Of a stretch of DNA of 49,618 bases, positions 1 to 49,618 are shown one piece after another. Positions within the stretch are counted from its first letter, which is position 1, and every line of letters begins with the position of its first letter. The stretch is from positions 1-49,618 of the forward strand of contig CAJBPB010000277.1 of NCBI GenBank assembly GCA_903957365.1, given 5' to 3'. The translations under genes and the position numbers were made by a program. Under the pieces are notes generated by a model that made no database searches, was not told the origin of the DNA, and saw only the letters and a program-made list of their open reading frames with translations. Origin of the DNA: an uncultured Bacteroidota bacterium. GTDB taxonomy: Bacteria > Bacteroidota > Bacteroidia > Bacteroidales > F082.

Positions 1-747
1 ACGGAAAATACCAACAAAGCCGAGATTCATCAGCACACTCGAGAGCAATGCACCTGCCGGGGCCGGGGCTTTGTCCTTGGCATCGATGCCGGCAGTGAAC
101 ATAGGAACCAATCCGAGTTTGGCCGTGAATCCTGTAAAAATGAACAGAAAAGCCAACCGCAACCAAAACGGATTCAATCGTGACGCATTTTCGAGTAAAC
201 TCTTAAATGAAAGATCATCCGTTTCAGCCTGCCCGAATGAAAGACTCAAAAACAGAATTCCGATGAACACAAAAGTGATGCTGATGGCACAAATAAAAAC
301 ATATTTCCATGTTCCTTCGAGTGCCAGTTTATTGCGGTGATGGTAAATAAGTGCCGATGCACTTAAAGTAGTTATTTCAGTAAATATCCATGTAACTGCA
401 ATGTGATTGGCGAGATAACCTGCGCCAATCGCGGTGATGAGCCCAACCATCGCGGTAAAATATATTGCACGGACTTCGCCTGATTCCTGATGCAACTCAA
501 CATAAATCTTACTGTGAATCATGGCAGGAACTGCGATAATGCTCAAGGTAATCAACAATAGAAGTCCCAGCGAATCGAATGTGAAATAGTCGAGAAATGT
601 TTCTTTATAGTGTAAACAAGCATAAATTGTGAATCCCCATTGAAGAATAAGAAACAAAACCACCAGACTGTAATTGATTGTTTTATTCCTGTTTACAACC
701 AGTGCAATGGCAATAATGAGTGCGCCTATCAGGTATATCAGTGTCAT
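1..747 (-). CDS. hyfF: Hydrogenase-4 subunit F-like membrane protein (partial)
   Basis: The gene starts at ATG 747 and runs off the window's left edge, so only its first 249 residues are seen and no stop is present. The translation is strongly hydrophobic. It carries the antiporter-like signature KLGLVPMF followed by KDKAPAPAGALLSSVLMN, which matches the NuoN/MrpD-type HyfF subunit (families of this type read KxGLVPMHTWLPDAHSEAPAP). The lysine of KLGL corresponds to the conserved intramembrane lysine used in proton or cation translocation in complex-I relatives. It is the last visible gene of the hyf-like operon, 22 bp after hyfE. The catalytic subunits (HyfG, HyfI) would be expected further downstream, outside the window. 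The subunit assignment is fairly safe; whether the complex is a true hydrogenase cannot be judged here. Confidence 0.85.
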   Translation of the reverse strand, partial: MTLIYLIGALIIAIALVVNRNKTINYSLVVLFLILQWGFTIYACLHYKETFLDYFTFDSLGLLLLITLSIIAVPAMIHSKIYVELHQESGEVRAIYFTAMVGLITAIGAGYLANHIAVTWIFTEITTLSASALIYHHRNKLALEGTWKYVFICAISITFVFIGILFLSLSFGQAETDDLSFKSLLENASRLNPFWLRLAFLFIFTGFTAKLGLVPMFTAGIDAKDKAPAPAGALLSSVLMNLGFVGIFR

Positions 748-769
748 GGATTTTTCGAATTATGTATGA

Positions 770-1402
770 TTACACGTCTTTTAAATTACTTAACTGGTCA
801 ACGTCCACATCTTTAAACACATCACCAATTTTATTCAGGAAAATCCCCAGAATCAGTACGCTGGCAAAAATATCGAGCATGATACCAAGATTCACCAACA
901 TGGGCATTTCATTTCCAACGGCCAGCGACAATACAAAAACCCCGTTTTCGATTACCAGATAACCCATCACATGCGTAATAATTTTACGCCGTGATGCAAT
1001 CAGGTATAAGCCAAAAAACAAGGTTGACATGGCAACGATGAAGAAAATCTTATCTAATTGCGTGTCTTTTATCGCATTGGAAAGCAAAATCGTGAGAACA
1101 ACAATGAGTGTAGTGATAATCAATGAGTAAAAATTTGACAGAAAAGGCTCAGCCTCACGGGTGATATTGTTTCTTCTGAGAATGTAAACCAGAAATAACG
1201 GTACTGCAACGGCTTTCACCACAATGGTTTCCAACAAAATCAGTCCGAGGTTTATGGGAATTACTTTCTGTAATTGGAGAAAAGCCACTACAAAAAGCAA
1301 AACTCCCTGAAATGCCAGCACTTTAATATAGGTCATCAACCTGTTGGCAATTGCCATATAAAACAGTGTGATCATGAATGTTATCAATAATACATCAATC
1401 AT
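770..1402 (-). CDS. hyfE: Hydrogenase-4 subunit E-like membrane protein
   Basis: This 210-residue protein has about six to seven predicted membrane helices and resembles HyfE, a NuoK-related subunit of the membrane arm of group 4 hydrogenase-like complexes. The segment GYLVIENGVFVLSLAVG, with a glutamate inside a helix, followed by MPMLVNLGIMLDIFASV, is typical of the family; the glutamate is the expected proton-path residue. The length fits HyfE (about 215 residues). It sits 17 bp downstream of hyfC and 22 bp upstream of hyfF in the same operon. The protein belongs in the inner membrane and probably contributes to coupling electron transfer with ion movement. The start at ATG 1402 gives a normal hydrophobic N-terminus. 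Confidence 0.88.
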   Translation of the reverse strand: MIDVLLITFMITLFYMAIANRLMTYIKVLAFQGVLLFVVAFLQLQKVIPINLGLILLETIVVKAVAVPLFLVYILRRNNITREAEPFLSNFYSLIITTLIVVLTILLSNAIKDTQLDKIFFIVAMSTLFFGLYLIASRRKIITHVMGYLVIENGVFVLSLAVGNEMPMLVNLGIMLDIFASVLILGIFLNKIGDVFKDVDVDQLSNLKDV

Positions 1403-1419
1403 ATTATGTGTTTTTTATG

Positions 1420-2325
1420 TTATGCAAATTTCCCTAAAACCAACAATACACCGAAGAAAATCAGTAAACTTACAGATGTCAGTGCAAAAATAAACTGAGG
1501 ATTATGACTCATCCTGTAACGAGCCATAAATGATTCAATTAAACCTATTGTAACGGCAAGTAGGAACTGAATACCGAAGAAAAGCGGAATGGCATACTGA
1601 TATGGAACCATCCCGATAAACAGGTTTACAATGAGAGCGCCATACAAAGCAAATTTCAAATAACCTGTCGTTAGAATAAGTCCGAGATCGAAACCGCTGT
1701 TATCCAATATCATTACTTCATGAATCATAGTGAGTTCAAGATGTGTTTTGGGATCGTCGATCGGCATACGGCTGTTTTCGACCATCATGATCATCACCAG
1801 CACAAATGTTGCAAGCAAAGCAATGGCATAACTGATGTAAGAACCAAGATGCAAAGCCATGAACATCATGTGAAACGAAGTGTGGCCGGTGAGAAGCGCA
1901 AAAGAACCCATCAGGATAAAGAATGCCGGTTCGGCAAATAAAGAATACAATGCTTCACGACTGGCTCCCATGCCTTCAAAACTGCTCCCGGTGTCCATGG
2001 CCGAGATGATGCTGAAAAATTTGCCCAATGCCAATACATAAGCGAAAAAAACAAAATCACCATTAAAACTGATGATGCCTTTTGCCTGTCCAAACGGAAC
2101 CACCATCATGGCCATCACAACCGACGAGAAATAAATCGTTGGTGCAATCTGAAAAATAAAACTGGTTGTGCGGCTGTAAACGGCTCCTTTTTTAAAAAGC
2201 CGGATCACATCTTTGATTGGCTGCAGAACACCTGGACCCCTGCGACCCGATGCGATGCTTTTTGTACGGATAATGATACCCGTAAAAAAGAAACCCGCGA
2301 TCAGTATTAAAATGAAACTTAGCAT
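1420..2325 (-). CDS. hyfC: Hydrogenase-4 subunit C-like (NuoH/HycD family)
   Basis: A 301-residue membrane protein of the NuoH/HyfC/HycD family, the subunit that links the membrane arm to the hydrophilic arm in complex-I-like and formate-hydrogenlyase-like enzymes. Visible hallmarks are the cytoplasmic loop GRRGPGVLQPIKDVIRLF near residue 30, the loop GMGASREALYSLFAEP near residue 120, and ENSRMPIDDPKTHLELTM near residue 185, rich in charged residues at the predicted quinone or interaction interface. The length matches HyfC (about 315). It starts 3 bp after the stop of the second hyfB-like gene, so it is translationally close-coupled in the operon. Function in the assembled complex is inferred from the family. 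Confidence 0.92.
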   Translation of the reverse strand: MLSFILILIAGFFFTGIIIRTKSIASGRRGPGVLQPIKDVIRLFKKGAVYSRTTSFIFQIAPTIYFSSVVMAMMVVPFGQAKGIISFNGDFVFFAYVLALGKFFSIISAMDTGSSFEGMGASREALYSLFAEPAFFILMGSFALLTGHTSFHMMFMALHLGSYISYAIALLATFVLVMIMMVENSRMPIDDPKTHLELTMIHEVMILDNSGFDLGLILTTGYLKFALYGALIVNLFIGMVPYQYAIPLFFGIQFLLAVTIGLIESFMARYRMSHNPQFIFALTSVSLLIFFGVLLVLGKFA

Positions 2326-2328
2326 AAT

Positions 2329-4353
2329 TTAAATGTGTTTGAAATAACCAATAAGCTGAATAATTGTTTCATATATAATTGGAATACAAACTATTGAAAC
2401 AATAAACAAAATTCCGTATAAAATATAAAATTGCGATTTTCCGTTTTGAAGAAACCTGAATCTGCCCATAAATGATTTGATTGCCATGATGGGTTTATCG
2501 ATCAGCCATTTTTCAAGCTTATCGTAAGTGTGCGATACGTAAGCTCCGTCAGACGGGAAGATTCCATGAATTTCCTTCTCTCTTTTCACTGACATGATCA
2601 CAGGTTTCAGGAGTTTGGAATAGGATCGCACAAAGGACCCGGCTGTATATTGCATCTGTGCTGCCGGCCCTTCATAAGCACAAGCCCAGGTTGATTCATA
2701 CGTAACCATACGTTTTGTTTGAACAAATTTTCTGACTAAAAATACGGTCAGAATGAGCAAAATGAAGCCCCATACAGCCAGGGTAATATGTTGCAGACTA
2801 TCGGTGAGGTTGTTTTCGAAAATTCGGCCAACGGCTTCGCTTCCGGTTATCAATGCTACAGGCTGCATAATTAATCCGATGAAATATTGTGGAAAAACCC
2901 CAATAATCAGAATGAAAAACGCAATCATATAAAGTGGAATAAGCTGTATTTGAGGCACTTCTTTGATTTCATGGTCGAACGAATGCCTTTCGTTTCCTAA
3001 AAAAACTACGCTGAACGCTTTGGTGAAACAAAGCAAAGCCAATCCGCCAATAAGAACCAGGCCTAAGATCGTGAAAATGGAAGCGATCATGGTAATCATT
3101 GTGGCGCCCTGAATCCAATAATACATTCCGCTGTAAAGTATGAACTCCGAAATAAAGCCATTGAATGGCGGAATGCCGCAGATCGCAATAGATGCAATCA
3201 GAAAGAGATAAGCCGTCTGGGGCATTTTTTTGACCAGTCCGCCCAATTGCTCAATGTTAAGTGTGTGTGTGGCCTGGTAGATATTTCCGGCAGTAAAAAA
3301 CAAAAGCGATTTAAAAAGCGCATGATTCCATGTATGCAACAGCGCTCCTGCAAATCCCAGTGAAGCAACAACCAAATTGTTTTCTCCCAATCCGATACAA
3401 CCAATTCCGATTCCGATTCCGATTATGCCGATGTTTTCGATGCTGTGGTAGGCAAGTAGTTTTTTCAGATCATGCTGCACTATGGCAAGCATCACACCAT
3501 ACAAACCTGAAACAATTGCAAATATCAGGATTGTATATCCAACAATGGTAAAATCTGGTTTGATAACCAACAACATACGTAATATACCATAAATTCCAAT
3601 CTTAATCAGGACACCCGACATGATACCTGAAATATGTGCCGGAGCAGCGGGATGTGCATAGGGTAGCCAGGTATGAAACGGAACAAATCCGGCTTTCAGC
3701 GCAAAACCGACAAAAAAAGTTAGAAACAGAATTACCGGTGCGGCACCGCTCAGACCAGCTGTGTAGTTTCCGATCACCTGAAAATCATAACTCCCTGTTT
3801 TATATGCCGCCCACATAAAACCAAGCATCAGAAAAACAATGCAGACATGCGATTGTATCAGATAATTTATACCCGCTTTGATCGTCATGATTTTAGTATG
3901 TTCGAAAATTACAGCGATAAATGCTGAAATGGCCATAATCTCCCATGCAATCAGAAAAACCATTCCATTCTGAATCGCACACAAAGCGATGAGAGAGGCA
4001 TGTAACATTACAAAAGCTATGCTGTGCAAACCCAGATTTTTACGCTGGTTCTGATAGGTTTTCATATAAAACAACCCGTAAAAACCCCCTGTAATGAAAA
4101 TGAAATTGATAATCAGAATAAACCATGCAGACAGCACATCGAGCCGGATCGGAAGCCTTCCCAAACTTAAACTTCCTGCAAATATATATTCGAACGACTG
4201 CCCCATGAATGCCTGTACAGCCAGATTACCAGATATCAATGTATTGAGAATTACAGCAAGATAAACCACAACCGCTTTGCCTTTCACGTCAACAAACGGA
4301 ATGATGGTGACTGCAAGCAGGGTGATAACCAGAAATGCCGTAATGGATATCAT
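2329..4353 (-). CDS. hyfB: HyfB-like proton-translocating subunit, second tandem copy
   Basis: A 674-residue membrane protein of the NuoL/MrpA-like HyfB/HycC family. It has about 16 hydrophobic segments; the antiporter core shows KAGFVPFHTWLPYAHPAAP and SGIMSGVLIKIGIYGILR with the conserved membrane lysines, then LAYHSIENIGIIG and WNHALFKSLLF. The C-terminal region has the HyfB/HycC signature ESTWACAYEGP then AAQMQYTAGSF. It overlaps the upstream hyfB paralogue by 4 bp (ATGA), so the pair is translationally coupled. Escherichia coli hyf has one HyfB plus a shorter HyfD; here both tandem genes are full-length and keep the C-terminal signature, so this looks like a duplicated HyfB rather than HyfD. 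Acts in the inner membrane; the ion moved is unknown. Confidence 0.87.
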   Translation of the reverse strand: MISITAFLVITLLAVTIIPFVDVKGKAVVVYLAVILNTLISGNLAVQAFMGQSFEYIFAGSLSLGRLPIRLDVLSAWFILIINFIFITGGFYGLFYMKTYQNQRKNLGLHSIAFVMLHASLIALCAIQNGMVFLIAWEIMAISAFIAVIFEHTKIMTIKAGINYLIQSHVCIVFLMLGFMWAAYKTGSYDFQVIGNYTAGLSGAAPVILFLTFFVGFALKAGFVPFHTWLPYAHPAAPAHISGIMSGVLIKIGIYGILRMLLVIKPDFTIVGYTILIFAIVSGLYGVMLAIVQHDLKKLLAYHSIENIGIIGIGIGIGCIGLGENNLVVASLGFAGALLHTWNHALFKSLLFFTAGNIYQATHTLNIEQLGGLVKKMPQTAYLFLIASIAICGIPPFNGFISEFILYSGMYYWIQGATMITMIASIFTILGLVLIGGLALLCFTKAFSVVFLGNERHSFDHEIKEVPQIQLIPLYMIAFFILIIGVFPQYFIGLIMQPVALITGSEAVGRIFENNLTDSLQHITLAVWGFILLILTVFLVRKFVQTKRMVTYESTWACAYEGPAAQMQYTAGSFVRSYSKLLKPVIMSVKREKEIHGIFPSDGAYVSHTYDKLEKWLIDKPIMAIKSFMGRFRFLQNGKSQFYILYGILFIVSIVCIPIIYETIIQLIGYFKHI

Positions 4354-6368
4354 TTTACCAGATTAAATAGCGTAAGCAAGAAAATGGTGAGTATAAAAAC
4401 GATACCATACATGACATAGGACTGCACACGTCCATTTTGAATAAACTTGAAATAATTGATGAAATAAAGTATCTGATGGTTCAATTTGTCGATAAAATAA
4501 TGCTCAAAAAAATCGAGGTAACTTGATGAATATTTCCGTCCTTTAGGGAATATTTCACCACGATTCAATTCAGGATAACTTTTCCTTTCGATCAGAAGGA
4601 AATTCATCATTTTGGCCATAGGCTTCGAAAAAGATTTCCCTGTATATTGCATTCTGCTGTTCGGAGCCTGATAGCCACAACCCCAGGTTTCGTCAAAAAC
4701 TTGTGTTTTTCCTTTGATTGCATACATCCGTATAAACCAGACTAAACCTATAAGCGCTAAAAAAATCATGGAATATATGCTTATTCCATTCATGGTTTTA
4801 GAATATCCTTCCAAAATGGCCGATTCATATCCAGTTGCAACAGGACTCACTGATGAAACAAGGTCATGCGATATTTTGCCAACAATACCGAGATACCATT
4901 GCGGGAAAAAAGCCACACTGAGCATGACGGCAATGATGATATATTGTGGTAAAAGCATGATAAATGAAACTTCTTTTGGCTGGTGGTGAAGGTGTTCGCG
5001 TTCACTTCCCAGAAAAATGGTTCCGAATGTTTTTGTGAAAGTCAGGATGGAAAGTCCGCCAATAAGACTCAGACCGGCAAAAGTAAGAATCAGCAGACCA
5101 ATCAGACTGATGCTTTCCAACTTCATTCCTTCAACCAACCCGCTGTAAATCACAAATTCTGAAATAAATCCGTTGAAAGGCGGCAATCCACCAATCGCTA
5201 ACGCGCCAACCAGAAAAATTACCGCGGTCTGGGGCATACGTTTCAGAAGTCCGCCAAGTTTTTCCATATCACGGGTATGTGTTTGCTGATAAACAGAACC
5301 TGCCGCATAAAAAAGCAGTGATTTGAACAAAGAATGATTTAAAACATGAAGCAAAGCACCGCCAAAACCCAGATAATACAATAATGTCGAATGCGTACCA
5401 AGTCCAATCAGCCCGATTCCCAGTCCGATACCAATTATCCCAATATTCTCGATGGTGCAATAAGCCAGCATTCGTTTGAAGTCACGATGAACCGCAGCAT
5501 TTAAAATTCCATATAAACCAGTCAAAACTGATACCGTTATCACAATCTCACCCAGTAATTCGAAGTCGGCATGCAAATAGGATATCATGCGAATTACTCC
5601 ATAAATGCCCATTTTAACAATAACGCCCGACATTACACCTGAAACATGCGATGGTGCTGCCGGATGAGCGTGAGGAAGCCAACTGTGTAAAGGAATAAAT
5701 CCGGCTTTGAATCCAAATCCGGCAAAGAAAATCAGAAACAGCCAGATGTTATTCTGCCTGAGAAAAAATTCCTGGATGGCCTCAAAACCGAAAGAACCGG
5801 TTACAAAATACACCCAGACAAATCCAATAGTCAGGAAAACGATACTCAGGTGCATCTGCACCATATAATTGATGCCAGCCTTTATTGTTTTGGAATTATT
5901 GTGATCAAAAATAACGAGCAACATCGATGTCAGCGACATGATTTCCCAGGCGATCAGAAACGCGAAACCATTCTGTAACAGACAAACCCAAACCATCGAC
6001 AAATGAAACAGAATGTACAATATCCAATGCAGGCTAAGCTTTGCTTCTGAATCGTTATAAGGTTTCATATAACCAGAACCATAAAGGATTCCGGTGACGG
6101 ATGTGAAATTGATAATCAGGATAAACCAGGCCGATAAACTGTCAATCATTACCGGAACTTCCTGCACAAAAGAGCCGGCGTAAAAAACAAACTTCAACGC
6201 CTCACCGCCCAGTGATGGGATTACCAGCCAGCTTGTCAACAAGGCATTGGCTGTAACGATAAACACTGCGAAATTTGCTTTCAACCGCATGGGAATAAAG
6301 GGTAAGGCCAGCAAACCAAGTATCGTTATGCCCCATGATGAATATAATAAGATACTCCAGACAACCAT
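4350..6368 (-). CDS. hyfB: HyfB-like proton-translocating subunit, first tandem copy
   Basis: The first gene of the visible hyf-like operon encodes a 672-residue multi-spanning protein of the HyfB/HycC family. Core motifs are KAGFIPLHSWLPHAHPAAP, SGVMSGVIVKMGIYGVIR, LAYCTIENIGIIG and LNHSLFKSLLFYAAGS; the C-terminal domain contains DETWGCGYQAPNSRMQYT. It is similar in length and motif order to the next gene but clearly diverged from it, so the duplication is not recent. The ATG at 6368 follows a leader of roughly 160 nt if the TAnnTTTG box at 6533-6540 is used. The regulator at 6675 is divergent, suggesting control of this operon. The family assignment is firm; whether the complex makes hydrogen or is a non-catalytic Ehr-type relative cannot be decided without the large subunit. 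Confidence 0.9.
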   Translation of the reverse strand: MVVWSILLYSSWGITILGLLALPFIPMRLKANFAVFIVTANALLTSWLVIPSLGGEALKFVFYAGSFVQEVPVMIDSLSAWFILIINFTSVTGILYGSGYMKPYNDSEAKLSLHWILYILFHLSMVWVCLLQNGFAFLIAWEIMSLTSMLLVIFDHNNSKTIKAGINYMVQMHLSIVFLTIGFVWVYFVTGSFGFEAIQEFFLRQNNIWLFLIFFAGFGFKAGFIPLHSWLPHAHPAAPSHVSGVMSGVIVKMGIYGVIRMISYLHADFELLGEIVITVSVLTGLYGILNAAVHRDFKRMLAYCTIENIGIIGIGLGIGLIGLGTHSTLLYYLGFGGALLHVLNHSLFKSLLFYAAGSVYQQTHTRDMEKLGGLLKRMPQTAVIFLVGALAIGGLPPFNGFISEFVIYSGLVEGMKLESISLIGLLILTFAGLSLIGGLSILTFTKTFGTIFLGSEREHLHHQPKEVSFIMLLPQYIIIAVMLSVAFFPQWYLGIVGKISHDLVSSVSPVATGYESAILEGYSKTMNGISIYSMIFLALIGLVWFIRMYAIKGKTQVFDETWGCGYQAPNSRMQYTGKSFSKPMAKMMNFLLIERKSYPELNRGEIFPKGRKYSSSYLDFFEHYFIDKLNHQILYFINYFKFIQNGRVQSYVMYGIVFILTIFLLTLFNLVK

Positions 6369-6532
6369 TTTATTTTAAGGGAATTTAGAAATTGTCTAAA
6401 ATTTATCCTTTGGCATTTTTTTGTGAATTAAGCCCCCATACTTTGTTAAAATCTCCATCAATAGCGCTGCTATTAACGTCAATTTTGCCTCGTCTGAGAA
6501 CTTAATTCTTCAAAATACTACTCAAAAATAAA

Positions 6533-6540
6533 ATCAAGAC
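6533..6540 (-). promoter_or_regulatory. Candidate -7 promoter box for the hyf-like operon
   Basis: On the minus strand this reads TATTTTTG, an exact match to the Bacteroidota -7 consensus TAnnTTTG. It would give an untranslated leader of about 160 nt before hyfB (start 6368). The leader contains a 15-bp palindrome, AATAGC-GCT-GCTATT, at 6460-6474. No clear -33 TTG partner was found, so this is a candidate only. Confidence 0.4.
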
Positions 6541-6617
6541 AGTTTCTTATGCTTTTTTGTAACTACAAAGTAAACGAATAATTGGGGTTGCTTAGTTGAG
6601 CATGGTCAGGAAAATAT

Positions 6618-6631
6618 TTGATATTTATCAA
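6618..6631. promoter_or_regulatory. Perfect FNR-type palindrome (TTGAT-N4-ATCAA)
   Basis: The 14-bp sequence TTGATATTTATCAA is a perfect match to the FNR half-site arrangement TTGAT-N4-ATCAA. It lies between the divergent hyf-like operon and the Crp/Fnr-family gene. Its centre is about 38-42 bp upstream of the start site expected from the -7 box at 6652-6659, the classical class II activator position. The encoded regulator has E198 and R202 in its recognition helix, the residues that read TTGA/TCAA in FNR. Autoregulation and control of the hyf-like operon are inferred. Confidence 0.65.
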
Positions 6632-6651
6632 GAAACAGACTTTGTTTTAAC

Positions 6652-6659
6652 TAAGTTTG
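6652..6659 (+). promoter_or_regulatory. -7 promoter box of the Crp/Fnr gene
   Basis: TAAGTTTG matches the Bacteroidota -7 consensus TAnnTTTG and lies 15 nt before the ATG at 6675. A longer frame could begin at TTG 6657, but that codon overlaps this box, so the ATG is the likelier start. Confidence 0.6.
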
Positions 6660-6674
6660 TTTTTTAAAACCCAA

Positions 6675-7382
6675 ATGATGGATGTAAATGACATTTTTCC
6701 CATTGAAAAGTTCACTTCGAAAAGTGATTCCATTTTCAAAAACATACCTGATGATGTTCGTTTTCAGCTGGAGCAAAAGATGGAAGAGAAAACCTATCGC
6801 AAAGGGCAACGGATTTTTTTGGAGGGATCTTATCCGGCGGGTGTTTTCTTCATTAAAGATGGTCTGGTTAAAAAATACAAGACAGATCAATCGGGCAAGG
6901 AACATATTTTATACCTCTGTTCGAATGGTGAACTGCTCGGTTATTCGGCTTTATTGTGCAACGAACCTTATCCTGATTCGGCTGCTGCTCTGGAGGTTTC
7001 GAAAATTCAATTCATCTCTGATGAAGCTTTTTTACAAATCACCAACGCATCGAACAAGCTCATGCTGAATTTGTTATCAAGTTTAAGCCATGAGTTTGGC
7101 GTGATGACAAACAGCGTTACTGTGATGTCGCGCATGACCGCCAAAGAACGTCTTGCGCTGATGCTTCTGCTGCTTTCGGCCAAGTTCAAACAAAGAACAA
7201 AGGCTGAACTGGTCGAAATAATATTGTCGCGCGATGACTTGGCCAATATGCTGGGTGTGGCAACGGAAACCGCTGTCCGTTTGCTTTATGGCTTGAAAGA
7301 TGACGGTATCATCAGCATCGATGGCAAAAAAATCATCATTCTGAATGCAGAGGAATTAGTAAGGATTTCGAAGTTTTATTGA
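6675..7382 (+). CDS. Crp/Fnr-family transcriptional regulator
   Basis: A 235-residue regulator with an N-terminal cyclic-nucleotide-binding-type beta barrel (roughly residues 20-125: YRKGQRIFLEGSYPAGVFFI, then GELLGYSALL) and a C-terminal winged helix-turn-helix (about 180-235: LSRDDLANMLGVATETAVRL). The recognition helix carries E198 and R202 in an ExxVR arrangement, close to the ExxSR of FNR, which fits the FNR-type palindrome at 6618-6631. There is no N-terminal cysteine cluster as in iron-sulfur FNR, so the sensed signal is not apparent. I chose ATG 6675 over an upstream TTG that lies inside the promoter box; ATG 6678 is equally possible. The divergent position suggests it controls the hyf-like genes. 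Confidence 0.88.
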   Translation: MMDVNDIFPIEKFTSKSDSIFKNIPDDVRFQLEQKMEEKTYRKGQRIFLEGSYPAGVFFIKDGLVKKYKTDQSGKEHILYLCSNGELLGYSALLCNEPYPDSAAALEVSKIQFISDEAFLQITNASNKLMLNLLSSLSHEFGVMTNSVTVMSRMTAKERLALMLLLLSAKFKQRTKAELVEIILSRDDLANMLGVATETAVRLLYGLKDDGIISIDGKKIIILNAEELVRISKFY

Positions 7383-7447
7383 AACTGGTGACTGGTAACT
7401 AGTTATTTGTAAAAATCAACAAGTAACAAGAAACCATCAAACAGCTC

Positions 7448-9040
7448 CTATTTCAACGCCTCTATCGCTTTCAGTAACATAGGATCATTTTTCTGATAGA
7501 TAGGATAAAAGCCTTCGTCGTCGTAAATATTTCTGGCAACAAATGCCTTGAAAAGTGTTTGTATCGATTCACGGCTTTTCTCAAGATCACCGTTATTTGA
7601 CTTGATTCCTTTTTTATCAGCAAAAGCGATAAAATCATTGAAAACTGAAGACCCCATTTCAAATCCGGCATCAAAACCTGCCGCATTTTTATATCTGGCG
7701 AATTCAGGGCGGTGCATATCGGTATAATCAAAAGCAAATTGGAAAATCAAACCACTGTTGGCAACTTTATTGTAAAAAATAAGATTCGAATCGGCCACCA
7801 TTGGCACGTACAAATCAGGCATGATACCACCGCCACCATAAACGATTTTACCGCCTGGTGTCGTATATTTCAGCGAATCATTAAAATGAATACTGTCCTG
7901 ATGCATCATTTCCCCATCGGTATAACGATCTAGCTGTTCGTTGTGATATTTCATGAAGTCGCCATCATACGGTTTCTGGATGCAACGTCCAGTTGGCGTG
8001 TAATATCTTGAAACCGTGAGCCTTAACGCCGATCCATCGGGCATGGGGAGTTGTTCCTGAACCAAGCCTTTACCAAAAGAGCGCCGGCCAACGATGGTTC
8101 CGCGGTCATTATCCTGCAGGGCGCCCGCAACAATTTCGCTGGCACTTGCCGATCCTTCATCAATCAGAACAGCAACCTTTTCGTTTTCGAAAAGTCCGTT
8201 GTCAGTAGCGAAAGCGAAAGATTTATTCCGGTTTTTTCCTTGTGTATAAACAATCAGTTTTCCGTCAACCAGAAACTCATCGGCTATATCGGTAGCAGCC
8301 CTGAGATACCCGCCGGTGTTGCCACGCAGATCGAGAATTAATTTTTCCATCCCTTCTTTCTTCAGCTTTTTGGCGGCATCAACAAACTCTTCATGCGTTG
8401 TAGCAGAGAACTTGTTTAAACGAATATATCCGATATTTCCACCGGTCATATAAGCGGCATCCAGACTATAGGTAGGAATTACATCGCGTACGATCGCAAA
8501 ATCGGTCAGGCCTTTTACACCACGCCGAAGAATTTTCACACGAACTGTGGTTCCTTTCGGACCTTTGAGTTTACGCATGGCATCACGGTTGGTTACTTTT
8601 ACGCCTGCCACAAGAGAATCGTCGATAAACACAATGCGGTCACCGGCCATGATACCCAGTTTCTCGGACGGACCGCCCTTTACCGGACTGATTACTGTGA
8701 TAGTATCTTTTTCGATTCGGAATGAAACACCGATGCCTTCAAAACTACCTAGCAAAGGATCGTTCATTTCGTTGAATTCTTCGGCTGTAACATACTGACT
8801 ATGTGGATCAAGCTTTTCGAGCATGCCATTGATGGCGTTTTTCTCCAGTTCACTCTGATTGACTGAATCGACATAATCGCGTTCAATAAAATGCAGGATG
8901 AGATCGATTTTTCCGGTGTTTTCATTCTCGCCTGAAAATCCATCTTCGTTACCGGTGCGTGACAGTCGATTACCTATAAAAATCCCTGTGGCCAACATCA
9001 ATGCAAGCAGGAAAGGAAAATATATTGTTGATCTTTTCAT
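7448..9040 (-). CDS. ctpA: S41 family C-terminal processing protease
   Basis: A 530-residue periplasmic serine protease of the CtpA/Prc family. It has an N-terminal signal anchor (residues 1-25), a PDZ domain (about 95-180, beginning near SFEGIGVSFRIEKD) and an S41 catalytic domain. The Ser-Lys dyad is visible: S299 in GSASASEIV and K324 in SFGKGLVQ, 25 residues apart, the normal family spacing. The family cuts C-termini of periplasmic or membrane proteins; its substrates here are unknown. It is convergent with the Crp/Fnr gene and has its own -7 box at 9065-9072. The last 150 residues after the catalytic core are family-typical in length for Bacteroidota. Confidence 0.93.
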   Translation of the reverse strand: MKRSTIYFPFLLALMLATGIFIGNRLSRTGNEDGFSGENENTGKIDLILHFIERDYVDSVNQSELEKNAINGMLEKLDPHSQYVTAEEFNEMNDPLLGSFEGIGVSFRIEKDTITVISPVKGGPSEKLGIMAGDRIVFIDDSLVAGVKVTNRDAMRKLKGPKGTTVRVKILRRGVKGLTDFAIVRDVIPTYSLDAAYMTGGNIGYIRLNKFSATTHEEFVDAAKKLKKEGMEKLILDLRGNTGGYLRAATDIADEFLVDGKLIVYTQGKNRNKSFAFATDNGLFENEKVAVLIDEGSASASEIVAGALQDNDRGTIVGRRSFGKGLVQEQLPMPDGSALRLTVSRYYTPTGRCIQKPYDGDFMKYHNEQLDRYTDGEMMHQDSIHFNDSLKYTTPGGKIVYGGGGIMPDLYVPMVADSNLIFYNKVANSGLIFQFAFDYTDMHRPEFARYKNAAGFDAGFEMGSSVFNDFIAFADKKGIKSNNGDLEKSRESIQTLFKAFVARNIYDDEGFYPIYQKNDPMLLKAIEALK

Positions 9041-9370
9041 AATAAATTAGCAGCTTTCAGGCGGCAAAAATAAGGTTATTTGGTATGTAAGCAGATGAAC
9101 TTTACGGGAGAAGAAGCTGACAGGTTCGTTTTTAAATGAATTTAACTATTTTGCACCGTATCATTCTATTTTACAAACTGTCTCTGTGCGATACCTTTTG
9201 AAAGTTAAATAATGCAATGGTTTTCTTTATTTAAGACAAATGAGCAGTAAATACAAAGTAATGATGGAGCTTATTAAGAAATGGCTTTTAGTAGAAATAT
9301 AATTCCTCACAACAGGAGTCGAAGGGGATAGAAGGCATGGTAGTAAGGGGCCATTTTCATTCTCAGTTAA
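9041..9370. other. Intergenic region upstream of ctpA
   Basis: 330 bp without a supported gene. It holds the ctpA -7 box (9065-9072) and otherwise AT-rich sequence with short, unsupported reading frames. I see no terminator-like hairpin with a T-run and no recognisable gene remnant. Confidence 0.5.
9065..9072 (-). promoter_or_regulatory. -7 promoter box of ctpA
   Basis: Reads TATTTTTG on the minus strand (TAnnTTTG consensus), about 25 nt upstream of the ctpA ATG at 9040, giving a short leader. Confidence 0.55.
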
Positions 9371-9736
9371 CTAACCATCATGCAAAATCTTGTCCATCTT
9401 CCGGCCTTTTGCCAATTCATCTACCAACTTGTCAAGATACCTTATTTGTCGGGTTAACGGATTTTCGATTTCTTTAATGCGATAACCACAGATTACTCCT
9501 GTAATAAGTTGAGCATTAGGGTGTAAGTCAGCAATCTGAAAGAATGTTTCAAAGGTTACTTTTTGTTCAATGAGATCTTGCAGCTTTTTTTCATTCAATC
9601 CGGTTAACCACTCAATCACGTGATGCAATTCTTCTTTTGTTCTGCCTTTCTTCTCCACTTTTGCCAGATACGAAGGATAAACAGAGGCGAATGTCATTTT
9701 TGCCAAACGCTCATCGTGGTTGTTTGCGTTGTTCAT
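9371..9736 (-). CDS. DUF2200 family protein
   Basis: A 121-residue soluble protein matching DUF2200. Conserved stretches visible are MTFASVYPSYLAKVEKKGRT, HHVIEWLTGL, KVTFETFFQIADLHPNA and LITGVICGYRIKEIENP, with KLVDELAKGRKMDKIL at the end. The family is small, cytoplasmic and has no established function. It is in line with the DUF1801-like gene, 29 bp downstream of it, so the two probably share a transcript. No signal peptide or membrane segment is present. Confidence 0.88.
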   Translation of the reverse strand: MNNANNHDERLAKMTFASVYPSYLAKVEKKGRTKEELHHVIEWLTGLNEKKLQDLIEQKVTFETFFQIADLHPNAQLITGVICGYRIKEIENPLTRQIRYLDKLVDELAKGRKMDKILHDG

Positions 9737-9765
9737 AGCTTGTATTTTAACATTAATCTCTGAAA

Positions 9766-10158
9766 TTAATTCAACCTTACCAATTGGCCTTTTCTTTTCA
9801 CAATGTTTTTATAGTCCCACTGAATTTCCCGTGAGCTTTTCAGCCAGCGTTTCAGGTCACTTGTGCAGATTTGTTCAACCGTGGTATAAAAGATGGAGGC
9901 GTCTTTAAATTTTTTGCCTTTCACATTCAATTTCTCTTCTTTAAAATCAGCACCGCTCCAAAACATCAGACGCCAGCCTGCTTTCTGTTTACTGTAGCCA
10001 ACAATCGGATTATTGTTTAAAAACCAAACCGGGTGTGCATGCCAGATTTTGCTTTCTGCCTCAGTCAGTTCGCTGTCAATGGTTGTTGCAAGAAGGTCGC
10101 AAATTTCTTTGGCTTCTATTATTTGTTTGTTGTTATATGCCTGAATTTCAGCGTTCAT
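9766..10158 (-). CDS. DUF1801 (YdhG-like) protein
   Basis: A 130-residue soluble protein of the DUF1801/YdhG-like group. Typical segments are KIWHAHPVWFLNNNPIVGYS and GWRLMFWSGADFKEEKLNVK. The fold is related to frataxin-like small domains; biochemical function is not established. It precedes the DUF2200 gene by 29 bp, a likely two-gene unit. Copy 1 of the 130-bp palindromic repeat begins only about 30 bp upstream of its start, so the element may have replaced or displaced the native promoter: I find no TAnnTTTG box in the short remaining upstream stretch. Confidence 0.82.
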   Translation of the reverse strand: MNAEIQAYNNKQIIEAKEICDLLATTIDSELTEAESKIWHAHPVWFLNNNPIVGYSKQKAGWRLMFWSGADFKEEKLNVKGKKFKDASIFYTTVEQICTSDLKRWLKSSREIQWDYKNIVKRKGQLVRLN

Positions 10159-10185
10159 CTTATTTATAAAATATTGTTAAGTAGT

Positions 10186-10323
10186 TTGTCCATAATGTCC
10201 GATTTCTTCGTTATTCATAATCTTCAAATCAGTCATGTACCTCAGTACACTCCTGATTTTCAGCTCATCGAAACCTCAAACTCGAACATTCTGAATCAAA
10301 CTCCCAACTTTATGGACAGATAC
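10186..10323. repeat. 130-bp imperfect-palindrome repeat, copy 1 (MITE-like)
   Basis: The conserved core is 10188-10317 (130 bp). It begins GTCCATAA and ends TTATGGAC, a perfect 8-bp terminal inverted repeat. Inside, further arms pair: a GATTTC-containing left arm with a related right arm in other copies, and a central hairpin with AATCAG/CTGATT and TGTAC/GTACA. By hand count about 119 of 130 positions match copy 2. The flanks carry an exact 8-bp direct repeat, TAAGTAGT, at 10178-10185 and 10324-10331. It lies between the stop of the kelch-like gene (10352) and the start of the DUF1801 gene. Confidence 0.88.
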
Positions 10324-10351
10324 TAAGTAGTATCTGGTACCGATTTTTTAT

Positions 10352-11959
10352 CTAAGGTTCGATGAATATTTTTTGCGTGGCCTTCTCATAAGGTGTTTCA
10401 ATTGTCAAAATAAATGTTCCACCGATGTCAGGATTCTTCACTGTTCGCTGATAGGTGTTTTCACCAACACTTAGGTTTGTTAAAACACTTTCTTCTATCA
10501 TTTTACCATCCAGACTAAAGAGAGAAATTTTTATCTCAGCCATTTTTTGCAAATTAAACCTGACTACAAATTCACCGTTATTTGGATTTGGAAATACCTG
10601 CATTTTCAACGTTCCGGTACTTTGTTCATTTAAGTCGTGAATGCCTGTTGCTGAGTTTCTGATAACATACACCTTAAAAATATGATTGCTTGCACTACTC
10701 TGAGTTCCTGTATTGGTAAAAAAGATATTGGCTGCTGTGCTGCTGATACCTCCAAATATATAGCCCACCAATGTGCTGTCTGCCGTGAAGTCATCTAATT
10801 TAAAAACTTCATTGTTGAATTGTGGAACGCCTGGGACAGGAATAAATTCAGCCCCTGCACCAAGAAAGCCAGGCATTTCAACCGGCAGTTTATATTCAAC
10901 CATCATTCCTGCTCCATCACGGGTTACTCTTGCAATTGTTTTTACAAAAGGAACATTATTGTCTTGCACCATTATTCCTAAACTGTCATAATACTGCGCG
11001 ATACCACCGAAAAATACATTGTGCATTTCATTGTCAGATTCAGAATATAATGGCAAAACTGCGCAGTGGTAATGGTTGTAATATTGCTGAAAGGAATTAT
11101 TTACTTCATAGCCTATACTATCAACGTTAACACAATTGAGAAAAGGAAGATCAACCGTTGGCTGAAATACTCCTGAAAAGGCGGTAATACCTTCTTTACC
11201 ATCTGGCAATATCTGAGAAACCGCATTATAATCTCTCCGGTGCAGATTTGTTGCATCAATTATGGCTGGCAAGTGGGTAATTGCAATATTTATCCCATCA
11301 TCCGACAAGTTGAACTTACGAATTGCATCAGTGTAAACCTGGGTGTAGGTTGGGTTACCCATCGGATTGTAGTTACCGTCAAACTTATTACCACCTATTA
11401 AGTAAAAAGTATTGTTTATTTTTTTCAGATGTCCGCCTGTTACAGCAAACTGAGCATCGCTGATTTGTCTGAAATAACTTGTAACTGATGTTCCTGCAAT
11501 AACGGCATTAATTACAGATGGAACATCAACAGCTATCAGTTTGTCGAATGTTTTTCTTGATGAAGTTGCATTATTGAAACCATATCCACCAATGATATAA
11601 AGAAAATCTCCTTCCTGGTGAAACTCCATATTAGTTGAACTCAACTGCTCCTGCAGGCTAATTGAAAGCGAAGTTAATGGGGAAGTCCATTTTTGTTGAG
11701 ACACAGGATCAATAACGATGAATTGGTTGTTGTTGCCAGCCACATCAAAAGCTGCAAAGGGCTGTCGCCGGTGCAGCCCGTCAAGCCGGCCTCCTGCGAT
11801 CAGCCATTTGCCATCGTGCTGTCCAAATGCATAAGCCTGAAGTCCGCCAAGTTCAGAAATATTCATTGGTTCAATATAAATGTTGAAAGGGGCCGTTTGT
11901 GCAAAAAGGGATATGTTGATTAAAAAAAACCCTATTAAAAATGATATTTGTTTAGTCAT
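10352..11959 (-). CDS. Secreted kelch-like protein with type IX secretion C-terminal domain
   Basis: A 535-residue exported protein. Residues 1-20 form a cleavable signal peptide ending in SLFAQ. The body has repeated kelch-like glycine and aromatic motifs, for example WLIAGGRLDGL, LYIIGGYGF, FYLIGGNKF and VGYIFGGISS, suggesting a beta-propeller. The last 80 residues (MQVFPNPNNGEFVVRF and onward, ending KIFIEP) are a type A T9SS sorting domain, so the protein should cross the outer membrane by the gliding/PorSS machinery and be surface-anchored or released. The ligand is unknown. It is monocistronic: a -7 box lies at 11981-11988 and repeat copy 1 lies 28 bp after the stop. Confidence 0.88.
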   Translation of the reverse strand: MTKQISFLIGFFLINISLFAQTAPFNIYIEPMNISELGGLQAYAFGQHDGKWLIAGGRLDGLHRRQPFAAFDVAGNNNQFIVIDPVSQQKWTSPLTSLSISLQEQLSSTNMEFHQEGDFLYIIGGYGFNNATSSRKTFDKLIAVDVPSVINAVIAGTSVTSYFRQISDAQFAVTGGHLKKINNTFYLIGGNKFDGNYNPMGNPTYTQVYTDAIRKFNLSDDGINIAITHLPAIIDATNLHRRDYNAVSQILPDGKEGITAFSGVFQPTVDLPFLNCVNVDSIGYEVNNSFQQYYNHYHCAVLPLYSESDNEMHNVFFGGIAQYYDSLGIMVQDNNVPFVKTIARVTRDGAGMMVEYKLPVEMPGFLGAGAEFIPVPGVPQFNNEVFKLDDFTADSTLVGYIFGGISSTAANIFFTNTGTQSSASNHIFKVYVIRNSATGIHDLNEQSTGTLKMQVFPNPNNGEFVVRFNLQKMAEIKISLFSLDGKMIEESVLTNLSVGENTYQRTVKNPDIGGTFILTIETPYEKATQKIFIEP

Positions 11960-11980
11960 TATGCAACAATTTATTCACAT

Positions 11981-11988
11981 CAAATATA
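11981..11988 (-). promoter_or_regulatory. -7 promoter box of the kelch-like T9SS gene
   Basis: Reads TATATTTG on the minus strand, matching TAnnTTTG, 21 nt upstream of the ATG at 11959. Confidence 0.55.
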
Positions 11989-12134
11989 TGTTTAAAAATT
12001 TTGTCTTTTAGTAAAAGTCATTTTCTATCTTCCTTTCAGTATTCTTTCAGGTTAACTCTCAATGCCCAAAATGTGGGTTTGCGTGTAATGAAAATACATG
12101 TTTTCATTGCCGGATTTGCTGTGTAGCTTAATTA

Positions 12135-12151
12135 AATCCCCTTTCGGGATT
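12135..12151 (-). terminator. Weak hairpin after the histidine kinase gene
   Basis: AATCCC and GGGATT are separated by a 5-nt loop just beyond the stop at 12155. The following bases on the minus strand are T-rich only for a few positions, so a rho-independent terminator is possible but weak. Confidence 0.3.
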
Positions 12152-12154
12152 GAA

Positions 12155-13597
12155 TTACTGAACAACCGATTCTTTCATCGGTTCAGCATTGTAAGGTAAG
12201 GTAAAATAAAATGTAGAACCAATCCCATCCTGACTTTCAACCCAGATTTTACCACCCAGCATTTCAATGTACGCTTTGGTGATCGACAATCCCAAACCTG
12301 CACCTTGCCGGGCCTGTTTGTCTGCAATATCAGCCTGAATAAAACGTTCAAATATGGCTTCCTGACGATCTTTTGGAATCCCGATACCAGTGTCTTTAAA
12401 ATAAAACTCAATCATTTCAACCTTTTTAAAATAACCAAATTCTATTGAACCCTTGTTGGTATATTTGATGGCGTTTTTTACAAGGTTTGTAAGAATGGCA
12501 TATAGTTTTTCGCGATCGGTTTTAATGAAAGCTTCTTTTGCAGGCAAATTGTTTTTAAATGCTAGTTTCATGCCTTTGGCTTCCACTTCAGGTTTGAAAA
12601 AGGTATAAATATATTCGATTTGTTCGTTTATATTCGATTCCCTGATGTCAAGTTTCATCAGTCCGGCCTCTATTTTTGAAATGTCAATAATATCATTGAT
12701 GATATTTAACATACGGGCACCACTTTTCTCGATCATTAGGATGTATTCCTGTTGCTGTTCACCAGTAAGATCAGGTTCTTTCAATAACTCGGAAAAGCCT
12801 AAGATTCCGTTCATAGGTGTTCTGATTTCGTGGCTCATATTGGCAAGGAATGCTGATTTAAGACGATCGCTCTCTTCAGCGTGTTCTTTGGCATTTACCA
12901 GTTCTTTTGTGCGTTCATCTACAATTTTTTCGAGGTTTTTATTAACTTCCAATACAAGTAATTTTTCACTGTCAAGTTTCTGGCTCAGGAAAAAGTTGCG
13001 TCGTGCATAATATTCGATGTTGTAGGCGGCAAACATCCCGATCAGATTTGCACTGATGAAAAAGAAATTGTTGTTAATGAGTAAGATACTGGGCGTATGC
13101 GCATAAAATATCGCACCGGCATTATAGATAAGAAGTGTAGCAAAACCTGCAATTGTCGCAAAAAAGAAACGTAGTTTTATAAAAAAGTAACCGGCAGAAA
13201 AAATCAGCATCATCCCGGCATAATATGCATAATTTTCGGGCACTAGCATTGTCATAATGCTAATACCAAAACCAGCTGTAATAAAACTGATGAGTAACAA
13301 TACCTGCCAGACTTTCCGGAATAATCTGGTGAAAGACAAAAGAAATACAATTGAAAGGATGGGAATAACAAATAAATAGCGGATTACGTGGAATGTGTAT
13401 GCATACTCAGGAATCATTCGGGAATCGAGGTATCCGAATGCACCATAGAGGATTATAACCAGTACAAATGCGATTCTAAATTGAAAAACAGAGTCTAAAA
13501 AGTATTCTTTTCTGAAAAGCTTTTCATCTTTTTCCAAAAAAGCCAAAGTTATTTTATTGTAAACCATTACAGGGGAAGCTAATTCTTGCGTCATCAT
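12155..13597 (-). CDS. Membrane sensor histidine kinase with six-helix N-terminus
   Basis: A 480-residue kinase counted from ATG 13597; the frame stays open to a TTG at 13612, which I consider less likely. Residues about 30-205 contain six hydrophobic helices without a recognisable periplasmic sensor. A short coiled coil follows, then HisKA ([20 protein letters not shown]256) and HATPase_c with N box ([11 protein letters not shown]), G1 ([18 protein letters not shown]) and G2 ([15 protein letters not shown]). There is no receiver domain and no adjacent response regulator, so it is an orphan kinase. The signal may be sensed by the membrane domain. A -7 box lies at 13658-13665. Confidence 0.88.
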
Positions 13598-13657
13598 GTT
13601 TTTAACAGTCAATTAGTAATGGCTACAAAAACCGACGTGTTTGTCGTCGTTCTCCTG

Positions 13658-13665
13658 CAAATATA
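13658..13665 (-). promoter_or_regulatory. -7 promoter box of the orphan histidine kinase
   Basis: Reads TATATTTG on the minus strand (TAnnTTTG). The leader of about 55 nt contains a small CGAC/GTCG inverted repeat. It supports the downstream ATG as start. Confidence 0.5.
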
Positions 13666-13795
13666 ATAACATTGTACCGGATTTCGGTATTTATTTGAGG
13701 GTCAGATGAAAAAATGTGGGAGAATGGAAAATAAAAACGTTATGGACTGTGCGATCCTATGGTTGTTATGACAGTCATTGCCGGGTTTTATAGGT

Positions 13796-14000
13796 TTCTG
13801 ACCTACCTCTAATTTTTTCATTCATAATCAGTGAGTTACTACAATATAAATCTTTAGCTTAAGTTCAAATTTACTGATTTGTTTTAAAATAATTTCACAA
13901 TTCTGAATAATTTGGCAAGAAATAAAAGTTCAACCGGGGCTTCTCCGTATTGCTATCGGGAAGGTCGTGCCGGGCACATGAAGCCACAATACTTGGGCAT
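13796..14000 (-). repeat. Cassette-type repeat A, after the PIN toxin gene
   Basis: About 205 bp that align in direct orientation with 14748-14990. Shared blocks include CATTCATAATCA-TGAGTTAC, AAATCTTT, GATTTGTTTT, GTTCAAC and CACATGAAGCC. By eye the first block is roughly 70-75% identical; the second is interrupted by about 10-16 extra bases in this copy. Read on the minus strand it follows immediately after the PIN gene stop, the same relation repeat B has to the lipoprotein gene. It also holds the inverted pair GTATTG/CAATAC. Confidence 0.6.
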
Positions 14001-14006
14001 TGTTTT

Positions 14007-14420
14007 TTATTTCCTGATACTATTCAGAAATTCGTCAGGAGACATAACTGGTATTTCGGATTTCTTGAAGTCTTTTCCGTTTCTTGTTATAATAATGTCA
14101 CATTCTGAACGCAATGCGCTAAAATATTGCAGAGAATCTTCTAAGTCTGAAAAATCCGAGTTTAGGCCTTTTTCAATAATTACTTCATCTAATTCACATA
14201 TTTCGGAGATTACTTTGAACTTTCTTAGTTTATCTTTTGTTTTTTCCAGTCCTTCGTATTTAGTAAGGAAATAGCTGATAGTTGCATAAGATAATGCCGA
14301 AACGATAATCTGAAGAGACCTTTTGTCTGCTAGTGTGGCGATTTTTGCTGCTGAAACATAAAACGGATCTCGTTCACCCAGAAAATCAAGCATTACATTT
14401 GTGTCCAGAAATAATCTCAT
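14007..14420 (-). CDS. PIN-domain toxin (VapC-like)
   Basis: A 137-residue PIN-domain protein, probably a ribonuclease toxin. The N-terminal MRLFLDTNVMLDFL carries the first metal-binding aspartate; a second acidic cluster appears in SDFSDLEDSLQYF, and the C-terminal IITRNGKDF has the conserved TRN motif with aspartate. This pattern fits the PIN acidic active site that binds magnesium or manganese. It starts 2 bp after the upstream gene, the usual toxin-antitoxin arrangement. The pair is bracketed by two related repeats, suggesting acquisition as a cassette. RNA target is unknown. Confidence 0.88.
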   Translation of the reverse strand: MRLFLDTNVMLDFLGERDPFYVSAAKIATLADKRSLQIIVSALSYATISYFLTKYEGLEKTKDKLRKFKVISEICELDEVIIEKGLNSDFSDLEDSLQYFSALRSECDIIITRNGKDFKKSEIPVMSPDEFLNSIRK

Positions 14421-14422
14421 TG

Positions 14423-14680
14423 CTATTTATGTTTTTCTTCAAGATGATTTAAGATTTCAGATTTATAGTCTAAGTCAGCAGGAATTTTGATTCCAGTTGA
14501 CATGCTTTTTACAAATGGTGAGATTTTAATATCGTTCTCATCGGTTAAATTCTCACGATTGATCAGTGATTTTAAATAGGATTCAATGATTCTGGAAAGA
14601 CTGCGTTGCTGAGAAGACGCATACTCTTTCGCTTGTTCGATGACGAATTTGTCTAATTTCAGTGTTAGTTTTGTGTCCAT
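14423..14680 (-). CDS. DUF6364-type antitoxin of the PIN toxin
   Basis: An 85-residue protein starting MDTKLTLKLDKFVIEQAKEY, which resembles DUF6364-type ribbon-helix-helix antitoxins: a short beta strand, then two helices (SSQQRSLSRIIESYLKSL). The C-terminal half is acidic and probably wraps the toxin. It lies directly upstream of the PIN toxin with a 2-bp gap. Its promoter region contains an exact 8-bp inverted repeat that could be its operator, consistent with the autoregulation known for such pairs. Confidence 0.82.
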   Translation of the reverse strand: MDTKLTLKLDKFVIEQAKEYASSQQRSLSRIIESYLKSLINRENLTDENDIKISPFVKSMSTGIKIPADLDYKSEILNHLEEKHK

Positions 14681-14688
14681 GATAAAAA

Positions 14689-14725
14689 TTTATACGTACA
14701 AAGATATGAAATTAACCCGTATAAA
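14689..14725 (-). promoter_or_regulatory. Toxin-antitoxin promoter and candidate operator
   Basis: A minus-strand -7 box, TATCTTTG, lies at 14699-14706. It is bracketed by a perfect 8-bp inverted repeat, TTTATACG at 14689-14696 and CGTATAAA at 14718-14725. A ribbon-helix-helix antitoxin bound there would cover the promoter. Confidence 0.5.
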
Positions 14726-14747
14726 GCAAGTTATTTTTCATTTACAC

Positions 14748-14990
14748 TTCTGACTAAAGCCAATTTTATCATTCATAATCATTGAGTTACCATAACCGAA
14801 ATCTTTCGGTTTGAGTCAAATTTAAGGATTTGTTTTTGAATTCTTTTCAAAACTATTTTTTATCAATCAAGACTTATCACAACCAAAACCCAATCCAATT
14901 TCCATATAAAGTGCAAGGTAAGGGGATCGTTCAACTGGAGCCTCATGCTTGGTCGTACCGGCCACATGAAGCCCTAATTATTATGCCCAG
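14748..14990 (-). repeat. Cassette-type repeat B, after the orphan lipoprotein gene
   Basis: About 243 bp related in direct orientation to repeat A (13796-14000). It ends about 6 bp from the stop of the lipoprotein gene at 14996, just as repeat A ends about 7 bp from the PIN gene stop. It contains ACCGAAA-TCTTTCGGT-type complementary arms and the conserved GGTCGTACCGGCCACATGAA block. I could not match it to an integron attC consensus. Confidence 0.6.
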
Positions 14991-14995
14991 GTTGA

Positions 14996-15433
14996 TTATC
15001 CAATGAAATCATGATTTACCCAAACAATCCAGTTATTGTCAAGAGCCCAAATTTCGATATTACCCTCAATTTTATGTTCTCCTTTTCTAAATTTTATTTT
15101 GTCACAAGGCAAAAACTGTAAATGCCATTGCCCATTAAAAAAAATCTCTATTGATTTATCTTCTGATTCAGGACAGTCTGTTTTTGAGAGTATTAAATAC
15201 TGGACATTGTTAAGACCTAATTTTTTAAGATTTTCAATGGTTGTCTGTTCCAGTTCATCAATACTAGTGAATTTTTCAAGTTTTGAATTTAAAATCTTGT
15301 CATTAAGAGCCGCTACTTTTAATTGAACGAATAATTTATAGTTGCTTTCAAACTGATCAGAAATTTTCTGTTCCGTTGATTTACAACTAGTTATTAGAAG
15401 TATTACAATTATTATCTGGAGAATTCTATTCAT
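14996..15433 (-). CDS. Small lipoprotein of unknown function
   Basis: A 145-residue predicted lipoprotein. The signal sequence ends in the lipobox LLITSC at residues 12-17. The rest is hydrophilic with lysine, asparagine and leucine residues and no motif I recognise; it ends in a tryptophan-rich stretch (EIWALDNNWIVWVNHDFIG). It stands alone, next to cassette-type repeat B, in an AT-rich stretch that also holds the toxin-antitoxin pair, so it may belong to the same acquired segment. No -7 box was found upstream. Function cannot be assigned. Confidence 0.7.
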   Translation of the reverse strand: MNRILQIIIVILLITSCKSTEQKISDQFESNYKLFVQLKVAALNDKILNSKLEKFTSIDELEQTTIENLKKLGLNNVQYLILSKTDCPESEDKSIEIFFNGQWHLQFLPCDKIKFRKGEHKIEGNIEIWALDNNWIVWVNHDFIG

Positions 15434-15568
15434 TTGATTACTTGAACATACCGAAGGGCTAACTGCCTTTATGTTGATTACTTCGTGTTTTTATTGATGT
15501 TTAATGCACTGCTAATACCACTTCTAAATTAATGAAAATCAATCGGTATGCGGTATACCTCAAATCAA

Positions 15569-16120
15569 CTATTTCTGATAACCATTGTACCTCAATACTT
15601 CGTTCAATGGTTTTCTTATTTTTTTGCGTTGTGTATAATCATCTGGAGCATAGCCCAATGTGATCAATAAACCAATGGTTCTGTCGGCAGGAATCTGGAG
15701 CAGCTCTTTGAGTTTCGCTTCGCTGAACCAGCCCAGCATGCAGGTTCCCAGACCGAGATCGGCTGCCTGCAGACAGAAATGTTCGGCGGCTATGCCAATA
15801 TCAATCAAGGGATATTCTTTGTTTTTGAGGCGTCCGCCCATCTCGGTAAGCAGCTTTGGCTTTTCGAGCACCATCACAAGTATCACCGGCGCCTCTTTCA
15901 CAAATTTATTGAACGTGCCCAATGGCCCGACTGTTTCTTTTGCCACCTTGTCGCGAAGCGGCTGATCGTCAACCACGACAAAGGTCCATGGCTGCGAATT
16001 GCTTGCCGAAGGCGCCATGCGTGCTGCTTCGATACACGCCTCCAGTTTCTCTTTTTCGATGGGTTGTGGCGTGTATTTCCTGACACTCTGCCGTTGTTGA
16101 ATCAATTCGTTGAATAGCAT
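15569..16120 (-). CDS. Nitroreductase family protein
   Basis: A 183-residue FMN-dependent nitroreductase-family enzyme, probably reducing nitro or quinone compounds with NAD(P)H. The N-terminal RQSVRKYTPQPI holds the FMN-phosphate-binding arginine and serine; MAPSASNSQPWTFVVVDD is the second FMN loop; DIGIAAEHFCLQAADLGLGT and MLGWF follow the usual order, with the C-terminal RKKIRKPLNEVL. The length is normal. The substrate is not predictable. It is alone, with a degenerate GTCGGAAGACCGAAGTC-type run upstream, and no clear -7 box. Confidence 0.88.
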   Translation of the reverse strand: MLFNELIQQRQSVRKYTPQPIEKEKLEACIEAARMAPSASNSQPWTFVVVDDQPLRDKVAKETVGPLGTFNKFVKEAPVILVMVLEKPKLLTEMGGRLKNKEYPLIDIGIAAEHFCLQAADLGLGTCMLGWFSEAKLKELLQIPADRTIGLLITLGYAPDDYTQRKKIRKPLNEVLRYNGYQK

Positions 16121-16246
16121 TTATTTGGTTTTTTTGAAAGGTTTGAAGTCGGAAGACCGAAGTCCGGAGTTGTGTTTCTTTTACGAGTTATATTTTTTTT
16201 AATGATTATTGGACTTTCAGTGTTTGGTAAATTCCTATTTGTATGT

Positions 16247-16705
16247 CTACTTTACTTTCTTAAATTTGAACTCAATGGGTTTATTGCCACGTATATTTTC
16301 AGTACGTGCAAATAACATACTATCATTCAAAACTTTATAAATAATTCTGTTGGGATAGTCATGAGTTAAATTTTCGAAAACCCAGCCTGATTTATCCGAT
16401 CTGACAAGTTTAAACGGTATTTCGAAGCCTTTGTTCTGCCTATAAACAGTGGCAAAATAATACAATGTATCATTCAGTGTGGCAATCCGGATTGACTCTG
16501 AAACCAAAGTATCAGCGCCGTTTACACTGAATCCCATTCCTTTGAGTGATGAATCGGGCAATTGTTCCCATTTCTCATAAAAGACAAGGTTTCCTTCTGA
16601 CTTCCATAAACCAGCGAGTGATTTCAGCGAAGTCGATTTGTCTTCGTTACTCGCATTACAGGAAAAAAGAAAAACCAGCAGACTGACAAAAAATAAACGA
16701 AGCAT
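16247..16705 (-). CDS. DUF6265-like lipoprotein
   Basis: A 152-residue predicted lipoprotein: the signal peptide ends at the lipobox LFSC (residues 13-16). The mature part resembles DUF6265, a beta-rich lipocalin-like domain, by the order LAGLWKSEGNLVFYEKW, then NGADTLVSESI, LYYFATV, and FENLTHDYPNRIIYKV. It probably faces the periplasm or cell surface. Ligand and role are unknown. It is transcribed alone, 103 bp downstream of the MOSC gene. Confidence 0.72.
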   Translation of the reverse strand: MLRLFFVSLLVFLFSCNASNEDKSTSLKSLAGLWKSEGNLVFYEKWEQLPDSSLKGMGFSVNGADTLVSESIRIATLNDTLYYFATVYRQNKGFEIPFKLVRSDKSGWVFENLTHDYPNRIIYKVLNDSMLFARTENIRGNKPIEFKFKKVK

Positions 16706-16808
16706 TGTATGGAGTTTGAATTCAATTATGAATGATAAAGCATTATTATAATTCAGGTTAAACAGACCTGCATTTTCCTTATTTCATTCTTTTCACCGGT
16801 TCAGAAAT

Positions 16809-17264
16809 TTACCTGATGATGGGCGTTGACTCTGCAACCGTAACAAAATCACCCAGTTGTATAATGCCTTCCCGAATCACGCGGCAGGTGACACCGCCAC
16901 GCCACGCCGGTTTCAAAGCCTCTTTCAATCCATCACATTGCTCATCCATGCGGTAACAGGGCGCTGTTTCGCCAGTAATCTCCAACACCAGATCGCCGAT
17001 ACAAATAAAATTTCCTTTTTTGTCTTCCAGTTCGATACCATCAACCAGCAAATTCGCCCGCCTGGTGGTCCAGTCGAGTTCCTTACCCACTTCGGCACAG
17101 GCAGCGTCGAAACTACTTTTTGAAAGTACAGTTACCTGTCTTTTTCCGGCAGCACCGCGAATATCCTGCGCAACACCGGTCGTTAAACCAACTTTGGCTG
17201 ACTTAACAGTGATTACAGATCCGTATTTTTCGCATTTGTAACCAATCCCAAGTAAGGTTCCCAT
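16809..17264 (-). CDS. MOSC domain protein
   Basis: A 151-residue stand-alone MOSC domain, related to the C-terminal domain of molybdenum-cofactor sulfurases and to YiiM/YuaD-type proteins. The conserved cysteine lies in ETAPCYRMDEQCDGL, next to the family's typical arginine and GGVTCRVIREGIIQLGD. Such proteins may bind or transfer sulfur or molybdopterin; the substrate here is unknown. It starts 3 bp after pgi stops and probably shares its transcript, though no functional link is evident. Confidence 0.85.
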   Translation of the reverse strand: MGTLLGIGYKCEKYGSVITVKSAKVGLTTGVAQDIRGAAGKRQVTVLSKSSFDAACAEVGKELDWTTRRANLLVDGIELEDKKGNFICIGDLVLEITGETAPCYRMDEQCDGLKEALKPAWRGGVTCRVIREGIIQLGDFVTVAESTPIIR

Positions 17265-17267
17265 ACC

Positions 17268-18623
17268 TCAGATTTTGCCGTTCAAACGTGTTTTCAGGAC
17301 AGCAGTTTGTTCTTCAAAGCCTTTTTTACCAAGCAAGGCAAACATGTTTTTCTTGTAAGCTTCGACACCCGGTTGATCGAAAGGGTTCACACCCAGCATA
17401 TAACCACTTAAAGCACAAGCCATCTCAAAGAAATAAACCATTTGCCCAATGGTATCTTCTGAAATTTCAGGTATCTGAATACGGATATTTGGCACACCGC
17501 CATCAACATGGGCGAGGGTGGTTCCGTATTCGGCCATCAGATTTACTTCGGACAAACGTTTCCCGGCTATATAATTCAACTGGTCGAGATCATTGTCTGC
17601 TTGCGGAATACGAATTTCCTTTTTTGGCGGTCCAACCGAGATCACTGTTTCAAAAATATTACGCAATCCTTCCTGAATATATTGTCCCATCGAATGCAGA
17701 TCGGTTGTAAAACCAACGCCTGCCGGGAAAGTTCCTTTGTTTTCTTTTCCTTCACTCTCGCCAAAAAGCTGTTTCCACCATTCGGTAAAAAAGAAAAGAC
17801 GAGGCTCATAATTCACCATTATTTCGGTTGTTTTACCTGCGGCGTACATTGCCTGGCGGGCCGCGGCATACATGGCTATAGGATTGCCATGGATATTATT
17901 TACAGAACGGCTGAATGCTTCCATTTTGCGTGCTCCTTCAACCAATGCCTTAATGTCGTAACCTGCCACTGCGATCGGCAACAAGCCAACTGGTGTGAGC
18001 ACTGAGTAACGGCCTCCCACATCATCCGGAACAACATAAGAAACATACCCTTCGCTGTCGGCCAGCACCTTGAGCGCTCCTTTGCTTTTATCGGTTATTG
18101 CCACAATACGGGTGCGGGCTTCAGCCAATCCATATTTCTTTTCAATATGGGCTTTCAGCACGCGGAAGGCTACAGCTGGCTCTGTAGTTGTTCCCGATTT
18201 CGAGATTACGGCCAGTGAATAGTCTTTCTTATCAAGGATTTCGAGCAGATCAACAAGGTATTCTTCACTGATATTTTGTCCGGCAAAAATGATATGCGGC
18301 GCTGCCTGTTTATCTTTGAGTAAGGCAAAATGATGCGATAAGGCATCAACAACCGCACGCGAACCCAGATATGAACCACCAATACCGATGACCACAAATA
18401 TTTCGGATTTGGCACGCAGTGATGCGGCATGTGCCGATATCTGATCAATAAAACCATCTGTTGTAGTTGTCGGAAGATCAACCCAGCCCAGGAACTCTCC
18501 ACCGGCACCCGTTTTGTTATACACTTTGCGGTAGGCACTGATTATCTGCTGATCATAGGCCAACAATTTTTCTTTGGGAATGGAGCTGTAAAGATTATCC
18601 AACTCTAGTTTTAATTGAATCAT
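17268..18623 (-). CDS. pgi: Glucose-6-phosphate isomerase
   Basis: A 451-residue phosphoglucose isomerase interconverting glucose-6-phosphate and fructose-6-phosphate in glycolysis and gluconeogenesis. Both SIS-type phosphate-binding loops are present (GIGGSYLGSRAVVDAL and VISKSGTTTEPAVAFRVL), as are the catalytic glutamate region GESEGKENKGTFPAG, the histidine in TTDLHSMGQYIQEG, and the C-terminal lysine segment QPGVEAYKKNMFALLG. The length matches the short bacterial class. A -7 box lies at 18653-18660; the MOSC gene follows within 3 bp. Confidence 0.96.
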   Translation of the reverse strand: MIQLKLELDNLYSSIPKEKLLAYDQQIISAYRKVYNKTGAGGEFLGWVDLPTTTTDGFIDQISAHAASLRAKSEIFVVIGIGGSYLGSRAVVDALSHHFALLKDKQAAPHIIFAGQNISEEYLVDLLEILDKKDYSLAVISKSGTTTEPAVAFRVLKAHIEKKYGLAEARTRIVAITDKSKGALKVLADSEGYVSYVVPDDVGGRYSVLTPVGLLPIAVAGYDIKALVEGARKMEAFSRSVNNIHGNPIAMYAAARQAMYAAGKTTEIMVNYEPRLFFFTEWWKQLFGESEGKENKGTFPAGVGFTTDLHSMGQYIQEGLRNIFETVISVGPPKKEIRIPQADNDLDQLNYIAGKRLSEVNLMAEYGTTLAHVDGGVPNIRIQIPEISEDTIGQMVYFFEMACALSGYMLGVNPFDQPGVEAYKKNMFALLGKKGFEEQTAVLKTRLNGKI

Positions 18624-18652
18624 TTGATGGGTATTTAGTGGTTAAACATCGG

Positions 18653-18660
18653 CAAAATTA
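18653..18660 (-). promoter_or_regulatory. -7 promoter box of pgi
   Basis: Reads TAATTTTG on the minus strand, a TAnnTTTG match about 29 nt upstream of the pgi ATG (18623). Confidence 0.55.
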
Positions 18661-18741
18661 CGAAATTATTGGAAAACTGATCAGATATTACCGCTACGGG
18701 TAATGCATTGACAGAGAGTTAATTCATCTCGCGTAGTCTCA

Positions 18742-18866
18742 TAAAAAAAGAGGCGGAATAACCAAAAACCGCCTCTCAGAACCAAAAAACCAAAATTTAT
18801 GAAAACCTTTTAACGCACAATGAAATACATAAACATTGGCCAAATCCACATTATTGAGATAAAGAA
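18742..18866 (-). ncRNA. Candidate small RNA between pgi and rprX
   Basis: A minus-strand promoter box TACCTTTG (18873-18880) is followed about 100 bp later by a strong hairpin (AGAGGCGG/CCGCCTCT, 18749-18776) and a run of seven Ts. No protein frame of credible length lies between. A transcript of about 125 nt with its own promoter and terminator is therefore predicted. An internal CAATG/CATTG hairpin is possible. I cannot assign it to a known RNA family. The alternative is that part of this region serves the plus strand as a leader. Confidence 0.45.
18743..18776 (-). terminator. Rho-independent terminator of the candidate small RNA
   Basis: An 8-bp perfect stem AGAGGCGG/CCGCCTCT with a 12-nt loop is followed on the minus strand by TTTTTTT. 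The T-run lies only on this side, so termination is for leftward transcription, and no leftward protein gene lies directly upstream. Confidence 0.65.
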
Positions 18867-18872
18867 CTGCGG

Positions 18873-18880
18873 CAAAGGTA
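18873..18880 (-). promoter_or_regulatory. -7 promoter box of the candidate small RNA
   Basis: Reads TACCTTTG on the minus strand, an exact TAnnTTTG match, and points away from rprX toward the terminator at 18743-18776. Confidence 0.45.
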
Positions 18881-18964
18881 AATCAGATTTGAAGCTACGA
18901 TTGTTAATGAAGTTTAACAGTTGTTAAGATATGTTAATTATCTGTAAACCATATATATAATAGA

Positions 18965-18972
18965 TAATTTTG
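18965..18972 (+). promoter_or_regulatory. -7 promoter box of rprX
   Basis: TAATTTTG matches TAnnTTTG and ends only 5 nt before the ATG at 18978. Transcription would begin at or next to the start codon, implying a leaderless or nearly leaderless mRNA. Confidence 0.5.
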
Positions 18973-18977
18973 CCGCC

Positions 18978-20411
18978 ATGAACAGAAAGTTGATTATTAC
19001 AATTATTGTGGTGATGACCATCGCTTTGCTGGGGTTGATGGGCATACAGGTTTATTGGATTGGTGATGCGATAAAGGTTAAAGAGGCAACTTTCGTAAGA
19101 GATGTAAATCAGTCGATGAGCCATGTGGTTCTCACGCTTGAAAAAGACGAGATGCAGCGGCAATATGAACAGCACCTGAAACTTGCCAATGCCCGGACCA
19201 ATCTTATTTCGGCATGGGATTCCGTAAATGTTTCAATGTCACGCGAATTGCAGGTGCCCATGACACGAGATCAGTATCAGGATTTTATCAGTCGTTCAAC
19301 AATGGCGCAGGAGATGATTCAGGATATGATTTTCGGATTTAAGAATGTTCAGGAAGAGGGAGTCCCACTTAATCCTGTGCGTATCGATTCTATTATCGGA
19401 ACAGAATTAAAAAAACATGGTATCAATACCACTTTTGAATTCGGTATTTTCAGCCCCACACGCAATGCGATGGTGGTGCAAAAAACAGGTCGTTTTCCAC
19501 AACAATTGCTTACACAGAGTTTTGCTTATGAGCTCTACCCTTCAGCAACTCCGCTTCGTTATGCTGACCAGCTTCTGATATATTTTCCTTACGAAAAGCG
19601 CTTCCTGGTCAGTCAGTTGTGGGATCTGCTGGCCATTTCGGTTTTTCTTGTTATCATAATCATCCTCAGTTTTTCGGCTACGATCTTTACCATTATCCGG
19701 CAAAAGAATTTATCAGAAATGAAAAATGACTTTGTTAACAATATGACGCATGAGTTTAAAACACCTATTTCAACGATCGGATTAGCCTGTGAAGCCTTGC
19801 GAGACAAGGATATACAAAAGTCGGAAGGATTATACTCGACTTACATCAGCATGATCGATGAAGAAAACAAACGTTTGGGAACCATGGCCGAACAAATTCT
19901 GCAATCAGCCGTAATTGAAAAAGGTCAACTGACACTGAAACAGGAAACTATTGATATTCACGATATTATAACAGACTGTGTTGCCTCTAAATCGTTACAG
20001 GCGAATAAAAAGAACGGGAAAATAGTGTGTGAATTACAGGCTGATGAACACCAGCTTTTTGCCGATCCCATTCACATGACCAATGTGGTTTTGAATTTGA
20101 TTGATAATGCCATCAAATACAGTGAAGACGATTTACTCATCGAAATAAAAAGCCGCAATATTCCAAATGCATTCGAGTTTAGTGTGCAGGACAATGGTAT
20201 TGGCATAAGCAACTCAAATCAAAAGCGTATCTTTGAGAAGTTGTACCGCGTACCGACAGGTAATATCCACAATGTGAAGGGATTCGGACTTGGACTGAAT
20301 TATGTTAAAGCCATTGTTGAGCAACATGGTGGTACCATCAATCTTGACAGTGAACTGAAAAAAGGAACAATATTTTATATCAGACTTCCATTAAATGGAA
20401 ATAATAAATGA
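18978..20411 (+). CDS. rprX: Sensor histidine kinase of an RprXY-like system
   Basis: A 477-residue membrane kinase. Two transmembrane segments (residues about 5-30 and 212-236) enclose a periplasmic sensor of about 180 residues. HisKA follows with H258 in NNMTHEFKTPISTIGLA, then HATPase_c with NLIDNAIKYSEDD, VQDNGIGISNSNQKRIFEKL and GFGLGLNYVKAIVEQHGG. The ATG at 18978 is right after its -7 box. It is followed by the response-regulator gene 4 bp after its stop. By partner and layout this resembles RprX of Bacteroides; the signal is unknown. Confidence 0.88.
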   Translation: MNRKLIITIIVVMTIALLGLMGIQVYWIGDAIKVKEATFVRDVNQSMSHVVLTLEKDEMQRQYEQHLKLANARTNLISAWDSVNVSMSRELQVPMTRDQYQDFISRSTMAQEMIQDMIFGFKNVQEEGVPLNPVRIDSIIGTELKKHGINTTFEFGIFSPTRNAMVVQKTGRFPQQLLTQSFAYELYPSATPLRYADQLLIYFPYEKRFLVSQLWDLLAISVFLVIIIILSFSATIFTIIRQKNLSEMKNDFVNNMTHEFKTPISTIGLACEALRDKDIQKSEGLYSTYISMIDEENKRLGTMAEQILQSAVIEKGQLTLKQETIDIHDIITDCVASKSLQANKKNGKIVCELQADEHQLFADPIHMTNVVLNLIDNAIKYSEDDLLIEIKSRNIPNAFEFSVQDNGIGISNSNQKRIFEKLYRVPTGNIHNVKGFGLGLNYVKAIVEQHGGTINLDSELKKGTIFYIRLPLNGNNK

Positions 20412-20415
20412 CAAT

Positions 20416-21108
20416 ATGGAACAAATAACAAAAGTATTACTGGCCGAAGACGATAAAAATCTCGGAACCATTCTCAAAGCCTATCTCGAAGCCAAAGGAT
20501 TCCCGACAGATTTATGCGTGAACGGACAGGAAGCGATGGAGAAATTCAAACGCGAAGATTATAATTTCTGCATCCTTGATGTGATGATGCCTGTTATGGA
20601 TGGTTTTGCCCTGGCAAAAGAAATCAGAAAACTGGACAAGAAAGTCCCATTGCTTTTTTTGACAGCCAAATCGATGCAGGAAGATAAAATTCGCGGTTTT
20701 GAACTCGGCGCCGACGATTACCTGAGTAAACCTTTCAGTATGGAAGAATTGCTCATGCGCATGAAAGCTATTATCCGCAGATCGGCAGAAGATACCGTGA
20801 GAGCCACCGTTTTTCAGATTGGTCAGTATACATTCGATTATAACCGGCAATTGCTGACCAGCCCTGACGATGAGAACAAACTCACATCCAAAGAAGCAGA
20901 ATTGCTGCGTTTACTTTGTGAAAACATGAATCGTGTGCTCGACAGGTCAGTAGCGCTCAATAAAATCTGGTTCGATGACAGCTATTTCAACGCCCGTTCG
21001 ATGGATGTATATATCACCAAATTGCGCAAGTTCTTTAAAAATGACCCTCGCATTGACCTGATGAACGTACACGGAATCGGATTTAAACTGGTTGTGAATA
21101 TTGATTGA
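20416..21108 (+). CDS. rprY: OmpR-family response regulator of an RprXY-like system
   Basis: A 230-residue response regulator counted from ATG 20416; an in-frame ATG at 20395 inside the kinase gene is possible but adds an unconserved seven residues. The receiver domain (1-120) has the acidic pair EDD (11-13), phosphoacceptor D55 in CILDVMMPVMDG, and the conserved lysine in YLSKPFSMEELL. The C-terminal OmpR/PhoB winged helix includes LTSKEAELLRLLCEN and DVYITKLRKFFK. Its receiver closely resembles the Bacteroides RprY pattern. The output genes are unknown. The stop overlaps an inverted repeat TTGATTTC/GAAATCAA without a T-run. Confidence 0.9.
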   Translation: MEQITKVLLAEDDKNLGTILKAYLEAKGFPTDLCVNGQEAMEKFKREDYNFCILDVMMPVMDGFALAKEIRKLDKKVPLLFLTAKSMQEDKIRGFELGADDYLSKPFSMEELLMRMKAIIRRSAEDTVRATVFQIGQYTFDYNRQLLTSPDDENKLTSKEAELLRLLCENMNRVLDRSVALNKIWFDDSYFNARSMDVYITKLRKFFKNDPRIDLMNVHGIGFKLVVNID

Positions 21109-21172
21109 TTTCCGTTGCAGAAATCAACGCTTTCACATAATCGTTTTCAACCTTACCTTCTGTTACCCCTTC

Positions 21173-22447
21173 TTACCACATTCCTCTGTCGCGCTCAAAC
21201 CGCATATTGACCGAAGAAGGAGATAATCTGAATGAAGGATCTTCCATGATTTCCCACAGATGTTCCGATCCAGGGCCTTTGTCTTTGTTGGTAAGTACGA
21301 TCAGTGTACGCTGCTGTTTCATATCGCGGATAAAAAAGGTTCTGAAACCTTTCCACCAACCGTAATGATAGACAGTGCTATCGGCATTGGCACGTGTTCG
21401 CCAGCCAAAACCATAATTATCTGCAGTGCGGCGGCGGTTCTCACTTCCGGGCGTAAAGGCTTCGGTGAGTGTTGATGATTTCACTAAAACTTCATTGTAA
21501 AGGGATTTGTCAAACTGAAACAGATCTCCAACCGTTGAATACATGATTTTGTCACCCATCACACCATTCAGATAATTGTTTGGCACTTCGATGAAGCCTT
21601 TTCTCCGTGCGTCAAAACCGGGTACGCCACGATCAATGGTCTCAGGCAGCTTTGTTAATCCTCTCAGACTATAGATGAAGGAGTGTCTCATCCCGGCAGG
21701 TTCAAAAATGCGTTCACGCATGAAATTTTCAAAATTGCGTTTGCTCACCCGTTCGACAACCGATCCCAACAAGGCAAAATTTGTATTACAATAATGGAAA
21801 CCACCATCCGGTTTAAAATAGGCTTCCGGCCGATGTACCACGAATAAACGGATCATGTCTTCGTTGAAAAGCGGAACGCGCTGATCTGACCATTTTTCAT
21901 CAGCGAGCACCTCATAACGTGGCATTCCTGATCTGTGATTCAGTAAATTGCGGATGGTTACACCTTCGTAAGGCCACTCAGGGATGAATTTCCGCACGTC
22001 ATCGTCATAGTTCAGTTTGCCCTCTTCGTGTAATATCATGATGGCAGTGGCTGTAAACATCTTCGAAACCGAAGCCAGGCCAAACTCACTGTCAAGCGTT
22101 AATAATTTCTTACGGTGACGCACATCTGCATATCCATAAGCCTTCTGAAAAACGATTCTTCCTTTTTCAGCAAATAACACCGTTCCATTGAAACCGTTGT
22201 TTTTCTGCAACTTCGTAAAAACACTGTCGAGTTTTTTCTGCTGTCTCCTGAGTTTTCTGGCATCCAGATTTCTGTAGATACTGTCGGCCGGCATCACACG
22301 AAATCCGAGCTCGACGCGTTCCTCCGGCGGAATCCTTTCGCCCTGACAGGCAAAACGATTCACAGCAAAAATGACCGCTATAATCAATAGAATCAGCGGA
22401 ATAAAGAACCTAAGAATTTTTTTTACTGAATATCTTCGACGTGTCAC
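21173..22447 (-). CDS. Membrane-anchored serine hydrolase, beta-lactamase/penicillin-binding fold
   Basis: A 424-residue protein with an N-terminal signal anchor (residues about 10-30) and a class C beta-lactamase/AmpH-type domain. The catalytic SxxK is in LASVSKMFTATAIMILHEEG; the tyrosine motif appears as HYCNTNFALLG; the third motif region is YHYGWWKGFRTFFIRD. Such periplasmic enzymes hydrolyse D-amino-acid peptides or esters; true beta-lactamase activity should not be assumed. It follows the DUF302 gene by 37 bp in the same direction, so the two may be co-transcribed from 22915-22922. Confidence 0.85.
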   Translation of the reverse strand: MTRRRYSVKKILRFFIPLILLIIAVIFAVNRFACQGERIPPEERVELGFRVMPADSIYRNLDARKLRRQQKKLDSVFTKLQKNNGFNGTVLFAEKGRIVFQKAYGYADVRHRKKLLTLDSEFGLASVSKMFTATAIMILHEEGKLNYDDDVRKFIPEWPYEGVTIRNLLNHRSGMPRYEVLADEKWSDQRVPLFNEDMIRLFVVHRPEAYFKPDGGFHYCNTNFALLGSVVERVSKRNFENFMRERIFEPAGMRHSFIYSLRGLTKLPETIDRGVPGFDARRKGFIEVPNNYLNGVMGDKIMYSTVGDLFQFDKSLYNEVLVKSSTLTEAFTPGSENRRRTADNYGFGWRTRANADSTVYHYGWWKGFRTFFIRDMKQQRTLIVLTNKDKGPGSEHLWEIMEDPSFRLSPSSVNMRFERDRGMW

Positions 22448-22484
22448 GTATGATGCATCCCCTATACCTATTGAAAATCAATGA

Positions 22485-22871
22485 TCAGAGATCGTTGATC
22501 ATCTTTTCTAATTTACAACTTACTTCTTTCGCAAGTTTGTCGAGTTGCTCATTACCAATACCACTCATCATGGCGATGGGATCCATCGCAGCCACTTCAA
22601 TCACATTGGGTGCCTGCTCAATAACAACTACATTACAGGGTAAAACAACACCAAGTTTATCTTCAAGACGCAGTGCTTTCGACGCAAAATGAGGATTACA
22701 TGCGCCAAGTATGGTATATGGTTTGAAATCTTCGTTGATCTTCATTTTCAATGTTTTCTTCACATCGATAACGGTCAACACACCAAAACCGATAAATTTC
22801 AATTCATTGGTCACGTGTTCGACGACCTCATCAAACTGACCTTCAATAGTTTTACTTACAAAGTAGCCCAT
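22485..22871 (-). CDS. DUF302 family protein
   Basis: A 128-residue soluble protein matching DUF302: GQFDEVVEHVTNELKFIGFG, the turn KINEDFKPYTILGACNPHFA with its conserved cysteine and histidine region, and LPCNVVVIEQAPNVIEVAAM. The family folds into a small alpha/beta domain of unknown activity. Its promoter is predicted at 22915-22922. The downstream serine hydrolase begins 37 bp after its stop. Confidence 0.9.
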   Translation of the reverse strand: MGYFVSKTIEGQFDEVVEHVTNELKFIGFGVLTVIDVKKTLKMKINEDFKPYTILGACNPHFASKALRLEDKLGVVLPCNVVVIEQAPNVIEVAAMDPIAMMSGIGNEQLDKLAKEVSCKLEKMINDL

Positions 22872-22914
22872 GATAATGTTGTTAATTAGTAGTATTTACA
22901 GTTTTTTGTGGCCA

Positions 22915-22922
22915 CAAAAATA
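22915..22922 (-). promoter_or_regulatory. -7 promoter box of the DUF302 gene
   Basis: Reads TATTTTTG on the minus strand (TAnnTTTG), 43 nt upstream of the ATG at 22871. Confidence 0.5.
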
Positions 22923-22988
22923 CGAAAAATGAAGTTGTTTTTTGTCAAAACAGTAAATAAACGAACGAATCCTGAACGATGGATGATG

Positions 22989-22996
22989 TATCTTTG
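22989..22996 (+). promoter_or_regulatory. -7 promoter box of the SMP-30-like gene
   Basis: TATCTTTG matches TAnnTTTG. It implies a leader of about 125 nt before ATG 23127; the leader contains a possible 23-codon reading frame starting at 23019, which I do not annotate as a gene. Confidence 0.45.
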
Positions 22997-23126
22997 AAAA
23001 AATTAACAGTCTGTCAACATGGAAATAATGTCGCGGATTTCTGTTTCGGAATCTTTACAAAGCATAAACGTTGGCAAATTTTCATTGTAAACATCTAAAT
23101 ATTTGATCAGTAAAAAATCAAAAACA

Positions 23127-24029
23127 ATGAATAAATCAACTTTCAAGCCTGTCATGCTGACCCTGCTTTCCGCCTTTATTGTATTCACTTTGACGAATTG
23201 TACGGGTTCAAAAAAAATGTTTGTAGCAGAAGATCTTACTGCCGAAAATCTCTTTTCAGTGAATATTGAAGGCCCTGCCTTTGATAAAAACGGTCAATTG
23301 TATGTGGTAAATTATCTGCGTGATGGCACAATCGGGAAAGTAGCTGCTGATGGAAGCTGTTCGATGTTTATTGAGTTACCTGAAGGAAGTATCGCAAACT
23401 GCATCCTTTTCGATAAGCAGGACAATATGTTTTTACCTGATTTTACCGGACACAATGTTTTGTTTGTTGATATGCAAACCCGGAAAGTGAGTGTTTTTTG
23501 CCATGAACCCCGTATGTTTTCCCCAAACGATTTGTGTATGAACCGAAATGGCCAGATTTTCGCCAGCGACCCTGACTGGAATGCCGGTGTAGGGCAATTG
23601 TGGCGGATCGAAACTGATGGTAAACCTGTGTTGATTGAGCAAAACATGGGCACCACCAATGGGATTGAGTTAAGTCCGGATGAAAAAACATTGTACCTGA
23701 ACGAAAGTATTCAACGCAAGGTATGGAAATACAGTGTGGACGAAAACGGGAATATCTCAGGCAAAGAGCTTTTTTATTCATTCGACGATTTCGGACTCGA
23801 TGGCATGAAATGCGACAAAAAAGGAAACCTTTACATTACACGATGGGGAAAAGGAACTATCGTTGTAATTTCCCCGAAAGGAGAATTCATCCGTGAAATA
23901 CCTTTAAAAGGTAAAAAATGCAGCAACCTGGTTTTCGGTGGTAAAAATGGCCGGACGATGTATGTTACGCTTCAGGACAGGAAATGTATGGAGAAGGTTG
24001 AAAACAATATCGCCGGAAAAAAATTCTGA
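23127..24029 (+). CDS. SMP-30/gluconolactonase-like lipoprotein
   Basis: A 300-residue lipoprotein counted from ATG 23127; the frame extends upstream only to a TTG, which would give an atypical signal sequence. The lipobox is LTNC at about residue 24. The mature protein is a six-bladed beta-propeller of the SMP-30/gluconolactonase/NHL type, with strands such as PAFDKNGQLYVVNYL, FSPNDLCMNRNGQIFASD and IELSPDEKTLYLNESIQRK. Members bind a divalent metal and hydrolyse sugar lactones or similar esters; the substrate here is not predictable. It stands alone and converges with the LPP20 gene. Confidence 0.82.
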   Translation: MNKSTFKPVMLTLLSAFIVFTLTNCTGSKKMFVAEDLTAENLFSVNIEGPAFDKNGQLYVVNYLRDGTIGKVAADGSCSMFIELPEGSIANCILFDKQDNMFLPDFTGHNVLFVDMQTRKVSVFCHEPRMFSPNDLCMNRNGQIFASDPDWNAGVGQLWRIETDGKPVLIEQNMGTTNGIELSPDEKTLYLNESIQRKVWKYSVDENGNISGKELFYSFDDFGLDGMKCDKKGNLYITRWGKGTIVVISPKGEFIREIPLKGKKCSNLVFGGKNGRTMYVTLQDRKCMEKVENNIAGKKF

Positions 24030-24123
24030 CGACAAATGTCACTCAGATAACGAAGACAAGCGGGTCTTTTGAAATTTATTCCTTCAGGATGTCACTATTT
24101 CAGCCTGGTTTTTATTTCGGTTT

Positions 24124-25491
24124 TTAGAATAACTGCGTCAGAATATCCGGAATAACCCTGGTTCTGATATACTCTTTTCCTTTGGAAAAAGCTTCTGTTC
24201 TGGCAGATTCACAATTACTTTGCGTTGCAACAATATCAGAAACGCTCCTTTGGTAAAGTAGTTTTCCGCCCTGATTCTGAACAGTTACCTCAGCTTTGAA
24301 GTTCATTTTGCAATTGTGGCTGACTTCTTCCAGTTTTCTGTCTTCTGCAGCAATGGTCAGGATATAATCGGCATCTGAACGATTTTCAGTATAATCACAT
24401 GTGTTGGCGATCAGTGTTTCTCTGCACATTTCACCAAAACCCTGACCCAGCCTTTCACCTGTTTTGTTTTCAGTGATTTCAACAAAGAACACCGGATTCA
24501 ATATGGTTGTTTCGATCCTGCTGGTTTCAATTCTGAAGTTCTTAAGCAATTTCTTGATAATGAAATCGTTGGTCGCATCCTGTAACAGCGTTGCCACATC
24601 AATTTTTGCCTCTAAATACTCTATATTTTTCTTTGATCGGATTTTAGGAATACCAAATGAAACTCTTCCATCTTTGCCGGTACGCGCCTTGTTGTTGATC
24701 AATCCGCTGCTACTGTAATCAGCAACAACAGGAAAGCCTTCCATAAGATGACCTGCCCGGTCGCTTACTTCAAATGTCAATGATTCATCTTTGATCATCT
24801 GTCCCCTCTTGACAACAATTTCGTGTTGAACCGGCGCGATTTTCAAATCGTTAAAACATTCAAATATCTCATTGAAAAGCTCATTCCCAAAATATATTTC
24901 CGCGTTCTGATAATTTGTCAGCAAAGGTTCTGCCAGATAAGGTTTGATATCTTCGGTAGCTTTCACCAACAAAATCAATGCGTTATAGTATTCAAAATCA
25001 CCTTTATATTGCATTGCCATCGAAAATTTCGACATGGCATTGTCGAGTGCCTTCTGAATCCTTTGTTGTTTGAATGATTGGTAAGTCGATTTTGAAAGAC
25101 TGTAATAAACCCAATAGTTTGTTTTGTCTTCAAAAGTTCCGATCAGCGTATAACCCTCCAGATTTTCGTTGATGGTCGTTTGCGTTCTGGAATCAAAAGT
25201 TTCGTTAAACACATCATTTACAGCGAGTTTATTCAGAAAAGAAGCGTTGGAAATATGTATGCTTATTTCACCTGCAAGATCATTTAATGCATTTTTTTTG
25301 GCGATTTGCTGATAATCATTCACATCAGCTGTGATTGGTGCTGAACCGATTCCAATATAATTCGTTGTGCTCATCGGCCTGCTGGTCAACCAATCAGGCT
25401 TAGGTTGCAGGTTTTTCGTACTTACGCATGAAAACAATATCAAGCCTGAAATACAGGCAACCATAATTCTACATATTCTTAAAAAACTCAT
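24124..25491 (-). CDS. LPP20-family lipoprotein
   Basis: A 455-residue predicted lipoprotein: signal sequence with lipobox ILFSC at residues 18-22. An LPP20-like domain occupies about residues 30-150 (KPDWLTSRPMSTTNYIGIGS, then QIAKKNALNDLAGEISIHIS). A middle domain (about 210-300) has a beta-sandwich look with a GKDGRVSFGIPKI turn, and the C-terminal part (about 320-455) contains YTENRSDADYILTIAAED, resembling a second LPP20/CsgG-associated fold. It starts 11 bp after the TPR lipoprotein gene ends and surely shares its transcript. An envelope assembly role is plausible but unproven. Confidence 0.8.
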   Translation of the reverse strand: MSFLRICRIMVACISGLILFSCVSTKNLQPKPDWLTSRPMSTTNYIGIGSAPITADVNDYQQIAKKNALNDLAGEISIHISNASFLNKLAVNDVFNETFDSRTQTTINENLEGYTLIGTFEDKTNYWVYYSLSKSTYQSFKQQRIQKALDNAMSKFSMAMQYKGDFEYYNALILLVKATEDIKPYLAEPLLTNYQNAEIYFGNELFNEIFECFNDLKIAPVQHEIVVKRGQMIKDESLTFEVSDRAGHLMEGFPVVADYSSSGLINNKARTGKDGRVSFGIPKIRSKKNIEYLEAKIDVATLLQDATNDFIIKKLLKNFRIETSRIETTILNPVFFVEITENKTGERLGQGFGEMCRETLIANTCDYTENRSDADYILTIAAEDRKLEEVSHNCKMNFKAEVTVQNQGGKLLYQRSVSDIVATQSNCESARTEAFSKGKEYIRTRVIPDILTQLF

Positions 25492-25502
25492 AATACAGAC
25501 CG

Positions 25503-26903
25503 CTATTTTTCAGGATTAAATCTAATTACTGCTCCGCTGCTTTTCAAAGCGATCTGGTCAACCAATTCATTCATCATTTGTTCGCCCGATTTGATGGTTC
25601 GTTTTGCCGCGAAAAGTCGTTGCAGATTCGAATAATCCTGATTAGAATTGCTTATTAAATCCTTGGGAGAATTACCTTTAGGTGATTCCCAAAAACCCGG
25701 ATAAATATTCTGCGTTTCGCCGGTAAAGGATGCGTAATGCAATTCGTCATTACCATCCAGACGGATCTCATCTGAAACAAACACCTCGTCTGTTTCTGCG
25801 GAAACCAATTGATACGAGAAAACACAGCTGGCCGAATTGCTCTGGTTGTATTCCGAATAATTGATTTTATCGTATTCAACTTTGGTTGATTTCACTCCGG
25901 TGGCTTTATCAATGACTTCATAGGTGCGTTTGTTAAAACCTTTTTTCTGTGCAGAAACCAACCTTCCATTGCTGATATCAGCCATCACAATTTTTCCTTT
26001 AAGTATGGCATTGTTTTTCAGTTTTTTATCACCTTGATCAGGTTCTGATTTCACATTACTTTCAACCACTTTCCCGCGCTTGGATTCGGTTTCCTTTTCA
26101 AAAGAAGCATCTACTACTTTAAGAAAGGGGTTATCTGAATTGATCATTTGGGCAATCATTGCGTTTCTTATTTTTGAAGCAAGCTTCATATCCTGCTTAT
26201 ATTCAAATTCATTCACCATAACAATGAAAGTGGCAGCTTCGAGGGCATCGTTGCGATATTGCAGGGCCTCCTTGTAATCACCTGTTTCGTTGACGATGAC
26301 AGCGAATGTATAATAGGCTTTACGGAAGGTTTTGTTCTCATACAGTTTTTTTCCCTGCCTGTAAAGTGGCTCATAATGAGCTATTTTGTAAAGATCGTTT
26401 ACGTCTTTATAATTTGATTCGAGATCGATAATCTCTTTGAACAGAATTTCACTTTCGGCAAACTTTTCGTCATCAAGCAATTTAACACCCTGACGGTATT
26501 TCTCTTCGATACTGATATTTTTTACTTCATTGAATTGTTCTTCATACGAAGTTGGAAATTCCAGTAAAACGCCACTAGCGGCAAATTTTTCGGTGTATGT
26601 TTTCGCAGTAACATAATAAAAAACAGCATCATGCACTTTACCGGCTGAGTAAGCGGATGAAAAATCGGAAAGTTTACGATCGAGTACAATCTGAGCCGTT
26701 TTTCGGGCGCCTATCTTGGCATCGATATTGTCTTTGTTGGCCGCAAGTGATTGCAGGTACAAATCCGCAGCATCTTCAAACAAACCAGCCTGCTCATTCT
26801 TTAAAGCAAGCTTTTCATATCGTCTTGAAGCACAGCCGCTAAAAAGCACTGAGCCAAACAAAAAAACCAATAACAGGATCAATCCGGGATAAAATCTTTT
26901 CAT
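25503..26903 (-). CDS. TPR-containing lipoprotein, partner of the LPP20 protein
   Basis: A 466-residue lipoprotein counted from ATG 26903; an upstream GTG at 26921 is less likely. The lipobox FSGC is followed by ASRRYEKLALKNEQAGLFED. Residues about 28-230 form TPR-like helical repeats. The C-terminal half (about 255-466) is beta-rich, with lysine-rich linkers and CVFSYQLVSAETDEVFVSDE; I do not recognise this domain. It heads a two-gene unit with the LPP20 lipoprotein, with a -7 box at 26979-26986. The pair probably forms an outer-membrane-attached complex. Confidence 0.8.
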   Translation of the reverse strand: MKRFYPGLILLLVFLFGSVLFSGCASRRYEKLALKNEQAGLFEDAADLYLQSLAANKDNIDAKIGARKTAQIVLDRKLSDFSSAYSAGKVHDAVFYYVTAKTYTEKFAASGVLLEFPTSYEEQFNEVKNISIEEKYRQGVKLLDDEKFAESEILFKEIIDLESNYKDVNDLYKIAHYEPLYRQGKKLYENKTFRKAYYTFAVIVNETGDYKEALQYRNDALEAATFIVMVNEFEYKQDMKLASKIRNAMIAQMINSDNPFLKVVDASFEKETESKRGKVVESNVKSEPDQGDKKLKNNAILKGKIVMADISNGRLVSAQKKGFNKRTYEVIDKATGVKSTKVEYDKINYSEYNQSNSASCVFSYQLVSAETDEVFVSDEIRLDGNDELHYASFTGETQNIYPGFWESPKGNSPKDLISNSNQDYSNLQRLFAAKRTIKSGEQMMNELVDQIALKSSGAVIRFNPEK

Positions 26904-26978
26904 AAAAACAGGATTATACACTTCAAATGTTAAGTATCAGCCAACCTGATTGATTGATGAACTTACAGTTCGAACGCT

Positions 26979-26986
26979 CAAAATTA
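26979..26986 (-). promoter_or_regulatory. -7 promoter box of the TPR/LPP20 lipoprotein unit
   Basis: Reads TAATTTTG on the minus strand (TAnnTTTG), about 75 nt upstream of ATG 26903. Confidence 0.5.
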
Positions 26987-27168
26987 CAATTTTAAGTGCA
27001 ACATTTGAAATCGGGAACGACTTTTAAAAATGAATACTCAATGAAATCGTCACAGATGGAAAAACAACCTTAAAATCAATATAACAAGGATTTAATTAAA
27101 GGATTAATCTTGATTAGATTCATCCAACCGCAAAATATTCCGGAGAATGCAATCTGGTCATTTAGAAA

Positions 27169-28341
27169 TTATTGCATTAACTGAAATCCACCTTTGACAA
27201 TAAACCGGGCATTCTGGGCAAATCCCTGATTTTGAATAATCTCTGTCATGCCATTGATCGTTTCACCGATTCTTACTTCATGTTGTTCACAAACCAACCT
27301 ATCGGATGATTCTTCTTTCACAAGGAGGACAAAATTCTGATTATCTACATCAACTACTGCATCTTCCGGAAGAAAAGAAACCTGATAATCTTCATATAAT
27401 ATTCTGGCGCCAGCAAACATACCATAAACCAGCGGGTATTCTTCAGCATTGTTGATGCGTGCGACCACCCCGACAGTTCGTTTCAGTGGATCGATTTGCT
27501 TTCCAATGGTTTCAATTGTGGCGTCCAGACTATTCGATCCGTAATCAGGCAAACTTCCCTTTACATTCATTCCTGTCCGGATTTTGGTAATGTCTTTTTC
27601 AAACACTTCAAGATAAAGGAATAAAACATCGGTATTGATGAGTTCCATTGTTTGATTTTCAGCATTTAACCATGCCCCCGGACTGACATATATATTGGAA
27701 ACAAAGCCGCTAATTGGCGCGTAAAGACTGTATTCCGGTTTTATATCATTCACATCCAGCGTTTTGGGGTCAACTTGAATAAGCCGGAGTTTCTCCTCAA
27801 GGGCTTTGGTTCTGGCTCCTGTCATCGTATAATCCATCTCAGCCTGCTGAAGCTCTTTTTGAGAAGAAATATTGTCTCCTGCCAGATTTTTCAGTCGTTC
27901 ATAAACCATTTGTACATTGTTCAATTCAGCTTTTGATTCAAGGTAATCACGCTGTAATTCAATAAATTCAACATTCTGAATACGAATCAATGATTGTCCT
28001 TTGTTTACACGCTGACCGGTCTGCACCAAAATTTCAGAAACATTGCCACCCATAAAACTGCCCAAAGTGGCTTTATTTGAAACCGGAACTCCAACATATC
28101 CGTTAGAAGTTATATAACGCGAAAACATGGTGTCACGAAGGCTGCCAATTTCCATGTTTGCTTCCACAAACTGCTTCCTGCTGATTGTAATCTTGTTTTG
28201 CAGTGCAATTTCAGTTGCAGAATCTGTTTTCTCCGTGTTTTCATTCATACAGGATGTGACCAGCAGGAGCAATCCGATTGCCAGACAGCCTGATCGGTTT
28301 ATAATGAATATTCGTTGGTTCAGCAAATGAAAAGTATTCAT
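27169..28341 (-). CDS. CusB/CzcB-type RND efflux periplasmic adaptor lipoprotein
   Basis: A 390-residue membrane fusion protein counted from ATG 28341; an ATG at 28362, 1 bp after the pump's stop, would add seven residues. The lipobox LVTSC follows a hydrophobic stretch. Family features in order: barrel-sandwich half GSFMGGNVSEILVQTGQRVN, an alpha-helical hairpin (about 125-185), the second half YSLYAPISGFVSNIYVSPGA, then beta-barrel and membrane-proximal domains. It bridges the inner-membrane pump and outer-membrane channel. No methionine-rich metal-binding N-terminal segment of the CusB type is evident. It is the second gene of the operon. Confidence 0.9.
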   Translation of the reverse strand: MNTFHLLNQRIFIINRSGCLAIGLLLLVTSCMNENTEKTDSATEIALQNKITISRKQFVEANMEIGSLRDTMFSRYITSNGYVGVPVSNKATLGSFMGGNVSEILVQTGQRVNKGQSLIRIQNVEFIELQRDYLESKAELNNVQMVYERLKNLAGDNISSQKELQQAEMDYTMTGARTKALEEKLRLIQVDPKTLDVNDIKPEYSLYAPISGFVSNIYVSPGAWLNAENQTMELINTDVLFLYLEVFEKDITKIRTGMNVKGSLPDYGSNSLDATIETIGKQIDPLKRTVGVVARINNAEEYPLVYGMFAGARILYEDYQVSFLPEDAVVDVDNQNFVLLVKEESSDRLVCEQHEVRIGETINGMTEIIQNQGFAQNARFIVKGGFQLMQ

Positions 28342-28363
28342 AATATGTAGTTTTAAACCCATT

Positions 28364-31300
28364 TCAAAAAGTAAAATAATTCAATTCGAGGACTGTTACA
28401 TTATAGTTGTGAAGATTACCGAGGTAGTTCAGATCGAGTTGCAGCGCTTCTTCTATGGCATTCAGGTATTGAAAAAAATTGATTTGCCCCAGTGCGTATG
28501 ACTTTTGTGCTGCTTTTCGAAGTTCTTCCGATAAAACTCTGCCATCCTGTTCATAAACAGCCAGTTTGTTTTCGTACAAAGTGCGTTGGCCCAACAACTG
28601 ACTGTACCTGGATGATAGTTCGTAGCCTGCATGTAAAGCCTGTTCCCTTATGATTTCTGTTTGCAGATTGGCTGATTTACTTTTTGCTTTTTGGGTAAAA
28701 AACCAGACAGGTATGCCAATACCAACCTGAAAACCATGGTAAATATCGGCATTCGCTCCGTTGTTTGTACCCTGAAAATATTCAAGATGCAAGTCTGGTA
28801 AAAATCGCTGCTGCTGTGCTCGTAAAGAATAATTTGCCGCTTGTAAAGCCTGATTATAATACTGACTTGCTGCAAAACCCGCCGAATCATTTTTAAATGC
28901 TTCAAATTTTGGATAGGCCACTCCGTTGATTGCATAAGCACTATCAGACTGTAACCATTTATTCAATGAAATCAATGCTGTAGAAATATCATTATCGAGT
29001 TGTTGCAGCATCGCCTCAACCTCACGCTGTTTAGCTTTTACAGTGAGTTTTTCGAGATAATTACTTTCGCCCATATCGAATCTGCGTGTTGCAGCCTCCG
29101 CAAATGACCTGTACAAACTATCGAGCAACCGGTGATTGTTTCGTAAAAGTTCAAGATAGACGATCTCGTAATATGCCTTTGACACTTCTTTGATCAGCAC
29201 AGTCTTACTTCTGTTGTATTCAATTGCCCGTACTTTATATCTGCTTTTTGCAGCTTTCCGTTCCATGCTGAATACAGACGGGAAAGTCATACTTTGCTGA
29301 ACTCCCCATACCTTAAGCGGCATTTCATTGAGCGCAATATTGTTCTCATCAAAATTATAATATACCATGGTTTTATCCAGATCATAGGCCAGTCCAATCT
29401 CTTGCTCTGACTGTACAAGCAAAAGAGAATCCGCTTTCAATCCCGCGTTATTTTTTATCGCGAGCGAAATAGCCTGACCGATGGATAAATTTTTCTGTTG
29501 GGCAAAAATTACGGAAGGCACGATCAGCAACAGAAGTATCATGGGCGCTGTTTTGGGTATTTTCATTTTAGTAAATCCACTTGCTTTGCCCTGAAAAAGA
29601 CAATACAATACAGGTAAAACAATGAGTGTTAACATAGTAGCTGTAATTAATCCGCCCACCACAACGGTAGCCAGCGGCCGTTGCACTTCGGCGCCGGCTG
29701 AGGTAGAAACTGCCATGGGTAAAAAACCAAGCGCAGCTGCTGAAGCTGTTAGCAAAACCGGACGAAGCCGTTCACTTGTTCCCCTTATGATTATTTCCCT
29801 CAGATCAGTCAGTCCATGCCGTTCAAGCTCTTTAAACTGTTCGATAAGTACAATGCCATTTAACACCGCAATACCAAACAATGCGATAAAACCAACACCA
29901 GCTGAAATACTGAAAGGAAGATCGCGCATCCAGAGTAACAATATTCCTCCGACAGCTGAAAGCGGAATCGCAGTGTAAACCATCAGCGCTTCACGTATGG
30001 AGCCGAGCGCAAGATGCAACAATGTGAATATAAGTATCAAGGCGATTGGTACAGCAATCATAAGCCGTGCTTTGGCACTCTGCAGATTTTCAAACTGTCC
30101 GCCATAATCTATCGTGTACCCGTCGGGGAGTTTGATGTTTTTCGAAATTAATGCGTTTATATCACCAACAACCGACTCGATATCCCGGTTGCGGACATTC
30201 ACGCCAACCACAATGCGCCGCCTTGTATTATCGCGTGAAATTTTGGCCGGCCCTTTCGAATAAGTCACCTCGGCGAGCTCACTCAATGGCACCTGACCGC
30301 CTGAAGGTAACGGAACAAAAGCATTGCGCAGCTGTTCGATTTGTTTGCGATAGAAATCCTGATAGCGGATAACAACATCAAAACGTTTCTCTCCCTCAAA
30401 AATTTCACCTGCTTTTAGTCCGGCATAAGCCATGGATATCACCTTGTTTACGTCATCCACACTTAATCCATACAGCGCGAGTTTGGTGCGGTTGTAGGTT
30501 ATCGACATTTCAGGCAAGCCAGCCACTTTTTCAACAGTCACATCCGATGCTCCGTCAACTGTTTCAGCATAGGTTTTAATCTTACCGGCAAGATTGTTCA
30601 GTATATCCAGATCCTCACCAAAAATCTTGATTGCCAGATCGGATCGGGTACCTGTAATCAACTCATTGAAACGCATTTCGATTGGCTGAGTGAACTCATA
30701 ATCAATTCCAGGAATGACAGTCAACGCTTCTTTAAACTTATCGGCAAGTTCATCTTTCGATTTCGCAGTTACCCAATCTTTAGGAGGTTTCAGGGTAATG
30801 ATGATATCACATTCTTCCATCGACATGGGATCAGTCGGTACCTCGGCCGCACCAATCCGACTCACAACCTGCTCCACCTCAGGAAACTGTTTCAGAATCT
30901 GTTCCATTCTGGTTGTCAATAAAATGGTATTACTCAATGTAGTGCCTGTTTTGATGACAGGCTGAATCACAAAATCACCTTCATCGAGGGTTGGCACAAA
31001 TTCGCCCCCCATACGAAGAAAAACACCCACACTTCCGGCCAGCAGAAACAATGTAAGTACGATCACTGTCATTTTGTGCTGAAGCGCCCAGCTTATTGAA
31101 GGCACATACATCCGGTTCAGAAAGGCGATCAGTCGTGTTGAAACATTTTTTTCATGTTTTGCCGGTCTCAGAAACATTGAACTGATAACCGGAACATAAG
31201 TAAATCCCAAAATCATTGTGCCGATCAGAGCGAATGTAAACACCTGCGCCATCGGCCTGAACATTTTACCTTCAATACCTGTCAGTGATAATATTGGTAT

Positions 31301-32692
31301 AAATACGATGATAATAATCAACTGTCCGAACATGGCTGAACGCATCAGTTTTTTGGTTCCTTTCAGTGTTATTTTATCAATCATGAGTTGCTTTCCCTTA
31401 CTTTGCAGCTGGTTGAGGTCGGCAGTATTTCTTGAAATCTGATACGCGATAAACTCAACGATAATCACTGCTCCGTCAATAATAATCCCGAAGTCAATCG
31501 CTCCCAGGCTCATCAGGTTGGCATCTACTTTGAAAAAATACATCATCGAAAGTGAGAAAAGCAGACTCAGTGGGATAACTGATGCGACCACCAGGCCTGA
31601 ACGAATATTTCCAAGAAGCAATACCACAACAAAAATCACGATTAAACAACCCAGAATCAGGTTTTCGGCAATGGTAAACGTTGTTTTCTGTATGAGCACA
31701 CTGCGATCGAGAAAACCATTGATACGAATTCCTTCAGGTAAACTTTTCGAAACCTCCTTCACTCTCTCTTTCACATCATTGATTACTTTGTTCGAGTTCG
31801 CATCCTTGAGCATCATCACCTGACCAAGTACTTTTTCACCTTCTCCATTCGCAGTGATGGCTCCAAACCGTGTGGCACTGCCAAACTGCACTTCTCCAAC
31901 ATCAGAAACACGAACAATTACACCATCGTTGTTCGAAACAACAATCTCATTAAGTTCTTCGATAGAACCAGCCAGTCCTTCGCCACGGATAAAATAACTC
32001 TGATTGGTTTTCTCGATATATCCACCACCTACCACACTGTTGTTTTTCTCAAGGGCTTCAAAAACATCACCAATATTTACATTCATGGCTTTCAGACGCT
32101 GCGGATTGAGAGCCACCTCATATTGTTTCAAAAAACCGCCCCAGGTATTTACTTCGACCACGCCTGGTATGCCCGAAAGTTGTCGTTTTACAACCCAATC
32201 CTGAATCGTTCGCAGATCAGTAATACTGTAAACACTCTTATATTTTGGATCAACTTCAATCACATATTGATAAATTTCGCCCAATCCGGTTGAGATCGGC
32301 CCCATAAAAGGAGTTCCAAAACCGGAAGGAATACTTTCACCTGCTGTTTGTATTCGTTCGGCAATGAGCTGACGCGGAAGATAAGTGCCTAATTTATCCT
32401 CAAAAACTATCGTAACAACCGATAAGCCAAATTTTGACACAGAGCGTATCTCAACCAGGCCGGGCAAATTGGCCATCTCAAGCTCAATCGGATAGGTTAT
32501 AAATCGTTCGACATCGAGCGTGGAAAGATTACGGGAAGTTGTAATTACCTGCACCTGATTATTTGTGACATCGGGAACGGCACCAATTGGAATATTCATC
32601 AGGGCAAACAGTCCAAACCCGGCCATTGTAGCTGTTGCCAGCAAAACAACCAGTTTGTTTTTTAAACTTGATTCAATGATACTGTCGATCAT
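28364..32692 (-). CDS. CzcA-type heavy-metal RND pump fused to a TolC-like outer-membrane channel
   Basis: 1442 residues. Residues 1 to about 1035 are a full HME-RND pump with 12 membrane helices and the relay helix LGAIDFGIIIDGAVIIVE. Positions aligning with the copper-binding methionines M573 and M623 of CusA are glutamates (E627 and E677), as in CzcA-like divalent-cation pumps, so Zn, Co, Ni or Cd is likelier than Cu(I). Residues about 1043-1442 are a TolC/CusC-type channel. Between them lies a signal-peptide-like segment starting at Met1043 (MKIPKTAPMILLLLIVPSV, then IFAQQ). Such fusions occur in Bacteroidota. Either cleavage or internal initiation would be needed to place both parts in different membranes. 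Confidence 0.92.
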   Translation of the reverse strand: MIDSIIESSLKNKLVVLLATATMAGFGLFALMNIPIGAVPDVTNNQVQVITTSRNLSTLDVERFITYPIELEMANLPGLVEIRSVSKFGLSVVTIVFEDKLGTYLPRQLIAERIQTAGESIPSGFGTPFMGPISTGLGEIYQYVIEVDPKYKSVYSITDLRTIQDWVVKRQLSGIPGVVEVNTWGGFLKQYEVALNPQRLKAMNVNIGDVFEALEKNNSVVGGGYIEKTNQSYFIRGEGLAGSIEELNEIVVSNNDGVIVRVSDVGEVQFGSATRFGAITANGEGEKVLGQVMMLKDANSNKVINDVKERVKEVSKSLPEGIRINGFLDRSVLIQKTTFTIAENLILGCLIVIFVVVLLLGNIRSGLVVASVIPLSLLFSLSMMYFFKVDANLMSLGAIDFGIIIDGAVIIVEFIAYQISRNTADLNQLQSKGKQLMIDKITLKGTKKLMRSAMFGQLIIIIVFIPILSLTGIEGKMFRPMAQVFTFALIGTMILGFTYVPVISSMFLRPAKHEKNVSTRLIAFLNRMYVPSISWALQHKMTVIVLTLFLLAGSVGVFLRMGGEFVPTLDEGDFVIQPVIKTGTTLSNTILLTTRMEQILKQFPEVEQVVSRIGAAEVPTDPMSMEECDIIITLKPPKDWVTAKSKDELADKFKEALTVIPGIDYEFTQPIEMRFNELITGTRSDLAIKIFGEDLDILNNLAGKIKTYAETVDGASDVTVEKVAGLPEMSITYNRTKLALYGLSVDDVNKVISMAYAGLKAGEIFEGEKRFDVVIRYQDFYRKQIEQLRNAFVPLPSGGQVPLSELAEVTYSKGPAKISRDNTRRRIVVGVNVRNRDIESVVGDINALISKNIKLPDGYTIDYGGQFENLQSAKARLMIAVPIALILIFTLLHLALGSIREALMVYTAIPLSAVGGILLLWMRDLPFSISAGVGFIALFGIAVLNGIVLIEQFKELERHGLTDLREIIIRGTSERLRPVLLTASAAALGFLPMAVSTSAGAEVQRPLATVVVGGLITATMLTLIVLPVLYCLFQGKASGFTKMKIPKTAPMILLLLIVPSVIFAQQKNLSIGQAISLAIKNNAGLKADSLLLVQSEQEIGLAYDLDKTMVYYNFDENNIALNEMPLKVWGVQQSMTFPSVFSMERKAAKSRYKVRAIEYNRSKTVLIKEVSKAYYEIVYLELLRNNHRLLDSLYRSFAEAATRRFDMGESNYLEKLTVKAKQREVEAMLQQLDNDISTALISLNKWLQSDSAYAINGVAYPKFEAFKNDSAGFAASQYYNQALQAANYSLRAQQQRFLPDLHLEYFQGTNNGANADIYHGFQVGIGIPVWFFTQKAKSKSANLQTEIIREQALHAGYELSSRYSQLLGQRTLYENKLAVYEQDGRVLSEELRKAAQKSYALGQINFFQYLNAIEEALQLDLNYLGNLHNYNVTVLELNYFTF

Positions 32693-32777
32693 GGCTTTAG
32701 CTGTTTTTTCTCGATTTCAATCAAATACTCTTTGCTAAGTTAAACAACATATTTACCTGATTTAGTCGAATCTGATA

Positions 32778-32785
32778 CAAAATTA
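32778..32785 (-). promoter_or_regulatory. -7 promoter box of the efflux operon
   Basis: Reads TAATTTTG on the minus strand (TAnnTTTG), about 85 nt upstream of the pump gene start at 32692. No metal-regulator operator was recognised. Confidence 0.45.
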
Positions 32786-33058
32786 AACATAAATAAGATC
32801 TTAAAGGGAGTTCTTTTCCATGAAATCCAATCAGAAAATATCCGCATTTTTACGTTTAAAACAAAGGCAATTGGCTGAACCATGGGCGTTATTATTGAGT
32901 GGTTCATGCAATGTCTTTATATATTTACCGAATATGAATCGCCTGACTTATAAATAAAAATCGCAGGCTACTTTTTGAACCATAAATACTTCATTGTAAC
33001 TGCCATTTGCTGATGTAAAACCAAACTGTTTATTGTCAGTTTTTTATGCAGATTTTAT

Positions 33059-33066
33059 TAGCTTTG
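33059..33066 (+). promoter_or_regulatory. -7 promoter box of the S46 peptidase gene
   Basis: TAGCTTTG matches TAnnTTTG; a TTG at 33033-33035 could serve as the -33 element, with 23 bp between. The leader would be about 42 nt. Confidence 0.5.
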
Positions 33067-33112
33067 CGCCAAATTAAAATAAATCTTCAATCATTCATGT
33101 AACACAGAAAAA

Positions 33113-35284
33113 ATGAAAAAAATCGTATTGCTATTTGTTACCTTTTTAAGCATTTTCCGTTTCACAGCCAGCGCGGATGAAGGCATGTGGATTCCTATGT
33201 TTATCGACCGTCTCAACTACACCGATATGCAGAAAATGGGACTGAAACTCACTGCAGAAGAAATTTACAGTGTGAACAACGGAAGCATCAAAGATGCTAT
33301 CGTAATATTTGGCCGGGGCTGTACCGGGGAAATTATCTCAGACCAGAGTCTGATTCTCACCAATCACCATTGTGGTTATGGCTCCATTCAGTCGGTAAGT
33401 TCAGTCGAAAGCGACTATCTGACCAATGGATTCTGGGCAAAATCGCACAGCGAAGAAATCCCTGTTTCAGGCCTGACCGTTCAGTTTTTGATCAGTATGT
33501 CAGATGTTACAACCGCCATGCTGGCCGGTACCACTGAAAACACTACCGAAGCGGAGAGAATTGAAATACTCAAAAAAAACAGGAAAAGTATTGAAACACA
33601 AGCCACAACCGGCAACCATTATAATGCTGTTGTGAAGGATTATTTTGAAGGAAACGAATTCTATCTTCTTGTTTACGAAACTTTTAAAGATATTCGTTTG
33701 GTTGGAGCGCCACCCGAAGTAATTGGAAAATTCGGTGCCGACACCGACAACTGGATGTGGCCACGTCACACCGGCGATTTCTCCATGTTTCGTGTTTACG
33801 CCGGTGCTGACAACAAACCTGCCGAATACAGCGCTGATAACAAACCTTTCAAACCGCGTCATTTTCTTCCTGTTTCAATTGCCGGAATTCAAAAAGACGA
33901 TTTTTCAATGATCATGGGAAATCCCGGAACCACAGACCGTTACCTCACATCCTGGGGCGTTGATATGGCAGTTGAAGAAACCGGTCCAACTATCGTGAAA
34001 ATCCGTGAAGAAAAATTACGTATCATGAAAGAAGGTATGGATGCTGATGAAAAAGTCCGTCTGCAATATTCTTCAAAATACGCTGGAACAGCAAACTACT
34101 GGAAATTTTTTATCGGCCAGACAAAAGGTTTAAAACGCTTAAAAGTTGCCGAACAAAAGAAACGGATCGAAGCCGACTTCAATGCATGGATGGATGCCAG
34201 TCCGGTAGAAACAAAATTGTACGGAAACGCATTACCATTGATATCAGGCGCTTACAGTACCATTCGCCAATACAATGTCAGCCGTTTGTATTATGCTGAA
34301 GGAATCATGCGTGGCAGTGAGATTCTGGGTTACGCCAACCGCTTCGATAAACTGAAACAATTGCTTGCCGATAAAACTGCTACACCAGAAACCATAGAAG
34401 CAGAAGTGAAACAATTGAAATCAGGCGCTACCGGACAGTTTAAAGATTACAACCGTCAGGTTGACCAGAATCTGCTTTCAGAGATGCTTTCCATGTTCTC
34501 GGCTAATGTGAAACCTGAACACCAGCCAGCAATGTTAAAAGAAATGGCAGCAAAATACAAAAACAATTTCGCAGCAATGGCTGCCGATATTTTTAGCAAA
34601 TCGAATTTTGTCAGCGTCGAAAAAGTGAATACACTGCTCAACGATCCGAAAGTAAAAACAATTGAAAAAGATCCCGCTTACAAACTGGTACAGGCTTTCA
34701 TGAAGGAATTTACGGTTCTTCAGAAACAAAGCGAAGCGGCAAATTTCGATCTGCAAAAAGGAAACCGGTTGTTTTTGGCCGGATTACGCGAAATGCAACC
34801 AGGACGCAAGTTCTATCCAAATGCAAATTCCACCTTACGCATGACTTACGGTACGGTTCTGGATTATTATCCGGCCGATGCAGTTCATTACGATTTTACC
34901 ACTAACCTGGATGGCGTAATGGAAAAAGAAGATCCTTCTGTGCGTGAGTTTACAGTTCCTGAGAAAATGAAGGAAATTTACAAAAACAAGGATTTCGGTC
35001 CTTATGGAAATCCAGATGGCACAATGACAGTGAACTTCCTTACAACCCATGATATTACTGGCGGGAACTCAGGCAGTCCGGTGATTGACGGACAAGGCCG
35101 CTTAATTGGTTTGGCGTTCGACGGAAACTGGGAAGCCATGAGCGGAAATATCGCTTTTGAGCCTAAACTTCAACGTACGATCAATGTTGATATCCGCTAC
35201 GTTATGCTCATTATCGATAAGTACGCCGGTGCACAAAACCTGATTGATGAGATGGTGATTGTGAATGACAGACCAATTAAATAG
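33113..35284 (+). CDS. S46 family dipeptidyl-peptidase, DPP7-like
   Basis: A 723-residue periplasmic exopeptidase that removes N-terminal dipeptides. A signal peptide ends near residue 21 (FTASA). The catalytic elements are the histidine in LTNHHCGYG (residues 85-86), the aspartate in DTDNWMWPRHTGDFSMFRVY, and S653 in GGNSGSPVIDGQG. Eighteen residues after the serine is a glycine (G671 in FDGNWEAMSG). In DPP11 this position is arginine and gives Asp/Glu preference; glycine is the DPP7-type state with hydrophobic preference. The role would be peptide nutrition. Repeat copy 2 starts immediately after the stop codon. The promoter box is at 33059-33066. Confidence 0.93.
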   Translation: MKKIVLLFVTFLSIFRFTASADEGMWIPMFIDRLNYTDMQKMGLKLTAEEIYSVNNGSIKDAIVIFGRGCTGEIISDQSLILTNHHCGYGSIQSVSSVESDYLTNGFWAKSHSEEIPVSGLTVQFLISMSDVTTAMLAGTTENTTEAERIEILKKNRKSIETQATTGNHYNAVVKDYFEGNEFYLLVYETFKDIRLVGAPPEVIGKFGADTDNWMWPRHTGDFSMFRVYAGADNKPAEYSADNKPFKPRHFLPVSIAGIQKDDFSMIMGNPGTTDRYLTSWGVDMAVEETGPTIVKIREEKLRIMKEGMDADEKVRLQYSSKYAGTANYWKFFIGQTKGLKRLKVAEQKKRIEADFNAWMDASPVETKLYGNALPLISGAYSTIRQYNVSRLYYAEGIMRGSEILGYANRFDKLKQLLADKTATPETIEAEVKQLKSGATGQFKDYNRQVDQNLLSEMLSMFSANVKPEHQPAMLKEMAAKYKNNFAAMAADIFSKSNFVSVEKVNTLLNDPKVKTIEKDPAYKLVQAFMKEFTVLQKQSEAANFDLQKGNRLFLAGLREMQPGRKFYPNANSTLRMTYGTVLDYYPADAVHYDFTTNLDGVMEKEDPSVREFTVPEKMKEIYKNKDFGPYGNPDGTMTVNFLTTHDITGGNSGSPVIDGQGRLIGLAFDGNWEAMSGNIAFEPKLQRTINVDIRYVMLIIDKYAGAQNLIDEMVIVNDRPIK

Positions 35285-35285
35285 A

Positions 35286-35425
35286 GTTCGTCCATAATGT
35301 CCGATTTCTTCGTTATTCTCGATCTTAAAATCAGTCATGTACCTTAGTACACTTCTGATTTTCAGCTCTTCGAAACCTCGAAATCGAACATTCTGAATCA
35401 AACTCTCGACTTTATGGACATACAC
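35286..35425. repeat. 130-bp imperfect-palindrome repeat, copy 2 (MITE-like)
   Basis: Core 35290-35419, exactly 130 bp like copy 1, with GTCCATAA and TTATGGAC ends. Folded, AATGTCCGATTTC pairs with a right arm reading GAAATCGAACATT, and AAAATCAG pairs with CTGATTTT around a TGTAC/GTACA centre. An 8-bp direct repeat TAAATAGA flanks it (35278-35285 and 35426-35433). The left flank includes the final AAA TAG of the peptidase gene, so the element seems to have inserted at the stop codon and copied it. A shared 16-18 base bulge lies in the right arm. Confidence 0.88.
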
Positions 35426-35532
35426 TAAATAGAAGTGTCCGGACTAAAAAGTCCGCTTTCGTCGTCATGTTTGATTCAAAAATGCTCAACCATAATTAAG
35501 ATCAATATTCAGCCTGCATAGCGGGTTTCTGG

Positions 35533-35572
35533 AAAAAGAGCGCAGTTTACGTCTGTAAACTGCGCTCTTTTT
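35533..35572. terminator. Strong bidirectional terminator between S46 peptidase and crtI
   Basis: A perfect 18-bp stem, AAAAAGAGCGCAGTTTAC pairing with GTAAACTGCGCTCTTTTT around a GTCT loop, with A-run and T-run on opposite sides. It lies between two convergent units, so it can terminate both the peptidase transcript and the carotenoid operon. Confidence 0.9.
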
Positions 35573-35634
35573 CAATTATTATATTCTGGACGGAAAACCG
35601 TATTTCATGCCATGACGGTCCTGATCAGGACCTG

Positions 35635-37113
35635 TTATTTTTTTGCAAACTTTTCCACCCTTTCAAATGCCAGCTTCGAACTGATGATGGCCATTGGAAG
35701 TCCTGCACCAGGAACGGTGGACGCGCCAACATAAAATACATTCTTGTAGTTTTCGTCGAAATTTTGCGGACGGAATGCGCCGATTTGTAACATCGAGTGC
35801 GACAAGCCCAGTCCACTGCCGCGGTGCAGGTTAAATTGCTGCTGCCAGTCGACTGGAGTGTAAACCGTTTTAGAGATAATGGCAGGTTTGATATCACGGC
35901 CAATGCGTTTCGAAAAATCCTCAATGATACTGTCAGTGATTTCATCCTTGTCATCCCAGTTTGGCTTGTAACGCAAATCAGGAACCGGACAAACAAAAAA
36001 TAAACTTTCACAGCCTTCAGGGGCACAATCGAGATTGTGTTTCGACAACACATTTACGTAATAATAAGGCTTTTGCAACTTATCCGGATTTTTGTAAATA
36101 TCACCCGCATATTCATCGAAATTGCTTCCGAGGAAATAATTGTGGTGGTTCGTCTCGGGTAATTTACAATTCACACCGAGGTACATGGTGAGGTAACCCA
36201 TGGTCCATTCCTTTTTGTCGAGTTGCTCAACCGAGAAAGCTTTGCGTTTCAATACTTTTCCTCTGAAAACAGCGGCATCGGCGTTTACAACAATAATGTC
36301 AGCGGTCCATTTTTTCTGGTTCTGGTCGGTAAGCGATTCCAGTTTTCCATTTTTCTCAACGAAATCCATGATCTCGGTGTTATATGTGATCGTGACATTT
36401 TCCTTCAGCAATTCAGCAACGATTCCTTCGACAATCTTATACATTCCGCCCGAAACATTGTAGTAACCGTCGTGTTTAAACTCAGTGTATGACAACAATG
36501 AATACACCGCGGAAGTGTCGAAGGGTGTGCGTCCCAAAAAGAAAGCAACAAGCGAAACAATCTGTCGTGCTTCACTTGAAGTGAAATATCGGTTCACCTG
36601 TTCGTTGAATTTACGGAAAAGAACCGGCAGATGTTTTGGATTCACACGCATCAAAGTCAGGATATAATCGAGCATCGAATCAAAATTCTGCTTGATCACC
36701 AGGTCAACAGTGTCGTGAAACAACTCACCACATTTTTTAAGATATTTATCAATCTTGATATCAAAATCCGGCTCAATATCTTTGAATTGCTCCGAAAGTT
36801 TCGCCATGTCCTTGTATAAGAAAAACGTTTTCGGACTGTTACCGAAATTGACCGAATACAACGGATCGAGTTCGACATATTCGAATGGAAGTTTAATGCT
36901 GCAGTCGCGGGCAAACTCCTCAAACTCGAACGACATACTGAAAAAACTCGGGCCGGTATCAAAAGTGAATCCGTCTTTTTTGATCTGGTTGAGCCTGCCT
37001 CCGGCTTGTTTGTGTTTTTCGATGATCTGTACTTTGTAACCTTTTTTTACGAGACGAAGTGCTGTGGCCAAACCACCGATACCAGCGCCAACGACTAAAA
37101 CTGTCTTTTCCAT
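35635..37113 (-). CDS. crtI: CrtI-type phytoene desaturase
   Basis: A 492-residue FAD-dependent desaturase counted from ATG 37113; the open frame continues upstream but those 37 residues are non-conserved and overlap the preceding gene. The N-terminal Rossmann motif is VVGAGIGGLATALRLVKKGY, followed by EKHKQAGGRLNQIKKDGFTF and DTGPSFFSM. The C-terminal FAD segment is FYVGASTVPGAGLPMAIISS. This is the bacterial four-step enzyme converting phytoene to lycopene. It is the last of eight genes in the carotenoid operon, 4 bp after the TPR gene, and ends at the strong terminator. Confidence 0.94.
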   Translation of the reverse strand: MEKTVLVVGAGIGGLATALRLVKKGYKVQIIEKHKQAGGRLNQIKKDGFTFDTGPSFFSMSFEFEEFARDCSIKLPFEYVELDPLYSVNFGNSPKTFFLYKDMAKLSEQFKDIEPDFDIKIDKYLKKCGELFHDTVDLVIKQNFDSMLDYILTLMRVNPKHLPVLFRKFNEQVNRYFTSSEARQIVSLVAFFLGRTPFDTSAVYSLLSYTEFKHDGYYNVSGGMYKIVEGIVAELLKENVTITYNTEIMDFVEKNGKLESLTDQNQKKWTADIIVVNADAAVFRGKVLKRKAFSVEQLDKKEWTMGYLTMYLGVNCKLPETNHHNYFLGSNFDEYAGDIYKNPDKLQKPYYYVNVLSKHNLDCAPEGCESLFFVCPVPDLRYKPNWDDKDEITDSIIEDFSKRIGRDIKPAIISKTVYTPVDWQQQFNLHRGSGLGLSHSMLQIGAFRPQNFDENYKNVFYVGASTVPGAGLPMAIISSKLAFERVEKFAKK

Positions 37114-37117
37114 AGTG

Positions 37118-37855
37118 TTATTGATTAATCTTATTGAGTAATTCAGGATATAATTCATTTTTAACCCACAACATATCGGGTTCGATGCGTAATATTTTTT
37201 CGTAACAGTCTTTTGCCGCCGCATAATCTTTCAATTCGGTATGCGCTTTCGCGATCATGGAAAGTAAAGTCAGATAATTCCAATCTTCTTTCATCTGATC
37301 TTCATCGGTTTCCATAAGCAGCCGGGCTTTTGTGAAATAGGCCAATGCTACTGTTTTTGATCCACCAAAAGCCGATGGCATATAAAACTGACTATTGCCA
37401 TATTGTATAAACCCATACGGATTTTTATCGTCAAGCTTCATGGCTGACTCTGCACAGGCGACACTTTTTGGACCGATAAATGGAGCTTTAAACACATTCA
37501 GACCGATACGAAAACCATAAAACGCGGATTTATATGCGTTTACCAATGATAATTTATAGGACTGCTTTTCAAGAAACTCGATATTTGCTTCAGCCAAGGT
37601 GAGATATTCCTCCGCCTGATCGTCATTATCCGTATCGATGCACCATCCGATATAACCATATTGATAATTGACCAGCTCAAATAAAAAATCATTGTCTTTG
37701 GTTTTTTGCTGGTTCATCTCATCGATCACCAATTTCCATTGACTCATATTATTACTGATGTATGCATTATAAATAGCTGATTTATAAGCTGCGTTTACGT
37801 TTGCCATGCTAAAAAGCAGGATTAAAAGCGTTAAGATATACTTCGACCTTTCCAT
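37118..37855 (-). CDS. Secreted TPR-like protein within the carotenoid operon
   Basis: A 245-residue protein with a cleavable signal peptide (residues 1-22, ending NVNAA). The mature part is helical with TPR-like repeats: DQAEEYLTLAEANIEFLEKQ, ALAYFTKARLLMETDEDQ, and LKDYAAAKDCYEKILRIEPD, plus conserved aromatics and PSAFGGSKT. I do not recognise a specific family. It overlaps the end of the glycosyltransferase gene by 25 bp and precedes crtI by 4 bp, so it is translationally coupled to pathway enzymes. A periplasmic helper of carotenoid export, modification or membrane placement is one possibility. Confidence 0.82.
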   Translation of the reverse strand: MERSKYILTLLILLFSMANVNAAYKSAIYNAYISNNMSQWKLVIDEMNQQKTKDNDFLFELVNYQYGYIGWCIDTDNDDQAEEYLTLAEANIEFLEKQSYKLSLVNAYKSAFYGFRIGLNVFKAPFIGPKSVACAESAMKLDDKNPYGFIQYGNSQFYMPSAFGGSKTVALAYFTKARLLMETDEDQMKEDWNYLTLLSMIAKAHTELKDYAAAKDCYEKILRIEPDMLWVKNELYPELLNKINQ

Positions 37856-38922
37856 TGATATTCTTTCTTTAGGTTATTGACGATTGCTTTGTAAACAAAC
37901 AATCCCAATGTAAGTTGCTGGGGAATGAGAAAAATTAAATTCATGGTGATGCTTTGATTACTGACAATGGAAATAAGAATCCTTGTCAGCAGGATGATTC
38001 CAACATATGCCAGCAGAAATGATGCAGGCAATGCGAAAAGTATAAGTATGAATCCGAATGTGGTAACCAGCCAGAAAAGGATAGCGAGCACGAATGAATC
38101 CCCAAAAAAATTAATTACATTCTTCGAAAAACCATGGATCGCTTCGTCCAGACTTTCATACATCCGGCAACTGATTGTTTTATCACCAGCCAAACAGGCA
38201 ACCGGAATCGCATTTTGCTTGAAATACCTGGCAATTGAAATATCTTCCACCTTGTTCGCTTTCATTCTTTCGTGTGGTTTCGTTTCACGGTATTTGGAAG
38301 CGTTGAAAAGCATGCATTGACCATTTGCCGCCGCCAAAGATGAAAAGCCTGATTTCCGCACCAAAATCAAGGGTAAAAGAGATAGTAAAATGTAGTTCAT
38401 ATTCGGTACAGAAATTTTCTCCCCTAACGTACGCATGATCTGTTGCGGAAAAATGGACAATAAACCCAGTTTGTGTTTTTGAGCAAGACTACAGGTATTG
38501 CCAATAAGATCATTATTCACCCGTACATCGGCATCGAGAAACAAAAAATAATCGCCTTTGGCCTCTTTTGAAAGGGTGTCGCAGGCAAAATTCTTGCCCA
38601 GCCAACCCTCGGGCAGATCAACCGAATTGATCAGTCTGACGCGTGAATCCCTGTTTGAAAATGATGAAACAATACCGGCTGTATTGTCTGTTGACAAATC
38701 GTTAAAAACAAGGATTTCTATCTGCCTGTAATTCTGGCTCAACAGATCAGAGAGCAGATTACCAATATTTTTCTCTTCATTGCGGGCAGGAATCAACACC
38801 GAAACCAAACCGCTGAAACCATGCTTACTTCGACCTAATGATTGACGGAACAGCAAATTTGCAAATGCGACAAGCAACTGCATAAACGAAAAACCGAAAA
38901 TAATAGAGGCCAGATAAATCAT
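37831..38922 (-). CDS. Family 2 glycosyltransferase, carotenoid (CrtQ/CruG-like)
   Basis: A 363-residue membrane glycosyltransferase. An N-terminal helix (about 1-25) is followed by a GT2 catalytic domain: LVSVLIPARNEEKNIGNLLS, the metal-binding FLFLDADVRVNN, and KVEDISIARYFKQ; C-terminal helices follow (about 270-345). The family includes CrtQ of staphyloxanthin synthesis and cyanobacterial CruG. In this operon, next to a CruF-like hydratase and an acyltransferase, it most likely attaches a sugar to a carotenoid hydroxyl. The exact sugar and site are unknown. It starts 3 bp after the acyltransferase stop. Confidence 0.86.
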   Translation of the reverse strand: MIYLASIIFGFSFMQLLVAFANLLFRQSLGRSKHGFSGLVSVLIPARNEEKNIGNLLSDLLSQNYRQIEILVFNDLSTDNTAGIVSSFSNRDSRVRLINSVDLPEGWLGKNFACDTLSKEAKGDYFLFLDADVRVNNDLIGNTCSLAQKHKLGLLSIFPQQIMRTLGEKISVPNMNYILLSLLPLILVRKSGFSSLAAANGQCMLFNASKYRETKPHERMKANKVEDISIARYFKQNAIPVACLAGDKTISCRMYESLDEAIHGFSKNVINFFGDSFVLAILFWLVTTFGFILILFALPASFLLAYVGIILLTRILISIVSNQSITMNLIFLIPQQLTLGLFVYKAIVNNLKKEYQWKGRSIS

Positions 38923-38925
38923 TAC

Positions 38926-39546
38926 TTATACATTAAATTGCTTTTGTTTTTCGACACTTTGTGCATAAAACAAATTGTATTGCTGCTGTAAATCAGCTAT
39001 ATCGCTTACTTTAGTATTGTTCTCCTGCAGATGGAAATAAATACCCGGTTTGCGGTTCGAAAAATAATCGACCAGATTGGCAAGAAAAACAATCTGAATC
39101 ATACCGTCTTTATCCTTTAAAATCCTTTCCAATCCTTTTTCAAACAGAAGATTCTGGTTATGTTGACTTTGTATCTCGCCCTGCGGAAAAACGAGTACCA
39201 TATTCTGATTGTCGGTCAACAGTTCAGCGGTATAATGCAGCGTTTCTATAAGACTTTTCGATTTTTTATTGACCGAAAAACCACCGGTATAATTGAAAAA
39301 CCAGAATTTCCGAAGTTGATCCTCGAGCATCATAAAGTGAAATTTCCGATGAAGCACTTTCAAATTAATATACATAGCCCAAAACCCGTCCCACCAGCTT
39401 ATATGATTGGAAATAAGCAATACAGGAAGATTTTTATCCTGAATTTCGCCAACGATCTTTACCATTCCAAAATGCCTTTTGATAATCGAACCGGCATACC
39501 ATTTAAAAAATGGATGAATGATAAAATTGTGTTTGGCTTTCAGCAT
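38926..39546 (-). CDS. PlsC-family acyltransferase, likely carotenoid-glycoside acylation
   Basis: A 206-residue lysophospholipid acyltransferase-like protein. The catalytic NHxxxxD is visible as SNHISWWDGF and the second substrate motif as LVFPQGEIQSQHN. It is shorter than typical PlsC and has a hydrophobic N-terminus, so membrane association is likely. By context, between a CruF-like hydratase and a glycosyltransferase, it probably esterifies the carotenoid glycoside with a fatty acid, as CrtO does in staphyloxanthin synthesis. A general phospholipid role cannot be excluded. Confidence 0.82.
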   Translation of the reverse strand: MLKAKHNFIIHPFFKWYAGSIIKRHFGMVKIVGEIQDKNLPVLLISNHISWWDGFWAMYINLKVLHRKFHFMMLEDQLRKFWFFNYTGGFSVNKKSKSLIETLHYTAELLTDNQNMVLVFPQGEIQSQHNQNLLFEKGLERILKDKDGMIQIVFLANLVDYFSNRKPGIYFHLQENNTKVSDIADLQQQYNLFYAQSVEKQKQFNV

Positions 39547-39552
39547 CCGTTT

Positions 39553-40206
39553 TTATCTTAAAAAGAAGTATAAAATCAAAAAAAACAAAAACTGACAGAT
39601 TAAAATCAGCGCCGCCAGTTTGTTTTGGATTTGTATGCGGGCCACTTTCAATAAGGCATGAAAAATAAGTGCAATCACAAACCAGGCAAGGTAATTTTTG
39701 AGCGGGACAATATCATCGATCCAATACCACATATCAATAACAGGCGCAAGTTGCTCCAGAACAAGATCATACACCAGCATCAGCGATGAAGCGAAAATAA
39801 TTTTCAACAGAGGATGAATTTTCACTTTTTCGAAGACAGAAGCGGTTGTGTAGACCAGAAACAACCAGTTCAAACCAATAATAACAGGTGTAAAGTAGAT
39901 TTTCGGTCCCAGACTGTCACCGTATTTATATTCGCCAAAGATCAGTCCGGTATTCACACCGATTGCCTCAACCACGTAGCCCATAATAAAAACAGCCAGA
40001 AAAATCAAAAGGGGCTTTTTTTCTGTTTTATCAGGATGAAAAATTGCCAGTCCGGTAAAACTCAGTAAAAGCGCCAATGGAACAAGTCTGACGAAGAGCG
40101 GAAATGAAAACGGCAGCAATAATCCGGCGATACCCACCGCATAAAATATGACAAAAAAAATCTTCGTCTCAAGTACTCTGTTTTCAATAAATGATTTTAC
40201 AGTCAT
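39553..40206 (-). CDS. cruF: CruF/DUF422-like carotenoid hydratase
   Basis: A 217-residue membrane protein with about seven helices, matching the DUF422 family of carotenoid biosynthesis proteins that includes CruF 1',2'-hydratases. Diagnostic segments are VEAIGVNTGLIFGEYKYGDS, VIIGLNWLFLVYTTAS and MLVYDLVLEQLAPVIDMWYW. Acidic residues in these helices are conserved in the family. The family hydrates an acyclic carotenoid end, giving a tertiary 1'-hydroxyl that may later be glycosylated. It lies 27 bp after the lycopene cyclase gene and 6 bp before the acyltransferase gene. Confidence 0.82.
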   Translation of the reverse strand: MTVKSFIENRVLETKIFFVIFYAVGIAGLLLPFSFPLFVRLVPLALLLSFTGLAIFHPDKTEKKPLLIFLAVFIMGYVVEAIGVNTGLIFGEYKYGDSLGPKIYFTPVIIGLNWLFLVYTTASVFEKVKIHPLLKIIFASSLMLVYDLVLEQLAPVIDMWYWIDDIVPLKNYLAWFVIALIFHALLKVARIQIQNKLAALILICQFLFFLILYFFLR

Positions 40207-40233
40207 CGCAAATTCTGTGGCTTTGGTTTTGGA

Positions 40234-40914
40234 TTAATAGATTTTTTCGAATCTCCGTATCAGAAGCAGATTGAACAACATCAGACTGAAAGCATAGCCA
40301 AAATCTTCTATCGGGATGGTGAAAACCCGGATTCCCAAATTTTCGTTGTCGTTGTACCAAACCACTTCACTTTCGATAAAACTGCCTGTTAAAAGGGCAT
40401 TTACAATAAAAAACGGTATCAGAATCAATAAAAATGTAATATAATAGCCAGGCATGATTCCTGATTTATCGAACAGTGCTAAAAGTAGCGCCAGAATAAG
40501 CGTGCTGAAAATATAAACAGTATAAATTTTATCATAATGCAAAACTAAAATCAACGCCAGAACAACGATAATGCTGATAGTTAAATATTTACTCAACCTA
40601 TCTCCCACGCGGATATGTGGAAAATATAATATGAATGCTTCATGCAGAAAAATACTGGCGTAAGGTATGATGATAAAAAACAACCATTCTTCGAGTGGCA
40701 GTTTAAAAAAAGAAATATTTGAAACATACTTTGGATTGAAACCCCAGACACCCCATTTCGTCATATAAACATCGCATAGGATGTAAAATGCCGCAACAAT
40801 TAAAATTGAAGGCAGCACATATTTCCATTGGGTGTAAAAATGTAGTTTTTTATCGAAACTCAGCAGCAAAGGAAAGGCAATGGAGCCAATCAACAAGATG
40901 AAATAGAGTGACAT
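40234..40914 (-). CDS. crtYcd: Lycopene cyclase, fused CrtYcd type
   Basis: A 226-residue membrane protein composed of two related lycopene-cyclase domains, the fused CrtYc-CrtYd form found in many Bacteroidota. The signature of each half is visible: LPLEEWLFFIIIPY (about residue 73) and TIPIEDFGYAFSLM (about 200), each with the acidic pair after a proline. It makes beta rings from lycopene. With a hydratase for acyclic ends in the same operon, a monocyclic product such as a gamma-carotene derivative is plausible. It starts 3 bp after crtZ ends. Confidence 0.9.
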   Translation of the reverse strand: MSLYFILLIGSIAFPLLLSFDKKLHFYTQWKYVLPSILIVAAFYILCDVYMTKWGVWGFNPKYVSNISFFKLPLEEWLFFIIIPYASIFLHEAFILYFPHIRVGDRLSKYLTISIIVVLALILVLHYDKIYTVYIFSTLILALLLALFDKSGIMPGYYITFLLILIPFFIVNALLTGSFIESEVVWYNDNENLGIRVFTIPIEDFGYAFSLMLFNLLLIRRFEKIY

Positions 40915-40917
40915 AGA

Positions 40918-41391
40918 TTACTTTTTAAAAAATCGTAAAGGAAAAATCAACAGACCAAAATTTCTGAAATCATCGGCACTTTTTGGGCGATGGTGCGCCA
41001 GATGCGCATTGATGATCGCATCGGTGTAATAGCCTGGTTTTCTGAATAAAAATGGTATTCGCAGACGCTGATGAATGAGAATATCATGGATTATGAAATA
41101 CGTGAAACCGTACAAGGTGATTCCAATACCAATAAAAACCAGCGATAACATATTGATTGTCAGTCCGATGATCATTAAAATGATTGCCGGAATGGCATAA
41201 ACCAAAAAGAAAAGATCGTTTTTCTCAAAACGCGAAGTTGCCATCTTGTCAAGCGAAACCTTGTACTGATCGTTTACGTGGTGATCTTTGTGCCATCGCC
41301 ACAAAAAACCATGCATCACATATTTGTGATTTGACCAGGCGACGAATTCCATAAAAAAATAAGCGATGATTACCAAAGCAATATTGAGCAT
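40918..41391 (-). CDS. crtZ: Beta-carotene hydroxylase
   Basis: A 157-residue di-iron membrane hydroxylase of the CrtZ type. The histidine boxes are in order: NHKYVMHG, WHKDHHVND, HDILIHQRL and HLAHHRPKS. Four helices span the membrane. It hydroxylates C3 of the beta-ionone ring, turning beta-carotene to zeaxanthin or a monocyclic carotenoid to its 3-hydroxy form. The gene is 48 bp downstream of crtB and immediately upstream of the cyclase gene in the operon. Confidence 0.93.
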   Translation of the reverse strand: MLNIALVIIAYFFMEFVAWSNHKYVMHGFLWRWHKDHHVNDQYKVSLDKMATSRFEKNDLFFLVYAIPAIILMIIGLTINMLSLVFIGIGITLYGFTYFIIHDILIHQRLRIPFLFRKPGYYTDAIINAHLAHHRPKSADDFRNFGLLIFPLRFFKK

Positions 41392-41439
41392 ACAGGATTT
41401 TATTTTCAGGTTAATAATTTGTCGATGAACAGCTTACAA

Positions 41440-42288
41440 TTAAATAAGTTTAAGTTTGTATTTCATCCAGGCTTTGCCCAGCAGCCAGATTTTCATGGGG
41501 TCGGAAATCCGGATGCGTGTTTTCACGATTTCATTTGCCGGTGTATTTCTGATTTTCCTTAACAATTCAAGATAAAAATCAAAGGCAACCAACACGGCAA
41601 GTTTTGATCTTCCGGGTAATCTTTTGACACCTTCATGTGCTTCACGAAAATCCTCTTCTATGTTTTTCACAAGTGCGTTTTTCGTTTTTTCATCAAAAGA
41701 ATGAATGTCAAAATCAGGAAAGTACTTACGGTCCAGTTGTTCGACATCCGCTTTCAGATCGCGGAGAAAATTCACTTTCTGAAATGCTGAACCCAGTTTC
41801 ATGGCGGGTTTTTCGAGCTCATTGTAAAGCTTTTCATCGCCGTTTACAAAGGCTTTGATACACATTAATCCAACCACATCAGCCGATCCGTAAATGTAGG
41901 TATTGAGCTCACTGGTGTTTTCGTAAACATGCTTGCTCAGATCGGTTTTCATACTGAGTAAAAATGAATCGATAAAATGAATCGGAATGTTGTACTTTTT
42001 TACAGTGATTGCAAAAGAGTGCAAAACAGGATTCATACTTATTCCGCTTGCAATGGCTTCGAGACAATCGTTTTCAAAGTTCTTCAACAATATTTTTTGG
42101 TTGTAGCCATGAAAAGTATCCACAATTTCATCAGCTACCCTTACAAATCCATAGATACTGTAAATTGCCTGTCGCGTTTCAGGTGATAATAAACCCACCG
42201 CAAGTGAAAAGGAGGTACTATACGATTTTGTTATTAACTTACTGGTTTTAAACGAGATGTCATGGTAAATTTCCATTTCCGGTAACAT
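41440..42288 (-). CDS. crtB: Phytoene synthase
   Basis: The first gene of the carotenoid operon encodes a 282-residue phytoene synthase that joins two geranylgeranyl diphosphates. The first Asp-rich motif is in FVRVADEIVDTFHG, the second in NFLRDLKADVEQLDRKYFPD, both binding magnesium-diphosphate. The length is normal. The promoter box is at 42338-42345, directly beside a strong palindrome, so the whole operon is likely controlled there. No geranylgeranyl diphosphate synthase gene lies nearby. Confidence 0.94.
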   Translation of the reverse strand: MLPEMEIYHDISFKTSKLITKSYSTSFSLAVGLLSPETRQAIYSIYGFVRVADEIVDTFHGYNQKILLKNFENDCLEAIASGISMNPVLHSFAITVKKYNIPIHFIDSFLLSMKTDLSKHVYENTSELNTYIYGSADVVGLMCIKAFVNGDEKLYNELEKPAMKLGSAFQKVNFLRDLKADVEQLDRKYFPDFDIHSFDEKTKNALVKNIEEDFREAHEGVKRLPGRSKLAVLVAFDFYLELLRKIRNTPANEIVKTRIRISDPMKIWLLGKAWMKYKLKLI

Positions 42289-42337
42289 TGTTTTAAAAAA
42301 TGTTTGTTCAAATATTTCAATCCGAAACTTTCAGTTT

Positions 42338-42345
42338 CAAAGTTA
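42338..42345 (-). promoter_or_regulatory. -7 promoter box of the carotenoid operon
   Basis: Reads TAACTTTG on the minus strand (TAnnTTTG), about 50 nt upstream of crtB. The palindromic operator candidate begins 7 bp further upstream and covers the -33 region. Confidence 0.6.
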
Positions 42346-42351
42346 TATATA

Positions 42352-42387
42352 TTTTGTTTAATAATTTATATTAAACATTAAACAAAA
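42352..42387. promoter_or_regulatory. Palindromic operator candidate upstream of crtB
   Basis: A perfect 11-bp inverted repeat, TTTTGTTTAAT (42352-42362) and ATTAAACAAAA (42377-42387), contains a second overlapping palindrome through ATTAAACA at 42370-42377. Thus three TGTTTAAT-type half-sites lie across the -33 region of the crtB promoter. This suits a repressor; MerR-type (CarH/LitR) regulators control carotenoid genes in other bacteria, but no regulator gene is present here. Confidence 0.5.
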
Positions 42388-42587
42388 CAATAATTTTAAC
42401 GTCTGTATCAATGAAATGTTCAATCATCAGCAAAAATAATTCTAAACCTACGATTTCTGGAAAATATTTTGCTGCAACTATCATGAAATATGTGTGTAAT
42501 CAATAAGTAACAATCAGTTTACCAATAAAATATTTAGCCATTTAAATGTACTAAATTAGGTGTAAAAAAGTGTGTTAATAACAGTAG

Positions 42588-43670
42588 TCAAATAATAATG
42601 CCTTTTCTGTCAATTTTACCACTTTCCAAAAATGGAATCCTTTCAATATGAATGATTTGTCGTGGTATTTCATGTGAATCCAAGGCTTCTGAAAGTTGTT
42701 TCCATAATTGATATAATGCCTTGATACCAAACTTTTCTTCACAATACAGTACTACGGTTTCACCTGCTTTTTCATCTTTCAAAGTGCTGATGATGAATGG
42801 TTTATTGAACAGATGTCTGATTTTATTCTCGACTTCTTCGGGATGAATTTTTCGTCCGGCACTTACAATCACATGGTCGTTCCGGCCATGAATTTTGAAT
42901 CTGTTTCCTTCATCAATCTCTGCAATGTCGTTTGTGATGACAGGATCTTTCTGCACAAAAGGCGCTGTAATCACCAGGCAAGCCCGCTGATCAAGCGAAA
43001 CATGAATATTTTCAAATGGTGTAAACCAATCGGATCTGTTGGTTCCGTTGATCGGTCTTAATGCGATATGACTTAGCGTTTCAGTCATGCCGTATGTATG
43101 ATAACACTGTGTTTCAATATTTTGCAAATCATTTTCAAGTTTCTGCTCAATGGCGCTTCCACCGATAATCAGTATTTTAATAAGATGGAATTTATCAGGC
43201 GATTGTTTCAGAATCTGATTCACCTGCAAAGGAACCATCGCGGAAAAACCGACAGGCGTTTCAAGTTTTTCAACCGGATTTGCGCTTACGTCTGTTGTAA
43301 TCAGGTCCATACTGATAACCATCGCACGGACAATCATCATTTTCCCGGCAATATAATCGGGTGATAAGCATAAAAGGGCTTTCATTCCTTTGCCAAGCCT
43401 CAAAAATTGTCCTGTTGCAAAAGCACTTTCGATCATACTTTGTTTCAAAACCTGCATCTTCTTTGGTTTACCTGTCGAACCGGAAGTCTGCAGCGAAATC
43501 TCATCGTTTTCTCCAATCCATTCTCTGTAAAACCCAAGCACTTGCATCGCCAAGGCATTCGTTTCAATCCTGCATTGTTCCTCCAGATTTACCGGGGTTA
43601 ACAGTTTCCCATTCAAAAACAAAGTGTGAGAAGTCCAGACATTCATGGCTTTAACGATTTCGTTTTCCAT
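42588..43670 (-). CDS. menE: o-Succinylbenzoate-CoA ligase
   Basis: A 360-residue AMP-forming ligase that activates o-succinylbenzoate in menaquinone synthesis. The P-loop SLQTSGSTGKPKKMQVL, the A5 region TYGMTETLSHIALRP, the hinge GRNDHVIVSAGRKIHPEEVE and the C-terminal lysine in LESGKIDRKGI are visible. It is shorter than the usual 450-500 residues, with a reduced N-terminal domain; this compact form is known for Bacteroidota. Its start overlaps menC by 28 bp, so translation is coupled. It is the last gene of the men unit. Confidence 0.9.
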   Translation of the reverse strand: MENEIVKAMNVWTSHTLFLNGKLLTPVNLEEQCRIETNALAMQVLGFYREWIGENDEISLQTSGSTGKPKKMQVLKQSMIESAFATGQFLRLGKGMKALLCLSPDYIAGKMMIVRAMVISMDLITTDVSANPVEKLETPVGFSAMVPLQVNQILKQSPDKFHLIKILIIGGSAIEQKLENDLQNIETQCYHTYGMTETLSHIALRPINGTNRSDWFTPFENIHVSLDQRACLVITAPFVQKDPVITNDIAEIDEGNRFKIHGRNDHVIVSAGRKIHPEEVENKIRHLFNKPFIISTLKDEKAGETVVLYCEEKFGIKALYQLWKQLSEALDSHEIPRQIIHIERIPFLESGKIDRKGIII

Positions 43671-44695
43671 TGTAACATAGGATTGTAATAAAGCTTGCCG
43701 TTGCGCAATTCAAGCGGTGATCCGATATTATTTGTAAAAAGTTGTCCGGTACCCAGTCCCTGTGTGATTGGGTTCGCCGTTTTGAAAGTCCACTGCGCGA
43801 TGGCATTCAAACCGATATTTGATTCAAGTGCTGAGGTAATCCACCAACCGATACTGACTGCCTCGGCATGATGAATCCATTTTTTTGCGACACCTATTCC
43901 TCCCAATAAACTGGGCTTCAATATGATGAATGAAGGTTTAATCTGTGCAAGTAAATGCGGCTGTTTCTCCTCAGAAACGCCAATCAATTCTTCATCGAGT
44001 GCAACAGGCACAGGACTTTCACGGCAGATTCTAGCCAACGAACAAGGCTGTTTTGGCTTGATGGGTTGTTCAATGGAATGAATACCGAATTCGGATAGCC
44101 GTTTAATTTTTTCAAGCGCTTGTTTCTCAGTGAAAGCGCCGTTGGCATCCAATCTTATTTCAAGCTGGCCAGACGAAAATTCTTTTCTGACAGACTGTAT
44201 AATTGCCAGCTCTTCGTTAAAATCGATGGCTCCGACCTTCATTTTAATACAATTAAAACCCGCGTCCAGCTTTTGTTTTATCTGTTTTTTCATGAATGCG
44301 GCATCGCCCATCCACACAAGTCCATTGGTTGCAATTCCGGCAAAACCTTTGGTAAAATCCGTTTCACCAAACAAACATTTTCCGCCTTCAGCCAAATCAA
44401 ACAATGCGGTTTCAAGACCAAAACGGATAGCAGGAAACAATGCGCCACGTTTTATGATCCATTGCGAATAATCGTTAATATTATCGCACAATGATTTCAA
44501 TTCGTCTTCGAAAAGACCGGTATCATCCGGACTTAAGCCCGGAATAAGGCTACATTCGCCAATTCCAAAGCACTCAGGAGAATCCTGTAATGCAACGAAA
44601 ATATACCAGGAATCTTTGGTATGCAATACTCCCCGTGAGGTTCCACTCGCCTGCTTAAATATGAGCGTATGTTTTTTGAATCGTGCTGTCAGCAT
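43643..44695 (-). CDS. menC: o-Succinylbenzoate synthase
   Basis: A 350-residue enolase-superfamily enzyme that dehydrates SHCHC to o-succinylbenzoate. The catalytic lysine motif is IKMKVGAIDF, the metal ligands are in RLDANGAF, SIEQPIKP and ALDEELIG, and the second lysine is in FIILKPSLLGGI, in the right order. The length is normal. It lies 1 bp after menA and overlaps menE, so the three form a coupled unit. Confidence 0.93.
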   Translation of the reverse strand: MLTARFKKHTLIFKQASGTSRGVLHTKDSWYIFVALQDSPECFGIGECSLIPGLSPDDTGLFEDELKSLCDNINDYSQWIIKRGALFPAIRFGLETALFDLAEGGKCLFGETDFTKGFAGIATNGLVWMGDAAFMKKQIKQKLDAGFNCIKMKVGAIDFNEELAIIQSVRKEFSSGQLEIRLDANGAFTEKQALEKIKRLSEFGIHSIEQPIKPKQPCSLARICRESPVPVALDEELIGVSEEKQPHLLAQIKPSFIILKPSLLGGIGVAKKWIHHAEAVSIGWWITSALESNIGLNAIAQWTFKTANPITQGLGTGQLFTNNIGSPLELRNGKLYYNPMLQWKTKSLKP

Positions 44696-44696
44696 A

Positions 44697-45596
44697 TCAA
44701 ATCAGATTACAACAGCCAAAAACAAGAGTCAGCAACAGGGTTTTTATGGCCAGTTTCTTCAAAAACGGATCAAGCTGATCCAACAGACTGGTCTTGCGGA
44801 TTTTAGCAAGATCGATGATAAAAAGTGGTAAAAGAAATAAAAACGTAAATTGATATACTCCTTTGAAATTCAATATATTATACACAGAAAGCATAATAAA
44901 TGGCAAAAGAATGAGCAGACAGTGATACAGAAAGGCATTCCGAAAGCCAATTTTAACCACGACCGTATTTTTTTTGTTTGCTTTGTCGTTTGCCATATCG
45001 CGCATATTGTTGAGGTTGAGCACGCCCGTACTCAATAATCCCATGGCAGCAGCCGGAAGCAAAACCTGAAGACCAAGTGTTTTTGTCGAAAGTAAAAATG
45101 TTCCGCAAACGCCAACCAATCCAAAAAAAAGAAACACGAAAAAATCGCCAAAACCCACATACCCGTAAGGATTTTTGCCAACAGTATAATTAATTGCTGC
45201 GGCAATCGCGCCGATACCGGTCAGCACAAAAAGCAGTGAAGACATCAGACTGAGTCCGGAAGCAAGAAAAACAAGGGCCAATCCGCTTATAAATGATAAA
45301 AAAGCAAAAAGAATTACCGCATATTTCATTTCCCCGGATGTAATTTCTCCTGATTGTACTGTTCTCATCGGGCCGATACGATGCTGGTTATCAATCCCGC
45401 TTTTCGAATCGCCATAATCATTTGCCATATTCGACAGTATCTGTAAAAATAGCGTTGTGATTCCGGCAAGGATTACTGGCAATACCGCGAAATTTTTCTG
45501 ACCTGCCGCCACAAAACCACCCATGGCGATGCTCGACAGCGCCAATGGCAAAGTGCGCAGCCGTGCTGCTTTGATCCATGATTTAACAGATGCCAT
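44697..45596 (-). CDS. menA: 1,4-Dihydroxy-2-naphthoate polyprenyltransferase
   Basis: A 299-residue UbiA-family membrane enzyme with about nine helices that prenylates dihydroxynaphthoate. The first Asp-rich motif is NDYGDSKSGIDNQHRIG, followed by PMRTVQSGEITSGEM; the second is NLNNMRDMANDKANKKN. The length is typical. It is 97 bp downstream of menB and 1 bp upstream of menC. No TAnnTTTG box was found in the 97-bp gap, so it may be transcribed from the menB promoter. Confidence 0.94.
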   Translation of the reverse strand: MASVKSWIKAARLRTLPLALSSIAMGGFVAAGQKNFAVLPVILAGITTLFLQILSNMANDYGDSKSGIDNQHRIGPMRTVQSGEITSGEMKYAVILFAFLSFISGLALVFLASGLSLMSSLLFVLTGIGAIAAAINYTVGKNPYGYVGFGDFFVFLFFGLVGVCGTFLLSTKTLGLQVLLPAAAMGLLSTGVLNLNNMRDMANDKANKKNTVVVKIGFRNAFLYHCLLILLPFIMLSVYNILNFKGVYQFTFLFLLPLFIIDLAKIRKTSLLDQLDPFLKKLAIKTLLLTLVFGCCNLI

Positions 45597-45693
45597 CGTT
45601 TTTAGCGCTGAAGTTTTGAATAAGTATGAAAACCTGAAGAGACTAGTTGAAAATTATTTAGCATTGTGATAGATGCCATTAAACCTAAGCATT

Positions 45694-46515
45694 TCAGGGA
45701 AATTTCGGATATTTATGAAAATCGGGTTCGCGTTTTTCGAGAAATGCATGTTTTCCTTCCTGGGCTTCCTCGGTCAGATAATACAACAAGGTCGCATTAC
45801 CGGCAAATTCCTGCAATCCGGCCTGTCCGTCCAGCTCGGCATTTAATCCGAGTTTAATCATACGTAAGGCCATCGGACTACGTTTCATCATGATTTCACA
45901 CCATTCTACCGTTGTGTCTTCGAGTTGTTCGAGCGGAACAACTTTATTTACCAAACCCATCTCAAGCGCTTCCCTTGCTGAATAAAACTGGTTGAGAAAC
46001 CATATTTCACGGGCTTTCTTTTGTCCGACAATGCTAGCCAGATAGGAAGATCCGAAACCGGCATCAAAACTACCAACTTTTGGTCCGACCTGCCCGAAAC
46101 GTGCATTATCAGAAGCAACCGTGAGGTCGCAGATTACATGCAGCACATGTCCTCCACCCACTGCCCAACCGTTGACCATAGCGATGACGGGTTTTGGCAT
46201 GGAACGGATTTTACGTTGCACATCCAGAACATTTAGCCGGGGAATGCCATTTTCGTCGAGATAGCCACCTTCGCCTTTCACCTGCTGGTCGCCACCGCTG
46301 CAAAAAGCTTTGTCGCCTTCACCGGTAAGGACAATTACATAAATATCATTGCTTTCGCGACAGATATCCAGTGATTCCGCAATTTCAAATGTGGTCGTCG
46401 GGCGAAAGGCATTGTGCACTTCGGGCCGGTTGATGGTAATTTTGGCGATGTGATTCCAGCTTTCGAAGCGGATATCTTTGAAGACTTTCAATGAAGTCCA
46501 GTTACGTTTTGTCAT
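45694..46515 (-). CDS. menB: 1,4-Dihydroxy-2-naphthoyl-CoA synthase
   Basis: A 273-residue crotonase-family enzyme that closes the naphthoate ring from o-succinylbenzoyl-CoA. It shows the N-terminal [15 protein letters not shown], the CoA-binding [10 protein letters not shown], the oxyanion-hole [18 protein letters not shown] and the MenB-specific [18 protein letters not shown] followed by [11 protein letters not shown]. The length and motifs distinguish it from other crotonases. It heads the menB-A-C-E series with a promoter box at 46533-46540. menF and menD are not in the window. Confidence 0.96.
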
Positions 46516-46532
46516 GTTACAGTGCTTTGTTG

Positions 46533-46540
46533 CAAAAATA
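46533..46540 (-). promoter_or_regulatory. -7 promoter box of menB
   Basis: Reads TATTTTTG on the minus strand (TAnnTTTG), 17 nt upstream of the menB ATG at 46515. Confidence 0.55.
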
Positions 46541-46632
46541 GTTAGTTTATCGACAAGCTTTAGTTAATTGCTCAGATTGATAAGATTTCCGTTTTCGATT
46601 AACAAAAGTTTTAAGCAAATGTTTGCCATTCA

Positions 46633-47199
46633 CTATTTTTTACTCACTTCTTTGTGCCTGAAACACTTTATCAGATGGTCATTCATCATGCCGGTAGCCT
46701 GCATGAAGGCATAACAAATTGTGCTTCCGACAAATTTAAAACCTCTGGCAATCAATGCTTTGCTCATAGCATCGGATTCATCTGATTTCACCGGCATCGC
46801 TTTGAGTGAAGAAAGTGTATTATCAATGGTTTGATAATCTGTAAACTGCCAGATGAACTTGTCGAAACTCCCAAATTCCTTCTGAATGCGTATAAATGCT
46901 ATCGCATTGCCAATAGTAGCCTTGATTTTCAGCCGGTTCCGGATGATACCGGCATCATTCATCAGTTCCTCGATTTTATCATCGTCATATCGGGCAATTT
47001 TTTGGGCATCAAAACCATCAAATGCCTGTCTGAAGTTTTCTCTTTTGTTCAGGATCGTTTGCCAGCTTAATCCGGCCTGAAAAGCATCCAGTACCAGATA
47101 TTCGAAAAGTTTTGCATCATCATGCAAAGGTGTGCCCCATTCATCATCATGGTATTGAATCATTAAGACATTGTTTGAAGGCCAATCGCATCGTTCCAT
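46633..47199 (-). CDS. tag: DNA-3-methyladenine glycosylase I
   Basis: A 188-residue Tag family glycosylase that excises 3-methyladenine from alkylated DNA. The zinc ligands are all in place: C4, H17 (in YHDDEWG), H175 and C179 (in NDHLIKCF). The conserved LDAFQAGLSWQTILNKRENF and the GFKFVGSTICYAFMQATGMM region are also present. The length equals that of the E. coli enzyme. It is transcribed alone, divergently from the helicase, with a promoter box at 47216-47223. Confidence 0.96.
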   Translation of the reverse strand: MERCDWPSNNVLMIQYHDDEWGTPLHDDAKLFEYLVLDAFQAGLSWQTILNKRENFRQAFDGFDAQKIARYDDDKIEELMNDAGIIRNRLKIKATIGNAIAFIRIQKEFGSFDKFIWQFTDYQTIDNTLSSLKAMPVKSDESDAMSKALIARGFKFVGSTICYAFMQATGMMNDHLIKCFRHKEVSKK

Positions 47200-47215
47200 T
47201 GTTTCCAGTTTTGCC

Positions 47216-47223
47216 CAAAAATA
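47216..47223 (-). promoter_or_regulatory. -7 promoter box of tag
   Basis: Reads TATTTTTG on the minus strand (TAnnTTTG), 16 nt upstream of the tag ATG at 47199. Confidence 0.5.
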
Positions 47224-47405
47224 TAAAATTCATCGATAACGGCTTTTCTAAATACTTAATAAAAATGAACCAAACAACGGTCAAAATCGATGAAAATGAG
47301 GTATTCATTGGAGAGTTTTTCTGTTTCCCTGACGAATTTAGTGTCGAATCTACCTGATTTATAAGTATTTTCATGTTTTCAACATAATTGCACCTGAATA
47401 ATGAC

Positions 47406-47413
47406 TACCTTTG
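47406..47413 (+). promoter_or_regulatory. -7 promoter box of the DEAD-box helicase gene
   Basis: TACCTTTG matches TAnnTTTG. A frame starting at ATG 47401 would include this box in its coding sequence, which argues for the ATG at 47437 as the true start. The leader would be about 17-20 nt. Confidence 0.6.
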
Positions 47414-47436
47414 CCGCTCATTATTTAAAATATTTT

Positions 47437-49446
47437 ATGCCTAATTTTCAAGAACTTGGCCTGAATCCCGACCTCCAAAAAGCCGTTGAGGCACTCGGAT
47501 TCAAAGAGCCAATGCCGGTTCAAGCGGCCGTTATCCCCATTTTATTAGAAACTCCTACCGACCTGGTCGGATTGGCACAAACCGGAACCGGCAAAACGGC
47601 AGCCTTCGGATTGCCTGTTTTACAACACATTGACACCGATCTCCGTCAAACACAGGCCGTAATTCTGTGTCCTACCCGCGAGCTGTGTATTCAGATTACC
47701 AAAGACCTGACAAGCTTCGCTGTTTTCATGCCCAAGATGAAGATTATCCCGATTTATGGTGGTGCAAGCATCGAAGTACAGATGAAACAATTGTACGACA
47801 ATCCGCAAATCATTGTTGCCACACCAGGCAGGATGAACGATATGATTCGTCGTGGAAAAACTGATCTTTCCCATGTGAAATGGGTTGTGCTCGACGAAGC
47901 AGATGAAATGCTCGATATGGGATTTCAGGAAGAAGTCGATACTATTTTGCAGGAAATGCCGAAAGAAAAACACACTTTGTTGTTCTCGGCAACCATGCCA
48001 AGTCAGGTTGAACGCATCCTGACCAAATACATGAAAAAACCTGTGATTAAAACCGTTGGCGACCGCAATGCCGGAACAGCCAATGTGAAACACATTTACT
48101 ATCTGGTTCACGCCAAAGATCGTTATGTTGCCCTGAAACGTATTGCCGATTACAATCCTAATATCTATGCCATCGTTTTTTGCCGCACACGGCGCGAAAC
48201 GCAGGAAATTGCTGACTCACTGATCCGTGACGGTTACAATGCCGACGCTTTACATGGCGATTTATCGCAATCACAACGCGACCATGTAATGAACCGTTTC
48301 CGTGTACGTAACCTGCAAATGCTGGTTGCTACCGACGTAGCTGCCCGCGGACTTGACGTGACCGATCTTACCCACGTAATCAACTATAATCTTCCTGATG
48401 AATCTGAAACCTATATTCACCGCAGTGGCCGTACAGGCCGCGCCGACAAAAACGGTGTGTGTGTAAGTATCATTAATATGAAGGAAAAAGGTAAAATCAA
48501 GATGATCGAAAAATCGGTCGGACGTGAGTTTGCCAAAGCAAAAATACCTACCGGTGTGCAGGTTTGCGAGAAACAATTATTCAATCAGATCGACAGAATG
48601 GAAAAAGTGGTTGTGAACCATGAAGACATCGATTCTTTCCTTCCTGTAATTTTCCGCAAACTGGAATATCTTGACCGTGAAGAGGTAATCAAACGATTTG
48701 TTTCACTTGAATTCAATAGTTTCCTCGAATATTACCGCGATGCACAGGATCTGAATGTAGATGAAACACGCAGCAGCCGTGACGATTATAGTGAAAGATC
48801 ATTTGGCCGCGACCGTAACCGTGGTGACAGACCAGACAGACCAGCACGCACTGGTGACAGCTATAGCCGTGATCGTGGCGACAGACCTGAAAGAAGTGAC
48901 AGACCAGACAGAGGTGACAGACCAGACCGCGGCGCAAGACGTCCGGAAGGTGACAGGGACGATGCACGCAGAGGAAACCGCAGCAGCGGTGGCTTCCAGC
49001 GAATGTTTATCAGCATTGGCCGTAAAGACGATATCAATACACCTCCGAATTTGATTGGAATCATCAATGAAGTAACCCGTTCACGCGATGTAAACATCGG
49101 CCGTATCGATATCAGCGACGCTTATTCGTTTATTGATATTGACAGTCAATCTGTTGGCACTGTTATGGAATCATTCGCGAACGCGAGAATGAATCCAAGA
49201 GGCATCCGTATTGAAGTTGCCGGCGAACGCGAAGCTGAAAGAGATTCTTCTAAACCACGGAATAAAACCAGTTATGCAAGTGAACCACGAAGTGACAGGA
49301 AAGAAAGACCTGCCATTCATCGTTCTGATAAGCCTGCATCGGATTACAAAGAGCGCACAGGTAAACTCATTTCGGACCACAATGATCGTACAGGAAAGCC
49401 TAAACCAAGTTACAGAGATCGTCCGGATAAAAGAACCAGAAGATAA
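47437..49446 (+). CDS. DEAD-box RNA helicase with DbpA-type C-terminal domain
   Basis: A 669-residue ATP-dependent RNA helicase counted from ATG 47437, 24 nt past the -7 box. Motifs in order: AQTGTGKTAAFGLP (I), PTRELCIQ (Ia), TPGRM (Ib), VLDEADEMLDMGF (II), LFSATMP (III), IVFCRTRRETQEI (IV), VATDVAARGLDV (V) and YIHRSGRTGR (VI). After a basic, aspartate- and arginine-rich linker with GDRPDR-type tandem repeats comes a DbpA-type RNA-binding domain (FISIGRKDDINTPPNLIGII, then IRIEVAGER) and a basic tail. It resembles DeaD/CsdA in ribosome assembly and mRNA handling, especially in cold. A strong terminator follows. Confidence 0.93.
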   Translation: MPNFQELGLNPDLQKAVEALGFKEPMPVQAAVIPILLETPTDLVGLAQTGTGKTAAFGLPVLQHIDTDLRQTQAVILCPTRELCIQITKDLTSFAVFMPKMKIIPIYGGASIEVQMKQLYDNPQIIVATPGRMNDMIRRGKTDLSHVKWVVLDEADEMLDMGFQEEVDTILQEMPKEKHTLLFSATMPSQVERILTKYMKKPVIKTVGDRNAGTANVKHIYYLVHAKDRYVALKRIADYNPNIYAIVFCRTRRETQEIADSLIRDGYNADALHGDLSQSQRDHVMNRFRVRNLQMLVATDVAARGLDVTDLTHVINYNLPDESETYIHRSGRTGRADKNGVCVSIINMKEKGKIKMIEKSVGREFAKAKIPTGVQVCEKQLFNQIDRMEKVVVNHEDIDSFLPVIFRKLEYLDREEVIKRFVSLEFNSFLEYYRDAQDLNVDETRSSRDDYSERSFGRDRNRGDRPDRPARTGDSYSRDRGDRPERSDRPDRGDRPDRGARRPEGDRDDARRGNRSSGGFQRMFISIGRKDDINTPPNLIGIINEVTRSRDVNIGRIDISDAYSFIDIDSQSVGTVMESFANARMNPRGIRIEVAGEREAERDSSKPRNKTSYASEPRSDRKERPAIHRSDKPASDYKERTGKLISDHNDRTGKPKPSYRDRPDKRTRR

Positions 49447-49471
49447 CAACAATAGTTGTGATTTTATAATC

Positions 49472-49504
49472 AAAAACCTGATATTTTGAATATCAGGTTT
49501 TTTT
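49472..49504 (+). terminator. Rho-independent terminator of the helicase gene
   Basis: A 14-bp stem (AAAAACCTGATATT pairing with AATATCAGGTTTTT) with a 3-nt loop and a T-run, 26 bp after the helicase stop. Confidence 0.9.
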
Positions 49505-49562
49505 ATACCAGAACAATCAATTTGAACCAATTCTGAACATAAAAAAGTCGCGGACTTAATTA

Positions 49563-49618
49563 GTCCATAAAGTCGGGAGTTTGATTCAGAATGTTCGGGT
49601 TCGAGATGTCGATGAGCT
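49563..49618. repeat. 130-bp imperfect-palindrome repeat, copy 3 (reverse, truncated by window end)
   Basis: The last 56 bases are the reverse complement of the right end of copies 1 and 2, beginning with GTCCATAA. By hand about 51 of 56 positions match copy 1. The rest lies past the window edge. The outer flank (read out of the element) is TAATTAAGTCC, so an 8-mer such as TAAGTCCG is the expected direct repeat on the other side. Just outside, an incomplete hairpin (GGACTTAATTAGTCC) suggests insertion into a terminator-like sequence. Confidence 0.8.

Follow-up and report, generated by a model that had tools for sequence, protein, structure and literature searches.

A probable MITE-like repeat family with TANNTA target duplications, enriched at stop codons, in environmental Bacteroidota

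Two full copies and one cut copy of a short repeat lie in the window, by which we mean the whole stretch of 49,618 nucleotides of Bacteroidota DNA analysed here, and they belong to a family that is very probably a non-autonomous, MITE-like DNA transposon. This reading draws on a unit of about 142 bp with inverted ends, on the duplication of a TANNTA target, on high copy numbers and on a distribution that is patchy across orders. The unit is non-coding, with no gene of its own, and is present in tens of copies, and about a hundred in some genomes, of environmental Bacteroidota.

A sequence-only reading had placed 130-bp copies at 10188-10317 and 35290-35419, with a further one at the window edge, in either orientation. 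The two full copies are indeed 130 bp each and 91.5% identical (119/130). A third copy, on the reverse strand, shows only its end at 49563-49618 (91% over 56 bp), as the window stops inside it; the claim on orientation held as well. The 130-bp repeat stands, and only its boundaries were too narrow: when the flanks of the copies are lined up, similarity extends beyond GTCCATAA at both sides, and in copy 2 the true unit is bounded by the imperfect inverted ends GWGTYTGTCCATAA and TTATGGACRGACWC (Table 1). Copy 2 fits the proposed position directly behind a gene stop exactly, its junction being the stop codon itself; copy 1 lies 28 bp and copy 3 about 116 bp beyond the stop. Judging by the window's contig, which breaks off inside a copy, the element is probably among the causes of broken assemblies in environmental Bacteroidota. 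An alternative right end, with GGAC directly against TAATTA and the outer 6 bp absent, is seen at 49557-49568 and at a second locus (L012), where TAATTA stands at both sides.

Table 1. Copies of the element and adjoining features in the window
Feature	Position	Strand	Remarks and basis
Copy 1	10184..10323	+	2 bp of GAGTTTGTCC missing at left end; sequence, alignment, flank comparison
Left target duplication TAAGTA, copy 1	10178..10183	.	Sequence, target duplication statistics
Right target duplication TAAGTA, copy 1	10324..10329	.	Sequence
Copy 2, 142 bp	35284..35425	+	First G completes TAG stop of S46 peptidase gene; sequence, ORF, Pfam PF10459
Left target duplication TAAATA, copy 2	35278..35283	.	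Overlaps stop codon; sequence
Right target duplication TAAATA, copy 2	35426..35431	.	Followed by G; sequence
Copy 3, right part only	49563..49618	-	Cut by contig end; ends GTCCATAA straight against TAATTA, outer 6 bp absent
TAATTA adjoining copy 3	49557..49562	.	Opposite side beyond contig end; sequence
Subfamily B fragment adjoining copy 2	35434..35499	-	78% identity, E 9.3e-8

Across copies, both termini carry imperfect inverted ends of about 14 bp (GWGTYTGTCCATAA), and directly outside the unit on both sides stands TANNTA, a 6-bp duplication. Among 117 elements selected from all gathered loci solely on the basis of their ends, the duplication is exact in 63, whereas 1000 shuffles gave 22.8 on average and never more than 34; these counts include related copies and shared insertions, and the shuffles therefore overstate independence. 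It is the two variable middle bases that account for the excess (95 versus 59.0 and 96 versus 63.1), and the sole further excess at any other length is small (4 bp; 7 versus 2.2, maximum 6). The target is mostly TAATTA, with a pyrimidine before and a purine after it, and is best written CTAATTAG. Requiring the end pair together with a duplication matching at five or more of six positions yields 114 elements, related copies and shared insertions again included, and the reversed pattern yields none; 84 of the 114 measure 140-149 bp, the flanking TA of each side included. In six genomes the ends were matched 75, 151, 46, 203, 152 and 20 times, against 5, 3, 1, 4, 1 and 6 for the reversed-pattern controls, the excess being weakest in G153 (20 against 6, compared with 203 against 4 in another genome). 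In view of the three genomes with between 151 and 203 end matches, the element is widespread in these poorly studied environmental Bacteroidota. The shared boundaries expected of such a family are borne out, with target duplications flanking the copies.

The interior is less constant. The core covers at least 70% of it in 85 of the 114 elements, part of it in 19 and none of it in ten, and these ten keep the ends and the duplication around unrelated interiors; hence the mobile unit seems to be defined by its ends and not by what lies between them. Some elements hold other repeats or a different central hairpin. Repeat-like sequences of other kinds lie between the ends at seven loci (L164, L197, L198, L158, L119, L205 and L266), among them a GTCATTGCGA...CGCAATGAC palindrome, which we take to be common in bacteria, and in one genome (G151, loci L239-L278) CCCGATAGCTATCGGG and TGAGCGAAGCGAACTCA modules lie within some elements and partly replace the central hairpin. 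A subfamily B (L017:1633-1786) has the same ends, a partly different interior and more decay; it gives 43 matches in the host genome, at least nine of which are copies of the main type (A), and some A and B copies abut with one TAATTA common to both (L007, L017).

The many genomic copies predicted from the window are present: the host genome (4.44 Mb) holds at least 41 full or partial matches, a lower bound, because scoring covered 40 of 68 first-look candidates and the list lacks copy 3. Within the same family 16 of 149 genomes, the host's included, and 10 of 16 genera have a match, and none of three other genomes of the host genus does; this survey scored at most five candidates per genome, and several of its matches are short or weak (worst E 7e-4). 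An exact 23-base core pattern was found in at least 97 stretches, labelled, among the matches listed, Bacteroidales (54), Flavobacteriales (11), Chitinophagales (6), Bacteroidota without order (16) and Chlorobiota (10), the labels being the records' own and some possibly wrong. Host copies reach 95.2% identity to one of two CG18 (Flavobacteriales) copies and 93.1% to Vicingaceae KA17, but no more than 82.2% to any of 11 copies from their own family, with median best matches of 90.0%, 88.6% and 78.8%, respectively; one KA17 copy (L215) is wrongly counted in the group 'other' in this comparison. That host copies are nearer to a Flavobacteriales copy than to these 11 suggests horizontal spread across Bacteroidota orders; alternatively, the sequence may be under strong constraint. 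Because a tree of 126 copies resolves poorly, the argument for spread relies on identity. Plasmids and phages searched gave no match, and viral contigs gave none with two patterns and, with a third, one match inside a long ORF that we take as chance. Nearest-neighbour identity has a median of 94.5% among host copies and 96.6% among 20 KA17 copies (at least 98% in 5/20); only 4 of 32 host copies reach at least 98% with their nearest neighbour, a distribution that does not call for recent activity.

Most of the repeat was said to fold back on itself, and this is real: on the plus strand the z score is -4.5 for copy 1 and -4.7 for copy 2, and on the minus strand of copy 2 it is -7.2, with 0 of 200 shuffles as good in each case. 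The minus strand folds better in 123 of 126 copies. RNAalifold applied to a large MAFFT alignment returned almost no structure, and we therefore used a 20-sequence alignment (A2), hand-picked from 28 diverse copies plus the window's two, in which one member with an unrelated interior (L164) was kept in the counts. In these 20 diverse copies a 37-pair structure has 92.7% of its cells paired, a percentage raised by its derivation from the scored alignment itself, and slid versions of it drop to 38-44%. Double changes occur at 23 pairs (shuffled, 11.3) and in 69 cells (21.3), and 0 of 500 shuffles were as high. The centre reads GGAG followed by a hairpin that varies between copies (TTTAC..GTAAA, TGTAC..GTACA, CCCGATAGCTATCGGG), and tandem G.A/A.G and G.U are conserved in the central stem (108, 117 and 116 of about 125 cells). 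The 3' end of the better-folding strand fits an internal segment better than it fits the other terminus: with the segment at columns 24-29 it pairs in 91.7% of cells and covaries (A-U 9, U-A 9 at one pair), whereas with the opposite terminus 85.4% are paired, 8 of 20 sequences are unpaired at the same column and 4 of 13 pairs have a double change.

Insertions lie almost entirely outside genes. With ORFs of at least 100 codons from a simple caller, 2 of 93 elements (126 minus 33 rows dropped for short or repeated flanks) overlap an ORF by more than 30 bp; in a set of 103, none is classed inside an ORF, as against 1969 of 2751 free sites. A stop codon is hit exactly by 47 of the 103, in two registers, compared with 84 of 782 free sites outside ORFs that carry one of the three most frequent target hexamers. 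When free sites lying 1-100 bp downstream of genes serve as the reference, stop codons have an odds ratio of 4.7 (p 1.4e-7), which becomes 3.0 (p 0.0036) if the extended motif YTAWWTAR is required (3.8 and 3.2 in an earlier version of the comparison); in the cleaner register, with the stop before the junction, the values are 4.7 (p 7.9e-5) and 4.1 (p 0.0038), all p values being optimistic because copies are not independent. In the second register the element's first G completes TAG, and the right target copy still reads as a stop in 26 of 28 cases (TAG 15, TAA 10, TGA 1), so most such genes are not truncated. Orientation at stop codons is 38 versus 10 (2 unassigned), and further downstream 18 versus 12, which is not significant. 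Copy 2 adjoins an S46 peptidase gene (ORF 33113-35284, TAG stop 35282-35284), and the G after its right TAAATA indicates that TAG stood there before insertion. Three orthologues from the same genus (83-87% identical) stop at this very residue, the codon being TAA or TAG, and lack the element; they are not syntenic beyond the gene end, and the empty site is therefore reconstructed from the gene end alone.

Under the MITE-like reading, a transposase acting in trans would bind both ends, move the unit and insert it where a staggered cut of 6 bp opens TANNTA (best CTAATTAG). Almost all persisting insertions lie outside genes, and stop-codon sites are over-represented with the gene intact, TAATTA or TAAATA already containing TAA or the element's G turning TA into TAG. 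Such a position offers mobile DNA a simple route to multiply in compact genomes while genes stay unbroken. Less certainly, the minus strand of copies 1 and 2 may be kept foldable as a single-stranded DNA substrate of transposition or as RNA.

How the stop-codon enrichment arises is a sub-question within the MITE-like reading. Survivorship alone, in which TANNTA insertion is random and the harmless sites remain, is rather probable and fits the absence of elements inside ORFs; stop codons are, however, enriched even over the sites 1-100 bp downstream, which should be about as harmless, and remain so with the extended motif. It is unlikely, in our judgement, that the family is instead adapted to stop codons, with a transposase, perhaps a single-copy host gene without ends, that prefers termination sites, a terminal G that restores the stop, a gene that sets orientation, and a folded single strand that is recognised while the interior is exchangeable. 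It is quite improbable, too, that selection maintains the unit as a functional RNA or as an element of 3'-UTRs (terminator, processing site, sRNA), with mobility secondary. The strong covariation and pairing, the conserved G.A/A.G and G.U, the better-folding minus strand and the skewed orientation at stop codons all speak for such an RNA, but relative to the upstream gene that strand is antisense in most cases (49 versus 20 between tandem genes), copy 2 shows no promoter- or terminator-like site, and Rfam holds no known ncRNA match that would explain the conservation. Patchy presence and the 6-bp duplication favour mobility, and DNA copying between hairpin arms could also create covariation and mimic selection.

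The other rival is a REP-type element mobilised by a RAYT (Y1) transposase with GGAG-hairpin-TGAC as a tagged REP. The GGAG centre with its variable hairpin and the presence of Y1 genes in 8 of 9 genomes tested would suit it, yet we hold it to be highly improbable: four central hairpins tested occur in none of the 30 Y1 loci examined among 58 matches in nine genomes, a scan that also included the end core GTCYATAAWGTC and found no gene bounded by it, and a REP origin of the centre was rejected on this ground. The genome with 151 end matches (G149) has no Y1 match, and Y1 transposition leaves no target duplication, whereas here there is one of 6 bp. Four Y1 (RAYT-like) genes whose flanks were read (L286, L292, L284 and L293) are accompanied by palindromes of their own, of a different kind.

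The sequence-only reading had proposed to look for a transposase with the same ends; none was found among the PF01609, PF00665 and PF01797 loci examined or behind unpaired ends, in fragmented assemblies where contig ends cut many loci. Helpers of the IS4/IS5 type (PF01609; 21 matches in six genomes) and with rve (6 matches in five genomes) were set aside after their loci were scanned for ends, none of which brackets a gene; at PF01609 loci L228 and L322 and rve locus L335 an element or end lies beside the gene, not around it. G151 and G152 (203 and 152 ends) have no rve match, and G149 has one rve match and one weak PF01609 match. By eye, no recognisable transposase lay behind 23 unpaired ends, out of 321 ends in all, or within 70 long end pairs that might have been autonomous copies, those with ORFs above 100 codons being judged from their first residues. 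The transposase of the element is a defined target for search.

No named family came to light: Rfam gave no match, a text search of open-licence PMC papers for end and core strings found no paper describing the element, and nor did searches on MITEs, repeats and targets over titles and abstract starts of open-licence PMC papers. ERIC is an imperfect palindrome of about 127 bp with TA as its target duplication. The element shares with it the imperfect palindrome build, the intergenic position, the many copies and the absence of coding, but duplicates TANNTA rather than TA and has no match in an E. coli collection (20,395 records, blastn E 0.01); the likeness to ERIC drawn by the sequence-only reading is upheld in build and copy number, and the element is not ERIC itself. 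An excerpt of PMC10969869 describes ERIC/IRU of enterobacteria as mostly intergenic, non-coding and present in many copies of strongly varying number. In Porphyromonas gingivalis, according to an excerpt of PMC4596501, the MITEs are BrickBuilt, MITEPgRS, MITE239 and MITE700, of which BrickBuilt and MITEPgRS share ends and not interiors; the ends, GAGACCTTTGCA among them, match ISPg elements, and BrickBuilt sites show 4-bp duplications. These are likewise Bacteroidota MITEs with common ends and differing interiors, but the ends given in that excerpt are, by eye, unlike the element's, and no IS with the element's ends was found here. TIMEs differ from the element in having Tn3-type ends. Going by the title of PMC4133298, these Tn3-derived miniature elements are mosaic and non-autonomous, as is ours. 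REPs with RAYT, short palindromic repeats of high copy number in an excerpt of PMC3733652, differ in that the element has inverted ends and a target duplication and that the Y1 loci inspected lack its hairpins.

A second repeated pair in the window, 85 bp long and 78% identical, lies at 13811-13895 and 14762-14846, 951 bp apart.
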